The notes beneath the pieces are model-generated. The model was not told where the DNA came from. It made no database searches and saw nothing but the letters and a program-made list of their open reading frames with translations. Of a DNA stretch of 58,022 nucleotides, positions 1 through 58,022 are shown one piece after another. How positions within the stretch are numbered: position 1 is the first letter of the stretch; each line of letters opens with the position of its first letter. The position numbers and the translations under genes were made by a program. This stretch comes from Phycisphaerae bacterium. Lineage in GTDB: Bacteria; Planctomycetota; Phycisphaerae; UBA1845; PWPN01. Location: NCBI GenBank assembly GCA_018003015.1, contig JAGNEZ010000041.1, positions 1-58,022 of the forward strand, read 5' to 3'.

Positions 1-1031
1 TAGACTTTCAGTCCGTCATCGGGATGGAAGGGGCGCGGCCGGGTGAAGGTAGCATACGGGGCGCCCAAAGCAATACCGCTCCGCTGGTGGTAGAATCCGC
101 GGGCCGAGGTGATGAACGCTTTCCGCCAGACGTCGTCCTCGATGGCAAAGGGGTACGAACATCCAAGGCCTGCCACGCAAACGCGGTACTTCCCCGGCTT
201 GTCGAGCGGCGTGAAGTCCAGGGCGTATACGTCCGTGCCGTTGTAGTTCTTCTTGTACGCATCCTCGTCCTTGACTGAGGCGGCTTTGGACAGCGTTGCC
301 GTACCCTCGAAGACCGACTGGCCCGTGGCGTCGTCGAGCACTGAGAACGGCAGTTGGCCCTCGTACTTGAGCCCGCCTCCGGTACCCATCCAGCAAGATA
401 GGAAAGCGATCTTGGCCGGTTCTTTCCGTCGGAAGCCGACCTGGTTGACGTGCACCGCCTCGCTGCGCAGCTTGGCCGGATCGTAGTTCAGTCGCTGTGC
501 AGGCAGTTCGCTGTTGTTGAAGGAGACGACGTAGGTTTTTCCGACCTGAAGGGCAGCGGCCAGTTTCAGGTAGATGACGCTCTCGGTAGGCGAATCGAAC
601 TGGTACGGGCCGATCATCGCCAGATCAGACGGCTTCGTCTTGCGGTACACGCAGGCCGGTTTCTGGGGCGTGCGGTAGCGGGAGTCGTCCGGCGAGGTTA
701 TCCCGTAGCTCGCAGCTTGGTCAGCCCATGCCGGATCTAGCTTGTCCCCTATGACTAGGTCCATGGTGCAAAGCGTGTCGCCCTGCTTGCCGACCAGCGT
801 TCCGATGACTTTACCGTCCCGCCAAACGAAGCGATGAATGTCCGACGCGTTGACCGCATCGCCAGCTTTTCGGGTGTAGGCCACTTGACGACCGTATTCG
901 GCTCGGCCGGCCATGATCGTCATCCCGACCACGTCAGGCGCGACCATCCCTGCATGCTCGACGCGCAGCGGTTCGTCACCCGCCGAAGCAGCCCAGGAAA
1001 TCGCAACCGTCAGGATCGTCGGCAGGATCAT
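1..1031 (-). CDS. GH9 cellulase (endoglucanase), partial, C-terminus beyond left edge
   Basis: The reading frame is open from ATG 1031 to the left edge (343 visible codons), so the catalytic barrel lies outside. A GAGG at 1040-1043 places ATG 1031 at good spacing; ATG 1037 has none. The first ~17 residues form a signal peptide (MILPTILTVAISWAASA). After about 140 unassigned residues comes VHVNQVGFRRKEPAKIAFL, the signature of the Ig-like domain that precedes GH9 catalytic modules, and near the visible end FYHQRSG, which matches the start of the GH9 (alpha/alpha)6 barrel. In the family these enzymes cut beta-1,4-glucan by inversion. It lies 295 bases downstream of the GH10 xylanase on the same strand, so co-transcription is plausible. 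The ~140-residue N-terminal extension before the Ig domain is unassigned. Family call good; exact specificity unknown. Confidence 0.8.
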   Translation of the reverse strand, partial: MILPTILTVAISWAASAGDEPLRVEHAGMVAPDVVGMTIMAGRAEYGRQVAYTRKAGDAVNASDIHRFVWRDGKVIGTLVGKQGDTLCTMDLVIGDKLDPAWADQAASYGITSPDDSRYRTPQKPACVYRKTKPSDLAMIGPYQFDSPTESVIYLKLAAALQVGKTYVVSFNNSELPAQRLNYDPAKLRSEAVHVNQVGFRRKEPAKIAFLSCWMGTGGGLKYEGQLPFSVLDDATGQSVFEGTATLSKAASVKDEDAYKKNYNGTDVYALDFTPLDKPGKYRVCVAGLGCSYPFAIEDDVWRKAFITSARGFYHQRSGIALGAPYATFTRPRPFHPDDGLKV

Positions 1032-1326
1032 CGTCATCACCTCGATACACAGGCAGCGTGGTGAGCGGTGTTGTCGAAGCCCCAATGCCGACAAGCGTCG
1101 CAGCTGACCACCCTGCCGCCCAGTCGATCGCCTTGGACTTAGGGAACAGCACCGGCTCACAAGGATACAGAGACTGCTTCGAGCAATCCACCGGTATTAC
1201 GCGAATCAGAGGAGCGGCACAGCCGTGATGCAGTCAACGCCACCCTGCCGAGCCGTGTCACGTCGCGGCCGTGCAGCCGTGGCCTGACAATGCAGCCGTG
1301 ATTCGCATGAGGACGCGATGAGCCAA

Positions 1327-2520
1327 TTACTCCGGTACCGCCAGCTCGGGATTCGGGTGCAGCAGTGCATCGACGATGGCCACGTAGGCCGGTTTCCGCT
1401 GGTTGTTGGAGTCGAAGATCAGCGGGTGCTGGCCGAATCGCCACGTGCGGCGGTCATTGAGGCCCCAGAACGTCACGCGTTCCACAGTATTCTTGTGCTT
1501 GATGAGGATCGTGAACAACCGGGCATAGGCATTCGCCTGGGCCTTGAGGTCCTGCGTAGAAGGCGGCGTGCCGTCGCGGCCGCCAAACCTGCGGCGGCCG
1601 AAGCCGGGGCCCTGGCCGAGCTGGCCACCCGACGTGCCGCGGATCGTGACGTCCAGCTCCGTGATGCTGACTTTCAATCCCAGCGAGGCATAATCGGCAA
1701 TCGCCTTGTCGAGGGCGGTATAGGGCACGCCGTTGGTGCTCCAGTGACCCTGGATCCCAACGCCGTGGATCGGCGCGCCGTCCTTGATCAATCGTTTGAG
1801 CAGCATCATTGAACTGGCGTGCTTGGGACCAGCCTCGATCCCGTAGTCGTTGTAGTACAGCGTGGCCTGGGGGTCTGCTTCATGGGCGAACTGGAACGTC
1901 AGCGTCAGGAATTCCGGCCCCAGGGCCCGCAGCCACGAGGAATCGCGGAGGTTCTCCGTCTGAGCAGTCTGGGCGTCGCCGCGGTCGCTGATCGCTTCAT
2001 TGACGACATCCCAGCTCCGGATCTTCCCTTTGTAGCGTCCCACGAGCGTGCTGATGTGGTCCCTCAGCCGCTGGGTGATCTTCGCCTTGTCGGCGTCGCG
2101 GAAAAACCAGTTGCCAGTCTGGCTATGCCACACCAGGGTGTGGCCATGGACGGCGATGCGGTTGTCCTCGCACCATTTCACCAGCGCGTCGGGCCGCTCG
2201 AATCTCCAGGTGTCTTCGCCGGGATGAACCAGGGCCGGCTTCATGCAGTTCTCCGGCGTGACGATGTTGAAGTTCTCCTTGACCAAGCCCAGTTCCAGGT
2301 CGGAGTAACGGCCGGGCACGTCGCCGGCCATGCCGATCAGAAAGTGATTCCTGTAAGCGTCCTTGACCGTCGGGCCCCGTTGGTCCATCATAGGAGCTGA
2401 GCTCGGCGCGCTGGCAGGTTGGGATGTCGGCTCGGCGGCGCCAACGGCCATGCTGGCCGAGAGGGTGGCGCCCAGGCTGATTACCAGGAGCAATATGCGA
2501 CGCTCGTTCGAGGGTTTCAT
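1327..2520 (-). CDS. GH10 endo-1,4-beta-xylanase, secreted
   Basis: This 397-residue protein has a signal peptide (about residues 1-28) followed by a Pro/Ser/Ala-rich spacer to about residue 44, then one GH10 barrel. The acid/base Glu is in WDVVNEA (E175) and the nucleophile Glu in SITELD (E288); the family motifs TPENCMKP and HGHTLVWH are also visible. GH10 enzymes hydrolyse internal beta-1,4-xylosidic bonds with retention. The start has AGGACAGGG just upstream. Length fits a single-domain GH10 without a binding module; no dockerin tag is seen. It is transcribed divergently from the GH62 gene with only 41 bases between start codons and sits upstream of the GH9 gene. Function is secure. Confidence 0.95.
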   Translation of the reverse strand: MKPSNERRILLLVISLGATLSASMAVGAAEPTSQPASAPSSAPMMDQRGPTVKDAYRNHFLIGMAGDVPGRYSDLELGLVKENFNIVTPENCMKPALVHPGEDTWRFERPDALVKWCEDNRIAVHGHTLVWHSQTGNWFFRDADKAKITQRLRDHISTLVGRYKGKIRSWDVVNEAISDRGDAQTAQTENLRDSSWLRALGPEFLTLTFQFAHEADPQATLYYNDYGIEAGPKHASSMMLLKRLIKDGAPIHGVGIQGHWSTNGVPYTALDKAIADYASLGLKVSITELDVTIRGTSGGQLGQGPGFGRRRFGGRDGTPPSTQDLKAQANAYARLFTILIKHKNTVERVTFWGLNDRRTWRFGQHPLIFDSNNQRKPAYVAIVDALLHPNPELAVPE

Positions 2521-2561
2521 TCCCTGTCCTTTCTCACGCTTGCGAATTGAGGGTTGATTCT
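2521..2561. promoter_or_regulatory. 41-base divergent intergenic region (xylanase / arabinofuranosidase)
   Basis: Only 41 bases separate the two divergent start codons. They hold the ribosome binding site of each gene (GAGGG at 2549-2553 for the plus gene; AGGACAGGG on the minus strand). No room remains for two separate promoters, so at least one promoter must lie inside the opposing coding sequence or the two must overlap. I see no convincing -35/-10 pair here. Confidence 0.5.
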
Positions 2562-3635
2562 ATGCGAGAAACCAGGATCTTTCGATATGCTGCCTTGATG
2601 GCACTTACCTTGGCGAGCCGCCCGCTCCTGGCGGCCGCGCCTGCGACACCAGTCCCCGCCGCATCATCCCCTGCCGCCGCGCAGGCAGGGCCCCTTGCCG
2701 GGTCGTTCCAATGGAAGTCCAGCGGGGTGCTGATCAAGCCCGTGTCGGATGAAACCCACAGGCTGGTCTCCGTGAAGGACCCAACGGTGGTTTATTACGC
2801 CGAGAAGTGGCACGTCTTCGCGACCACGGCCAACGAACGGGGCCAATGGAGCATGGTGTACCTGAGCTTCAAGGACTGGTCGGAAGCACCTGGCGCCAAG
2901 CCCTACTATCTGGATGCCAATCCGAACCTGAGGGGTTATCACTGTGCGCCACATGTGTTCTATTTCCGGCGCCGCAAGAAGTGGTATCTGGTTTTCCAAT
3001 CCCAGCAGCCGCAGTACTCGACGACGGACGACATTTCCAGGCCGGAAACCTGGAGCAAGCCGGAGGACTTCTTCGCCGGCAAGCCTCCCGGGGCCCCCAG
3101 ACTCTGGATCGACTACTGGGTCATCTGCGACGACAGGCACGCCTATCTGTTCTTCACGGGCGATAACGGCAGGCTCTACCGCAGCCGAACAAAGATCGAC
3201 GATTTCCCCAAGGGCATGAGCAATCCGGAGATCGCCCTGGAGGAGACGCGCGATATCCTCTTCGAGGCGAGCATGACCTACAGGATCAAGGGGACGAGCA
3301 CGTATTTGACGCTGATCGAGGCGCTCAGTCCCGACCGCTACTACCGTGCGTTCACATCGGATCGACTGGATGGCAAATGGACGCCGCTGCCGGAGGCGGA
3401 TACCTATCGCAAGCCCTTCGCGGGGATCAACAACGTGACCTTTGAGGACGGTGTTTCCCCCTGGACAAAAGACATCAGCCACGGGGAAGTCATTCGCGAC
3501 GGATACGATGAGTCGATGACGATCGACATGAAGAACCTGCAAATGCTGTATCAGGGGCGTGATCCGGCGATCAGGGCGAATTACAGCCTGCTGCCGTACC
3601 GGCTTGGGCTGCTCAAGCTGGATCAATCGAGATGA
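2562..3635 (+). CDS. GH62 alpha-L-arabinofuranosidase, secreted
   Basis: The 357-residue protein starts at ATG 2562 (GAGGG 8 bases upstream; an in-frame TTG at 2547 is less likely). A signal peptide covers about residues 1-25, then an Ala/Pro spacer and one five-bladed propeller of family GH62. The three expected carboxylates are present with family spacing: D73 in VKDPTVV (base), D184 in WIDYW (orienting Asp) and E235 in FEAS (acid); the 111 and 51 residue intervals match characterised GH62 enzymes. The C-terminal ISHGE, MTID and LQMLYQG motifs are diagnostic. Members remove arabinose side chains from arabinoxylan, complementing the neighbouring GH10. First of three plus-strand hemicellulose genes. 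Confidence 0.93.
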   Translation: MRETRIFRYAALMALTLASRPLLAAAPATPVPAASSPAAAQAGPLAGSFQWKSSGVLIKPVSDETHRLVSVKDPTVVYYAEKWHVFATTANERGQWSMVYLSFKDWSEAPGAKPYYLDANPNLRGYHCAPHVFYFRRRKKWYLVFQSQQPQYSTTDDISRPETWSKPEDFFAGKPPGAPRLWIDYWVICDDRHAYLFFTGDNGRLYRSRTKIDDFPKGMSNPEIALEETRDILFEASMTYRIKGTSTYLTLIEALSPDRYYRAFTSDRLDGKWTPLPEADTYRKPFAGINNVTFEDGVSPWTKDISHGEVIRDGYDESMTIDMKNLQMLYQGRDPAIRANYSLLPYRLGLLKLDQSR

Positions 3636-3725
3636 CTCGATGAAGACGATCGCCGGGCACGGCCCACGAATGGTTGCCTGGCAGCGTGATCTGTGTCAGT
3701 CTGTGCCTCTGTTGTTTCAAGATGA

Positions 3726-6671
<2,946 letters not shown>

Positions 6672-6699
6672 TCTGGTTGACTCGCGTGAGGAAATGACT

Positions 6700-8814
6700 A
6701 TGCGTCGTTTTGGGTTTTTTCCGGCTTCTGCAAGTCTGGTCGTGCTGACCGTCGGCCCGATCGCCGCCGCGCCGCCGGATCCTTCCGGAACTCCCGCTAC
6801 CGCGGCACGATCCTGGACTGCCGACAATGGCAACGGAACCTACTCCAATCCCTTGTTTTATGAGGAGTTCGAGGACCCGGACGTCATCCGTGTGGGCGAG
6901 GACTACTACCTCGCCGGTACGACGATGCACATGAATCCCGGTCTCATCGTGATGCACTCCAGGGACCTGGTGAACTGGGAACTGGCCAGCTACTGCATCG
7001 ATCGCCTGGACTTCGGGCTCAGGTTTCGCCTCGAGGGCGGAGCTGTGTACGGCCAGGGCATCTGGGCGCCCTGCATCCGCCACCACCACGGCCTGTTCTA
7101 CGTCTTCTCCAACGTCAACGGCGTAGGCACCCAGGTCTTCCGCTCGAAGTCCCCCAAGGGCCCCTGGGTACGCAACCAGCTCCCCGGCATGCATGACCCG
7201 TCCGTCCTGTTCGACGACGATGGCAAGATCTACGCCATCTACGGCGCGGGCCAGCCCACCATCGTCGAACTCAACAAGGACCTTACCGAGATCATCCCCA
7301 ATACCCGCCGCCAGATGAACGCCCAGGGCATGGGCGAAGGCCACCACCTCTACAGAATCAAGGGCAAATACTACGACGTCTCCGCCATCGCCGGCGCGCA
7401 TACCGACCAGGTCGTCGCCCGCGCCGATTCGATCGACGGCCCCTGGCAGGTCGAACGCATGGTCCAGAGCGAGTCCCTGGGCGTTCCCACTCAAAACGGC
7501 CTTCGTGTTCGCGGCCGCGGGAAGGACCGGACCTTCACTGTTGCCCCCAGCGACCCCAATGCCGGCGGCGGGCTCACCCTTCATCAGGGCGGCATCGTCG
7601 ATACGCCCTCCGGCCAGTGGTGGAGTATCATCATGCAGGACCACGGCAGCATCGGCCGCATGGTCGCCCTGGTCCCGGTCACCTGGGACAACAGCTTCCC
7701 GTTCGTCGGCTTGCCAGGCAATCTCCGCAAAGCGCCCAATACGTGGCTCAAGCCCGACACCGGTTATACGCAGGACCCCAAGCCGCCCTTCGTCCGCAGC
7801 GACAACTTCGACGCTCCGAAACTCAAGCCCGTCTGGCAGTGGAACCACGTCCCGGATGACGCCAAGTGGTCGCTCACGGAGAAACCCGGCGTCCTTCGCC
7901 TCCATTCCCTTCCCGCCGCCGATTTCTGGATGGCCCGCAACAGCCTCACCCAGCGGCCGCCTGGACCCGAGTGCATGACGACCGTCGAACTCGACGCCTC
8001 GGGCCTGGTGGCAGGAGACACCGCCGGCCTGGCGCTGCTGAGTTCTCCCTGTGCATGGATCGGCCTCATCAAGAGCGCTGAAGGCGTGGCCCTGAAGACT
8101 TTCGACCAGACCCATCCCAGGATCACCAATGCACCGGCCAGCCCCACCCACCTGTGGCTCCGCGTGGCCTGTAACTTCGACACCGAGAAAGCCGTCTTCA
8201 GTTGGAGTGCCGATGGCAAGGACTTCGCTCCTCTGGGCGAGCCCTTCACCATGGTATTCCAGCTCACCACGTTCCAGGGGGTTCGCTTGGCCCTGTTCAA
8301 CTACAACACGTCTGGCAAGCCGGGCGGCCATGCCGATTTCGATAACTTCACCGTGGATGAGCCGCGAGCATCGGGCATCGAACGGACGATTCCCGTGGGC
8401 AGGACCATCACGCTGACCAGCGGCGCGGACGGCAGTATCGTGGCCGCCAGCGCCCAAGACATGTCTCTCATCAGCGTCCCCCCGGATTCACCCATCGCCT
8501 CCACGCCCCATGTTCGCTTCCAGGTAATCGATCTGGGTAAGGGGCGCGTGGCGCTCAAGGCAGGCAATGGCCGGTTTGTTTCGGCCGGTGCCGACGGCGT
8601 GGTCCTCAAAGATCTCGCTGACAATGCGCCGGGAGATGCCGAATCGTTCCAATGGGTCAACCTCATGCGCGGCGACACGATGCTCATGTCCCTCACCAAC
8701 CATCGCTATCTGGCCACGAAGCCCAATAGCCCTGGCCCGGTCACAATTTCCGCTGCCGGAGCGCGCCCGGACCGGAAGGGCGGAGCGTGCTTCAAGTGGA
8801 AGACTGTTGAATGA
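6700..8814 (+). CDS. GH43 family beta-xylosidase/arabinofuranosidase with C-terminal beta-trefoil
   Basis: Start chosen at ATG 6700 because GAGGAA lies 6 bases upstream; ATG 6694 would sit against it. The 704-residue product has a signal peptide (MRRFGFFP to about residue 24). Residues about 48-350 form a GH43 propeller with the general base D61 in FEDPDVIR and the MHDPSVLF blade. Residues about 365-550 form a concanavalin-like sandwich (DUF1349 type) usual in this subgroup. The last ~140 residues repeat short beta segments with RFVSAGADG and RYLATKPN, as in fascin/ricin-like beta-trefoils, probably a sugar-binding module. Such enzymes trim xylo-oligosaccharides or arabinose. It follows the CE1 esterase by 28 bases, so the two are likely one transcript. 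Confidence 0.9.
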   Translation: MRRFGFFPASASLVVLTVGPIAAAPPDPSGTPATAARSWTADNGNGTYSNPLFYEEFEDPDVIRVGEDYYLAGTTMHMNPGLIVMHSRDLVNWELASYCIDRLDFGLRFRLEGGAVYGQGIWAPCIRHHHGLFYVFSNVNGVGTQVFRSKSPKGPWVRNQLPGMHDPSVLFDDDGKIYAIYGAGQPTIVELNKDLTEIIPNTRRQMNAQGMGEGHHLYRIKGKYYDVSAIAGAHTDQVVARADSIDGPWQVERMVQSESLGVPTQNGLRVRGRGKDRTFTVAPSDPNAGGGLTLHQGGIVDTPSGQWWSIIMQDHGSIGRMVALVPVTWDNSFPFVGLPGNLRKAPNTWLKPDTGYTQDPKPPFVRSDNFDAPKLKPVWQWNHVPDDAKWSLTEKPGVLRLHSLPAADFWMARNSLTQRPPGPECMTTVELDASGLVAGDTAGLALLSSPCAWIGLIKSAEGVALKTFDQTHPRITNAPASPTHLWLRVACNFDTEKAVFSWSADGKDFAPLGEPFTMVFQLTTFQGVRLALFNYNTSGKPGGHADFDNFTVDEPRASGIERTIPVGRTITLTSGADGSIVAASAQDMSLISVPPDSPIASTPHVRFQVIDLGKGRVALKAGNGRFVSAGADGVVLKDLADNAPGDAESFQWVNLMRGDTMLMSLTNHRYLATKPNSPGPVTISAAGARPDRKGGACFKWKTVE

Positions 8815-9241
8815 GCGGTCATCCATCGCGTGCGAAGATCTCGCGGACGAAACCCCTAGTCTGCTTCTTCGCCTGCGTGCTTTGGATGGCACTGGCCTAG
8901 TGGATGCGGGGCGCGGGACTGATCCGTTACACTTGGGGCCGGCGGCAGATCCCGGCGGGACGTCCGAACCACCTGGGCAGGCTCGGGAAATCCAGACGAT
9001 CTCCCCACCCATGAGAATAGCTCATCTGTCAAGCTCGCCTCCTCCCCGTCGGCCCCTGAAGGCAACCGCTCGGCATAGGGAAAGGCCGTTTCGCCACAGG
9101 GATCCCTCCAAAAACAGTAATATAGAGTCTACTATCCGTAGTCAGGTATGGGCGTCCGGCAAAGGGCCTGTCCATAGCTTTCCGAGGGCACCGTCTCTGG
9201 ATCTTGGCCGTTTCGGCGGGCAGAGGTAAGCTGTCCGGACG
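8815..9241. other. Non-coding stretch between GH43 and zinc-ribbon gene
   Basis: No credible gene in these 427 bases. There is an AT-rich patch near 9110-9140 (around AATATAGAGTCTACTATCC) that could hold a promoter for the downstream gene, but I see no clear -35 partner. No convincing terminator after the GH43 stop. Confidence 0.5.
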
Positions 9242-10108
9242 ATGCCGCCAGACTTGGTTCGAACGTCGGAAGGTGCGACACCCTGTACACCAGGGGACTC
9301 CGGCCTGTGTTGCCTGAGCTGCCAGTACAACTTGACCGGCCTGACGGAGAACCGCTGTCCGGAGTGCGGCCGCGAGTTCGATCCGGAGGCCCTGAGACGC
9401 ATCTTCTCAGGCGAACCCCAGCCGATCCCGGGTTGGGATGATGGCAACCGTACCTGGTTCTTTCTGGCCTTCTTCCGGGTCTGCTGGATGACTTGGTTTC
9501 ACCCGGTCCGATTCGCCCAGGTGTTTCCCTGGTGCGTCAATCCCCATTCCGCATTGAGTTACTGGTTCCTGACTCGAACTGTCATGGCTGGTCTGATCTT
9601 CGGTGTGGCCGCCACCGGCCTGTTCGGCGATCTGTCATCCTCGTTCGATCGTGCCAATCTCCTGGCCGCCGTGTCCGCTGGAGTATCCGCGTCCCTTGCC
9701 TGTGAGGCAGTCTTGGTGTTCCTGCTTGAGCTGGCGTCTCGACGACGAATCACGGTCCGTCCTCAGGGTGGCGGTTCCGTGTCCTGGTGGGCCTTCGTCG
9801 GCTTTCATGGCGGCTTCCTGATCATGAGCACCCTGACGGTGCTGTTCATCCTGGTCACAGAAACAGAGGTCACCCTCAACGTGAAACACTCGTTCTGGGA
9901 ACGCTTGGTCGTGGCCGTCCTCTGCGTAGACGTAGCCTGGTGGTGGTACTGCCTCGGAAAAGGCGTCGCCCAACGCACGATACCAACCAAGGGCAGGATA
10001 CTTGTGATCTGCCTTATTCCGGCCGTGGGCGCCGGTGCGATCCTGCTGGGCATCCACGCGGCTTTCTTCTATGGTTTCAGGATTCCCTGGCCGCCTCGCC
10101 CGTCTTAG
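9242..10108 (+). CDS. Zinc-ribbon membrane protein of unknown function
   Basis: The 288-residue protein begins with a four-cysteine zinc ribbon (CLSCQYNLTGL, then CPECGREFD, about residues 21-45), followed by roughly four to five hydrophobic segments (about residues 100-125, 135-165, 180-205, 220-240, 255-280). This ribbon-plus-membrane layout is common in Phycisphaerae-type planctomycetes, where function is unknown. Cysteines are placed so the ribbon would face the cytoplasm if the first helix runs outward. AGAGGTAAG lies about 11 bases before ATG. It stands alone, convergent with the CotH gene. No enzyme motif is visible. Confidence 0.75.
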   Translation: MPPDLVRTSEGATPCTPGDSGLCCLSCQYNLTGLTENRCPECGREFDPEALRRIFSGEPQPIPGWDDGNRTWFFLAFFRVCWMTWFHPVRFAQVFPWCVNPHSALSYWFLTRTVMAGLIFGVAATGLFGDLSSSFDRANLLAAVSAGVSASLACEAVLVFLLELASRRRITVRPQGGGSVSWWAFVGFHGGFLIMSTLTVLFILVTETEVTLNVKHSFWERLVVAVLCVDVAWWWYCLGKGVAQRTIPTKGRILVICLIPAVGAGAILLGIHAAFFYGFRIPWPPRPS

Positions 10109-10138
10109 GTCCGTTCTTGCTTCGTCCGACGGAAACAG

Positions 10139-10166
10139 CGGAGGGTGCGAGTCCTTGCGACCTCCG
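10139..10166. terminator. Hairpin between convergent genes
   Basis: CGGAGG (10139-10144) pairs with CCTCCG (10161-10166), and the interior can extend the stem with GCGA/TTGC. It lies between the plus-strand zinc-ribbon gene and the minus-strand CotH gene. No T-tract follows on either strand, so a terminator role is only a guess from position. Confidence 0.35.
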
Positions 10167-10252
10167 GCATGCGGTTGCTGTGCCGGGTTCTGTGCCGCGC
10201 TCGCCGGGACTTCCGCAGCTCCCGTCATGGCCCGTCGCGGAAGGTCCACGGC

Positions 10253-13200
10253 CTACGGAAGGGTGTGAGCCGAATTGGCCTCGCCCGGCGTGGGATCTGC
10301 CATCGCACCCCAGGCACCCGTACCGTTCGGGTAGCGGCCAATGGACACGTCTGCCGTTTGCGGTCCAAATTGAACAGCGTCCAACCGCGTGACCCCGTCC
10401 CGATCGAACAAGCCAACGGCCTCGCCCTCGGTTCCGTCCAGCTTGAAGTCCACGTGCCGGGCACCCTGGGTGGGGTCGCTGTCGGCATAGAACACCATGA
10501 ACTCCCCGGACTTGATGCTCAAGCCACGGGGGAGTTGCCACTTGGTGGGCGTGGCTAGTTCGTCGGTGACGTACATCCCGCCAAGTTCCACTTCGAACGG
10601 GTTGGGGTTGTAGAGCTCAAACCAGTCCGGGAAAGCCCCTGGCTCCTCCGGGTCCTCCAGGGCGGTGGCGTTCGACGCCATCACCTCGTTGATGTACAGC
10701 GGCACCGCCCCCACCAGATAGTCGGCCGTGTTGACCGCGCTCCATTCGCCGGTGTTGTCCAGAACGCGTGCCTTCAGACGCGTGTTCTCGTTGATGACGA
10801 TGGTCTCCGTGGCGGGAGGTGGGCTGGTCGGGATGGCGATCAACTCCAGATCGAAGCCGAGATCCGTGCTACTGCCCGAGATCTGGTGTACTTCGACCGC
10901 CACCAGGTTCGTTGCGTTGGCGACCAGGAGAGTGTTATACGGTGCTGCCGTGAGGTCAACAGTCCCTTCAAAGAAGGTCTGCTCACCGTTGCTGGCATCG
11001 ACGGTACTGCTGGCCGTGGTCCGGTAGTTGAAAGTGGCTGGCATGTTCGTGACCGAAGACGGGAGTGGAAGCTGGGTGCCGTTGATGTAGACTACGCCGC
11101 CGTCGTCGCGCAGCAAACACACCTTGAGGCTGGCGTACTGCGTCGAGTCGCCGACAGCGAAGGTGTGGCGAAAGTAGTAGGTGATGTGCTTACTGCTCGA
11201 GCTTGGGCCGTAGCTAAGCCTGGGCAGCGTTTCACCGTCGTTGCCGTATCCCAGCCGCGTGGCCTGTGGTCCCTTCCAGTTGGAGTCCTCAAATCCGAGG
11301 ATGGTGCTCATCCAGCCGGTGCCGGCCTGATTGGAGCCGTCGTCCAGGTATTTCCACATCGCGTTTCTGGCCACCAGGGTCACGGGGGTAGGGATGACGG
11401 CGTGACTCTCAAAGGAGAGCGCCTGCGGCACCACCGCCCCGCCGGGCAGCCGTGGATCGGTTCCGTCCAGCGTGTAGTAGACGGTGCCACCGACGCCCGC
11501 CGGGAAGCTCAAGGTGACCTCGGTTCCGAGGGCCACGTTGCCGCCGGCGCGACTGAACGCCGGCGGGTCGCGGAACCAGCCTTTGTTGCGCAGCTGCTGG
11601 ACCACCACGTTGGTGCGGTTGGGCAGGTAGGTATCCAAGATCCAGTTCACCTCGGGCAGCCAGTCGTCGATCCGGTTTCGCGGCGGCTCGCGCTTGGAAT
11701 CGCCCCAGCGAGCCGACTCAGCGATGATGGCCAGGTCGATCTGGTCCCGGCGGGCCGTCATGCGGGCGATGTTGGGTTGGTCGGTGAGCGGGCCGCCATT
11801 GAACATCATCTGGTAGACGTGGTCGCTGAAGTGCGTGCGGTAGTCCGAACAGACCGCGAAGTCCTGGTGTATGCGGAAGGGATTGAAATAGTTGAAGGTC
11901 CGGCCGACGTCGAACGGGCCGGTACGATCCTCGTTTGGATCGCGTGACCAGCAGCCCATCGAGTGTTCCGCGTCGTGACGGAAGAACCGGAACCCGCTCA
12001 GACCGTTGCGGTCGCGTATCGCGAAGAAGTTGTTGGAGAGCTGTCCCCAGACAGACACCGGCCCGTCGGGGTCGCCGGTCAAGATCGTGCAGAGCATGTA
12101 GTCGATCAGGCTGTCGGGATCCACCATCACGTCGTAGTCCGCGTTCCGCGTGCCGTCGGGGTTGCATCCCAGAAGCTGCTGGTAGACCTCGTTGGTGACA
12201 CCGCCGTACTGGGTTGCCCCGTCCTCGCCGCACATCTGCCACAAACGGTAGAAGGCGTCGATGTCGCCGTTGGTGGCGTAAATCTCGTAGTTGCTCTGGG
12301 GATCGCATTTGATCACATCGTAGTCGGAGTCGCTGCCGCCGAAGTAGGTGGCCGCGAAGTCGGCTTCCGGGCGCTCGTCGGTGTAGTACAGGCCCCAGTA
12401 GACACCGTTGATGTACAGGTGGTAGAAGCGGGATCGCCCGTAGGGCTCACCCATGGCGCCCTGCGCGTCGCGCGAGAAGACGTCGCGGAGGAATGTGCTT
12501 CGGTAGTCGCCCTCGAAGGACCACGAGTAGTTCTGGGCAGTGGCTAGGTCTACCTTAGTAAACTCGCTGGCCCCCTCGTCGCCGAAAAGCGGGAACTTCA
12601 GTCTGCCGTCGCCGTACTCGGCCCGGAAGAAGAGCCTGAAAGCATGCTTCGGGTTGCCGCCGCTGCGGCTGTAGCCGCCGCGGATCCGCAGGCCGCCATT
12701 GATCTGAAAGCCCTCGCTGCCGTCGGGGTTGAGCAGCTCGACCGACGTCAGACGCTCCCAGTCCCGGCCGTCGTTGTAGGCATTGACGTAGATGCCGGCG
12801 GCCGGATCGAACAGGTTGCCCAGGTCGGTGACCAGCGAGATCGATGGGATGGAAAGCAGCGCGCCGTGCATCAGAGCGGAGTACCGCAGATCATTCAAGA
12901 TGTTCGGGTCCAGCCCGTAGTTCATGGTTTGGCCGTTGACGCTGCCGCTCGGCCAGCCGGGCCCCGGCGCGACGCCGTCGGGCGAGTGCTGAATCACGTC
13001 GTCGATGAACAGATACGTATGCGTCGCAACCCGGGAGGGCAGGTAGTTGTCTCGGAAGGCGGCTGCCCGGACGGTGCTGGTCTTGTCGATCGTGATGGGG
13101 CCAGTGTAGTCCGTGCCGTGGGACACGGTGGGCGTCGAGCCGTCGAGCGTGTAGCGGATCTGCGAACCGGCCGTCGCAGGAGTAAGCACGAGCTGGAAGG

Positions 13201-15073
13201 GGCTCTCGTAGAGCCCACGCGGCGCGCTGAACTCCACGCCGTGGCAGAAATCGATGCTACCGCTGGTGTTGGGCGCCCCGGGGGTGGGCGTCGCGAAATA
13301 GTGCACCTCGTCGGTACTGGCGCCGATGGCAAGTTCCGGAAGAACCAGGAAATCGCCGTTGCCCGCGTCGTTGTTCAGCCCGTGAATGGCCAGGAGGTTG
13401 CTGCCCGGCCGCAGGTAAGACATGAGATTGGTCAGGTTGAAGGTCTCAAAGTCGGCGGCATCGCCGATCGGGCGGTCGGCGGTTGCGGCCGAGTTCCAGG
13501 CCAGGTTCGCGGGGGCGTTTCGCCGAATCACCTCATGCCCGTTGAGATATGCGACGAAGCCATCCTCGTACTTCACACGCAGCGTCATCAGGTTGTAGGC
13601 TGACGGCTCGGCAATCTGGAAGGGCACCCGGACCCATAGTGAGGCGTTGTTGCCGCGCATGGCCGACCCGACGTCCGTGCCGATGTCGGCGGGCAGCACG
13701 CTGACTTGGCCTTCCCCCACGAGGCGGAAAACGCTGGCATTGAACGCCTCATGGTATCCTGGAGCCCAGAAGAACTCCAGCTCGGAGCCGCCACCGCGCT
13801 CGTAGTAGACGAGCCACACCTGATAGGCCCCCGGCTCGGTGATGCCGAAGGTCTTGAGCGTGTCGGCCGGCCCTCGCGGATTCGGATGGGAGGATTCGAG
13901 GACCGTCGCTCCGCGGGTCAGCTTGAGATGAAAGCCGTCGTCGCTGTTGACGCCAAAGGTGTACTCGCCAGCCGCGGGAATCATCACCGTTCCGGTCACC
14001 AGAACCACAAAATCATTGACGTCCGATCCAATCTGCGTGCCTGGAAAGGGGGCATCGTTCTCGTAATTGGCCGAGCCGCTGGTATTGAGGTAGTTGACCA
14101 CCGGCGCGGTCTCAGTCACCGCCCAACTCTGCTGGGCAGGATTGACCACGACGCTCTCGGCTTTGGCCAGGGTGTCCACGGTGATGCTGGCCTTGTAGGT
14201 GGTCACAGTAAAGTACATCGCCGAGCTGAAGCCCATGCCCGTCGGCCCAGCGGACCAATCCGCGTCCGAGTAGTCCGGGTCGGTCCAACCGGCGCCCAGG
14301 CCAGCATCGGCCACGGTGGGAACGCGGTACCTGACCGACGTTGCGGCCGAGACCAGTTTGACTGCCGACTGAGACAGGCCGTAGGAGACGTCAGTCAGCT
14401 GCTGTGGGTATTGCGGGTAGGCCGAGACGATGGTGTGGCCGTCCGGGGCCACCAGGGCGATGAAGGCGTTGAGGGCATCGCCGTTGCCGTTGTCGCTGAG
14501 CTTGAAGCTGGTATGCAGGGGCTTGCTGGGGTCCGTGCGGTCCTTCCCCGACGCGAACACCACAAGGTATTGACCCTGAGTCATCGCTACGGCGGGAAAG
14601 GCCCATTTGGTTAGCTCGGTGGGATCATCGGTCAGGTAGTATCCGGCCAGATGGAAGACCGGTCGGCAGGGGTTGTACAGCTCGATCCAGTCCGGGTGGC
14701 TGCCATCCTCGTCGGCCAGGCCGTTCGCATTGCTGGCCACGAACTCGGTGATGAAGATACCATCCAGATCGCCGGTCGATACGGCGACCTGCGCCCCCGA
14801 CGCACACGCCACGAGAATGGCGAGATCGTCCTGGTTGATGGCCCCGTTGCCGTCCAGATCGGCGTCCAGGCACCTCGGATCTGCGATGGGCAGGCTCCCG
14901 CTGAAGCAGGCCTGCAGATGCCCGAAATCGCATTGGTCGACGTCCGTATCGCCGTCGGAATCACAGATCCGGCACCCGCACGTCCCCACTTGGGCCTGCG
15001 AAACGGTACTCAAGCAGAGTAGCCCGATCAGACCCGCCAACGCCCAGGCAACTTTCCGCGCATGATGAGCCAC
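10253..15073 (-). CDS. Giant secreted CotH-kinase/lamin-tail/PA14 protein with N-terminal dockerin-like tag
   Basis: Start set at GTG 15073, which has AAGGGAGGT upstream and opens directly into a signal peptide (about residues 1-28); the longer frame has no such site. The 1606-residue order is: dockerin-like EF-hands (about 38-98, DSDGDTDVDQCDFGHLQACF and DADLDGNGAINQDD); lamin-tail domain (about 105-220, ITEFVASN and WIELYNP); PA14 domain (about 320-440); galactose-binding-like region; chitobiase C-terminal fold (about 614-691, YTLDGSTPT); CotH kinase-like domain (about 744-1041, GGLRIRGGYSR, LRDVFSRD, FRFFRHDAEHS); a second chitobiase-like fold (about 1167-1218, YTLDGTDPR); and a second lamin-tail domain (from about 1460). 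CotH proteins phosphorylate surface proteins in Bacillus; here the role is unknown, probably at the cell surface. Confidence 0.85.
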   Translation of the reverse strand: MAHHARKVAWALAGLIGLLCLSTVSQAQVGTCGCRICDSDGDTDVDQCDFGHLQACFSGSLPIADPRCLDADLDGNGAINQDDLAILVACASGAQVAVSTGDLDGIFITEFVASNANGLADEDGSHPDWIELYNPCRPVFHLAGYYLTDDPTELTKWAFPAVAMTQGQYLVVFASGKDRTDPSKPLHTSFKLSDNGNGDALNAFIALVAPDGHTIVSAYPQYPQQLTDVSYGLSQSAVKLVSAATSVRYRVPTVADAGLGAGWTDPDYSDADWSAGPTGMGFSSAMYFTVTTYKASITVDTLAKAESVVVNPAQQSWAVTETAPVVNYLNTSGSANYENDAPFPGTQIGSDVNDFVVLVTGTVMIPAAGEYTFGVNSDDGFHLKLTRGATVLESSHPNPRGPADTLKTFGITEPGAYQVWLVYYERGGGSELEFFWAPGYHEAFNASVFRLVGEGQVSVLPADIGTDVGSAMRGNNASLWVRVPFQIAEPSAYNLMTLRVKYEDGFVAYLNGHEVIRRNAPANLAWNSAATADRPIGDAADFETFNLTNLMSYLRPGSNLLAIHGLNNDAGNGDFLVLPELAIGASTDEVHYFATPTPGAPNTSGSIDFCHGVEFSAPRGLYESPFQLVLTPATAGSQIRYTLDGSTPTVSHGTDYTGPITIDKTSTVRAAAFRDNYLPSRVATHTYLFIDDVIQHSPDGVAPGPGWPSGSVNGQTMNYGLDPNILNDLRYSALMHGALLSIPSISLVTDLGNLFDPAAGIYVNAYNDGRDWERLTSVELLNPDGSEGFQINGGLRIRGGYSRSGGNPKHAFRLFFRAEYGDGRLKFPLFGDEGASEFTKVDLATAQNYSWSFEGDYRSTFLRDVFSRDAQGAMGEPYGRSRFYHLYINGVYWGLYYTDERPEADFAATYFGGSDSDYDVIKCDPQSNYEIYATNGDIDAFYRLWQMCGEDGATQYGGVTNEVYQQLLGCNPDGTRNADYDVMVDPDSLIDYMLCTILTGDPDGPVSVWGQLSNNFFAIRDRNGLSGFRFFRHDAEHSMGCWSRDPNEDRTGPFDVGRTFNYFNPFRIHQDFAVCSDYRTHFSDHVYQMMFNGGPLTDQPNIARMTARRDQIDLAIIAESARWGDSKREPPRNRIDDWLPEVNWILDTYLPNRTNVVVQQLRNKGWFRDPPAFSRAGGNVALGTEVTLSFPAGVGGTVYYTLDGTDPRLPGGAVVPQALSFESHAVIPTPVTLVARNAMWKYLDDGSNQAGTGWMSTILGFEDSNWKGPQATRLGYGNDGETLPRLSYGPSSSSKHITYYFRHTFAVGDSTQYASLKVCLLRDDGGVVYINGTQLPLPSSVTNMPATFNYRTTASSTVDASNGEQTFFEGTVDLTAAPYNTLLVANATNLVAVEVHQISGSSTDLGFDLELIAIPTSPPPATETIVINENTRLKARVLDNTGEWSAVNTADYLVGAVPLYINEVMASNATALEDPEEPGAFPDWFELYNPNPFEVELGGMYVTDELATPTKWQLPRGLSIKSGEFMVFYADSDPTQGARHVDFKLDGTEGEAVGLFDRDGVTRLDAVQFGPQTADVSIGRYPNGTGAWGAMADPTPGEANSAHTLP

Positions 15074-15334
15074 GGTACGTACCTCCCTTTGTCGGCCGAA
15101 GGACAGGTGTGCCGGGCCGACGAGTATGGCCTTTATCGGAAGGGCACGACTCCGATTCCATTGTACCAAGCTGCCAGTATTCAATGAAGGGTTTGGGCCA
15201 GCACCTCTTCAGGGGGGCTCGACCGGAAGACACGTCGGGCCGGCTCTCGAGACCATACGTTACCCACACCTCTCCGAGCTCCGAGAGCCTCGACGGGGAG
15301 AATCGGCTGACGGCCGCCGCGTACGGGTCCGTTG

Positions 15335-16309
15335 TCACGGGACGGCTGCGTTTGAAGCAGGAACGTTCCTCTCCTCTGGACTGCCCACAGCCGGAACAGG
15401 AGCCGATCCCGTGTGATGGGGTTGCCCCGGCCGGGTGGCCGGTTCCTGGTCCACCAGGATCCGGCCTCGGGTGTTTGCCGTCTGGACGCGGCGGAAACCG
15501 CGTTCCGCCAGATCGCCGAGATCGAATCTGAGCCGCTTCTCCTTCGAAATCGCCCTGGCCCGTTCGACCAGCTCGCGCGACCGGACCTGTTGTGTCCGCG
15601 GCACCGCGATCAGGATTCTGTTCCCGGTGTTGCGGACATTCAGAATGTACAGCTCATCGAAGACGCTCTGGTAGGTTCGCACCATGGAGTCGTAGAGAGG
15701 ATTCGAGTCGCGGCTCCAGACATTCGCCACCACGATCCCTCTCGGTGACAGTGCCCGGCGGACCGCTCTGAGAAACTGCTGTGTCGCCAGGTGATAGGGA
15801 ATCTCCTCATCGCTGAACGCGTCGAGCAAGATGATGTCATAGGGATCCCGGCACTTCTCGATGAATCGACGTCCGTCATCGACGTGGGCGCGCATGGTGG
15901 CGTCTTCACGGAAACCGAAGAACTCCTTGGCCACGTGAACGACATCGGGGTCAATGTCAACCACATCAATGATCGCGGCCGGGTAGTGCGCATGCAGCAG
16001 GCTCGGGATTGTCCCGCCGCCCAAGCCGATCATCAGCATGCGTTTGGGTGGCTCAATGAAGGCCAGGCCCATGAGCATCGCCTTGGCGTAGGGGAGCTCG
16101 ACGTGATCAGGGTCTCCGACTTTGACGACACTCTGCCTCCCCCCATAGTGGTCGAACGAGAGCGTGCGCAGTCCTTGATCATCCTCAGTCACCACGACCA
16201 GGTTGTATGGTGACTGCTTCTCATAGAGCACCTTCTCGGCCGCTCTGGCGGTCGTCCCTGCGGCAAGTGCCGGCACCATCGCGAGGAGGTAGGTTCTTCC
16301 ACTCATCAT
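15335..16309 (-). CDS. Spermidine-synthase-like protein with predicted signal peptide
   Basis: The 324-residue protein has the spermidine synthase (class I methyltransferase) fold: YGGRQSVVKVGDPDHVELPYAK is the substrate lid region; MLMIGLGGGTIP is the nucleotide-binding loop; VDIDPDVV gives the acidic ribose-binding residue; and ILLDAFSDEEIPYHL sits where the catalytic Asp lies. Residues 1-23 look like a signal peptide ending ARA, which is unusual for a cytoplasmic polyamine enzyme; planctomycetes and proteobacteria have such orphan proteins, some attached to membrane domains. The last 50 residues are Pro/Ala-rich and probably disordered. It lies upstream of the CotH gene on the same strand. 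No partner polyamine genes are nearby, so function is uncertain. Confidence 0.75.
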   Translation of the reverse strand: MMSGRTYLLAMVPALAAGTTARAAEKVLYEKQSPYNLVVVTEDDQGLRTLSFDHYGGRQSVVKVGDPDHVELPYAKAMLMGLAFIEPPKRMLMIGLGGGTIPSLLHAHYPAAIIDVVDIDPDVVHVAKEFFGFREDATMRAHVDDGRRFIEKCRDPYDIILLDAFSDEEIPYHLATQQFLRAVRRALSPRGIVVANVWSRDSNPLYDSMVRTYQSVFDELYILNVRNTGNRILIAVPRTQQVRSRELVERARAISKEKRLRFDLGDLAERGFRRVQTANTRGRILVDQEPATRPGQPHHTGSAPVPAVGSPEERNVPASNAAVP

Positions 16310-16599
16310 TGCTGGTTCTCCGTGTGGTCATCTTGACAAGGACTTGGTCCTCTGCCTGATCGCTCGGCGCTGCAGGGCGGCGTGTGCCCGAAGCCTGAGC
16401 CTGGCGCACCTCGCGGCTGCCGGACGGCCCTGTCCGCCGAGACGCCTCGCCATTCAGTGGCGTCACATTCCTATACCGCGAATGCCGGTGCTCCGCCATA
16501 CCGCAGGGACCGCAGTTTCTCCCCCAGCTGCACGCTTCCGGCGAAGGGGCCTCACCGCTCCGGGTCGATATACCAGAGTACTTTGCAGCAGCTGACTTG

Positions 16600-18408
16600 T
16601 TACTTCAGACAATCCGGATCGGCCGGCGCATCCGCCCCGCTGAAGCAGCGCTGGAAGAGGCCGAAGTCTGCTTGGTCCACGTCTTGGTCGGCGTCGAAAT
16701 CATACGGCGAGCAGCTTGGGCCGGGAGCGATGGCCGGGCCTGAAAAACACGGGGCGAAGAAGAAGTTGAAGTCGTCCCGATCCACGTCGCCGTCGCGGTC
16801 GCCGTCAGGCGCGATGGCCGTGACCAGCACGAGGGACAGATCCGGGAACACGTTCGGTATCCAGGGGCCCGCTGGTGAGGGCGACAGGGCCGGCGTGTCC
16901 AGGTAGCTGTCGGCGGATGTCATCCACTGCCACCTGGGATCAGTCGCGTTGATGTTGAGGAAGTACTCTCCGGGGCCGGGTGGTACGAAGGCCGGATTCA
17001 GACGGGCGTTGAACTCGTAGATGGCGTCGCCGGTCGCGGCCCAGTTCACGAAGTAGCGGCTGGCCTGCACCAGTTGCCCTGCCAGGGGGGGGCCGGGCAT
17101 CGGAAGGCTAAACGGATGCGGGGCTCCGTCTGAGGCGAACCACTGAATCACGAACGGCTCGAGGTAGGGCATGTTCGGCCGGTGCATGCCTGGTTCGCCG
17201 GCGTAGGTGCCCCACCAGCGCAGACCGTCCGCCGCGGTCGAGGCCGCACCGGTGCACAGGAAATCATCTGCGCAAACCTGGCCGCCAGCCACACTGCTCG
17301 GCCGGAAGCCGCCGGTGCTCATGTCCGGGGCCTGCCACCATCGTTCCGTTCCACCGAACGCGGTCGGGTTGCCCGTGACCCAGGACCACACCTCGACAGT
17401 CTCGTGTGCCACCAACGTCATGTTGGGCATGGTGGCCTCGTCCTGGAGCATGGTGATCCGGGCTGTCCCCAGGGATAAATCGGTGGCGCCTCCCGCGTCA
17501 AAGTACGCGGCCACGCCGCCTTCGATCTGGGCCTGCGTCTGGGAGAAGGAGAAGGCGAAATCCGCCGTGTCCGTGCCCGGCGTCCAACTCACCGCCAGCC
17601 CGCCGTCGGGACTCCGCGTAATACGGAGCTGATAGATCATGGCGCCGGCCAAATTGTTCGGGTCATCGTCCGATCCCGCCCTGACGTATTGGCTGACAAT
17701 GACCTGGTTGGTGCATCGGCTGCCGTCCGCTGCAATCTCCGGCGAGAGGCCTGCGGATCCCCCCGTCCACGAACCACCAGCCATCAGGGACAGTTCCGGT
17801 TCCACGTAACGGTGTAGGCCGTCAGAGTCCGTCGGGAACGGATCGCAGACCAACCCGCTCCACGACGGGTACGGCTGCGAACCGAACACGATCGGGTCGG
17901 CCATGCCATTGGCCCAGGCGGTGGCATGTCCGGTGCCGTCACCACAGTCCTTGACTTTGGCAAGAGCGAAGATGACAGTCTGGGTGCGGACCTCCACCGA
18001 ATTCCCGCGGACCGTCCAGTCCACTCGAATCTCATTACTGGCATGACCCTCTGCGTCCTTCACGGCCGCGTCAGCGCGGACGGACATGTTCTGGCCCGTC
18101 ACGGTCAGCTTCTCTCCGCTCTGCCGGCTGACGGTGAGGTAGACGCCCGACTTGGAGTTGTCCTGAGGGGGAGCCGTACCATGTCCGCAGGTGGCCGTGG
18201 CTTTGGCCCTCACCATGCCGGTCGAAGTGGCGTAGAACGGGACCGGAACGTTCACGGTGTACTTGTTCTGTACCGCCGGCGGGTTCACGTCCGTGATCTT
18301 CTTCCACGGGTCGTCGGCTGCCCGGCTGGCGGCCGTGAGTAGTCCCGCCGCCACCAGAACTGCCAGCGGCAATCTGCCCCTGCTTCTCAAGATTGTCACC
18401 TGAGTCAC
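16600..18408 (-). CDS. Secreted protein with C-terminal dockerin-like EF-hand tag
   Basis: Start set at GTG 18408: GGAGGT lies 6 bases upstream and the frame then opens into a signal peptide (about 1-24, ending ASRA). The 602-residue body has no motif I recognise; it is rich in Gly, Thr and Trp and reads as beta-sandwich surface protein. The last ~70 residues hold two EF-hand-like loops (DGDRDGDVDRDDF and DFDADQDVDQADF) each followed by a CFSG motif, as in dockerin-type planctomycete tags; they should bind calcium. The same tag type occurs in two other proteins of this window. It has no close operon partner: 756 bases separate it from cysA. Confidence 0.75.
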   Translation of the reverse strand: MTQVTILRSRGRLPLAVLVAAGLLTAASRAADDPWKKITDVNPPAVQNKYTVNVPVPFYATSTGMVRAKATATCGHGTAPPQDNSKSGVYLTVSRQSGEKLTVTGQNMSVRADAAVKDAEGHASNEIRVDWTVRGNSVEVRTQTVIFALAKVKDCGDGTGHATAWANGMADPIVFGSQPYPSWSGLVCDPFPTDSDGLHRYVEPELSLMAGGSWTGGSAGLSPEIAADGSRCTNQVIVSQYVRAGSDDDPNNLAGAMIYQLRITRSPDGGLAVSWTPGTDTADFAFSFSQTQAQIEGGVAAYFDAGGATDLSLGTARITMLQDEATMPNMTLVAHETVEVWSWVTGNPTAFGGTERWWQAPDMSTGGFRPSSVAGGQVCADDFLCTGAASTAADGLRWWGTYAGEPGMHRPNMPYLEPFVIQWFASDGAPHPFSLPMPGPPLAGQLVQASRYFVNWAATGDAIYEFNARLNPAFVPPGPGEYFLNINATDPRWQWMTSADSYLDTPALSPSPAGPWIPNVFPDLSLVLVTAIAPDGDRDGDVDRDDFNFFFAPCFSGPAIAPGPSCSPYDFDADQDVDQADFGLFQRCFSGADAPADPDCLK

Positions 18409-19164
18409 GCTGTCACCTCCACGCCCGAAAAGGGCATCCGTTCGCCGGGGTGCGTACCGGGTGCCTGCACCCGCCAACCGGGTCCCGCTGCGCCCGCACG
18501 GCTGGAAGCTGCCGAGGTGCTCCTCACCGACAAGTCCCAAATCACCTTGGCCCGGTTGCGCCACCGGACCGACTCCCATTCTCATCGGTATCGTCTTGAC
18601 CGCAGAAGGAATACGCTGGGAGAAAGGTGGAAATGCTCGGCAACCCTTCCCCGCCGATCTGCTATCCCAGATACCAGCTTACCATCCTGTCTCCCGATCG
18701 CAAAACGGAAATGACCGAGAAACGAGCGATTCGACAACGGACAACGGCGCGACCGCGATCACCGTCGGGCAACGAAGCTCCGGGTCACCGTGGTGAGAGA
18801 ATGAGGACTTCGGGCTTTCGTCCGGGCAACGGCACGTGAGTCAAGGACGTGGCGGCCGCTCGGGGTGATTCTGAGTGCCTGCGGGCCGCCGCCCGCCAAC
18901 CTCGGATGCCTTTCGCCATGGCGGGCACCAGTTGACAGGGCGTCGCCGTATCGGCCCCTGGCGTCTCGCGTCCTCGGCCGGACGCGGCCCGTTTCGCTCC
19001 ATTGCTGATTCCCTTCTCCCGCGGTGGCCTGACACCGGTCCTTTGCGGGTTCTGGCCACCCGCCGAAGGCTGGCCAGGTGTCCCGTCTGCCGGGGGCTGC
19101 TTCTCAAGACGATGCGATCAGGCTCGTTCGTGCCCGCCGTTGCCATTCGTGCCCGCAGCCGGCC
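18409..19164. other. 756-base stretch without a recognisable gene
   Basis: Open frames here are short, overlap each other on both strands and show no motif or ribosome site. The part next to 18408 must hold the promoter of the dockerin-tagged gene; I see no clear -35/-10. The part next to 19165 lies downstream of the cysA stop. I found no riboswitch I can name. Confidence 0.4.
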
Positions 19165-20238
19165 TCAGATCGAGTAGTCATCCACGAAGACCTTGATCGA
19201 GCGGGGGCTGACGAAGACCGTCCGGCCCCTGTACAGATCGAGTTCGCGGTACCGGTGATGGGGCAACTCGACGAAGACATGCTGCCCGGTGTCGCTCAGC
19301 AACTCGATCTTGACGTGGCCCCCGGCGGCGTTGATGTGCTGGACCGTGGCGGGGAACGCCGGGCGACCCGTGGCTTCGACCTCCAGCTCTAACTCGTGCG
19401 GCCGAATGAACGCTCTTGTGTCCGTCGCTGCGGCCCGGTCCGGATCGACGCTCTGGACTTCGAGCGGCCCGAAGAAGAAGCGTCCGTCTTCGGCACGGCC
19501 CTGGAACACGTTGACATTGCCCAGGAAGTTCATCACGAACTCGTTGGCCGGCTGATGGAAAACCTCCTCCGGTGTGCCGATCTGCTCGATCCGACCCTCG
19601 TTCATGACCACGACACGGTCGGAGACCTCGAGGGCCTCCTCCTGATCGTGAGTCACGAACACGCTGGTCAGGTGAATCTCGTCGTGCAGGCGTCGAAGCC
19701 AGCGGCGGAGTTCCTGGCGAACCTTGGCGTCGAGGGCCCCAAACGGCTCATCGAGCAGGAGGACCTGAGGCTCGACCGCCAAGGCCCGGGCCAGAGCCAC
19801 GCGCTGCCGCTGGCCACCGGAAAGCTGGGAAGGGTACCGATCGGCCAGCCAGTCAAGCTGTACGAGTCTGAGCAGGTCGTGCACGCGGTCGCGGATCTCG
19901 CTTCGTGGCGGACGGAGAACCCGCGGCCGAACGCGCAGGCCAAAAGCAACATTCTCGAAGACGGTCATGTGCCTGAACAGGGCGTAATGCTGGAACACGA
20001 AGCCAACGCGGCGTTCGGCCACCCGACGGGCCGCCATGTCCTCACCATGAAACAGGATGGTCCCGCTGCCCGTGTCCGCCACCTCCAACCCGGCAATAAT
20101 CCGCAGTAGGGTCGTCTTGCCCGATCCGGACGGGCCGAGCAGGGCCACCAATTCACCGCTGGCGACGTGTAGATTCACGCTCTTCAGTGCGGCGAAATGG
20201 CCGAAGGTCTTGGAAATCCGCCGGATTTCGATGCTCAT
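19165..20238 (-). CDS. cysA: Sulfate/thiosulfate ABC transporter ATPase (CysA)
   Basis: The 357-residue protein has a complete ABC ATPase domain: Walker [10 protein letters not shown] (from residue 35), Q-loop FVFQHYALF, signature LSGGQRQR, Walker [13 protein letters not shown] and H-loop VTHDQEEA. The C-terminal third is a TOBE-like regulatory domain with RPHELELE, typical of CysA. In the family CysA powers the CysTW sulfate permease at the inner membrane. No permease or binding protein is in this window, so this subunit must work with partners encoded elsewhere or with another permease. It follows the metB-like gene by 27 bases and is the last gene of the Rrf2 sulfur operon. Specificity rests on similarity plus context. 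Confidence 0.85.
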
Positions 20239-20265
20239 GAAGGCCCCATGATCCCGGCCCGACAG

Positions 20266-21438
20266 TCAACGCGAGGCGGCGGCCAGACCGCGATCCAGAT
20301 CCGCGATCAGGTCATCTACGCACTCGATCCCGACCGACAGCCGGATCGTCGCGGGACTGAAACCGGCAGCCCGCCGGCGGTCCTCCCCGATCGACGCATG
20401 GCTCATCGTCCAGGGCTGCTCCACGAGCGACTCGACTCCGCCCAACGACTCGGCCAGCGAGAAGTACTGGAGCCGGGCGAACAGGGCGTCGGGCGTCAGC
20501 TGGTCAAGATCCAGGTCGAAGCTCACCATGCCGCCGAAGCCACGCATCTGCCTGCAAGCCAGCTCGTGGCCGGGATGGGCCGCCAAGCCTGGGTAGTAGA
20601 CCTTCTTCACACGCGGGTGCTGCTCGAGCCAGCGAGCGATGGCCAGGGCATTGGCCTGATGAGCTTCCATGCGGCAAGCCAGCGTCTTGACCCCGCGGAG
20701 CACAAGCCAGGCGTCGAAGGGCGAGCAGGCCGTGCCCAGGGCGTTGACCAGGTGGCCGATCCGCTCGCCAAGCACGGCGTCCTTAACCACGATCGCGCCC
20801 CCGACCACGTCACTATGTCCGTTGAGGTACTTCGTCGTCGAGTGAACGACTATGTCCGCCCCGAAGCCGAGCGGGTTCTGGAAATACGGGCTCATGAATG
20901 TGTTGTCGACGACAGTCAGGATCCCGCGCGGGCGGGCGGCGGCAATCACCGCGGCCAGGTCGACCAGGTTCAGCAGCGGGTTCGACGGCGTCTCGATGAC
21001 CATCCCTCGGGTGTTTGGCCGAATGGCCCTGCGAACCTCGTCGGGATCGCCCATCCGCACGAAAGAGGTCGTGATTCCGAGACCGGGCAGGACGTCCTGG
21101 AGGAGCCGAATCGTGCCACCGTAGATGTCGTCACCGGCGATGAGGTGGTCGCCGGATCTGAACAGCATGGCCACTGAGCTGATGGCCGACATGCCCGTGC
21201 ACGTTGCCCAGGCCGCAGTCCCCCCCTCGAGAGCGGCTAGGTTCTCCTGCAGGGCCGCCCGGGTCGGATTCGCCGACCGCGTGTAGTCGTAACCCTTGGT
21301 CACGCCAACCCGCTCGAAGGCGAAGGTCGAGCTGGGATAGATCGGCGTTGTCACCGAGTTGAAGGCTGAATCCTTGTCCACGCCGTGATGGATCGCCAAG
21401 GTGCGAAAATCGGCCGATCTGCTGTTCGCGTGACTCAT
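20266..21438 (-). CDS. metB: Cys/Met metabolism PLP enzyme (cystathionine gamma-synthase / sulfhydrylase type)
   Basis: The 390-residue protein belongs to the gamma-family of PLP enzymes. The PLP lysine is K203 in HSTTKYLNGHSD; the cofactor Tyr/Arg region is YDYTRSANPTR (about 50-60), and the aspartate is in VVDNTF. ESLGGVESL near the C-terminus is typical of cystathionine gamma-synthases and lyases. It could make cystathionine or homocysteine from an activated homoserine, or cleave cystathionine; sequence reading alone does not separate these, so the symbol is provisional. AAAGG lies about 6 bases before the ATG. It sits 15 bases after the rrf2 gene and 27 before cysA, pointing to one sulfur-assimilation operon. 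Confidence 0.85.
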   Translation of the reverse strand: MSHANSRSADFRTLAIHHGVDKDSAFNSVTTPIYPSSTFAFERVGVTKGYDYTRSANPTRAALQENLAALEGGTAAWATCTGMSAISSVAMLFRSGDHLIAGDDIYGGTIRLLQDVLPGLGITTSFVRMGDPDEVRRAIRPNTRGMVIETPSNPLLNLVDLAAVIAAARPRGILTVVDNTFMSPYFQNPLGFGADIVVHSTTKYLNGHSDVVGGAIVVKDAVLGERIGHLVNALGTACSPFDAWLVLRGVKTLACRMEAHQANALAIARWLEQHPRVKKVYYPGLAAHPGHELACRQMRGFGGMVSFDLDLDQLTPDALFARLQYFSLAESLGGVESLVEQPWTMSHASIGEDRRRAAGFSPATIRLSVGIECVDDLIADLDRGLAAASR

Positions 21439-21454
21439 CCTGTGCCTTTCTGCT

Positions 21455-21919
21455 TTAGATACCCGCTCCGCCGGCGAACTCGTCGCTGAACACCTCCCGA
21501 GCCGTGACCGGCGAATAGGTGAATACTGACGCCAGAGTCGCCTTGTCCATCAGGCGAGCCGTTAGATTCCTTGCGTCGAGCAGGACCCGTCGAAAGCGGC
21601 ACACCGGCTCCTGACTGCACCTCTCGTAGTGGCTGGACGACACGCAGGCGATCGGGGCCAGCAGGCCGTCGAAGAAACGCACCACCTGCCCCATGGTGAT
21701 CTTGTCCGGGCTTCTGGCCAGACGATAGCCCCCTTTCTTGCCAGGCACGCTCTCCACCCACCCTTGCTCCTTCAGGGCGAGCATGATGTGCTCGAGGAAC
21801 CGCTTGGGAACATCGTTTCGCTCGGCCAGCGCCCGAATCGGTATCGGGTTGCGTCCATGGTGCTCGACCAGGGTGAAGAGGGCCCGCAACGCATAATCCG
21901 TTTTCATCGAGAGCTTCAT
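21455..21919 (-). CDS. Rrf2-family transcriptional regulator with three cysteines
   Basis: The 154-residue protein starts MKLSMKTDYALRAL, the usual Rrf2 opening, with an AGGA 9 bases upstream. Residues 1-75 form a winged helix (recognition region about 26-50; wing GKKGGYRLAR). Three cysteines at C92, C101 and C107 sit in the loop where IscR, NsrR and relatives bind an iron-sulfur cluster, so this regulator probably senses redox, NO or cluster state; the spacing (C-x8-C-x5-C) is not that of a named subgroup. It is the first gene of the rrf2-metB-cysA operon and has its own promoter with a palindrome in the leader, which suggests autoregulation. Confidence 0.9.
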   Translation of the reverse strand: MKLSMKTDYALRALFTLVEHHGRNPIPIRALAERNDVPKRFLEHIMLALKEQGWVESVPGKKGGYRLARSPDKITMGQVVRFFDGLLAPIACVSSSHYERCSQEPVCRFRRVLLDARNLTARLMDKATLASVFTYSPVTAREVFSDEFAGGAGI

Positions 21920-21941
21920 GAACGCTCATCCTGGGCTATCA

Positions 21942-21957
21942 TTGAATATCTACTCAA
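21942..21957 (-). promoter_or_regulatory. Candidate Rrf2 operator (imperfect palindrome)
   Basis: On the minus strand the site reads TTGAGTA-GA-TATTCAA; the two 7-base arms match at six positions. It lies about +13 to +28 relative to the predicted transcription start and 23 bases before the rrf2 start codon, where a bound dimer would block transcription. Its AT-richness stands out in GC-rich surroundings. Assignment to the Rrf2 protein is inference. Confidence 0.5.
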
Positions 21958-21975
21958 AAGGTCGACATTATTGCT

Positions 21976-22003
21976 AGTATAGGCCAGATCTCCTGAATGT
22001 CAA
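21976..22003 (-). promoter_or_regulatory. Sigma-70 type promoter of rrf2-metB-cysA
   Basis: TTGACA (minus strand, 22003-21998) and TATACT (21981-21976) are separated by 16 bases. The -35 is a perfect consensus and the -10 matches five of six. Predicted start is near 21969, giving a leader of about 50 bases that contains the palindrome. This is the best promoter in the window. Confidence 0.7.
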
Positions 22004-22561
22004 CGCGATCGGAAGGCATGGGTCATCTCGACGGCTCTTCGGCCGGGCCCCGGGCTTGGAGTCGCCGTCCAGCTTGGGCGACGTAGGAACCGAGATTGTA
22101 TCCACAGACACCCCCTCATCCATTGCCCGGCACCTGCCGTTCTCTCCGCAGATCTTGAGCGGCCCATTCGTCTGATGCGTGTCGGCCACGCTCGACAGGG
22201 GGATGGCGCTCGGTCCCGGACGGGCGGCACCGCGCCCCCTGGCCACCGGTGTCGTTGGCACCCTAACCGTCGTCCCAGAAGGATCGGTGGTCAGCCGACG
22301 GTCGCGAGGTCGCTTCGGCGTCTCTTGGGAATCGACCGATGTCGTTTCGCTCATTGAGCTTCCGGGGAGCCGTGTGGAGGGCGCTGGGGATGGACAAACC
22401 TGCGGGGGCCGGCGGGAGGACCGGGCCGCGAGACGAACGGAAGGAGTCGGCCCCGAAGTAGGCATCGACCACTCCCCCTTTCTCGTGGCTTCGTCCTCAG
22501 TTTTTGGGCGGACACTCCGGTAGGGCTATAATCATCACCTTCTGTTTTTTGGAGGTCATGA
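22004..22561. other. 558-base upstream region of the aminopeptidase gene
   Basis: No gene can be supported. One minus-strand frame (22354 down to 21974) could encode about 126 residues with a CGENGRC motif, but its end overlaps the rrf2 promoter and the composition looks disordered, so I leave it uncalled. On the plus strand TTGGGC (22504-22509), a 17-base gap and a perfect TATAAT (22527-22532) form a likely promoter for the gene at 22562; GGAGGT follows at about 22551. Confidence 0.45.
22504..22532 (+). promoter_or_regulatory. Promoter of the lipoprotein aminopeptidase gene
   Basis: TTGGGC, 17 bases, TATAAT. The -10 is consensus, the -35 poor (three of six). The start would fall near 22539, leaving a leader of about 23 bases that contains GGAGGT. 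Confidence 0.5.
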
Positions 22562-23632
22562 ATGAAGTTGCGTCTACGTACGACATTGTGTTCTCTGACC
22601 ATCCTGGGGCTGGCCACGATCAGCGGTTGCGGATGTGCCGAGATCAACTACATGGTCGGGGCGGCAGGCGGGGAACTCCACCTCCTCAGCTCGATGGTTC
22701 CGATTGAACAAGGCTTGACCGACACGAGTCTCAGCGAGGAGGAGTTGGCGAAATTGGATCTGGTCATCCGCACCCGGGACTACGCCGAGCAGACCATCGG
22801 GCTCAACGTCGGTCACAGCTACCACAACTTCGTCAACCTGCACGGCGGGCCGCTGGCGTGGAATCTCTCCGCGTCGCGCAAGGACGCGATCGTACCCTAC
22901 ACCTGGAGCCTGCCCTTCGTCGGGTCGATCAGCTACCTCGGGTACTTCAACTTAGATGAGGCCAAGGCGGAACGCGACCGACTGGTGGATCAGGGCTACG
23001 ACACCATGATCTACGAGCTTGACGCCTACAGCACGATCGGTCTTCTTCCCGATCCACTGACATCAGCCATGCTCGGTCGCGACAGCGTCAACCTGGTGGA
23101 CACGGTTATCCACGAACTGCTGCACAACACCATCTGGTGTGCCAGCGATGCGGTCTTTAGCGAATCGCTTGCCACATTCGTCGGACGAACCGGGGCACTG
23201 GAGTTCCTGACGGCTGAGTATGGTCCGGACGCAGCGATTGTGCACGACGCCCGGATCGGGTACGAAGACACGGACCGGTTCAACACCTTCCTGTTGGCCC
23301 TCACCGGGCGATTGGAGGAGCTGTACAACAGCAGCGTGGGCAGCGAGGCCAAGATCGCCGCCCGGGCGACGATCTTCGAGGACGGCCGGCAGCGGGTGGC
23401 GACCGAGCTGCTGCCGACGCTTAACGAGCCGGATCGTTATCAGAGCTATGCAGAGTTCCCATTCAACAATGCCTTCCTGATGGTGAATGGGCGGTACAAT
23501 ACCGACCTGGTGCTGTTCGAGCGGGTGCACGACCGAACCGGACGTGACTGGTCCGCGAGTCTTGCCGTCTTCCGTTCTGCGGCGAATTCGGGTGATCCGT
23601 TCGGGTTCATGCACTCCTGGTTGGGAGACTAG
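22562..23632 (+). CDS. Putative zinc aminopeptidase lipoprotein
   Basis: The 356-residue protein has a lipoprotein signal with a cysteine at the end of LATISGC (about residue 23). It matches the predicted aminopeptidase family whose zinc site is HELLH (H184, E185, H188) with the third ligand E201 in FSESLATFVG; the preceding PFVGSISYLGYF segment is also characteristic. Members are membrane-attached, poorly characterised metallopeptidases thought to act in the periplasm on peptides. GGAGGT lies about 6 bases before ATG and a consensus -10 is upstream. It stands alone before the heparinase gene. Family call good, substrate unknown. Confidence 0.85.
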   Translation: MKLRLRTTLCSLTILGLATISGCGCAEINYMVGAAGGELHLLSSMVPIEQGLTDTSLSEEELAKLDLVIRTRDYAEQTIGLNVGHSYHNFVNLHGGPLAWNLSASRKDAIVPYTWSLPFVGSISYLGYFNLDEAKAERDRLVDQGYDTMIYELDAYSTIGLLPDPLTSAMLGRDSVNLVDTVIHELLHNTIWCASDAVFSESLATFVGRTGALEFLTAEYGPDAAIVHDARIGYEDTDRFNTFLLALTGRLEELYNSSVGSEAKIAARATIFEDGRQRVATELLPTLNEPDRYQSYAEFPFNNAFLMVNGRYNTDLVLFERVHDRTGRDWSASLAVFRSAANSGDPFGFMHSWLGD

Positions 23633-23722
23633 ACTGCCCGGGACCCGAGGCCAGGCCCCCCCGCGGAAGAGTCCGGTTTCCTCGCCGCCGCATCGCTCCC
23701 AGTGCTCGAAGGGGGCCGCGTT

Positions 23723-23746
23723 CGGTCACTCATCGTACCGTTTTTT
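23723..23746 (+). terminator. Weak intrinsic-terminator-like element
   Basis: CGGT (23723-23726) can pair with ACCG (23737-23740) and is followed at once by six T. The stem is only four base pairs, so it is weak, but it is correctly placed between the aminopeptidase stop and the heparinase start. Confidence 0.35.
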
Positions 23747-23769
23747 GCGTCGGTTTCGGAGATCCAACC

Positions 23770-26634
23770 ATGTCGCAGCGAGGAGACATCGCTTTGTCGT
23801 GCAGGCCGCTGCTGGTCGTCATGGCGGCGGGAATTGGTGCGAGTCCGGCTGGCCTGATGGCCAAGGAAGCCAGCACCTTCTACCCGCGGGATCTGGTCGC
23901 CGCGGCTCGGGCCAGCTGCACCGCATCGGATTGGGCGGCGGCGGTCCGCAAGCAGGTCGTGGATGCGGCCCGACCCTGGAAGGACATGTCTGATCAGCAG
24001 GCATGGGACCTCGTGTTCGGCCCCACGATCAAGCGGTCGTGGATGGTGTTCTCCAGCGGCTTCTGTCCGGCATGCAGGCAGAGCGTGCCCATGTACAACT
24101 GGGAGATCCGGGCCCTCGATCGCCCGTGGAAGGTTCGATGCCCCCATTGCAGGGAACTGTTCCCCAAGAACGATTTCTGGACGTTCTACCGCTCGGGCCT
24201 GGATGAGAAGGCGGTGTTCGATCCCGGGCGGGCAGACCGGAGACTGCTCGTCAACAACGACCACCCGGACCCCGCCGATCCGCTGCACCTCTTCGGCGTC
24301 GATGACGGCAACGGCTATGTCGAGGGCGACAAGGTCTGGCGGTTCATCGGCGCGTATCTCATCTACGGCCAGTGGAAGCAAGCGATCGTCGGCGGTGTCC
24401 AGAAGCTCGGGGCGGCGTATGTGCTGACCGGGGATCGGGCATATGCCCACAAGGCGGCAATCCTCCTCGACCGCGTCGCGGATCTCTACCCGGATTTCGA
24501 CTTCAAGACCCAGGCCTTCATCTACGATGTGCCCAGCTATGCGGCCGGGTATGTGTCCGTCTGGCATGATGCCTGCGAAGAGGTCCGCGAACTCGCTCTG
24601 GCGTACGACCAGATACGCGAAGGCATAAGCGGCGACGATGAGCTGGTGGCTTTTCTAGGTGGACTGGCCGGGCGACACAAGTCAGTGAATGCCAAGGCCT
24701 CGGTCGCCGACGTGCGCCAAAACATCGAAGACCGGATTCTGCGCGACACGCTGAACCACCGGCCGAGAATACAGTCGAACCAGCCTCGCACCGAAGTGGC
24801 CGAGGTCATCATCAAGACGGTGCTCGAATGGCCGGACAACAAGATCGAGGTCAATCGGCTCGTGGACGAGATCGTCAAGGCGGGTACGGCCGTGGATGGT
24901 GTCACCGGAGAGAAGGGGCTTAGCGGCTACGCGACCATCGGACCGAGGTCGCTCGCCGAACTGCTCGGTCGCTTTGACCGCGTGGATCCCGCGTTCCTCG
25001 CCGACTTGGTCAGGCGCCAGCCGCAGTTGCAGCAGACCTACCGCTTTCACGCCGAGACGCTCTGTCTGGACCAGTATTATCCCCAGATCGGGGACAGCGG
25101 GGCTTTCGCGCGCCGAGATGACTCCTATCGGGGTGTCGACTTCGTGAGGCCTGCATCCCTTGACCCATCCGGATTCACGTTCATGTGGCGACTTTACGAA
25201 CTGAGTCAAGACCCGGCCTTCGTCCAGGCGATGTACCGGGGCAACGGCACCACGCTCGACGGCTTGCCCCACGATCTCTTCGCGGCCGACACGAAGCGTA
25301 TTCAAAAAGGCGTCGAGGAGGTGATCGCCAGGGAAGGTGCGTCGTTCAGGCTGGCCGGCGTCAACAAGCGGCAGTGGCACCTGGCCATTCTCCGAAGTGG
25401 CCAGGGCGGCAACCGGCGCGCCGCTTGGCTGGACTACGACTCGGACGGCCGGCACAGCCACCGCGACGGCCTGAACCTCGGCCTCTTCGCCAAGGGGCTG
25501 GATCTGATGCCGGACCTCGGTTACCCACCGGTGCAGTACGGGGGCTGGGATTCCCCTCGGGCCAGGTGGTATACGACCACCGCGGCCCACAACACCGTCC
25601 TCGTGGACGGCAAGAACCAAGGGGCGGCTGCCGGCGTGAGCACCCTGTGGGCGGATGGTCGGCAGTTCCACGCGGTCCGGGCGGCAGGCGAGAAGCTCTA
25701 CGGCATCCAGCGTTACGAACGCACGGTGGCGGTGGTCGACGTTTCCGATCGGGACTGCTATCTGGTGGATGTGTTTCGCGTGGCCGGCGGCAAGGAACAT
25801 ATCCGGTTCATGCACAGCCAGTATGCCAAACTGACCACCAGCGGCCTGTCTTTGTCGCCGGCCACCGGCCTCGAGGGCAACACCCAGATGCGCGGCTTCC
25901 GTATGGATTCCGGCCCGCGACCTGGCTGGAGCGCTGATTTCGAGATCGAGGATCGAAACAGGTACCTTCCGGAGGGAATGGAGGTTCACCTGCGCTATAC
26001 CGACTTGACCACCGCCGCGTCCGGCGGAGTGGCCGAAGGCTGGGTGGTCGCCGGCCTCTTCAATTCAAACGATGAAGCCTGGATTCCACGCCTCCTGACC
26101 CGGCGAGTCGCCGATCACGCCCCGCTGGTCTCGACCTTTGTCGGCGTGATCGAGCCCTTCGAGAAGAGCCCCGTCATTGCCGGTGTTCGCCGGATGGCAC
26201 TGGCCCGGGCTGGCGGCGGATCCTGTTCCGACTCGGCGGTGGCGATCGAGACACGCTTGACCGACGGGCGATCTGACCTGCTGGTCCTCGCCGATCCATG
26301 CGCGCCCAGTGCCCAGGAAGATGCTTCGGGGACAGACGCTGGCGTCATCGAGCAAGCCGACTGGCGGATCGGCCTGCAAGGCGAGCTCTGCATGATTCGT
26401 CGAGATGGCTCAGGAGCGGTGAGTTCCGTGGCCATCTGCAACGCGCGGGGGGTGACGATTGGCGATCTGTCGCTGAAGCTGGTTCGACCGGTTGACGCTC
26501 TCGAACTCGCGGTGACGCCCACGCAGGCAGCGGTCGTGGCCGGACCGACCGACGCGGTGGAGGATGTGCGCCTCGCAGGCAAGAGTATTCTGCGCCGCCA
26601 GGAACTCGACGCAAACGTCACACCGGGCACCTGA
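23770..26634 (+). CDS. Heparinase II/III-like polysaccharide lyase with embedded zinc-ribbon motif
   Basis: The 954-residue protein begins with a likely signal peptide (hydrophobic about residues 13-31). The middle is an alpha/alpha toroid (about 150-480) as in alginate/heparin lyases, and the C-terminal half is the heparinase II/III beta-sandwich, with HSHRDGLNLGLFAKG and AAHNTVLVDG, whose histidines are placed like the active-site and metal ligands of the family. Unusually, CPAC (about 99) and CPHC (about 122) in the N-terminal part form a four-cysteine zinc-ribbon-like pair. Such lyases cleave uronate-containing polysaccharides by beta-elimination; the exact polymer is unknown. Its 3' end overlaps the convergent recJ by 17 bases. 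Confidence 0.8.
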   Translation: MSQRGDIALSCRPLLVVMAAGIGASPAGLMAKEASTFYPRDLVAAARASCTASDWAAAVRKQVVDAARPWKDMSDQQAWDLVFGPTIKRSWMVFSSGFCPACRQSVPMYNWEIRALDRPWKVRCPHCRELFPKNDFWTFYRSGLDEKAVFDPGRADRRLLVNNDHPDPADPLHLFGVDDGNGYVEGDKVWRFIGAYLIYGQWKQAIVGGVQKLGAAYVLTGDRAYAHKAAILLDRVADLYPDFDFKTQAFIYDVPSYAAGYVSVWHDACEEVRELALAYDQIREGISGDDELVAFLGGLAGRHKSVNAKASVADVRQNIEDRILRDTLNHRPRIQSNQPRTEVAEVIIKTVLEWPDNKIEVNRLVDEIVKAGTAVDGVTGEKGLSGYATIGPRSLAELLGRFDRVDPAFLADLVRRQPQLQQTYRFHAETLCLDQYYPQIGDSGAFARRDDSYRGVDFVRPASLDPSGFTFMWRLYELSQDPAFVQAMYRGNGTTLDGLPHDLFAADTKRIQKGVEEVIAREGASFRLAGVNKRQWHLAILRSGQGGNRRAAWLDYDSDGRHSHRDGLNLGLFAKGLDLMPDLGYPPVQYGGWDSPRARWYTTTAAHNTVLVDGKNQGAAAGVSTLWADGRQFHAVRAAGEKLYGIQRYERTVAVVDVSDRDCYLVDVFRVAGGKEHIRFMHSQYAKLTTSGLSLSPATGLEGNTQMRGFRMDSGPRPGWSADFEIEDRNRYLPEGMEVHLRYTDLTTAASGGVAEGWVVAGLFNSNDEAWIPRLLTRRVADHAPLVSTFVGVIEPFEKSPVIAGVRRMALARAGGGSCSDSAVAIETRLTDGRSDLLVLADPCAPSAQEDASGTDAGVIEQADWRIGLQGELCMIRRDGSGAVSSVAICNARGVTIGDLSLKLVRPVDALELAVTPTQAAVVAGPTDAVEDVRLAGKSILRRQELDANVTPGT

Positions 26635-28342
26635 TGTCCACGACCTGCATCTCGACATTCGTGTAGCCCCTGAACGTGTTGAGCCTGGGCGTGAAAGCGA
26701 CCTGGCATCGCCGATGCTGGAGCAGAGCTGGCAGACGGTCCTTCTGGCTAAAGGCGACCGCCCGGCATCGCCGGTGGCCATCGGTCAGATGAAAGCTAAG
26801 GTGCTCGCCGGACGCACCCATGATTCGTGGTTCCCCGTCGACTTGCAGCGCACCGGACGCGAATTTCGGCCTTGGGTTTCCCTGCCCGAAGGGAGCGAGC
26901 TGCTCGATCTGCTGGACGGTCTGCTCGGACAGGTCGGACAGCCGCGCCTCGGCGTCCAGCCGGAGCGTGGGCTCGAGGTCCTGGGCAGTCAGCCGCTGAT
27001 TGGCTCGGGCGACGAAGGCCGCGGTGAAGGACTCGACCCGATCGGCGGTAATCCGCAATCCGGCGGCCATCGCGTGCCCCCCGAACGCGATCAGGTGCTC
27101 ACGGCACTCGGCCAGGGCATGGTTCAGCTCGAAATGCGGAATGCTCCGGCCGGAACCCTGGCCCTGGCCGCCGTCCAGGGCGATGATGACCGTCGGCCGG
27201 CGGTAGCGCTCCACGACCCGTGAGGCCACGATCCCGATGACCCCGGCGTGCCAATTCTCCGAAGCCAGAACGATTCCCCGCCGAGCATCGGACGCGAGAT
27301 GGCGGGCTTCGATCATCGCACACGCCTCGTCGAAGATCTGCCGCTCGAGGCTCTTGCGCTCCTGGTTGTGCCGCTCCAGAAGCAGGGCGATCTCCCGAGC
27401 TCGCTCCGGCGTCGCACTGGTCAGCAGTTCGGCGGCCAGCTCCCCGTCGGCCATGCGCCCGGCGGAGTTGAGCCGCGGCGCCAGCCAGAAGCCCACATGC
27501 TCGCTGTCGAGCTTCTGGTCGGTGAGCCGGGCGGCTTCGATCAATGCCATGATCCCCGTCAGCTTGGATTTGGCCAGCCCGGTCAGACCGTGGCGGGCCA
27601 GCACACGGTTTTCACCGGTCAGCGGAACGACGTCCGCGATGGTGCCAAGGGCCACCAGGCCAGTGGCATCCACGAGAAAATCGCGGAATCGGGAGTGGAC
27701 CTTATCGGTACCGCACAGGCTCCTGGCCGCCGCCCAGGCGAGCTTGAAGGCCACCCCGGCACCACACAAGTCCGGATTGGCATACCCTTCGCCGGCCCGC
27801 GGATGCACGACTACCTCCGCTTCAGGTAGCGTTCCCTCGAAGGCGTGGTGATCGGTAATGACCACGGCCAGCCCCAACTCGCGGGCCAGCCGGACCTGCT
27901 CGACAGCCGTGATTCCGCAGTCGACGGTGATCAGGAGACCAGCCCCCTCCTGGCGGATCTGCCGAATGGCGTCGCTGTTGACCCCGTAGCCTTCCTCAAT
28001 GCGGTGGGGGATGTAGTAGGAGACTTGCGCTCCCGCCAAGGTAAGCAGATGCCAGAGGATCGCCGTGCCGGTCAGCCCATCGGCATCGTAGTCGCCGTAA
28101 ATCACGATCGACTGGCGCTCACGCACCGCGCGAGCGATGCGCTCGGCGGCCTGAGTGACGCCGGGCAGCGATTCAGGGGCGTGAAGATGGCTGAGTTTCG
28201 GGTCGAGAAACGCCCTGACGCGGTCCGGTTCCATGATGCCTCGGTTGAACAGAACCTGGGCCACCAAGGGCGATACGCCGAGTCGCTGGGCGGCATTCTG
28301 GCACTCCGGCCAGGCGGGCGCGATGCTCCATGACTTGTCCAT
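26618..28342 (-). CDS. recJ: Single-stranded-DNA exonuclease RecJ
   Basis: Start placed at ATG 28342 (MDKSWSIAP), which gives 574 residues, the usual RecJ length; ATG 28360 is also possible, and the longer frame lacks family similarity. The DHH catalytic core is clear: GDYDADGLTG (first Asp motif), ITVDCG, ITDHHAFEG (DHH) and, later, the DHHA1 motif GGHAMAAGLRI, followed by an OB-fold C-terminus. RecJ degrades single-stranded DNA 5' to 3' using Mn2+ or Mg2+ in recombination and mismatch repair. A promoter is visible 48 bases upstream. It converges on and overlaps the heparinase gene by 17 bases, and diverges from the kinase gene. Confidence 0.93.
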   Translation of the reverse strand: MDKSWSIAPAWPECQNAAQRLGVSPLVAQVLFNRGIMEPDRVRAFLDPKLSHLHAPESLPGVTQAAERIARAVRERQSIVIYGDYDADGLTGTAILWHLLTLAGAQVSYYIPHRIEEGYGVNSDAIRQIRQEGAGLLITVDCGITAVEQVRLARELGLAVVITDHHAFEGTLPEAEVVVHPRAGEGYANPDLCGAGVAFKLAWAAARSLCGTDKVHSRFRDFLVDATGLVALGTIADVVPLTGENRVLARHGLTGLAKSKLTGIMALIEAARLTDQKLDSEHVGFWLAPRLNSAGRMADGELAAELLTSATPERAREIALLLERHNQERKSLERQIFDEACAMIEARHLASDARRGIVLASENWHAGVIGIVASRVVERYRRPTVIIALDGGQGQGSGRSIPHFELNHALAECREHLIAFGGHAMAAGLRITADRVESFTAAFVARANQRLTAQDLEPTLRLDAEARLSDLSEQTVQQIEQLAPFGQGNPRPKFASGALQVDGEPRIMGASGEHLSFHLTDGHRRCRAVAFSQKDRLPALLQHRRCQVAFTPRLNTFRGYTNVEMQVVDIRCPV

Positions 28343-28389
28343 TTTGGCGGGGCCCTCCATGGCGCGTCCCTGTACCACAAACCCCGGGC

Positions 28390-28418
28390 AGTATAGTAGC
28401 CAGCGTCCGAGCCAACAA
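28390..28418 (-). promoter_or_regulatory. Candidate recJ promoter
   Basis: On the minus strand TTGTTG (28418-28413), 17 bases, TATACT (28395-28390). The -10 matches five of six, the -35 three of six. Overlapping it, the plus strand reads TATAGT (28392-28397), which might serve the divergent kinase gene, but without a good -35. Confidence 0.45.
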
Positions 28419-28469
28419 CGCTCGGCCGGTTGGATTCTTCCCCGGCTCAGGACTATCCTGTCAATCACC

Positions 28470-29315
28470 ATGGCATCCGGCAAGGAGAGCAAGCATGCAT
28501 GGCTGCGGGCACTGGGCGGCGATGACATGCCCGCACGAATAGCCCTGGCGGACGGCGAATACGAGCACCTCCGGACGTACAAGCATGACTTCTTTGCAGC
28601 GACCGGCTTGTATCGCGGACCGGCCGGTCTGGCAGTTCTCAAGCTCGGCCGAACCGCGAAGTTGTTCGGGCTGCCGATGGCCTGGCTCGGCAGAATGCTC
28701 GCAGACCACGAACTGGCCGTCTACGCCGCTGCGGACGGAGTGGAAGGTATTCCTCACTGCCTGGGCAGATGGGACCGCACCGGGTTGATCCACGTCTTCG
28801 TCGAAGGCCATCCCCTTCAGCGGTATGAACGGGTGGACGACGCGTTCTTCGGTCAGCTTGAGCAGCTGCTCGACGAACTCCATCGCCGGGATATTGCCTA
28901 CGTGGACCTCGAAAAACGCGAGAACATCCTCGTGGACCGGAGCGGCCGTCCGTCGCTGATCGACTTCCAGATCTCCTGGCAATGGCCCGCGACCGGTCGC
29001 CGCCGAGGTGTGCAGCGGATCATCCCCGGCTTCCTGGGCCGGTTTGTCCTCCGGCGACTCCAGGCCGCGGATCGTTACCATCTTCGCAAGCACCAGCGGC
29101 GTCATCGGCCAGATACACTCACCGCAGAGCAGCTCGCCGCCAGCCACCGAACCGGCATCCTCATCGTCCTGCATCGATGGCTCTCCTGGCCATTCACCGC
29201 CACGAGACGTATGATCCTCAAGCACGTGACCGGCCGCTCCCGCTCCGCAAAGCAGGACGGACCAGGCTTTCTGGAGGAAGTGGAGAATGGAGCATCGACA
29301 ACGGAGAGAGAATAG
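28470..29315 (+). CDS. Kinase-like protein (lipopolysaccharide-kinase / RIO-like fold)
   Basis: Start at ATG 28470 is the first methionine with coding-like sequence after it; no clear ribosome site, so the start is uncertain. The 281-residue protein has a catalytic-loop match YVDLEKRENILV and a metal-binding LIDFQIS in place of DFG, the pattern of WaaP/Kdo-kinase-like and related atypical kinases. The N-lobe lysine is likely K in LAVLKLGR. The C-terminal 80 residues are basic with a hydrophobic segment (LIVLHRWLSWPF). Such enzymes phosphorylate sugars of lipid-linked glycans; with a glycosyltransferase two genes downstream, an envelope-glycan role is plausible but unproven. Confidence 0.65.
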   Translation: MASGKESKHAWLRALGGDDMPARIALADGEYEHLRTYKHDFFAATGLYRGPAGLAVLKLGRTAKLFGLPMAWLGRMLADHELAVYAAADGVEGIPHCLGRWDRTGLIHVFVEGHPLQRYERVDDAFFGQLEQLLDELHRRDIAYVDLEKRENILVDRSGRPSLIDFQISWQWPATGRRRGVQRIIPGFLGRFVLRRLQAADRYHLRKHQRRHRPDTLTAEQLAASHRTGILIVLHRWLSWPFTATRRMILKHVTGRSRSAKQDGPGFLEEVENGASTTERE

Positions 29316-29468
29316 CCGCCCAGGGCTGCATAGCGACCCTGGGTTCATGCAGGACTCGCTCCTTGATCCGGCTCTCAGGCCTACGCGATCCCACTCCAGC
29401 CGCGGTTCGACGCCTCCTGCATCCGCTTCCTGGTGTACCTACTGTTCGGTGTTGCCTGGTTCTGCTGC

Positions 29469-29954
29469 ATGCCTCTCAACCACCCCCAGCTCGAGCTGAT
29501 TGAACGGTTCCGCGGTCGCGTCGAGACGGCCATGGCGGAAGAAGCCGGTTTCGGTGCCTGCTCGCGGGAGGATCGGCAGGATCACTCGACGCTGGCTACC
29601 CGCTGGGTCGCGGACAAGCGGGTTTGGTACGAGTGCACGGTGCGGCCCTTTCTCCCCCAGGTCCGAGCCGGCATCATGACCGATGATCGGTGGCGCAGCG
29701 AGGGCTTCGAGCAGATGATCGAGGATTCCGGGGATACCATGCCGGAGTTCGTGGGCATGGGCTTCGAGAACGCAGGCTTGGCGTGGCCGGATCTGGTTGT
29801 CGAGCACTACCGCGATCAGGGCAGGTGCTTCTACTTCGCGACGCCGCTGGCCCTCGATTCAATCGGGCAGTTGGCCGACGAGGCGGTTTTCGATAAGATC
29901 CGTCGCATGTTGAAAGGGTATCACCTGGCCTTCACCGGCCTGGCCGGGCGTTAG
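29469..29954 (+). CDS. Hypothetical protein between kinase and glycosyltransferase
   Basis: I do not recognise this 161-residue protein. ATG 29469 (MPLNHPQLELIERF) is the first methionine; an in-frame GTG at 29433 would add a short hydrophobic stretch (VYLLFGVAWFCC). No signal peptide from the ATG start, no membrane segment. It is acidic, with a conserved-looking core of Trp and Cys residues and TPLALDS near the end. It lies 29 bases before the glycosyltransferase on the same strand, so the two may be co-transcribed. No strong ribosome site. Confidence 0.55.
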   Translation: MPLNHPQLELIERFRGRVETAMAEEAGFGACSREDRQDHSTLATRWVADKRVWYECTVRPFLPQVRAGIMTDDRWRSEGFEQMIEDSGDTMPEFVGMGFENAGLAWPDLVVEHYRDQGRCFYFATPLALDSIGQLADEAVFDKIRRMLKGYHLAFTGLAGR

Positions 29955-29983
29955 AATGGCCGGATGGGCATGCGGGCAATCCC

Positions 29984-31105
29984 ATGAGCCATGAACCGAT
30001 AGGCTCCATCGAGACACTGCTGATCGTTGATGATGACGTCGTCCGCCGGATGGGCGGCCTGATCCGCCATCTGTGCGTCGGCATGATCGACGAGTCGGTG
30101 CGGGTGACGGTCCTGGGACACTCCTCCGATCCGGCCCTGGCCGATCGCGTGGGACCGGCCAGGACGGTCGTGTTGCCCCGGCGGTACCTGCCCTGGCACC
30201 GCCCGACCGCCGCGGCGGTCCTTGAGACCATCGGGGGACAGGTGCCGGACTTGGTCCACTGCCTATCGGCCGACCTGGCCCGGTGGTTCGCGAACTGGGC
30301 TGAGGATTGGGGCTGTCCGATCATCTGTACGCTCTGCGATCACGAGGACATCGACCGGTTCTGCTCCATGACCGCCGCGGATCGGTTGTCAGGTTTTGCG
30401 GTTACCCCAAGCGTCCGCAACACCCTGATCGAGCAATCTCCTGAGCTCGAGAGCCGCATCTCCGTCGTGCCCTTGGGCCTGCCTGCGGAGCAGGAGCCGC
30501 GCTGCGGAGGGGCGTCTGATCGCATTGCGACCGCGGTGGTAACCGCCCCGCTAAGCCGCAACTCCGGGCTGGATGTGGTCTTCAGGGCGATGAGGCTCGT
30601 GCTTCAGGACCATGCGGATGTGCACCTTTTCGTCCTGTCGACGGGCAAGGCCGAAGACTACTTCCGCCGACAAGTCGAAGACCTGGACCTTCGTGCACGG
30701 GTGACTTTTGCAGGCGAAATGAGCGACTGGACGATACTGAGGACGGCCATGGCTGCCGCGGACTTCTACATCATTCCGGGAACATCCGGGCGGTTCACGG
30801 CCAGCAACCTGACCGCCCTGGCCTGTGGTCTGGCGATCCTGGCACCCGAGGGCGGCATGGAAGACTACCTCATTGACGCCAAGACGGCCGTGATCTTCGA
30901 GCCCCGGCGCCCCAAGGACCTGGCTCAGAAGTGGCTGACCCTGCTGCAGGACCGCGAGTCGGCTAGGCGGCTCGCCCAGGGGGCTCTCGATCACGCTCGT
31001 TCCTGCCACCAGGCCAGCCGCATGGTGGCGGAGACCGCCGCCCACTACCGCCGGTTGTGCGGCATCCACGCCGCTCCTGCGGACTTGGCCGCCGGACCGT
31101 TCTGA
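29984..31105 (+). CDS. Glycosyltransferase, GT-B fold (GT4-like)
   Basis: The 373-residue protein has the two-Rossmann-domain layout of group 1 glycosyltransferases. The N-terminal half has a Gly-rich turn (RMGGLIRHL) and PDLVHCLSADLARW; after the linker (VVPLGLP, about residue 165) the C-terminal half has a donor-binding loop near FAGEMSDW and a PGTSGRFTASNLTALACGLAILA segment, where GT4 enzymes carry the EX7E motif, here partly altered. These enzymes move a sugar from a nucleotide donor to an acceptor on the cytoplasmic side. Donor and acceptor are unknown. It follows the unknown 161-residue protein by 29 bases and precedes the nfeD operon. Confidence 0.75.
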   Translation: MSHEPIGSIETLLIVDDDVVRRMGGLIRHLCVGMIDESVRVTVLGHSSDPALADRVGPARTVVLPRRYLPWHRPTAAAVLETIGGQVPDLVHCLSADLARWFANWAEDWGCPIICTLCDHEDIDRFCSMTAADRLSGFAVTPSVRNTLIEQSPELESRISVVPLGLPAEQEPRCGGASDRIATAVVTAPLSRNSGLDVVFRAMRLVLQDHADVHLFVLSTGKAEDYFRRQVEDLDLRARVTFAGEMSDWTILRTAMAAADFYIIPGTSGRFTASNLTALACGLAILAPEGGMEDYLIDAKTAVIFEPRRPKDLAQKWLTLLQDRESARRLAQGALDHARSCHQASRMVAETAAHYRRLCGIHAAPADLAAGPF

Positions 31106-31127
31106 TCGCTTCCCAACCGGATTTGAG

Positions 31128-31133
31128 TATAAT
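31128..31133 (+). promoter_or_regulatory. Consensus -10 element before the nfeD-floA operon
   Basis: TATAAT at 31128-31133, 50 bases before the nfeD1b start. I see no good -35 at the right distance; TGA lies just upstream, close to an extended -10. Moderate support only. Confidence 0.4.
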
Positions 31134-31182
31134 AGTCGGCGTCTTTCGGCGCGGGCGGCGCCGAAGGACGGGAGTCGAATCG

Positions 31183-32934
31183 ATGCGAGTCCGGCGAGCC
31201 ATCAGTACATCATCGACGACCCGGCGAATTTTGGGCGTGTCTCTTTTCTCAACAGCGATTCTTGGATTCCTGACTGGCACGGACACGACAAATCCGGCGG
31301 AGCGGCCGCCAAGCCCCGCGTCAAAAGCTGCCGCCTCGCAGTCGGCGAGCCCGGTGACGCCATCGGCCCCCCGCGAGCGACCGACTTCCTACGAGCGCGC
31401 CCTGATTGTCCCGATCGAGGACACGATCACGGATATCACCTACGACAGCCTCAAGCGACGCTTGGCTCACGCCAAGAAGGCGGGCGTGCCGCTGATCGTC
31501 CTCGAGATGGACACCCCCGGGGGGGCGCTCGGTGCCACGCTCGAGATCTGCAAGGCCCTGAAGGAGCAGCGCGACGGCGGCGTCAGCGTCTACGCCTGGA
31601 TTAACAAGGATGCCTACAGCGCCGGCACGATCATCGCCCTGGCCGCCGACGGCATCGTGATGGCCCGCAACGCAACGATCGGCGATTGCCAACCCATCAT
31701 GATGACCCAGGAAGGCGCCTCGGCCATCCCTGAGGACATCGAAGCCAAGGCCACCAGCCCCTTGCTGGCCGAGCTGCGCGATTCCGCCCGCCGAAACGGC
31801 TATCCGATGGACATGGTGATGGCCCTCATTCGCCCCGAGATGCAGATCTTCTGGGTGGAAAACACCGATACTCGGGAGCGGCGATTCGTCGACACCGCCG
31901 GACGCAACGAGTTGTTCGGCCTGCCCGACGTGGAGGAAACCACGGAAGCCAGCGGCGACAAGGAAAGCAAGAAGGCGGTGAAACGCAAGAAAGTGACCGA
32001 GCCCATCTCGGATTCGAAAAGCACAACCGCATGGAGGTATGTCCGCGAGGCGCCCGGTCTGGAAAAGGTGCAGCAGCCGATTGTCAGCGATCGTGAACTG
32101 CTGACCATGCGGACGGATGAAGCCCGGGCTTACGGATTCTCGATGGCCACGCTGAACAGTCAGATTGACCTGAGCCGGCATTTCAACGTCACCGGGCGGA
32201 TGGAGAAGCTGGAGTACACCTGGATCGAGAAGGCCGTGGAGTGGCTGGCGTCGCCGATCGTCCGCGGTGTCCTGTTCCTGCTGATGATCCTGGGAGCCTA
32301 CACCGAGTTCCAGCATCCGGGTCTCGGCCTGCCGGGAGTTGTCGCTCTCATTGCCCTGGTTCTCTTCCTGGGCGCGCCCTATATGGCCGGCATCACGGTG
32401 ACGTGGGAGATCGTCGCCGTGGTACTGGGCATTGTCCTGGTGGGCGTGGAGATCTTCGTTCTCCCGGGTTTCGGGGTCGCCGGTATCGCCGGGATCCTGC
32501 TCATCCTGCTCGGTGCCGTCTCGTCGTTCATGCCGCCTGAGCCCGGCCTGCCGACCTGGCGCCCTTCGTGGCCAAGCCTGCCCGGTTCGCTCACTTACCT
32601 GCGGAACGGCTTGCTGACGCTGATCGGGAGCGTGTTCGGAGCGGTGATCGGTATGGTTCTCGTGGCCCACTACCTGCCAAGGACCCCTGTCGCCCGCCGT
32701 ATGGTCAGCGCCAACCCCACGCATGAGCAAGTGACGATCGACGGTCCGTATGTCGGAGTGGCCCAACTGGGCGATCAGGGCACGGTCGAGGGGATCCTCC
32801 GACCGGCTGGCAAGGCGAGATTCGGCGACGTGCTGGTGGACGTGGTCAGCGAGGGCGAGTTCATCGGCAGTGGTTCGCGCGTGGTCGTGATCGAACGAGC
32901 CGGCAACCGAATCGTTGTCCGGCAAGTGCCGTAA
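31183..32934 (+). CDS. NfeD1b: membrane ClpP-like serine protease with NfeD domain
   Basis: Start at ATG 31183 (GGAG upstream) opens into a signal/anchor segment (about 14-30). The 583-residue protein has an N-terminal SppA/ClpP-like protease domain with GGALGATLEI and nucleophile S146 in YSAGTI; K189 lies about the right distance to be the dyad lysine, as in archaeal 1510-N. A charged Lys/Glu-rich insertion (about 255-285) follows. Then come four or so membrane helices (about 357-460) and a C-terminal OB-fold NfeD domain (about 510-583). In the family it cleaves membrane proteins such as stomatin/flotillin partners. It heads the nfeD1b-nfeD-floA operon. Confidence 0.85.
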   Translation: MRVRRAISTSSTTRRILGVSLFSTAILGFLTGTDTTNPAERPPSPASKAAASQSASPVTPSAPRERPTSYERALIVPIEDTITDITYDSLKRRLAHAKKAGVPLIVLEMDTPGGALGATLEICKALKEQRDGGVSVYAWINKDAYSAGTIIALAADGIVMARNATIGDCQPIMMTQEGASAIPEDIEAKATSPLLAELRDSARRNGYPMDMVMALIRPEMQIFWVENTDTRERRFVDTAGRNELFGLPDVEETTEASGDKESKKAVKRKKVTEPISDSKSTTAWRYVREAPGLEKVQQPIVSDRELLTMRTDEARAYGFSMATLNSQIDLSRHFNVTGRMEKLEYTWIEKAVEWLASPIVRGVLFLLMILGAYTEFQHPGLGLPGVVALIALVLFLGAPYMAGITVTWEIVAVVLGIVLVGVEIFVLPGFGVAGIAGILLILLGAVSSFMPPEPGLPTWRPSWPSLPGSLTYLRNGLLTLIGSVFGAVIGMVLVAHYLPRTPVARRMVSANPTHEQVTIDGPYVGVAQLGDQGTVEGILRPAGKARFGDVLVDVVSEGEFIGSGSRVVVIERAGNRIVVRQVP

Positions 32935-32983
32935 ATGGTACCATCGCGACCAATACCGTCGCAAGCACAAGGGAGCGGTGATC

Positions 32984-33484
32984 ATGTCGCAGTGGTTGGG
33001 CATCATCATTCTCTTTACCCTGGGCGCGGGCCTGATCGTGGCAGACCTGTTCCTGCCGTCCCATCTCATGCTGACGGTCTGCGCCTTGGGCCTGTTTGCC
33101 TACGCACTCTTTCTGACTTTCCAGATCAGCGTGGTGGCCGGCCTGGTCGGCCTGGTTCTGCTGGTTGTCATCATGGTGGGGGTGATGGTGCTTTTCCTTC
33201 GTGTCTGGCCGCGAACCTGGGTAGGCCAACAGGTCGCCCCCCCTAACCCAGTTCTCGGCGAGAAGGACCGGTTGCCGCTCGAGGACCTCGAGCCGTTGAT
33301 CGGCCGTCGGGGCGAGTCGCTGACCCCGCTACGCCCGGTGGGGGCGTGCCTGTTCGACGGCCGCCGCATAGAATGTGTGGCTGAACGCGGCGTGATCGCG
33401 CCGAACGTTCCCGTGGAGGCAATCCGCCTTGTGGATCGCACGTTGTGTGTCCGCCCGGTGTCTTCATCACCCGGGATCCTTTGA
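32984..33484 (+). CDS. Short NfeD-family membrane protein
   Basis: Start at ATG 32984 with AAGGGAG about 8 bases upstream. The 166-residue protein has two to three membrane helices (about 4-25, 30-48, 55-75) and a C-terminal beta-barrel (about 105-155, with LIGRRGESLTPLRPVG and GVIAPNVPVEAI) of the NfeD OB-fold type. It lacks the protease domain. In bacteria such proteins are encoded beside flotillins and are thought to help assemble membrane microdomains. Fifteen bases separate it from floA, and 49 from nfeD1b. Confidence 0.85.
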   Translation: MSQWLGIIILFTLGAGLIVADLFLPSHLMLTVCALGLFAYALFLTFQISVVAGLVGLVLLVVIMVGVMVLFLRVWPRTWVGQQVAPPNPVLGEKDRLPLEDLEPLIGRRGESLTPLRPVGACLFDGRRIECVAERGVIAPNVPVEAIRLVDRTLCVRPVSSSPGIL

Positions 33485-33499
33485 GAGAAAGGAGTGCCG

Positions 33500-34543
33500 A
33501 TGCCGGTCAATCTGTTGATGCTCGCCGAGGGTGAGGGGTTCCAGTGGCAGTACATAGGCTGGGCAATCCTGGTCGTTGCCATCGTGGTGCTGCTGGCGTT
33601 CGTTCTGTTGGCGTTTCGGTTTATCGGTTTGTGGGTGCAGGCCTACACGAGCAACGCCGAAGTTTCGATCTTCGAGCTGATCGGGATGTACTTCCGCAAG
33701 GTGGATGCCCGGGTCATCGTGCTCAGCAAGATCCGGGCGGTGAAGGCCGGCTTGGGGCTCACCACCAATGACCTGGAGACCCACTATCTGGCCGGCGGGC
33801 GCGTGCCCAATGTCATTACCGCTCTGATCGCCGCCGACCGGGCACGGATCAACCTGGGCTACAAGACTTCCTGTGCCATCGACCTGGCCGGCCGCGACGT
33901 ACTCGAGGCCGTGCACACCTCGGTCAACCCCAAGGTCATCGACTGCCCCGACGCCGCCCGCGGCAAGGGCAGTATCGACGCGGTGGCGAAAGACGGCATC
34001 CAGCTGAAGGCCAAGGCCCGGGTGACCGTGCGCACCAACATCGAACGGCTGATCGGCGGTGCGACCGAGGAGACCATCATCGCCCGCGTCGGCGAGGGCA
34101 TCGTCACCGCCATCGGCTCGGCCGACAACTACAAGGCAGTCCTCGAGAATCCCGACACCATCTCCAAGCGGGTGCTGGAAAAGGGCTTGGACGCCGGCAC
34201 GGCTTTCGAGATCCTGTCCATCGACATCGCGGACGTGGACGTGGGCGAGAATGTCGGGGCCAAACTGCAGGCCGACCAGGCCGAGGCCGACAAGCGGCGG
34301 TTTCAGGCCGAGGCCGAGAAGCGGGCCGCCCTGGCCCGGGCCCGCGAAGCCGAGATGGTCGCCCTGGTCCAGGAAAACCGGGCAAAGGTGGTCGAGGCCG
34401 AGGCCCAGGTACCCCAGGCCATGGCCGAGGCTTTCCGCAAGGGCTACCTTGGCGTGATGGACTACTACCGGCTCAAGAACGTCCAGGCAGACACGACCAT
34501 GCGCGAGTCGATCGGCAAAGGCGAGGGTGACGTCAAGCTGTAG
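33500..34543 (+). CDS. floA: Flotillin-like protein FloA
   Basis: ATG 33500 is chosen because AAAGGAG lies 6-7 bases upstream; GTG 33494 is too close. The 347-residue protein has one N-terminal membrane hairpin (about 20-45), then an SPFH/band-7 domain (about 50-235, with [10 protein letters not shown] and [16 protein letters not shown]) and a long Glu/Ala-rich coiled coil (about 255-315). FloA organises membrane microdomains and affects fluidity and signalling. It is the third gene of the nfeD1b-nfeD-floA operon, a widespread arrangement, which supports all three calls. Confidence 0.95.
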
Positions 34544-34615
34544 CCGGCCGGCGTTCCCGGGGGACACGGCCCAGGTTCTGCAGAAAACGATCTGCTGATC
34601 AGCGGAGCATTCAGT

Positions 34616-35254
34616 GTGTCGACATTACCCCTCCTAGCCCAGGACGGCAGCAGCTATGGCGAACTGGTGTATGTCATCGCCATCCTGATACTCTCCGGCC
34701 TCGGCGCGCTGCTCGAGAAGCTCAAGCAGAGACGCGAGCAACAGACCACGTCCCGTAAGAAAACTGGGGAATCGCCCCCCAAAGCCCCCGGGCTGCCCGA
34801 AAGAGCCCCACCTCCAACTGGCCGGACTGAACGGCCACCACCGTCTCGGACGCCTGCCGAGCCGTCGGTCCCACCTACCGTACGGCGGGAACCCCCCCCC
34901 GCGCCGCCTCAACGGCCCGCTCAGAGCCCGCCGCCAGTTCCACGACCCATCCCGGTGAGTCGCGAAGCTCCACCCACCTCCCGGCGACCGGTCAAGTCGC
35001 CTCCACGGCCACAGCAAGGCCCGCTTCGCCGCCAGGAGCCCGAGCCGAGGAAGCCCAAGATCGTCTCCCAGCCGCAGTTGGTTCCCGCCGTCCAGGTGCG
35101 CGCGGAGATGCAGTCGCCCACCCAGGTGACCAGCGCGCAACCGTTGCCGCTCGCTAAGCCAGCCCCGAAAGCCAGGCGACCTTTGACGCCACGCGAGCTG
35201 CGCCGGGCCATCGTACTGAACGAGATCCTCCAGCCGCCCGTTGGGCTGAGATAA
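34616..35254 (+). CDS. Proline-rich membrane-anchored protein
   Basis: Starts at GTG 34616 with GGAG upstream; 212 residues. One membrane helix (about 13-33) is followed by a long Pro/Arg-rich, probably disordered segment (about 45-165) and a short basic tail ending TPRELRRAIVLNEILQPPV, which looks like a conserved motif rather than disorder. I do not know its function. It follows floA by 72 bases in the same direction, so it may be a membrane-microdomain partner in these bacteria. The tail is the only part likely to give database matches. Confidence 0.7.
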   Translation: MSTLPLLAQDGSSYGELVYVIAILILSGLGALLEKLKQRREQQTTSRKKTGESPPKAPGLPERAPPPTGRTERPPPSRTPAEPSVPPTVRREPPPAPPQRPAQSPPPVPRPIPVSREAPPTSRRPVKSPPRPQQGPLRRQEPEPRKPKIVSQPQLVPAVQVRAEMQSPTQVTSAQPLPLAKPAPKARRPLTPRELRRAIVLNEILQPPVGLR

Positions 35255-35343
35255 GTGCGGCCGCCCAAACGGCCTGGATCGAGACTGGCAACGCCCCGTC
35301 ACACCGAGAGGCCGAAACAGCGAGAGGAAGAAAGCCGAAAAGG

Positions 35344-35363
35344 GGCATTTCTCGGTGAATGCC
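35344..35363. terminator. Hairpin between convergent genes
   Basis: GGCATT (35344-35349) pairs with AATGCC (35358-35363); a T-rich stretch (TGTTGGTT) follows on the plus strand. It lies between the plus-strand proline-rich gene and the minus-strand maf gene and may end the plus-strand transcript. The stem is short. Confidence 0.4.
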
Positions 35364-35400
35364 TGTTGGTTGCGATGCGAATGCCCATCTCCATCGCGAT

Positions 35401-35988
35401 TCAGCAGGCTGGCTTGATGCCAACCTCGGCCAGCAATTCCAGCACAAGTTCCATGGGCAGGCCGACCACGTTGCTGAAGCTGCCGTCGACCAGGGTGACG
35501 AATGGATCGCCGTCATCTTGGATGCCGTATGCCCCGGCCTTGCCCTCCCACTGGCCGCTGGCCAGGTAGGCCTCCATCTCACAGTTCGACATCCGCCGCA
35601 TGGTTACCTGCGTGACGGCATGACGGGTGATCTCGCGGTAATCGGCAGGGGAGAGGACGGTGACGCCGGTGATGACTTTGTGAGTGCTCCCGCTCAAGGC
35701 GTCGAGGATCCGGCGGGCGTCGTCACGATCGGTCGGTTTGCCCAGGATCTGTTCGTTCAGGGCGACGACCGTGTCAGCGCCCAGCACGACCCGGTCGGCA
35801 TGATCGCCGATCACGCTGCTGGCCTTGCCGTAGCTGGTCGACTCGGCGTAGAACTCCGGCCCGCCAAGCCATCCCGCCGGATCGGGTTCCTCGAACCGGG
35901 GCGACACGGCCTCAAAGGGAATGCCTGCCTCGCGCAGCAACTGCAGGCGGCGCGGACTCTTGGAGGCGAGGACAAGCGATTTGCGCAT
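35401..35988 (-). CDS. maf: Maf-like nucleotide pyrophosphatase
   Basis: Start at ATG 35988 gives MRKSLVLASKSPRR, the family opening (195 residues); an earlier ATG 36009 directly follows a TATACT (-10-like, minus strand), so a start near 36008 would leave a leader of about 20 bases to the chosen ATG. The catalytic Asp lies in GADTVV, with GKP and later SNVVGLPMELV as expected. Maf proteins hydrolyse non-canonical nucleoside triphosphates (dTTP/UTP type or m7GTP type) to monophosphates. It lies 64 bases downstream of yidD on the same strand. Confidence 0.9.
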   Translation of the reverse strand: MRKSLVLASKSPRRLQLLREAGIPFEAVSPRFEEPDPAGWLGGPEFYAESTSYGKASSVIGDHADRVVLGADTVVALNEQILGKPTDRDDARRILDALSGSTHKVITGVTVLSPADYREITRHAVTQVTMRRMSNCEMEAYLASGQWEGKAGAYGIQDDGDPFVTLVDGSFSNVVGLPMELVLELLAEVGIKPAC

Positions 35989-36052
35989 TCCAGCGAATCT
36001 CTCATTCATGGTCGTCAGTATAGCGTGCGTCATCGTCTCTGGAATGGGTCGA

Positions 36053-36337
36053 TCAGGAGTGGTGATGCGGTGAGCGGGTGTAAGGTTGTCCTGGTGGGCA
36101 TGCTGGCGGCGGTACGGGGTCGATGCCGCCCATGCTGAACGGGTGACATCGGGCCAGCCGTTTCATCGCCAGCCACATGCCGCGCCACGGACCATGAGTG
36201 TGAACCGCTTGCAGGCAGTACTCACTGCAGCTGGGCACGAACTTGCAGTTCCCGATCAACAGAGGAGCCACAATCACCCGATAGCCGCAAATCAGGCATT
36301 CGACGAAGAAGATCAGAACGCGACGCAGAACGAGCAT
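36053..36337 (-). CDS. yidD: Membrane protein insertion efficiency factor YidD
   Basis: The 94-residue protein starts at ATG 36337 (a GTG at 36340 overlaps the ychF stop by one base). It has the family hallmarks: an N-terminal amphipathic/hydrophobic helix, then a CKFVPSCSEYCLQAVHTHG segment and RLARCHPFSMGGIDPVP. YidD helps YidC insert inner-membrane proteins. Usually it lies in the rnpA-yidC region; here it is coupled to ychF, an unusual neighbour. Translational coupling with ychF is likely. Confidence 0.93.
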   Translation of the reverse strand: MLVLRRVLIFFVECLICGYRVIVAPLLIGNCKFVPSCSEYCLQAVHTHGPWRGMWLAMKRLARCHPFSMGGIDPVPPPACPPGQPYTRSPHHHS

Positions 36338-36339
36338 CA

Positions 36340-37404
36340 CTAGATGTTGAACCGGAAATTGATGACGTCACCGTCCTTGACGATGTAGCTCTTCCCTTCG
36401 AGGCGGACCTTGCCGGCGGCCTTGGCACCCTTCATGTCTCCTGCAGCCCTGAGATCGTCGTAGGCCACGGTCTCAGCTCGGATGAAACCGCGGGCGATAT
36501 CGGTGTGAATCTTGCAGGCGGCCTCCACCGCATCGGCACCCCGCTTGATCGACCACGCCCGGACCTCGTCCTCCCCCGTGGTCAGGAATGACACCAGGCC
36601 CACGGCGTCGTAGCAGGCCCGCACCAGCCGATCGCGAGCCGATTCGTTGACCCCGAGATCCGCAAGAAACGCCGCCCGGTCGGCCGGCTCCAACTGGGCG
36701 ATCTGCTCCTCGGTTTCGGCGCACAAGGCGATGGTCTGCGTGGCGTGCAGGTACTCGAACGGGGCCGGCTTGGCGGCCGCGCTCTCGTTCACGTTGATCA
36801 CCACGATGATCGGCAGCTCGGTCAGGAACGCGAAGCTGGTGAGCATCTTACGGTCGTCGTCCCCGTGAATGGCCGTCGCGAGCGGTTGCTCCGCCTCCAG
36901 GGCCGCCTGGCAGCGCTTCATGAGCTCTAGCTCGCGTTTCTCGTGCTCGTGCGTCTTGGTCGGCTTCTTGAGCGACTTCTCCAGCCGGTCAATCCGGGTC
37001 ACAACCTGATCAAGGTCGCAGAAGGCCAACTCGGAGGCCAGCTCCGCTAGGTCGGCCTGGCCGTCCACCCGGTTGCGGTAGGCGGGGACGCTGGGGTTGT
37101 CGAAGGCGCGGACGACGGCCACCAGGGCATCGCACTGGCGAAGCGAACTCAAGCTCTTGCGGAACTCGGCCTGCGAGGCGGCCGTCTCATGGCTGAACCC
37201 GGGGACGTCGAGGCATTCAATCGTGGCTTCCGTTTTCTTCTTCGGCTTGTAGATCTCGTTGAGCCAGTCCAGCCGGGCGTCCGGCACCCGAACGACGGCC
37301 AACTGCTCCCCCTGAACGTGGTGAGCCGCGACCGTTTGCCCGGTCACAGCCCGGAACAGCGTCGATTTTCCGCTCATCAGCGGGCCGATGAAGGCGACTC
37401 GCAT
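36340..37404 (-). CDS. ychF: Divergent YchF/Obg-family GTPase (ATPase)
   Basis: The 354-residue protein has a P-loop GPLMSGKST at the N-terminus, a switch II DVPGF, and NVNE at the G4 position; NxxE instead of NKxD is the YchF mark for ATP preference. A coiled-coil insertion (about 125-170, Lys/Glu-rich) and a C-terminal TGS-like domain ending DVINFRFNI follow. The P-loop differs from the canonical GLPNVGKS and switch II from DIAG, so it is a divergent branch. YchF binds ribosomes and acts in stress and redox response. It shares one base with yidD, and a promoter is visible upstream. Confidence 0.85.
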   Translation of the reverse strand: MRVAFIGPLMSGKSTLFRAVTGQTVAAHHVQGEQLAVVRVPDARLDWLNEIYKPKKKTEATIECLDVPGFSHETAASQAEFRKSLSSLRQCDALVAVVRAFDNPSVPAYRNRVDGQADLAELASELAFCDLDQVVTRIDRLEKSLKKPTKTHEHEKRELELMKRCQAALEAEQPLATAIHGDDDRKMLTSFAFLTELPIIVVINVNESAAAKPAPFEYLHATQTIALCAETEEQIAQLEPADRAAFLADLGVNESARDRLVRACYDAVGLVSFLTTGEDEVRAWSIKRGADAVEAACKIHTDIARGFIRAETVAYDDLRAAGDMKGAKAAGKVRLEGKSYIVKDGDVINFRFNI

Positions 37405-37778
37405 GGTGTGGCTCCTCGTGCTGGATTCTTGGACGCCAGTCCGGGCCCGATTGTAAGCCCCGTCTTTGCCTGCTGCAACGACGGGAGCGGCGGTGAGAGG
37501 TGAAACCGGTCGCCCGCCGACAAGCCTCCTCGGTGAACGGTCAGGGCCGCCGGCCCAACGCCGGGCCTGGCCTGGAGCAAAGCACGAACGGACCCCTGAC
37601 GCCGGGCAAGAACGGCGTCAGCAGCAGGAATCGTCCTCTTGCTGCATGACAACCCCAAGAACCGGGGTGTTGTGGTTCTCCTCGGGGACACACTTTGCGA
37701 AGGGGCGCCGGGTTCCATCTGGGTACTCTGGGCCCGGTGAAAACTCCTTCGGCCTGGTGAGGCTGGGAGCCGTCCGCC
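37405..37778. other. 374-base region with promoter and paired hairpins
   Basis: No gene. It carries the ychF promoter and, at 37597-37645, two abutting hairpins: TGACGCC/GGCGTCA (7 bp perfect) and GCAGCAG/TTGCTGC (7 bp with one G-T). They lie downstream of the minus-strand lipoprotein gene and may end its transcript, though no T-tract follows. A third weaker one uses CCCC/GGGG near 37655. Confidence 0.4.
37450..37478 (-). promoter_or_regulatory. Promoter of ychF-yidD-maf
   Basis: Minus strand TTGCAG (37478-37473), 17 bases, TACAAT (37455-37450). The -10 matches five of six; the -35 three of six. The leader would be about 40 bases. Confidence 0.5.
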
Positions 37779-39251
37779 TCACCTCTTGGCCTTCAGATCC
37801 AGGATCGTCTTGGCCGCCTCGCGGTTGGCCGGCTCCTTCGATTCCGATAGCGTCTTGATCGGGTGCAGGTTGCCCTGCTCGATCGCCTGAGCCAGAGCGT
37901 CGTAGACCTCGTCGTGATCAGCGATCAGATCGCGGAGATGCAGCACCGTGTCGAGATCACCCAGGACGATCCTGCCGAACAGCCTCTTCTCGGCCTCGCG
38001 GTTCCAACGCACGGCCGTCACCTGCATGGCGTAACCGTGCGGCCAGATATCCAGGTCTGTGAAGTGCCACTGGACTTGGTCTTCCGCCACGCGTTGACCG
38101 TCGGTCTCCAGGATGGGGCCGCTGGCAACGAACGTAAAGGCGTAGTGCCGCGAACCGGACAGTTCGTGCAGGGAGGTCTGGAGCAGGGGGTTGACGCGGT
38201 GGGCGCCGCCGATCCTCGCCTCCCAGCGAGGCCGAGCCTGATTGTAGGGCACCTTGCTGAGCCGCTCGAAGTGACGCAGAAACGCGAGCCACATGGCCGC
38301 TTGCTCATCGCTTTGCGACGGCCCGGCTGGGTGTGTGGCGGCCGGTGTTTTGTTCTCACTGAAGAGCCCGAATCGATCCATGAGCATCTGAATCTGTTCA
38401 TCGCTCAGCGCGGATCCGGACGCCTTGAACCGCACCAGCCTGCGAATCCGCTCGCGGACAAACGGCTCCCATGCTGTGGAAAGACGTTCCTGATCGACGG
38501 AGGCTTCATCCCCGGTCATCGGCAGCTTGAAGCCCGCGCCCGCCACAATCTGTTTGAGCTCTTGGACGGGGGCGCCGCTCAGTCCACTCGCGGCGATTCC
38601 CGGCCCGTTTTCATAGCACCAATAATACAAGTGGCGAATCGCCTTGCGCAAGTCCCCACCCAAGTACCCGTGCAGGGCAGTGAGGTCGTATTCGTCCCCG
38701 AGCAGCTCGGCCAGAGTGGCGCCGATGGCCGGGAGCATCCCGCCGAGCATCTCGTCCACAGCCTCCACGTAGTCGGGCAGCGAGATGGTCTCCGTCAGGG
38801 TTTCATTCCAACTGTCCACACCGAACAGGAGGTAGTCGTCGAATGCGTGATGCACCTTGTTGGATGCCACGCGATCGGAGAAGGGATAGGCCACCAGGTG
38901 GTAGGTCCGGGGGATCTCATCCACCGCCGCGAAGTGGCCACGGGCGCTGACATAGGTTCCCTCGGTGTCCGGGGTGGCCGGCTGGGTTGCACACTGACGC
39001 CACGCTTTCTGCCAGGCCGGTTTGAGGGCGTAGTCCGAAGGTTGCGAGTTGGGTACCGCGGTCTTGGGAATGACCAACGCTTCCGGGGGCATCGAATCGT
39101 CAAGCGGCTGCAGGATCTCCCGGTCGAACTCACCCCCGCTGTCGATCCAAGTACTGACCGCGTACTTCTTCGGCTTGCAGCCGCCCGCAACCACAATCAC
39201 GACGACCAGAGTCAGGGTCGCGAGGTCGCGAAATGACCGTGTCCGGATCAT
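37779..39251 (-). CDS. Hypothetical lipoprotein, 490 residues
   Basis: The protein opens with a lipoprotein signal (VVVIVVAGGC, Cys at about 25). The rest is a soluble, acidic mixed helical protein without a domain I recognise; DEQIQMLMDRFG reads as a plausible helix, and Trp/Tyr are frequent. Its start codon overlaps the end of the upstream gene by four bases (ATGA), so the two are translated together. The location would be the periplasmic face of the inner or outer membrane. Function unknown; the pair may act together. Confidence 0.75.
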   Translation of the reverse strand: MIRTRSFRDLATLTLVVVIVVAGGCKPKKYAVSTWIDSGGEFDREILQPLDDSMPPEALVIPKTAVPNSQPSDYALKPAWQKAWRQCATQPATPDTEGTYVSARGHFAAVDEIPRTYHLVAYPFSDRVASNKVHHAFDDYLLFGVDSWNETLTETISLPDYVEAVDEMLGGMLPAIGATLAELLGDEYDLTALHGYLGGDLRKAIRHLYYWCYENGPGIAASGLSGAPVQELKQIVAGAGFKLPMTGDEASVDQERLSTAWEPFVRERIRRLVRFKASGSALSDEQIQMLMDRFGLFSENKTPAATHPAGPSQSDEQAAMWLAFLRHFERLSKVPYNQARPRWEARIGGAHRVNPLLQTSLHELSGSRHYAFTFVASGPILETDGQRVAEDQVQWHFTDLDIWPHGYAMQVTAVRWNREAEKRLFGRIVLGDLDTVLHLRDLIADHDEVYDALAQAIEQGNLHPIKTLSESKEPANREAAKTILDLKAKR

Positions 39252-39886
39252 TCCTTAGCCTCCAAATGCTCAATCTGGCCAGCGAGACGTCGAACCACCG
39301 TCAGGGCCTGCCGCGGCGTCTCGGAATCCGGCCTGAACGGTAGGGCGATCGCCACTAGGCGTTGGCGGACTTCGGCGCAGCCACAGGCGGGCACGTCCTT
39401 CAGGATACGCTCCAGGTCAGCCAGGTCGGCTCCTTCGCCATCGCCTCCGCCTTCCCTGCGGACCATGAAACCGGCGACCTTGCCCGTGTAAGGGTAGGGG
39501 GCGGTCAGGGTGGCGAACTGCCGGTCCGCGGGGCAGGCAATCCAGGCCGATCGGGCTTTCGGGGTCTCGACCACTGCCATCCACCACTGCCGGCCAGTCT
39601 GATTCACTCCAAAACCGAGGTCGTACCGATAGCAGAACAGGGACACCAGACCCTCCGGAGTCACGCCGTGAAGAATGTGCGAGACCTGGCGGCGATGTCC
39701 CTGGCGGATCAGATTCAAGTCGTAGTACCGCTCGTGCAGGCCGATCAGGTCCTCGGCGGAGTAGTTCAGATGCCACTCGCGGCTCAAGCTGCGGACACTG
39801 CCGATCTGACGCCGCCGCGCGAGCATGGCACATAATGTGACACCCGCAACCGCAGCCAGACCAACCGTGAACAACAGCGAGGGCAT
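39248..39886 (-). CDS. Hypothetical membrane-anchored protein
   Basis: The 212-residue protein has one N-terminal membrane helix (about 4-22) and a soluble C-terminal domain of about 185 residues with a CGC motif near residue 168. No family recognised. It overlaps the downstream lipoprotein gene by four bases, implying a functional pair at the cell envelope. On the opposite strand, the small plus-strand gene begins about 100 bases away. Confidence 0.65.
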   Translation of the reverse strand: MPSLLFTVGLAAVAGVTLCAMLARRRQIGSVRSLSREWHLNYSAEDLIGLHERYYDLNLIRQGHRRQVSHILHGVTPEGLVSLFCYRYDLGFGVNQTGRQWWMAVVETPKARSAWIACPADRQFATLTAPYPYTGKVAGFMVRREGGGDGEGADLADLERILKDVPACGCAEVRQRLVAIALPFRPDSETPRQALTVVRRLAGQIEHLEAKE

Positions 39887-39933
39887 GCTTCAGAGATACT
39901 CCATGACGACCACCCAAACCAGTGACCCTGTGC

Positions 39934-39961
39934 TTGACCCCTTGGCTGGGGGGCGTAGGAT
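39934..39961 (+). promoter_or_regulatory. Candidate promoter of the small gene before galE
   Basis: TTGACC, 16 bases, TAGGAT. -35 matches five of six and -10 four of six. The start would fall near 39968, giving a leader of about 20 bases to ATG 39987. Confidence 0.45.
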
Positions 39962-39986
39962 ACGAGCCTGTGTGTTCACTATAGAG

Positions 39987-40310
39987 ATGACGATCCGGGT
40001 CGTCGAGAGGTGGCCGCGAATCAACGGGAGGGTGCCCTTGTCCTGCAATCTGGATGATCTGGTGGGCTGCGAGGTCGTCCTGGACACCGCCGGACCGATC
40101 ATCTACTTGGGCAAGCTGCACTCGTACGACGAACGAGGGTTCTGGCTCCAGGACGCCGATCTGCACAACAGCAGCGAAGGCCACGCGACGCGTGAACAGT
40201 ACATCGTCGAAGCGGCCCGTGACGGCATCCGGACGAACCGTCGATATGTGTTCGTTCTTCGACAGGCGGTGTACAGCCTGTCCGCCCTGGCGGACGTGGT
40301 GACAGACTGA
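39987..40310 (+). CDS. Small conserved-looking protein, probable beta-barrel
   Basis: The 107-residue protein (start ATG 39987, fitting the promoter; an in-frame GTG at 39972 is possible) is rich in beta-forming residues: CEVVLDTAGPIIYLGKLHS, then an acidic turn, then NRRYVFVLRQAVYSLSAL. The pattern suggests a small barrel of LSm/SH3 type, but this is inference from composition. It ends 22 bases before galE and probably shares its transcript. Function unknown. Confidence 0.55.
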   Translation: MTIRVVERWPRINGRVPLSCNLDDLVGCEVVLDTAGPIIYLGKLHSYDERGFWLQDADLHNSSEGHATREQYIVEAARDGIRTNRRYVFVLRQAVYSLSALADVVTD

Positions 40311-40332
40311 AAACGAAGGAAGAACCGTGCTA

Positions 40333-41319
40333 ATGCGAGTCTTCGTGACAGGCGGCGCGGGGTACGTCGGCAGCCATTGCGTGAAGCACCTCGTCGCCCA
40401 CGGGCATGAGGTCGTGGTGTACGACAACCTCGTCTACGGACATCGCGCCGCCGTCCCCGGCAACGTCAGGTTCGTCAAGGGTGACTTGGGGGACGCTCCA
40501 ACGTTGCGCGCGGCACTCACCGCCGGTCCCTTTGACGCGGTGATGCACTTCGCGGCATTTGCCTACGTCGGCGAATCGGTGACCGAGCCGCTCAAGTACT
40601 ACCGGAACAACGTGGCCAATACCCTGGGTCTGCTCGAGGCCATGCACGTCGTGGGTGTCAGGCGGCTCGTCTTCAGCTCAACATGCGCAACCTACGGCGT
40701 CCCCGATCGCGTTCCCATCACCGAGTTCACCGCCCAGAATCCGATCAATCCGTACGGCCGGTCCAAGCTCATGGTCGAGTGGATGCTCCAGGACTCGGCC
40801 CGGGCGTGGGGTCTGGGAGCATGCGCCCTGCGATACTTCAACGCCTCCGGGGCGGCGGCGGATGGCTCGATCGGCGAAGACCACAAGCCGGAAACCCACC
40901 TCATCCCGATCGTGCTCCAGGTGGCTCTGGGGCAGCGCCCCCACGTCGGCGTATTCGGTACGGACTACGATACGCCTGACGGTACATGCGTTCGGGACTA
41001 CATACACGTGGATGACTTGGCCAGCGCCCATCGCTTGGCAATCGAGGCAATCAGACCCGGGGAGGCGCGGTTCTACAACGTGGGCACGGGCAAGGGGAAT
41101 AGCGTCAAGGAGGTCATTGACGCCGCGGCCCGAGTCACCAGCCGCACCATCCCCTCCGATCCCAACCCGCGTCGGCCGGGTGATCCGCCCGTACTGGTGG
41201 CGGACGGCGACAAGATCCGTCGGGAACTCGGCTGGCAGCCAGCCTACACCGACATCGAACAGATAATCGCGTCCGCCTGGCGTTGGCATGAGGCCCACCC
41301 GAACGGTTATGAGGCTTGA
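40333..41319 (+). CDS. galE: UDP-glucose 4-epimerase
   Basis: Start at ATG 40333 (AAGGAAG about 10 bases upstream; GTG 40327 possible), 328 residues. Rossmann motif VTGGAGYVGSH binds NAD; catalytic Ser/Thr in FSSTCATYG and Y141-x3-K145 (YGRSK) are present, as are HFAAFAYVGES and the sugar-binding ALRYFNASGA. GalE interconverts UDP-glucose and UDP-galactose for glycan synthesis or galactose use. It precedes lnt by eight bases and continues into the envelope operon, in line with a role in surface glycans. Confidence 0.95.
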   Translation: MRVFVTGGAGYVGSHCVKHLVAHGHEVVVYDNLVYGHRAAVPGNVRFVKGDLGDAPTLRAALTAGPFDAVMHFAAFAYVGESVTEPLKYYRNNVANTLGLLEAMHVVGVRRLVFSSTCATYGVPDRVPITEFTAQNPINPYGRSKLMVEWMLQDSARAWGLGACALRYFNASGAAADGSIGEDHKPETHLIPIVLQVALGQRPHVGVFGTDYDTPDGTCVRDYIHVDDLASAHRLAIEAIRPGEARFYNVGTGKGNSVKEVIDAAARVTSRTIPSDPNPRRPGDPPVLVADGDKIRRELGWQPAYTDIEQIIASAWRWHEAHPNGYEA

Positions 41320-41327
41320 GTACTGGC

Positions 41328-43130
41328 GTGAAACGGCGGAGAGTTGAGAAGCCGGAAAAAACCGGTCGGCGGAGTGACGCCCCCTCACCGGAGCTTCCCA
41401 GCCGGCCAACCGACCGACCCGATGACATCCTGCGCCGATGGCCGGTCCTCGTGCTGGCCGCTACCACCTGGCTGCTCACGCTGCCGCTGTTCGAGCCGCA
41501 ATCATGGTGGCCACTCGGCTTCGTCGCATTCGTTCCCTGGGTCGTGGCCACCTGCGCAGCTCGTCAAACACGCTGGATGTGCTTCGTGGCCTATCTGCTG
41601 GGTACGGCCTACTTCCTCATGCATCTGCGCTGGCTGGGCGTGACCACCGCGGCCGGCCATGTCGCCGCCTCGCTCTACCTGGCCATCTACTTCGTTCCCG
41701 CGGCTTGGGCGGTACACCACATGTATCGCCGGCGGCACATCAACGTCGTACTCGCCTTCGCCGTGGCCTGGACCGCCCTGGAGTTGATCCGCAGCCGCGG
41801 GCCGCTCGCCTTCCCCTGGTTTCTCCTCGGTCACAGCCAGATCCGCTTGCTGCCCATGATCCAGGTGGCCGACCTGGCCGGGGTCGGCGGCGTCACCTTC
41901 GTGCTGGCCGCTGTCAACGGCTTGATCGCGTCCGTCGTCCTGAGATCCCTCCCCGAATGGAAAACGGGAAGGTTCAGGTTGCGGCGACCGGGATGGCCGT
42001 CGATGCTCGGCGTGGCCGGGCTGGTGCTGGCGACCCTCGTCTACGGCCGGACCCAGCTGAGTAGGGGCGTCGTGACCGAGGGGCCCCGGGTCGGCGTAGT
42101 TCAGGGTGACTTCCTGCTCGATACCACGTCCGGATACGATCCGCGAAAGGAGGCATCCAAGGCCGCCGCGTACTTCGACATGGTGGATCAGGCGGCTTCG
42201 TCATCACCGGACATGATCGTTCTGCCTGAGACGCCCTGGGCCATGATTCTGAATGACGAGGCCCGGCAGATCTACGCCTCAGCAAAGGCCTATCACAAAG
42301 AGTTCGTCAGACTGGCCCAGGAGCGGCGTGCTTACATCACCGTGGGGGCCATGTCGGTCATTCCCAAAACCCAGGGATCCTATCCCGAGGAGCTGCGACA
42401 CAACTCGGCTTTCGTCTACTCGCCCAGCGATCCCGAACCCAAACGCTACGACAAGATCCACCTTGTGCCGTTCGGCGAGTTCGTGCCTTTTCGCTACACG
42501 CGGCGGCTGTTCTGGCTGTACCGGTTCTTGAACGACGGCTCCTTCAACCCGTGGGGGCGCGGCGGAAACGAGTACTCGCTCACCCCCGGCCGGGATTTCG
42601 CCACTTTCCCCCTGCCCAGCCCCCTGACCCCCGGCCGCGACGCTCGCTTCGGCATTACCATCTGTTATGAGGACGTGATCCCCCACGTCTTTCGCGGTTT
42701 TGTCACCGATCCGACCGGTAACAAAAAGGCCGATTTCATGCTCAATATCAGCAACGACGGTTGGTTCGGACGCGGGGAGCAGCAGCCTCAGCACCTCGTG
42801 AATTGCGCGTTCCGGGCGGTCGAGAATCGGGTCGCGGTTGCCCGGTCGGTCAATACCGGGGTGAGCGGTTTCATCAACTCCGACGGCTCCTGGCATAATC
42901 TGGTGTCCGATCCGGGTGGACGGCCCCGGGCGGGCGGTACCGGCTTCCGCGTCGCCCGAATCCCCCTCGACCCGCGGGTGTCGTTCTACAGCCGATACGG
43001 CGACGTATTCAGCTGGTCGTGCGCGATCGTCACCCTCGGCGCCCTTGTGGATTCGATGGTTCTGTGGATGATGGGTCGTCGTGCGTCCCGTGCGATCCTG
43101 GACAATTCGGAGAAACAGAGGAACCCATGA
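41328..43130 (+). CDS. lnt: Apolipoprotein N-acyltransferase Lnt
   Basis: The 600-residue protein (GTG 41328 preferred; a TTG at 41316 overlaps the galE stop) has a basic N-terminal tail, then about six membrane helices (to about residue 240) and a periplasmic nitrilase-like domain. The catalytic triad is visible: E301 in LPETPW, K376 in DKIHLVPFGEF and C446 in TICYED. The last helix lies near 565-585. Lnt adds the third acyl chain to mature lipoproteins. The larger size than E. coli Lnt (512) comes from the N-tail and loop insertions. It overlaps the next gene, itself a lipoprotein, by four bases. Confidence 0.93.
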   Translation: MKRRRVEKPEKTGRRSDAPSPELPSRPTDRPDDILRRWPVLVLAATTWLLTLPLFEPQSWWPLGFVAFVPWVVATCAARQTRWMCFVAYLLGTAYFLMHLRWLGVTTAAGHVAASLYLAIYFVPAAWAVHHMYRRRHINVVLAFAVAWTALELIRSRGPLAFPWFLLGHSQIRLLPMIQVADLAGVGGVTFVLAAVNGLIASVVLRSLPEWKTGRFRLRRPGWPSMLGVAGLVLATLVYGRTQLSRGVVTEGPRVGVVQGDFLLDTTSGYDPRKEASKAAAYFDMVDQAASSSPDMIVLPETPWAMILNDEARQIYASAKAYHKEFVRLAQERRAYITVGAMSVIPKTQGSYPEELRHNSAFVYSPSDPEPKRYDKIHLVPFGEFVPFRYTRRLFWLYRFLNDGSFNPWGRGGNEYSLTPGRDFATFPLPSPLTPGRDARFGITICYEDVIPHVFRGFVTDPTGNKKADFMLNISNDGWFGRGEQQPQHLVNCAFRAVENRVAVARSVNTGVSGFINSDGSWHNLVSDPGGRPRAGGTGFRVARIPLDPRVSFYSRYGDVFSWSCAIVTLGALVDSMVLWMMGRRASRAILDNSEKQRNP

Positions 43131-44167
43131 TGCGGCAGCGGGCTCTTTCACGTCGGGCGGCATGGTTGTGGACGATGGCTACGGTGGTCAGTGGGGGCTG
43201 TGCCGCCACCTCAACACCGCCGCCGGAACCCCAACTGCGTGAGTTGGCCACCCAGTGCCTGCGAAACGGGGCTCGCCTTGCGAATCGCCCCGATGTCCGT
43301 AGCATGGCCACGGAAGCCATTGCCAGAGCCCTCAAGAATGAAGCCCCGCTCGTGCTCCGCGAGGCACTGAAGGACGAGCACCCGGTCGTGAGATTCACGG
43401 CCTGCATGGGGCTCGGCGAGTTGAACAGCGTTGACGCGAAGGACGCCATCCGGCCGCTTCTCAACGATTCCAGCGGCAGTGTGAAGGTCGCGGCCTACTT
43501 CGCCCTCGAGCGGATGGGTGATGCCTCCCACCGCCTGGCCTGGCGCGACGCAGTCACAAGTGCGGAGGATCCGGCCGTCCGTCGTAACGCGGTCACCGCC
43601 CTGGGGCGGCTGAAAGACAAAAAGGTCTGCGCTCTGCTCTGGAAGGCGGCAGCGGGCGATTCAGACGAGGGCGTCCGTATTCAGGCGGTGGAATCGCTGG
43701 CCTACCTGGGCGACACCCAGGCAATCAGTCGGCTGATTCACGACGCATATGGCGGCCTGGCCTTCAAACAGCCCTTCTCGCTGCTGGCGCTGGGGCACGT
43801 GAAGGACGACCGCGTCATTCCGGCCTTGCGTGCCCGTTTGGCAGGCGCCCAGTACCTCGAGGCCAGATTGGCGGCCGCGCGGAGCCTGGGCATGCAGGGC
43901 CTGGCCGATGGATACAACCTCGCCCTGCAGTCGCTCGACTGGAATCAGCCGAGATCCGATCTGCCCGACGACCCACCGGTGAACCAGATCATGCGCGTGC
44001 GGATGATGGCCACACTTGCCCTCGGCGATATCGGCAAGCGGGAAGCGCTCGGACCGCTGACCCAGGTGATGAAAAACCCGGATGACGAGCGAATCCAGGT
44101 GGCCGCCGCCACCTCCATCCTGATGATCCTCAACGCCGAGGGGGCCAGGCCCTGGGCTGGCCGGTAG
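43127..44167 (+). CDS. HEAT-repeat lipoprotein in the envelope operon
   Basis: Start ATG 43127 overlaps the lnt stop (ATGA); GAGG lies just upstream. The 346-residue protein has a lipoprotein signal (ATVVSGGC, Cys about 25). From residue 40 on it consists of about seven HEAT/PBS-type helical repeats, for example HPVVRFTACMGLGEL, PAVRRNAVTALGRL, EGVRIQAVESLAYLG and IMRVRMMATLALGDI. Such repeats bind proteins. It sits exactly where mreC would usually precede mreD, eight bases before mreD. It may be a scaffold for cell-wall synthesis; this is inference from position. Confidence 0.85.
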   Translation: MMRQRALSRRAAWLWTMATVVSGGCAATSTPPPEPQLRELATQCLRNGARLANRPDVRSMATEAIARALKNEAPLVLREALKDEHPVVRFTACMGLGELNSVDAKDAIRPLLNDSSGSVKVAAYFALERMGDASHRLAWRDAVTSAEDPAVRRNAVTALGRLKDKKVCALLWKAAAGDSDEGVRIQAVESLAYLGDTQAISRLIHDAYGGLAFKQPFSLLALGHVKDDRVIPALRARLAGAQYLEARLAAARSLGMQGLADGYNLALQSLDWNQPRSDLPDDPPVNQIMRVRMMATLALGDIGKREALGPLTQVMKNPDDERIQVAAATSILMILNAEGARPWAGR

Positions 44168-44175
44168 CAACTGCA

Positions 44176-44691
44176 ATGCGATGGCTCCCGTTCACCATAC
44201 TGGCGGTTCTTGCCCTTGTGCTTCAAACCACGGTGGCTCAGTGGGTCCATATCTACAGCCGAGACATCTGGCCGAACTGCATGTTCATCCTCGCGGTGCA
44301 CTACGCCTTGTGGGGACCCTGGCCGGACGCCGCCATCGCCGCCTGGATTCTGGGCTTCGCCGTCGATCTGCAGACGATCAGCAGCGGAGGAGGCGTGGGC
44401 CTGTATGCCTTCTCGTTCGGCGGCAGCGCCTGGATTATCATGCGTATCCGTCATGCGTTCGTCCGCGATCATGCCCTGACTCAAGTGCTGGTCACCTTGA
44501 CCTTCACCTTGCTCATCGAGCTGCTCGTGGGCGCGTACCGGCAAAGAGGAGCTTGGTCGCGGGACGGTGCCGCGGCCGTCTGGTGGCCGGCGATGGGCAG
44601 GGCCGTCTATACCTCCGCGTTGGCACCGTATCTGCACTGGCCGCTGGTCAAGCTCGGGCGCTGGACGGGGCTGAAGCCGCAGACAAGATGA
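44176..44691 (+). CDS. mreD: Rod-shape-determining protein MreD
   Basis: The 171-residue protein has five to six membrane helices and the MreD pattern: an early LVLQTTVAQWV helix, WPNCMFILAVHYALW, then GFAVDLQTISSGGGVGLYAFSF. MreD is an inner-membrane subunit of the elongasome, linking MreC and MreB to PBP2/RodA. It lies eight bases after the HEAT lipoprotein and 155 before PBP2. mreB and mreC are not in the window. Confidence 0.88.
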   Translation: MRWLPFTILAVLALVLQTTVAQWVHIYSRDIWPNCMFILAVHYALWGPWPDAAIAAWILGFAVDLQTISSGGGVGLYAFSFGGSAWIIMRIRHAFVRDHALTQVLVTLTFTLLIELLVGAYRQRGAWSRDGAAAVWWPAMGRAVYTSALAPYLHWPLVKLGRWTGLKPQTR

Positions 44692-44846
44692 TGCCGCAGG
44701 TTGCCTCGTGACGACTGCGGAGCCGAAAATGAAAACGGGAGAATGCCGGGACGGTGTTGCAGCGGTGAGTCTTCGAAAGTCGACGACGGCCGCTTCGGCC
44801 GAGAATGAACGGCTCAACACAGATGGCTGAAAGCTGATAGCTCCGC

Positions 44847-46925
44847 TTGTTCGAAACGCGGCTCAAAGTACTGTTGATTCTCCTGGCTCTGCCCGCCCTG
44901 GCAGTGATCGCCCGGCTTGCGCAAATGCAGGTGCTTCACCGCTCGACTTACGCCAATGACGCCCAACGCATGCTGATTCGGCAGGCCAAGTACTTCCCTT
45001 GCCTGAGGGGGACTATCGTCGACCGCACCGGTCACCTGCTGGCGTCGGATGCGACGGCATGGGATATCTGCGTTCACTACGGGGTCATCGCCGGCGACGT
45101 CGAGGCGTTGCGCGACCTGCAGCGGAAGCGAGCCAAGGACCGGCGGTGGCGAGGTTTCGACGATGGACTGCGTGCCGAAATCGAGGAATCCTGGCAGCTC
45201 ATTTCCGATATGACCGCCACAACCCGCGAGGACCTCGCGGCGGAAGCGGAGAATATCCGGGCTCAGGTGCTCCGCGTCAAGGCGAGTGTCAGTGCTCGCC
45301 GCGGCGTGGAGACGGTCGTCGAAGAGGAGCGCATGGCCCATCCCGTCGTTCGTGGCCTGAGCCAGGAGCAGCAGGTGGCGGCCAGCGTGCGGCTCGCCCG
45401 GTACTTCTGGATCGAGGTCCTGCCGAGCCACACGCGTCAGTACGCCGGCGGCGAGGCGATGAGCCATATTCTCGGGCGGCTGGGCCCGGTCGACGCAGAA
45501 ACGGTGGAGCGCGATCCGAACCGCGAGGACGATCTCGCCCGGTACCGTCTGAGCGACATGCGGGGTATCAGCGGCGTCGAGGCGCTTGGCGAATCATGCC
45601 TGCGCGGGCGGCGAGGCAAACTCGAGGAGGACGTTGTCGGCCGAGCAACTTCACAACCCATCGAACCCGTCAACGGCAAGGCTTTTCGGATCACAATCGA
45701 CTACCAACTCCAGGAAACCCTCTATGCTCAACTGGCCGCCGCCGTCGAGGAAACGCAGTTCCGTACCGGGGGTTGCGCCGTGCTCCTTCACGTCCCCACC
45801 CGCCAGGTGCTCGCGATGGTAGACTACCCATCGGTCGATCCCTCCGCGAGCCCCGAGGAGAAGGGGCGGCTGGCGAAAGACAAGGAGCGAATGCCTTACC
45901 TGTTCCGGGCCGCGGCCGAGTACTACCCGCCCGGCTCACTGGTCAAACCCATGCTCCTGGTCGCCGCCCTGACCGATCAGCTCATTACCCCGGAGACCCG
46001 CTTCGTTTGCCACGGGAAGCTGTTCTCGGAGTCTCCGGGCTGGGCGTGTACGGGGCTCCATGGATCTATCGATCCGGTCACCGCCGTCCAGCATAGCTGC
46101 AACGTCTACTACTACCACGTCGGGCAGCTCATCGGAGTCCCGCGACTCGGCGAGTGGCTCGCCCGCTTCGGCTTCGGCCGGGTCACCGGCTTGGGCATCC
46201 CGGGCGAGAAACCGGGAATTCTCCCCCAGGAAGCGAGTCTCGGAGCCGCCCGGAATGTCGGCATCGGCCAGGGACAGTTCAGTGTGACGCCGGTCCAGGC
46301 AGTCAACATGATCGCTACCCTGGCGACCGGCACCTACCGCCCGCTTACCCTCTGGCTCGATGATCCCGATCCGAACCCGGAAACCCGACTCCCCGTGCCG
46401 GAGCAGTGCTGGCGCCTGGCCCGCGACGGAATGTACAGGGTCGCCAACGAGCCGGGCGGCACGGCCTACGGGGAGCATCGGGCGAAGCTCGACGATCCGG
46501 AGTACGTCCTACTGGGTAAAACCGGCAGTGCCGAGGTTGCCCGCGGGCGGACGATCGAGTCCACCTTCTTCTGCCACTTCCCGGATGGACGGGTGGAGGA
46601 GATCGTCGCCCCGGAGAAGGAGGACGTCCTGGCCCGCTTTCCGCCGGAAGAACAACCGAAGATCACCGGCTGGCGGTCATACACTCGATATCCACCGGAC
46701 CCGCTGGGAACGTACACCCACGCCTGGTTCGCCGGTTACCTCGCTCCAAAGAGCCGCAAACTCGACGCAATCGGGCCGGGTGACCTGCACTTCGCCATCG
46801 CCGTGGTCATCGAGTTCACCGGGCACGGAGGCGAGGTGGCCGCCCCTGTCGCCAGAACCATGCTGCAATCGGCACTGATTCGGTATCGCGGAGAGGATGG
46901 CTCCGCGGCCAAGGAGGCTTCGTGA
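44847..46925 (+). CDS. mrdA: Penicillin-binding protein 2 (elongasome transpeptidase)
   Basis: A TTG start at 44847 is inferred: a stop codon lies three codons before it and the first ATG would remove the membrane helix (about 5-25). The 692-residue protein has the dimerisation domain (about 60-290) and a full transpeptidase domain with S364-x2-K367 (GSLVK), S417-C-N and K558-T-G. A stretch of about 40 residues after the KTG box (about 573-620, rich in Glu) is longer than usual. It cross-links peptidoglycan during elongation. Strong translational link to rodA: the genes overlap by one base. The shortest evidence is at the start codon. Confidence 0.93.
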   Translation: MFETRLKVLLILLALPALAVIARLAQMQVLHRSTYANDAQRMLIRQAKYFPCLRGTIVDRTGHLLASDATAWDICVHYGVIAGDVEALRDLQRKRAKDRRWRGFDDGLRAEIEESWQLISDMTATTREDLAAEAENIRAQVLRVKASVSARRGVETVVEEERMAHPVVRGLSQEQQVAASVRLARYFWIEVLPSHTRQYAGGEAMSHILGRLGPVDAETVERDPNREDDLARYRLSDMRGISGVEALGESCLRGRRGKLEEDVVGRATSQPIEPVNGKAFRITIDYQLQETLYAQLAAAVEETQFRTGGCAVLLHVPTRQVLAMVDYPSVDPSASPEEKGRLAKDKERMPYLFRAAAEYYPPGSLVKPMLLVAALTDQLITPETRFVCHGKLFSESPGWACTGLHGSIDPVTAVQHSCNVYYYHVGQLIGVPRLGEWLARFGFGRVTGLGIPGEKPGILPQEASLGAARNVGIGQGQFSVTPVQAVNMIATLATGTYRPLTLWLDDPDPNPETRLPVPEQCWRLARDGMYRVANEPGGTAYGEHRAKLDDPEYVLLGKTGSAEVARGRTIESTFFCHFPDGRVEEIVAPEKEDVLARFPPEEQPKITGWRSYTRYPPDPLGTYTHAWFAGYLAPKSRKLDAIGPGDLHFAIAVVIEFTGHGGEVAAPVARTMLQSALIRYRGEDGSAAKEAS

Positions 46926-48190
46926 TGTGGTCGTGGGTGCGGCTGCCAACCTGGCACGGCTGGGGTTTGCTGCTCCCCGTCGCCCCGCTCTGCGCTGCCG
47001 GGGTGCTGACCATCCACATCGCCGTCGATCACGACCCCGCCCGCGAATTGGCTCCGGCTCTCAAGCAGTTGATCTTCATCGGCAATGCCCTGGTCATCAT
47101 GCTCATCACGCTGGCGATCGGCTACCAGCGGCTGGGCCGGATCTCGACGCCCTTGTTCCTGATCGTCGTGGGCATGCTGGTCTACATCGGACTCGACAAG
47201 TACGTGGATGTGCCCCTGGTCCGCGAGGCAAGAGCGTGCCGACGATGGATCTTCCTGCCGGGAATCCAGGTGCAGCCCTCTGAACTCATGAAGATCGTCT
47301 ACGTCCTTGGCCTGGCGTGGTACCTGCGCTATCGGCGGAACTACCGCACCCTCGGCGGGCTCATCGCACCGTTTGCGATTACCCTGGTCCCGATGGCCCT
47401 CATCCTGACTCAGCCCGACCTGGGTACGGTTCTCCTCTTCTTGCCCGTGTTGTTCGCGATGCTGTTTGTGGCCGGCGCTAAACTCAAACATCTGACGGTC
47501 ATCGTCCTGCTCGGACTGATGTGCATGCCGGCCTTCTGGTTCAAGATCAAGGGATACCAGCGGCTTCGGGTCGCGGGTGTGTTCCTCCAGAGCCCAGCCG
47601 TACGCGACTACTTCAGGGACCAGCCCGAACGCTGGGATCGGCTGTGCCCGGCCAAGACCAACAAGGCGGAATGGCGGAAGGAACTCACCGACTGGACCCA
47701 GCAGACCGGCTATCAGCTGGTGCACAGCAAGACCGCCGTGGGCAGCGGCGGCGTCTGGGGGCAGGGGTGGGGCAGAGGACCGTTCTCGGAGCACGACCTG
47801 CTCCCCGAACGTGAGAACGACTTCATCTTCGCCATGGTCGCCCACCAGTGGGGGCTCGCGGGCGGCATCGCATTGCTGCTCTGCTACGCCCTGATCGTGG
47901 CCATCGGCTGCGACGTCGCCACCCTGACCAACGATCCGTTCGGGCGGCTTCTCGCCGTCGGCTTGTCCACCCTGATCGCCGTCCAAACCCTGACCAACCT
48001 GTGGATGGCCATCGGCCTGGGACCAATCACCGGCCTGACCTTGCCATTCGTCAGCGCCGGCGGAACCAGTATGGTCTCCAGCTTCGTGTGCATCGGCCTT
48101 CTGCTCAGCGTGGCCCACCGGCGCGAGAAACTGATCGCCAGAAACCCCTTCGAGTTCGATGACGAGGCGGAGCGGTATGAGAAAAGGTGA
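46925..48190 (+). CDS. rodA: RodA/FtsW-family peptidoglycan glycosyltransferase
   Basis: ATG 46925 has AAGGAGG seven bases upstream; 421 residues with about ten membrane helices. SEDS motifs include the RRWIFLPGIQVQPSELMKI segment and, after a large loop, SGGVWGQG, LPERENDFIFA and the conserved LPFVSAGGTSM. The loop between helices (about 195-265) is longer and Trp/Lys-rich. RodA polymerises glycan strands with PBP2 during elongation. It ends the galE-lnt-HEAT-mreD-PBP2-rodA run and converges with the flx operon. Confidence 0.93.
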   Translation: MWSWVRLPTWHGWGLLLPVAPLCAAGVLTIHIAVDHDPARELAPALKQLIFIGNALVIMLITLAIGYQRLGRISTPLFLIVVGMLVYIGLDKYVDVPLVREARACRRWIFLPGIQVQPSELMKIVYVLGLAWYLRYRRNYRTLGGLIAPFAITLVPMALILTQPDLGTVLLFLPVLFAMLFVAGAKLKHLTVIVLLGLMCMPAFWFKIKGYQRLRVAGVFLQSPAVRDYFRDQPERWDRLCPAKTNKAEWRKELTDWTQQTGYQLVHSKTAVGSGGVWGQGWGRGPFSEHDLLPERENDFIFAMVAHQWGLAGGIALLLCYALIVAIGCDVATLTNDPFGRLLAVGLSTLIAVQTLTNLWMAIGLGPITGLTLPFVSAGGTSMVSSFVCIGLLLSVAHRREKLIARNPFEFDDEAERYEKR

Positions 48191-48349
48191 CGCCGTGCGG
48201 GGTGCGCGGGACGGCCACGCAATGCATGACGACGCGGGGCAAAGGGCGGTCACCCGGTCGGCGGCCATGCCCGGAGGAGACTCGCTTGCCCTGAACACAC
48301 CCGCTCCCGGCGACGTGAGGTGCGTCCGGCCCTCCCCCCGCCCGGCGAC

Positions 48350-48368
48350 GGCGGCTCACCTCGCCGCC
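48350..48368. terminator. Hairpin between rodA and flxA
   Basis: GGCGGC (48350-48355) pairs perfectly with GCCGCC (48363-48368) across a 7-base loop, 18 bases from the flxA stop. The region is the convergent gap between rodA and flxA. No T-tract follows, so a terminator role is uncertain. Confidence 0.35.
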
Positions 48369-48386
48369 TGGATGGCACCGGGCCGC

Positions 48387-49232
48387 TCAGTACTCCGGCG
48401 GCAGCTGCTGGAGCTGTGCGTAACTGAACACCGGGCCGTCCTTGCAGACGTAGATCTTCCCCACGTTGCACCGGCCACACTTGCCGAAACCGCATTTCAT
48501 CCGGTTCTCGAGTGTGGTGTAAACCTGTTCGGCGGTGAAGCCCAGCTGGGTGAGCACCGGCAGCGTGCGGTTGATCATGATCGGCGGACCACAAACCAGG
48601 GCAATGGTGTTCTCGCTGGCCGGTGCCATCTTCTCCAGCACCGCGGGCACGAATCCGACCTCGCCTTTCCAGTCCGGCGTCTGGCCGCCAGGGTCCACGG
48701 TGGTCACCAGTTTCACGTTGCCCGACTTGCGCCAGCCCTCGAGCTCCTCCTTGTAGACCAGGTCGGCCACGGTGCGTGCCCCGTAGAGGATGGTCACATC
48801 CTTGTAGCGGTCGCGAAGGTCGAGCACGTTCCAGATCACGCACCGGAGCGGGGGAAGCCCGATACCACCAGCGATGAAGAGCAGGCTCTTGCCTGCCCAT
48901 TGGTCGAGCGGAAAGTGGTTGCCATACGGCCCGCGGAAACCGATGATGTCACCTTCATCCTTGGAGGCCAGGGCGGAGGTGACCCGCCCGGCTTGCCGGA
49001 AAGTGCACTCGATGTAACCTTGCCGCGTCGGCGGTGATGCGATGCAGAACGTGGACTCACCTTCGCCGAACACCGAGTACTCGCCGAACTGCCCGGCCTG
49101 GAAACTGAAGTCTCGGCCGACGGACTCGTCCACGAAGGTGAGCCGGAAGGTCCGCACTGCGGGAGCCTCCTCGACGACCTTGTCGATTCGCATCAGCTGG
49201 GGTCGGTAGGCATTGGACTGAGCAGCCTCCAT
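48387..49232 (-). CDS. flxA: FlxA: FAD/NAD(P)H-binding oxidoreductase subunit
   Basis: The 281-residue protein has the ferredoxin-reductase fold: a FAD-binding barrel (about 10-105, FSFQAGQFGEYSVFG) and an NAD(P)-binding domain (FIAGGIGLPPLR and ALVCGPPIM). At the C-terminus four cysteines (CGFGKCGRC and a later Cys) bind a [2Fe-2S] cluster as in dihydroorotate-dehydrogenase electron-transfer subunits. In the FlxABCD-HdrABC complex of anaerobes it is the NADH entry subunit. Its start overlaps the flxB stop by one base (TAATG). It is the last gene of the seven-gene operon. Confidence 0.88.
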   Translation of the reverse strand: MEAAQSNAYRPQLMRIDKVVEEAPAVRTFRLTFVDESVGRDFSFQAGQFGEYSVFGEGESTFCIASPPTRQGYIECTFRQAGRVTSALASKDEGDIIGFRGPYGNHFPLDQWAGKSLLFIAGGIGLPPLRCVIWNVLDLRDRYKDVTILYGARTVADLVYKEELEGWRKSGNVKLVTTVDPGGQTPDWKGEVGFVPAVLEKMAPASENTIALVCGPPIMINRTLPVLTQLGFTAEQVYTTLENRMKCGFGKCGRCNVGKIYVCKDGPVFSYAQLQQLPPEY

Positions 49233-50245
49233 TACTTGGCCTCCACAAGCGATTCAAGGTGCTCCAGCAGGTTCATGTCCGCGGGGCAGGAGCGCGAGCA
49301 TCTCCCGCATCCGACGCAGGCGATGTAACCAAGCCGGTCGGGGAAATAAGAGAACTTGTGCATGATCCGCTGCCGCCACCGGTCTCCCTGGGAGTGCCGC
49401 GGATTGTGCCCGGAAGCGTGCAAGGTGAACTGACCGTGCCCGCAAGAGTCCCAGCACCGCAACCGGGTGCCACCTTGCCGGTTGGCCTCGTCCTGGATGT
49501 CGAAGCACGCACAGCAGGGGCAGACGAACGCACAGGTGCTGCAGCCGATACAACGCATCGCCTGCTCGCCCCAGATCTCGTTCCGGGTGAACATGTCCGG
49601 CAGCTTGCCGGTCAGTTCCTTGACCTCGAACTTCACCGGGATCTTGGGCAGCAGTTCTTCCTTGCTGACCTTGCCGGCCGGCCCGAACAGGTCCTCGGCC
49701 AGGCTCACGATCCTGCGGCCTTTCTCGGTGACGATCTCGGCTAGGTAGTCGCCGGATCCCAGCAGGGTCAGCGACAGATCGCTGCCCGAGGTGTCCCCCG
49801 GTGAGCCACCTACCGACGTGCAGAAGCAGTAGTCGTCAGCCTTCGTGCAGCTCATGCCGATGACGGTCGTGGCCTCGAGCCGCTTCTGGAAGAAAATGTC
49901 CTTCACGTCCCAGGCGAAGACGGAGTTCAGGATCGCGAAGCTGCGGGCGTCGCACGGTCGCACGCCAAACAGCACCGTGGGAGTGGCCTGGAACTCATGA
50001 TCCTCGATCCGGACATCCTTGGCCGTGAAGGTGTAGTTGACCAGCTCCTCACAGCGGGGGAACACCGCACCCTTGGGCGACAGCGTCGTCTGGACCGCCT
50101 CGCAGTCGACGTCCGCCAGCGTGGCAACCTCTTTGAAGACCACGTGCCCGTCGTTCTTGCTGGGGGCCAGGACGCGAAAGCCGCCGCCGCGGATCCGTTC
50201 GAGCAGCGTGCCGAGGGCCTGCTTCTTGAGGATTCTTGTTTCCAT
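49232..50245 (-). CDS. flxB: FlxB: iron-sulfur electron-transfer subunit
   Basis: The 337-residue protein resembles the beta subunit of sulfhydrogenase and AsrA of anaerobic sulfite reductase. The N-terminal ~215 residues are a mixed fold with FGVRPCDARSF, and the C-terminal part carries two cysteine clusters (CIGCSTCAFVCPCC and CVGCGRCSRSCP) for [4Fe-4S] centres; one cluster contains an additional CC. It likely carries electrons between FlxA and FlxC. It starts seven bases after flxC and overlaps flxA by one base. Confidence 0.85.
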   Translation of the reverse strand: METRILKKQALGTLLERIRGGGFRVLAPSKNDGHVVFKEVATLADVDCEAVQTTLSPKGAVFPRCEELVNYTFTAKDVRIEDHEFQATPTVLFGVRPCDARSFAILNSVFAWDVKDIFFQKRLEATTVIGMSCTKADDYCFCTSVGGSPGDTSGSDLSLTLLGSGDYLAEIVTEKGRRIVSLAEDLFGPAGKVSKEELLPKIPVKFEVKELTGKLPDMFTRNEIWGEQAMRCIGCSTCAFVCPCCACFDIQDEANRQGGTRLRCWDSCGHGQFTLHASGHNPRHSQGDRWRQRIMHKFSYFPDRLGYIACVGCGRCSRSCPADMNLLEHLESLVEAK

Positions 50246-50252
50246 CGTTGAT

Positions 50253-51053
50253 CTACCTGATGAAGTCTTCCTTGTCGTCGGGTTTGAAGGACGAGAGCGC
50301 GTATTCGGAATCGGCGGACATGCCTGCGATTTGGTCGAAGTCCGACTTCACTTCCCTGGCCAGCATCTGGGTCAGCAGGTTGAGCGGGATGCCCACCGGA
50401 CACGCGTCCGAGCAGCTGCCGCAGTCGATGCAGCGCCCGGCAAGATGCATCGCCCGCATCAGGTGCCACTCGAGGTTGCCCAGGGCGTGAGGCGCCGGCG
50501 AGATCCACTGCGGCTGGTTGCACTCCACCGTGCACCGCGAGCAGTAGCACAACGGGCAGGACGACCGGCAGGCGTAGCACTTGATGCAGTGCGAGAACTG
50601 CTCCTTCCAGTAGGCCCATCGCTCCTCGGACGACATCGCCTCCAGGCGGGCCAGCTCCGGATTGGACTCCCACTCCATCGGTACCGTGGCGACGTAGCTC
50701 TCGATCGCCTTGAAGTCGGGCAGATCGAGCAGCTTGCCGTCAGCGGAGATGCCGAGAACGACAAGATCGCCCGGGGCGAGTTGGCGCTCGGCCGCCAGCT
50801 GGAGCAGCGTCCGCATGGCCGGCGGCCGGGCGACGACGGCCGGCTTGCCCATGGCCTTGACCTCGGACCTGGTGAGATAAACGGCGAGGTTCTGCTTGCA
50901 CCGGGCGTCACAGACGAGCTTGTCCGCCTGCTCGGCCTTGCGGACAAAGAGCGCCCGGGCCCGATACTTTTCCGAGCCTTCCCCGTAGCCGATGACCACC
51001 TTCACCGTCCCGCCAGCCAGCAGTTCCTTGGCTTTTGCTCTTAGTTCTTCCAT
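50253..51053 (-). CDS. flxC: FlxC: iron-sulfur electron-transfer subunit
   Basis: The 266-residue protein has an N-terminal ~150-residue domain of uncertain fold, then two [4Fe-4S] clusters: CIKCYACRSSCPLCYC and CIDCGSCSDACPVG. The first cluster region has extra cysteines (CSRCTVEC). It matches the FlxC subunit of the bacterial NADH/heterodisulfide-reductase complex. It should receive electrons from FlxB and pass them to FlxD/HdrA. It overlaps flxD by one base. Confidence 0.85.
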   Translation of the reverse strand: MEELRAKAKELLAGGTVKVVIGYGEGSEKYRARALFVRKAEQADKLVCDARCKQNLAVYLTRSEVKAMGKPAVVARPPAMRTLLQLAAERQLAPGDLVVLGISADGKLLDLPDFKAIESYVATVPMEWESNPELARLEAMSSEERWAYWKEQFSHCIKCYACRSSCPLCYCSRCTVECNQPQWISPAPHALGNLEWHLMRAMHLAGRCIDCGSCSDACPVGIPLNLLTQMLAREVKSDFDQIAGMSADSEYALSSFKPDDKEDFIR

Positions 51054-51502
51054 TACGCGACCTCGATGGGCTGGTGTCTGAGGGCGAGCAACTCCTGATA
51101 CTGCTTGAACGGCCCGAGCTGCCGGATCTCCGCAACCGTCTCGTTGACCAGGTCAGCCCACTTGGCCCCCTCGGCGGCCGAGACCCAGGCGAACTTGATC
51201 CGCCGGGTGTCAATCCCCACAAAGCCCAGCAGACTGCGGAACAGAACCCACCGTCGCCGGGCGTGGTAGTTGCCGGCCGTGTAGTGGCAGTCGCCCGGGT
51301 GGCAGCCGGAGATGATCACGCCGTCCGCACCCTGGGCAAAGGCCCTCAGCACGAGCATGAAATCGATGCGGCCAGTGCACGGCAGGCGGATGGCCCGCAC
51401 GTTCGTGGCGTACTTGATCCGGCTGGTCCCGGTCAAATCCGCCCCGGCGTAGGTGCACCAGTTGCACACAAACGCGGTGATCTTGGGTTCGAACTCACTC
51501 AC
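51053..51502 (-). CDS. flxD: FlxD: MvhD-like iron-sulfur linker subunit
   Basis: The 149-residue protein carries the MvhD signature: FVCNWC near the start, LPCTGRID and GCHPGDCHY. In methanogens MvhD connects hydrogenase to HdrA by a [2Fe-2S] cluster; in the Flx system the homologue connects FlxABC to HdrA. It lies 12 bases after hdrA and overlaps flxC by one base. Small size and motifs make the call firm. Confidence 0.92.
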   Translation of the reverse strand: MSEFEPKITAFVCNWCTYAGADLTGTSRIKYATNVRAIRLPCTGRIDFMLVLRAFAQGADGVIISGCHPGDCHYTAGNYHARRRWVLFRSLLGFVGIDTRRIKFAWVSAAEGAKWADLVNETVAEIRQLGPFKQYQELLALRHQPIEVA

Positions 51503-51514
51503 TGTCGGACGCTC

Positions 51515-53506
51515 CTAGAGGGCCATCACTTCCGCGAAAACCTGGTCGTTGGTGTAACCCTGCAGGTCGATGGACTTCGACCGGCACAGGGCCACGCATG
51601 TGCCGCAGCCTTGGCAGACGCCGGCGTTGATCTTGGCCACCGTCTTGATCAGCTGACCGTCGCGTCCACGGATCTCCTCCCGCTCGATGGCCTTGTACGG
51701 ACAGGCCGACTCACACAGGAAGCAGCCCACGCAGGTCGAGAAAAGCGGCGGCACAGAACGATTGACCACCGCGATGATCGGCTCGCGCAACAGCTCCGAC
51801 TGCGAGAAGAGACCGGCGACCTTCGCCGCCGCGGCCGAGGCCTGGGCCACGCTCTCGGGAATGTCCTTGGGGGCTTGGCAGGCGCCGGCCACCATGATCC
51901 CTGCCGTGTTCGTCTCCACCGGCTTGAGCTTCGGGTGAGCTTCCGAAAGGAAGTAGTAGGGGTCGTAGCTGACCTTGAGCGTCTGGGCAAGCTGCTCGGC
52001 CCCGGGACTGGCAACCATGGCGCTGGCCAGCACAACCATGTCCGCCTTGATCTCGAGCGGTTTGCCGCCCAGCAGGGTGTCGGCCCCCTTGACGATCAGT
52101 TGACCGTCCTCCTCGTAGATCCGAGCGACGCGGCCGCGCACGTACTTGACCCCGTCTTCCTCGATCGCCCGGCGGACAAACTCCTCGTACATCTTGCCGC
52201 CCGCGCGGATGTCCATGTAGAAAACGTAGGCCTTCCCGCTGTGCACCTTGTGCTTGTACAACATCGCATGCTTGGCGGTGTACATGCAGCAGATCTTCGA
52301 GCAGTAGTCGATGCCCTTGGCGGGATCGCGCGAACCGGCACAGGCGATGAACACCACCGTCTCCGGCGTCTTGCCGTCCGACGGCCGTTTCATCACGCCC
52401 TGGGTGGGACCCGAGGCCGAGGCCAGACGCTCGAACTGCAGGCCGGTGATCACGTCTTTGTACTTGCCGTACCCGTATTCCGGGAAGAAGTCGGTGCCCT
52501 TGACCTCGTAGCCCGTGGCCGCCACGATCGCTCCGATGTCGTGCTCCACGATCTCATCCTGCTGATCGTAGCGGATGGCCTTGGTCGGACAGACCTTCTC
52601 GCAGATCTTGCACTTGCCCTTGAGGAAGAATGTGCAGCGCTCGCGGTCGATCACCGGCTTGTTGGGCACGGCCTGCGGGAAAGGTACGTAGATCGCACCC
52701 CGCAGTCCCAGCTGGGCGTTGAACTCGCTGGGAATCCGCTTGTTCGGACATTTCTGGGTGCAGAGCCCACAACCGGTGCAGAGCTTCTCGTCGACGCCGC
52801 GGGCCTTCTTCCGGATCCGCACCTTGAAGTTGCCGATGAAACCCTCCACCCTCTCCAGTTCGGAGTACGTGTACAGCGTGATGTTCGGGTGCCGGGCGGC
52901 CTCAACCATGCGCGGGGTCAGGATGCACTGCGAGCAGTCCAGCGTCGGAAAAGTCTCCGAAAGCTGGGCCATGTGCCCGCCAATCGAGGGCTCGCGCTCG
53001 ACCATGACCACCTTGTGACCGGCGTTGGCAATGTCCAGAGCCGCCTGGATGCCGGCGATCCCACCACCCAGCACCAGGGCAGTCTTGGTCACCGGAACCT
53101 TGATCGGGTACAGCGGCCGGTTCCGCCTGACCTTCTCGGCCATGACCCGCACCAGGTCAATGGCCTTGTCCGTGGTCTCCGGCGTCCGCTCGTGAACCCA
53201 GGAGCAGTGCTCCCGGAGATTGGCCATCTCGCAGAGGAATGGGTTCAGCCCGGCCTCGGCGCACGCCCGGCGGAAGGTCGGCTCGTGCATGCGCGGAGAA
53301 CAGGCGGCCACGACCACGCCAGTCAGCTTCTGGTCGCGAATCGCCTCCTTGATCATGTTCTGCCCGGGATCCGAACACATGTACTTGTAGTCGGTGCTCA
53401 CCACTACCCCGGGGAGGTCGCCGCAGGACTTGGCCACGGCCGCACAGTCCACGGTCGCGCCGATGTTCTCACCACAGTGGCAAACGAAAACTCCGATTCG
53501 CGACAT
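51515..53506 (-). CDS. hdrA: HdrA: FAD-containing bifurcating subunit
   Basis: The 663-residue protein has an N-terminal FVCHCGENIG cluster domain, FAD-binding motif LVLGGGIAGIQAA, and ferredoxin-like cysteine motifs (CTGCGLCTQKCP; CKICEKVCP; CVGCFLCESACP; CQGCGTCVALC). The C-terminal part has two more [4Fe-4S] clusters. In methanogens HdrA is the site of flavin-based electron bifurcation, coupling heterodisulfide reduction to ferredoxin reduction. Its start overlaps the hdrB stop by one base (TAATG). Bifurcating function here is by homology. Confidence 0.93.
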   Translation of the reverse strand: MSRIGVFVCHCGENIGATVDCAAVAKSCGDLPGVVVSTDYKYMCSDPGQNMIKEAIRDQKLTGVVVAACSPRMHEPTFRRACAEAGLNPFLCEMANLREHCSWVHERTPETTDKAIDLVRVMAEKVRRNRPLYPIKVPVTKTALVLGGGIAGIQAALDIANAGHKVVMVEREPSIGGHMAQLSETFPTLDCSQCILTPRMVEAARHPNITLYTYSELERVEGFIGNFKVRIRKKARGVDEKLCTGCGLCTQKCPNKRIPSEFNAQLGLRGAIYVPFPQAVPNKPVIDRERCTFFLKGKCKICEKVCPTKAIRYDQQDEIVEHDIGAIVAATGYEVKGTDFFPEYGYGKYKDVITGLQFERLASASGPTQGVMKRPSDGKTPETVVFIACAGSRDPAKGIDYCSKICCMYTAKHAMLYKHKVHSGKAYVFYMDIRAGGKMYEEFVRRAIEEDGVKYVRGRVARIYEEDGQLIVKGADTLLGGKPLEIKADMVVLASAMVASPGAEQLAQTLKVSYDPYYFLSEAHPKLKPVETNTAGIMVAGACQAPKDIPESVAQASAAAAKVAGLFSQSELLREPIIAVVNRSVPPLFSTCVGCFLCESACPYKAIEREEIRGRDGQLIKTVAKINAGVCQGCGTCVALCRSKSIDLQGYTNDQVFAEVMAL

Positions 53507-54429
53507 TAGTGTTCATCCTCCGTCGCACCCACCGGGGCCGCGGCCTCCCCATGCCCGGCACAGCAGCAACCCGCTTCCCGTGGCTCGGAAAAGACGACCG
53601 GCACGATGTGGCGATGCATCCCCAACGTCTGGTCATCCAGCCCCAGGGCCAGTCCAACCACCTGGCTGATGTACAGCACGGGAATGGAATACTGCCGGCC
53701 TTTGTGCTTCTCGATCGCTCCCCGCCGCAGGTCGAGATTCACATGGCACATCGGGCAGGCGACTACGATCGCTTCCGCCCCCCGGCGAACCGCATCGTCC
53801 ACGATCTTGCCCGAGAGCTTGGCCACCAGATCCGTCCGCGATACCGAAAAACCCGCCCCGCAGCACTCGGTCTTGTACGCCCAGTCGATCGGGTCCGCCC
53901 CCACCGCCTTCATGATCTCGTCCATGCTCTGCGGGTCTTCCACCCGGTCAAACTTCAGCACCTTGTGCGGCCGGACCAGGTAGCAGCCGTAGTAGCAGGC
54001 CACTTTACGCTTGAACGGATGACGTACCTTGTCCGACAGGCCACCCGCGCTAAACCGACCCAGAATCTCGAGCACGTTCAGCACCTTCGGCTTGCACTCC
54101 AGGTCCATCTCGATGATGCCGACGATCTTCTTGCGGAGCGTCTCGTCGGCCAGCAACTCGTGGCGAGTGATCGCCAGCCGGCTGTAACAGGCCGAGCAGG
54201 GAACAGCCAACTCCTCGATGCCGGCCTTCTCCGCCTGGGCGAGAATGCGGGCAGGCAGGGCCAGGGCCAGATCGTGGTTCAGGCTGTGGGCGGCACTCGC
54301 CCCGCAGCAATTCCAGTCCGGCACGTCCTGCCATTCGATGCCCAGCTGGACGGCTACCGCCCGCAGGGACTCCGCATACTCCCGCGAAGAACCCAGCAGA
54401 GAGCAGCCCGGATAGAGTCCTAATCTCAT
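53506..54429 (-). CDS. hdrB: HdrB: heterodisulfide reductase subunit with two CCG domains
   Basis: The 307-residue protein has two CCG domains: YPGCSL, NCCGAS, PCSACY, and then YYGCYL, ECCGAG, CPMCHVNLD. These bind the noncubane [4Fe-4S] clusters that reduce the disulfide substrate. A His/Cys-rich tail (REAGCCCAGHGE) follows. The natural substrate in bacteria is not CoM-S-S-CoB; in sulfate reducers a DsrC-type protein is proposed, and the substrate here is unknown. It overlaps hdrC by four bases. Confidence 0.93.
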   Translation of the reverse strand: MRLGLYPGCSLLGSSREYAESLRAVAVQLGIEWQDVPDWNCCGASAAHSLNHDLALALPARILAQAEKAGIEELAVPCSACYSRLAITRHELLADETLRKKIVGIIEMDLECKPKVLNVLEILGRFSAGGLSDKVRHPFKRKVACYYGCYLVRPHKVLKFDRVEDPQSMDEIMKAVGADPIDWAYKTECCGAGFSVSRTDLVAKLSGKIVDDAVRRGAEAIVVACPMCHVNLDLRRGAIEKHKGRQYSIPVLYISQVVGLALGLDDQTLGMHRHIVPVVFSEPREAGCCCAGHGEAAAPVGATEDEH

Positions 54430-55007
54430 TCGTGGTTGTCCTTCCGTTGGGAGGTCAGGTGGAAGATCCGCGACATGGCCGCTCGCCCCTCGATCAGGTG
54501 AGGCAGGAATTTCATCTTCCCTCGCTTGAGCAGCTTCGGCACCGCGGTCAAATCCTGGAGGAAGTGCCAGGAGCGAGTCTTGTAGTCCGAGATCAGGCCG
54601 ACCTCATACAGACGACCGGTGTACTTGATGCAGTCCAAGAACGACTTGTGGAACGCCAGGATGTCCTTGGCCTTGGGATTGACCATGCCCCTGGCCATCG
54701 ATTCGCTGCGGAGGTACTCCATGACCTTGGCCAGATCAACCTCCTTGGGACACCGCGAATGACAGGTCTCGCAGGTCAGGCACAGCCAGATGGCCTCCGA
54801 GCGCAGGGCCCGCTCCTCCATCTCCTTGCTACCCAGCTGGAGCAGGTGAAGGATCTGGCTCGGCGAGTAGTCCATCTCCTCGGCCAGCGGGCAACCGGCG
54901 GAACACTTGCCACACTGGTAACACTGAGCGGCCGATTCCCCGGTCGATTCCAGCACCCGGTCCGCGAGGCTGGCCGGCTGATGAAGCTCATGAACAGCTT
55001 GTGACAT
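54426..55007 (-). CDS. hdrC: HdrC: iron-sulfur subunit of heterodisulfide reductase
   Basis: The 193-residue protein carries two [4Fe-4S] motifs (CYQCGKCSAGCP, about 29-40, and CLTCETCHSRCP, about 76-87), then a helical C-terminus. HdrC passes electrons between HdrA and HdrB. It is the first gene of the operon, with GGGGAGTAA about 11 bases before ATG 55007. A promoter and inverted repeat lie just upstream. Confidence 0.92.
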   Translation of the reverse strand: MSQAVHELHQPASLADRVLESTGESAAQCYQCGKCSAGCPLAEEMDYSPSQILHLLQLGSKEMEERALRSEAIWLCLTCETCHSRCPKEVDLAKVMEYLRSESMARGMVNPKAKDILAFHKSFLDCIKYTGRLYEVGLISDYKTRSWHFLQDLTAVPKLLKRGKMKFLPHLIEGRAAMSRIFHLTSQRKDNHE

Positions 55008-55041
55008 GGCGTCGGGTTACTCCCCAATGGTTGTTACAGAC

Positions 55042-55070
55042 ATCCTATAAGTGCCTTCACGATATCGCAA
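55042..55070 (-). promoter_or_regulatory. Promoter of hdrCBA-flxDCBA
   Basis: Minus strand TTGCGA (55070-55065), 17 bases, TAGGAT (55047-55042); each matches four of six. The leader would be about 28 bases. An inverted repeat overlaps it. This is the only promoter-like pair upstream of hdrC. Confidence 0.5.
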
Positions 55071-55084
55071 GGGCCAATCGTGAA
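55056..55084. promoter_or_regulatory. Inverted repeat at the hdr promoter, candidate operator
   Basis: TTCACGAT (55056-55063) and ATCGTGAA (55077-55084) are perfect 8-base inverted arms with a 13-base gap. They bracket the -35 element. No T-tract follows in either direction, so it is more likely a protein-binding site than a terminator. Confidence 0.55.
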
Positions 55085-55173
55085 AAAAGGCACCGTCTTC
55101 CGCACCCTCCCCGAACCATGCGAACACCTACCTTACAGTACGACCAGACAAGCTGTGAGAACACAGGTTCCAC

Positions 55174-55195
55174 AAAAAAAGTGGTCTAACAGACC
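55174..55195 (-). terminator. Intrinsic terminator, minus strand
   Basis: On the minus strand GGTCT-GTT-AGACC forms a tight hairpin, followed by AC and seven T. It should stop minus-strand transcripts arriving from the beta-helix gene and thereby isolate the hdr operon. The stem is five pairs, so moderately strong. Confidence 0.6.
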
Positions 55196-55337
55196 GTGGT
55201 GGGGCGGCAATCCGTAGCACCGCTGGGACAATGGTTTATCGCACTCAAGCCGTGCCTGATCTCAGGGGTAGTCACAGGGGATCACGAAAACCACCGGATT
55301 CGATTTGCCCGGACCCGATTCCTGTTGTACATAGACT

Positions 55338-56372
55338 GTGCGACGTGAAGGTCGCGAACGCTTGACACCTCAAGCAGTCCCGGCAGCTCCGGTAGGATGT
55401 GCCGCGAGGTCCGAAGGACATGCGGCGGTCGGCGGCAACGCACGACGGCACGTCCGGTGAACTCATAGCCAGGGCTTCGGCAGGTCCGAATGTTCGGGAC
55501 GAGGCGGGTGTGAAAACCCTCTAAGGGTCGCTCCAGTCGCTCCGGCTGCTTGCGGTCAGAGATCCGAGTGGGGCCAAGCGACGGCTGATCGATACTCTGT
55601 GGCGCCGACCGGCGGCGCGACCGTCCCCCGCGGACGGCGGCTCCTCCGGGTGAAGCGCGAGAGAGGAGATCGGGCGAAATCCCGGTCAAGGCCGTCGCCG
55701 GTGTGCCCTCGAAGGGGAAACCCAGGGGAGCATCCAGCGCCCGGCACGCTAAACACGTGTCCGGTCGCCAGGGACTTCCGGAAGGGTCGAATCCCAGGAA
55801 CCGCGGCCTGCGGGGCCGACCACGTGGCTTCGGCCGTGTGGTTGATCCGTTGGCGAAACGGTAGGTGGGTGCACTCGGGCGGCAACGCCCGCGTACCTTT
55901 CGGGAGGAGAACGCTCCGAAGGGTGAATCCCATGAGCGCTGCCGGGTTGAAACAAAACCGGCGCGGGACCGAAGGGAGAAAACCGTCAAGAGGGTAGCCA
56001 AACCCTGAAGGCGGAACGTAGCGGGCAGGCAAAGCCCGCGCTGAGTGGACCTCCGGTTCCTCAAGTGCTGTAGGGAGCGAAAGCCCATGAGAGGAGCCCT
56101 CCGCCGCGGCGGTCGGCTAGGTGGATCGGGTGATGGCTCTGGAGGAAGGCTGAACTCGAAGAGAGGGTGGGACTGGTGGTTTAACTACTTCCAGACCTGT
56201 CCGTTGAGGGAAAACCACACAGCCGGGCGAAATGGCACAACGGCACAGTGGGATCGCTTGACCAAGAGAGCGATACTTCACCGGATGCGGAACTCTGAAC
56301 GAGCGGCTAATTCCGAGAGCAGGCCCAACGGCGGCGACGCCCAGGGCAAACCGATAAACCGAATACTCTGAA
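55338..56372 (+). ncRNA. Large structured non-coding RNA, class unknown (group II intron-like 5' end)
   Basis: No believable protein is encoded here; instead local inverted repeats follow each other. Clear ones: CCGC/GCGG with inner TCC-GAA-GGA (55402-55425); GGG-GAAA-CCC (55714-55723); CCACGTGGC-UUCG-GCCGTGTGG (55820-55841); GGGCG-GCAA-CGCCC (55877-55890); GCGGGC/GCCCGC (56021-56039); GTGGTTT/AAACCAC (56176-56218); ATCGCT/AGCGAT (56253-56274); CGGAA/TTCCG (56288-56315). GNRA and UUCG loops occur on the plus strand only as such, giving the direction. The 5' end is set at GTGCGAC, which resembles group II introns, but no domain V or reverse transcriptase is seen. Ends are approximate. Confidence 0.6.
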
Positions 56373-56381
56373 GGGCCCGAA

Positions 56382-56411
56382 AACGTTCGCTTCTTCACGT
56401 CGTTCTTTTTT
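56382..56411 (+). terminator. Possible 3' end of the structured RNA
   Basis: AACG (56382-56385) can pair with CGTT (56401-56404), followed by C and six T (56406-56411). The stem is only four pairs and the loop long, so this is weak, but it is the first T-tract after the structured region. Confidence 0.3.
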
Positions 56412-56605
56412 GCGCCGAGTTCGCCCTGCACCCTGCTCGCCATGCAACACCTTCCAGCGAACCCCCCCGGGTAGCCAAAGTCGATCAACAACCTGGAAGA
56501 AGCCCTGTCAGGGTCTCGCCGCCGTGCGAAGGTGGTACCTGTGACCTCGCCCGCTTCCCCAGACGGCTGATCGCTCACCGTTTCTGAGAGCTGACTCCTC
56601 CTCAT

Positions 56606-58022
56606 TCAGTCGCCGCAACCTGTATCTGCGGCCCTATCCTCTCCGGAAAAACACCGCTGCAGGAAGCCGAAGTCCGACTGATCCACGTCGCCGTCCTTGT
56701 CGAAGTCGGCCTTGGCACAGTTGCCCGCATGGGGCACGGCCGGTCCGGCAACGCAGGCGGCGAACGTCTTCATGTCTTCTGTGTCGATATCCCCATCTCG
56801 GTCGAAGTCGCCGAGGATGTACTCATGAGCGCCAATGTCCACGATGGGTGCGGTGCCGAGGCCAGTGTCAACCGTGATCGGATCGTTGAAGAAACGCGGC
56901 AGGCTGCCTAGATCGGTTAGGATGCGGGGGGGCACGGCGCCGTTGTCGCCGGCGTCGATGCAGGGCGAGCCGGCCCTCAGGTGCAGGTCGCCCAGGTCAT
57001 CGTCGGCAGTACCCCATTTTCCATCCACTCCAGCAGTCGGCGACAGAACCAATTGCGGGTCGGCAGAGATGTTGCCATCGGTGCCCGTGGGGTTGGCCAC
57101 GCCGGAGTAGTTGTAGGCGGTATTGCCGTAGACGCAGTTGTACCGAAGGTTCGACCCAGACCCGGACGCGCAAATCCCCGAGGAGTTGAACGCGACGATC
57201 GTGTTGGTGATCGTCGGGGAGGAATAGTGGCAGTGGATTCCGCCGCCGTCGCAGTCAGAGTCGGTTCCGGTTAAGGCATTCCCTGTGATGGTGTCGTTCG
57301 AGATCGTCGGCGAGCCGCCGGAACAGTAGATTCCACCGCCGCAGGAACTGCTCGTTCCGTCTGCGATGTTGCCGGTGATCATGTTGTTCGAGATCTTCGG
57401 CGAGCCACCGAAGCAGTAGATCCCGCCGCCGTAGGCCTGACGCCCGATTGCGCTGTTCCCCGTGACCGCGTTATTCGAGATCGCTGGCGACCCGCCGGCG
57501 CAGTAGATCCCGCCGCCGGGGGCGTATAGCCCGGTCACGCTGTTTCCCGTGATCGTGTTGTTGGCAATCGTGGGAGAGGAAGAGTCGCAGCAGATTCCGC
57601 CGCCCGCCTTGGTGGCTTTGCCGTTGCGGATGGTGAAGCCGTCCACGGTACCCAGTTCACTACCGAACGGCACGCTCACCACGCTGCCGCCGGCGTTGCC
57701 GTCCAGAATCGTCACGTGGGCAACCCAGTCCCGCTGGTCCCGGCGGAACTCCGTTCCCGCAAAGCCGCCGTACACGTGGACGCACGCCTCTAAGGTGATC
57801 CGTTCGGTGTACGTGCCCGCCGCCACCCACACGTCACCGCCGCCAGGGCCTGCGATGGCGTTGATGCCCGCCTGCACCGTCCGCTTGGCCAGTTCCCAGC
57901 TCGAACCGTCATGGTCATCGTTGCCCGAAGGGCTCACCCGAACGACCCTTAGCGTGAACGAAGGCGTCGTCCCGTCGAACTCGTCCGCTCCGATGTCCAC
58001 GCGTCCGCCCTGATCTCGCCGC
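56606..58022 (-). CDS. Secreted parallel beta-helix protein with dockerin-like tag, partial (N-terminus beyond right edge)
   Basis: The frame is open through the right edge with no start; the visible 5' end encodes GGRVDIGADEFDG, a linker usual between repeats in such proteins, so more domains precede it. Visible parts: a DUF1565-like opening (VRVSPSGNDDHDGSSW), a right-handed beta-helix with about five near-identical coils (GGGIYCSGGSPTISN type), then SPCIDAGDNG and VDIGAHEY, and a C-terminal pair of EF-hand-like loops (DFDRDGDIDTED and DFDKDGDVDQSDF) with CFSG. It is probably an extracellular adhesin or carbohydrate-active protein. Function beyond fold unknown. Confidence 0.8.
   Translation of the reverse strand, partial: RRDQGGRVDIGADEFDGTTPSFTLRVVRVSPSGNDDHDGSSWELAKRTVQAGINAIAGPGGGDVWVAAGTYTERITLEACVHVYGGFAGTEFRRDQRDWVAHVTILDGNAGGSVVSVPFGSELGTVDGFTIRNGKATKAGGGICCDSSSPTIANNTITGNSVTGLYAPGGGIYCAGGSPAISNNAVTGNSAIGRQAYGGGIYCFGGSPKISNNMITGNIADGTSSSCGGGIYCSGGSPTISNDTITGNALTGTDSDCDGGGIHCHYSSPTITNTIVAFNSSGICASGSGSNLRYNCVYGNTAYNYSGVANPTGTDGNISADPQLVLSPTAGVDGKWGTADDDLGDLHLRAGSPCIDAGDNGAVPPRILTDLGSLPRFFNDPITVDTGLGTAPIVDIGAHEYILGDFDRDGDIDTEDMKTFAACVAGPAVPHAGNCAKADFDKDGDVDQSDFGFLQRCFSGEDRAADTGCGD

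Follow-up and report, generated by a model that had tools for sequence, protein, structure and literature searches.

We describe here a non-coding RNA of about 1,073 nt, encoded at positions 55339..56411 of the plus strand of the 58,022-nt stretch of DNA that was analysed (the window), and we consider, with a probability of roughly 0.55, that it is the product of an independent gene for a structural RNA of about 1.07 kb, of a class absent from Rfam, with a role as a scaffold. The comparison of homologous sequences establishes a conserved fold with defined ends, five arms, four like modules and internal loops in the P1 and P4 helices. Start and end were taken from the block conserved in the alignment of 30 to 46 homologues; conservation stops outside ~55339 to ~56411, the flanks are not conserved, and the length is nearly constant (1049-1111 nt in 30 members). 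The initial annotation had seen here a structured plus-strand RNA of about 1 kb, which the analysis confirms and finds to have been understated. Of the borders it gave (55338-56372), the start was about right, and the end cut off one half of a stem (56393-56403) together with the U-run behind it. Its second suggestion, a large RNA of some other, unknown class, is now strongly supported by covariation in 46 homologues, by the lack of an Rfam match and by deep conservation.

The fold is much more stable than expected from composition. As a single sequence, 55338-56411 (+) reaches -509.7 kcal/mol versus -464.5 +/- 8.4 for dinucleotide shuffles (z = -5.4), whereas z is -2.4 on the minus strand and ranges from +1.6 to -3.0 in ten control stretches of the window. 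The consensus fold, computed with RNAalifold on 30 and then on 46 homologues, comprises about 305 pairs from end to end, and 17 hairpins in the 46-homologue version. The covariation test that the initial annotation had proposed was carried out in an R-scape-like manner (G-test with APC), with nulls made of 20 alignments that preserve the tree and, branch by branch, how many substitutions of each kind occurred. In the 46 aligned homologues, 59 of the 305 consensus pairs are significant (E<=0.05). Of about 568,000 column pairs, the 25 that covary most strongly include 22 that fall inside the structure. We also built a covariance model, R1, of the most conserved 170 nt, which serves as evidence for module C (see below). 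Its 38 core matches, drawn from the whole phylum, show 96.4% standard pairs versus 72.7% after shuffling and 353 double changes versus 104, in an alignment that was fitted to R1 and so leans to it, which is not the case of the 46-sequence alignment. None of 500 shuffles reaches 96.4%, and when the partners are slid, pairing is only 40-49% (maximum 48.5%). Some long stretches, such as 55988-56014, are near-invariant, and a search for pseudoknots found no run of covarying canonical pairs among the unpaired columns. The tetraloop hairpins that had been noticed in the sequence are real, though about six in number rather than at least eight: in the 46-homologue consensus, GNRA-type loops lie at 55434-55439, 55881-55886 and 56333-56338 (+), and UNCG-type loops at 55387-55392, 55828-55833 and 56104-56109 (+). 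The hairpin singled out at 55820-55841 exists as well, although it covaries only weakly (79% canonical, none of its pairs significant).

Both ends of the RNA are brought together by a closing stem. Its 5' half (55340..55364, +), made of 55340-55351 and 55359-55364, pairs with 56380-56403, with 88-90% canonical pairs and compensatory changes, while its 3' half (56380-56385 and 56393-56403) and the U-run at 56404-56411 together form a terminator-like element (56380..56411, +), the stem of which is re-paired in relatives. In the window, GCGACGUGAAGG at the 5' end has CUUCACGUCG, close to the 3' end, as its partner; among the relatives, the two halves co-vary (for instance GCUACUGAAUGG with CCAUUCAGCAGC, and GCAGGCCGAAAGG with CCUUCGGCCUG) and are almost always followed on the 3' side by a T-rich run. 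Upstream lies a promoter-like site (55305..55333, +), consisting of TTGCCC at 55305, a 17-nt spacer and TACATA at 55328-55333, in which TTG and TA are conserved in the alignment, and its -10-like box stands about 6-10 nt from the 5' end of the RNA. The relatives carry a clearer -35 and an extended -10 (GTGCTATATT) immediately 5' of the RNA, with patterns such as TTGACG-N17-TATATT, and a strict promoter-consensus scan of the window gave no strong site. Since a promoter-like start is combined with ends that pair with each other and with a U-run, an independent transcript, and not an intron, is the simplest reading, and the RNA is probably transcribed from its own promoter through to the terminator.

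The closing stem encloses a ring, in which five arms, namely domain 0 and modules A to D, radiate from one central junction and are joined by A-rich linkers, mostly of the GAA type. Domain 0 (55365..55511, +) is the first arm, and its helices have 1-3 significant pairs each. The four others share an identical five-helix topology, although the consensus was made without any assumption of symmetry: a P1 of the form CCC...GGG, broken by a 3x3 loop, is followed by the hairpin P2 and by a P3 of 9-11 bp, beyond which a second junction carries P4, also interrupted by a 3x3 loop, and the hairpin P5. Module A (55517..55715, +) is composed of P1 (55517-55528/55705-55715), P2 (55530-55574), P3 (55578-55586/55690-55698), P4 (55595-55605/55655-55665) and P5 (55668-55687), and module B (55720..55924, +) of P1 (55720-55731/55913-55924), P2 (55734-55772), P3 (55775-55785/55896-55906), P4 (55792-55803/55859-55870) and P5 (55874-55893). 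Module C (55928..56076, +), with P1 (55928-55939/56065-56076), P2 (55941-55962), P3 (55965-55975/56050-56060), P4 (55983-55995/56002-56014) and P5 (56021-56039), is the most widely conserved part, as seen from R1 and from phylum-wide pairing. Module D (56083..56376, +) is enlarged by nested arms and holds P1 (56083-56093/56366-56376), P2 (56096-56117), P3 (56120-56129/56351-56360), P4 (56137-56147/56311-56319) and P5 (56322-56348). As for modules A, B and D, the delineation comes from the consensus fold and from covariation.

The same ring of domain 0 and modules A to D was found in two families from elsewhere in the phylum, f80 (7 members) and f37 (5 members), which were aligned and folded separately, and all of their members (7/7 and 5/5) have homopurine loops at the four P1 positions. 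A variable number of modules, which had been suspected at the loci L205 and L209, is not claimed, as f80 and f37 show the same four modules. The likeness extends to sequence in four distant members (351 kb searched), where the module C model also matches a neighbouring module, D or B, within one RNA (L205, E=5e-8; L207, 3e-4; L213, 8e-4; L209, 6e-3). In the window itself, this model does not recognise the sequences of modules A, B and D themselves and gives one off-register match, at 55640-55792 (E=0.0002), so the case for module homology is made there by topology, together with the distant members. The four modules thus have a common descent that is well supported in the distant members and inferred in the window, and their origin by internal duplication may be regarded as supported in part.

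Besides the four like modules, a second feature had escaped the initial annotation, namely a set of ten symmetric 3x3 internal loops with a common rule: A faces A, or G faces G, in the two outer mismatches, and any combination is allowed between them. In nine loops and 46 sequences, the same purine is present on both sides in 793 of 824 cells, with 6 A/G mixtures, and where both forms are present the partners switch together between A.A and G.G, in at least 48 events on the RNA tree over seven pairs. An A.A pair and a G.G pair, when symmetric, are nearly isosteric. The loops of the P1 helices lie, all on the plus strand, at 55521..55523 with 55710-55712 in module A (GG24/AA18 and AA24/GG15 in homologues), 55724..55726 with 55918-55920 in B, 55932..55934 with 56070-56072 in C (GG37/AA7) and 56087..56089 with 56370-56372 in D. 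The A-P1 loop of the window itself, CUA/CGA, is an exception to the rule. The P4 loops, also on the plus strand, lie at 55599..55601 with 55659-55661 in A, 55797..55799 with 55863-55865 in B, 55988..55990 with 56007-56009 in C (GG22/AA20, without any A/G mixture and with at least 9 switches on the tree) and 56141..56143 in D (GG31/AA11), where the partner is 56315, two partner bases being missing in the window. The arms of module D provide the last two, at 56159..56161 with 56297-56299 and at 56219..56221 with 56245-56247 (AA32/GG8 and AA28/GG15), again on the plus strand. Non-canonical pairs account for three of the strongest covarying ones in the whole alignment: 55988/56009 and 55523/55710 are of this A.A/G.G kind, and 55947/55956 is mainly a G.A/A.G switch. 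The G48.G71 pair of the HIV-1 RRE, which can reportedly be A.A (a result attributed to Bartel in 1991), offers a point of comparison. In stem IIB of that RNA, the non-canonical purine pairs G47-A73 and G48-G71 widen the major groove and make a site for an arginine-rich peptide (PMC4488727). The RRE is unrelated to the RNA described here, in which the non-canonical purine pairs sit in 3x3 loops present in about ten copies.

Relatives of the RNA were found by DNA search (E<=0.001) in 50 of 200 related genomes, mostly as matches of several hundred to 1,050 bases with ~68-76% identity, a few being short and possibly due to chance. In a set of 125 relatives, R1 detects a single copy in each of 47 (E from 1e-27 to 1e-53) and nothing at E<=0.001 in the remaining 78, and across the phylum it matches in 32 of 392 genomes. 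The RNA core occurs twice in each of three genomes (G241, G340 and G367), compared with a single copy in the order. The carriers identified in this analysis are metagenome assemblies. A genome-wide pattern scan of 84,980 species returned 38 stretches, all from Planctomycetota; as it used one exact pattern, diverged relatives in other phyla are still conceivable. The RNA tree tracks the GTDB family labels (9 label changes versus a mean of 23.4 when shuffled), which points to mostly vertical descent with losses, and the patchy presence shows that the RNA is dispensable for many lineages. Many planctomycete bacteria have nevertheless retained it over a very long time.

The genes around the RNA vary from family to family, and none adjoins it constantly, which speaks for action in trans. 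The hdr operon to which the initial annotation had drawn attention is present, with hdrA-, hdrB- and hdrC-like genes in a row at 51515-55007 (-), transcribed away from the RNA and encoding an Fe-S/FAD protein, a CCG domain protein and an Fe-S protein; this vicinity is incidental, since neighbours change with the family, and a link to the operon was discarded for that reason. On the other side, at 56606-58021 (-), lies a gene for a secreted-type protein with a DUF1565 and a dockerin domain, cut by the contig end. In 14 of the 47 carriers of the order, a PIN-PhoH ATPase gene is found directly upstream in the same direction, 195-640 nt from the RNA (L186, L187, L190-L195, L201, L203 and others), which could reflect old synteny or a functional link; other relatives have rnpA, a sigma-54 activator or a translational GTPase as neighbours. 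Two motifs recur upstream of the RNA. The palindrome TGACAnnnTGTCA, possibly a regulator site, is conserved 5' of the -35 box in L186, L189, L192, L196, L200 and L201, and the DnaA-box-like TTNTCCACA occurs in L206, L207, L208, L212, L236, L205, L217 and others but not in this window. DnaA-box-like motifs are enriched upstream, being found at 26 of 78 loci, as compared with 1.5% of the control stretches and, for shuffled motifs, 2.2 loci of 78 on average. An origin of replication, which these motifs in distant members had suggested, was rejected on the basis of the one complete genome with an informative skew (G018). There the RNA, at 1.80 Mb, is not at oriC, the GC-skew switch and dnaA both lying at ~2.2 Mb.

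Several other readings were weighed. A group II intron remnant, which the initial annotation had considered, would share with this RNA the GUGCGAC start, a size of ~1 kb and a multi-domain organization, but its likelihood is now negligible. The supposed intron start, GTGCGAC, is in fact the 5' half of the closing stem, at which relatives have GCTACTG, GCAGGCC or GCCACGG, and the ends pair ahead of a U-run, around an open multi-arm ring of repeated modules. No group II model of Rfam 15, domain V included, matches, whether at the gathering score or with the limit relaxed to E<10. The RNA contains no ORF for a reverse transcriptase or for any other protein that Pfam recognises, and no mobility is apparent, the copy search that had been proposed having found a single copy in the 6.86-Mb genome; ORF-less group II introns exist, so the missing reverse transcriptase would not by itself be decisive. 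Where an intron would have boundaries within a host transcript, this RNA has its own promoter-like site and terminator-like end. No more credible is a minus-strand protein gene that mimics an RNA. Its candidate is a frame of 268 aa (55282-56088, -), the largest over the RNA together with a sense frame of 132 aa, and several homologues also have long antisense frames; such frames often arise in G+C-rich structured DNA. Neither frame matches any Pfam family, the antisense one varies from 99 to 354 aa among homologues, which rules out a protein on either strand in keeping with the initial annotation, and the covariation follows the RNA helices, so that this reading is already refuted. The long antisense frames of the window and of the homologues are likely to have been annotated as hypothetical proteins. 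A phage-derived, RNA-only assembly of the ROOL or GOLLD sort would account for the comparable size and the ornate fold (PMC12286853), and it is very improbable: a DNA search of plasmid and phage records gave no match to the RNA, the pattern matches in IMG/VR are short chance ones of at most 14.5 bits, order members have one chromosomal copy and the tree follows the host family. A mobile or phage element in general was discarded on the same searches.

Two readings retain more weight. A large ribozyme acting in trans would be in line with the size, the complexity and the long near-invariant stretches, in all of which the RNA is like RNase P RNA or a group II intron, yet we hold it to be unlikely: no known ribozyme model resembles the RNA in the Rfam scan, RNase P RNA and tmRNA are separately present in carriers and non-carriers, and a single active site would not predict a four-fold repetition. 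A replacement of RNase P RNA or tmRNA was likewise rejected, since each of the nine genomes tested, whether carrier or non-carrier, has the normal genes at other places. As for 6S RNA, whose model is weak or absent in several genomes, a 1-kb RNA is not a plausible substitute; RF00013 has no match in the near-complete genomes G000, G003 and G015, and relatives show weak matches. Somewhat less unlikely, though still an outside candidate, is a regulatory RNA whose homopurine loops would sequester one RNA-binding regulator, as CsrB does with CsrA, without belonging to that family. Ten copies of one motif within one RNA speak for it, as do the conserved regulator-like motifs upstream (TGACAnnnTGTCA and TTNTCCACA), which suggest regulated expression. 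The likeness to CsrB and RsmZ lies in the many copies of one motif, with putative binding in the present case, but those RNAs are weakly conserved and carry their motifs as GGA hairpin loops, whereas here they are internal loops in a conserved fold; a sponge has no need to keep its length and topology constant throughout a phylum, and CsrB and RsmZ are less constrained. A scaffold RNA, binding protein or assembling with itself, is the most likely function that we infer. This role is putative, and several points stand against the explanation as a whole: the promoter is deduced from conservation and the consensus scan gave no strong site in the window, the near-invariant loop nucleotides could equally serve catalysis, presence is patchy (47/125 relatives), and two further families, f51 and f90 (3-4 sequences each), do not fold cleanly into the ring.

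The search with all Rfam models that had been proposed yielded no match to the RNA at gathering thresholds over the whole window (Rfam 15) and chance matches only at E<10 over 54800-56700. The class is thus new relative to Rfam 15, a comparison outside which stands the Rhodopirellula-1 motif, a candidate RNA listed for Planctomycetes with no Rfam accession (PMC2864571, Table 1). We found no description of the RNA in the open-access full-text literature; as subscription papers were outside this search, priority is not guaranteed. Its closest parallels are the ornate large RNAs, a loose group, and no membership test places the RNA in a known family, the covariance models of OLE, ROOL, GOLLD and HEARO giving no match in the Rfam 15 scan of the window. 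Like OLE, ROOL and GOLLD, it is large, elaborate, non-coding and independently folding, its function is not established and it may act as an assembly, as those three form homo-oligomers (PMC12286853). It is larger than OLE and ROOL (~600-660 nt), and it differs from the group by being chromosomal without a match in phage records and by its A.A/G.G-switching loops. The symmetry of ROOL and GOLLD arises from eight or fourteen chains, while here four like modules lie in one chain.

Under the scaffold reading, the RNA would fold compactly, its ring of like modules giving a particle of pseudo-four-fold symmetry, in which the repeated A.A/G.G loops would widen the major groove and could serve as equivalent docking sites, occupied either by a protein present in several copies or by further molecules of the same RNA. 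That a single chain with a tandemly quadrupled five-helix module makes such a closed particle, with all ten loops as equivalent docking sites, is a tentative proposal, for which we would give slightly less than even odds. Large complex bacterial RNAs are very few, and nearly all of those with a known role are central machines; this RNA is a further class, and it comes from a phylum whose cell biology is unusual. Its internally repeated architecture is solvable by cryo-EM, and its record of A.A and G.G replacements is a test case for non-canonical isostericity and for RNA structure prediction. If the proposal is true, this RNA of quadruplicated modules would be an RNA-encoded scaffold or container of a previously undescribed kind, used by planctomycetes.
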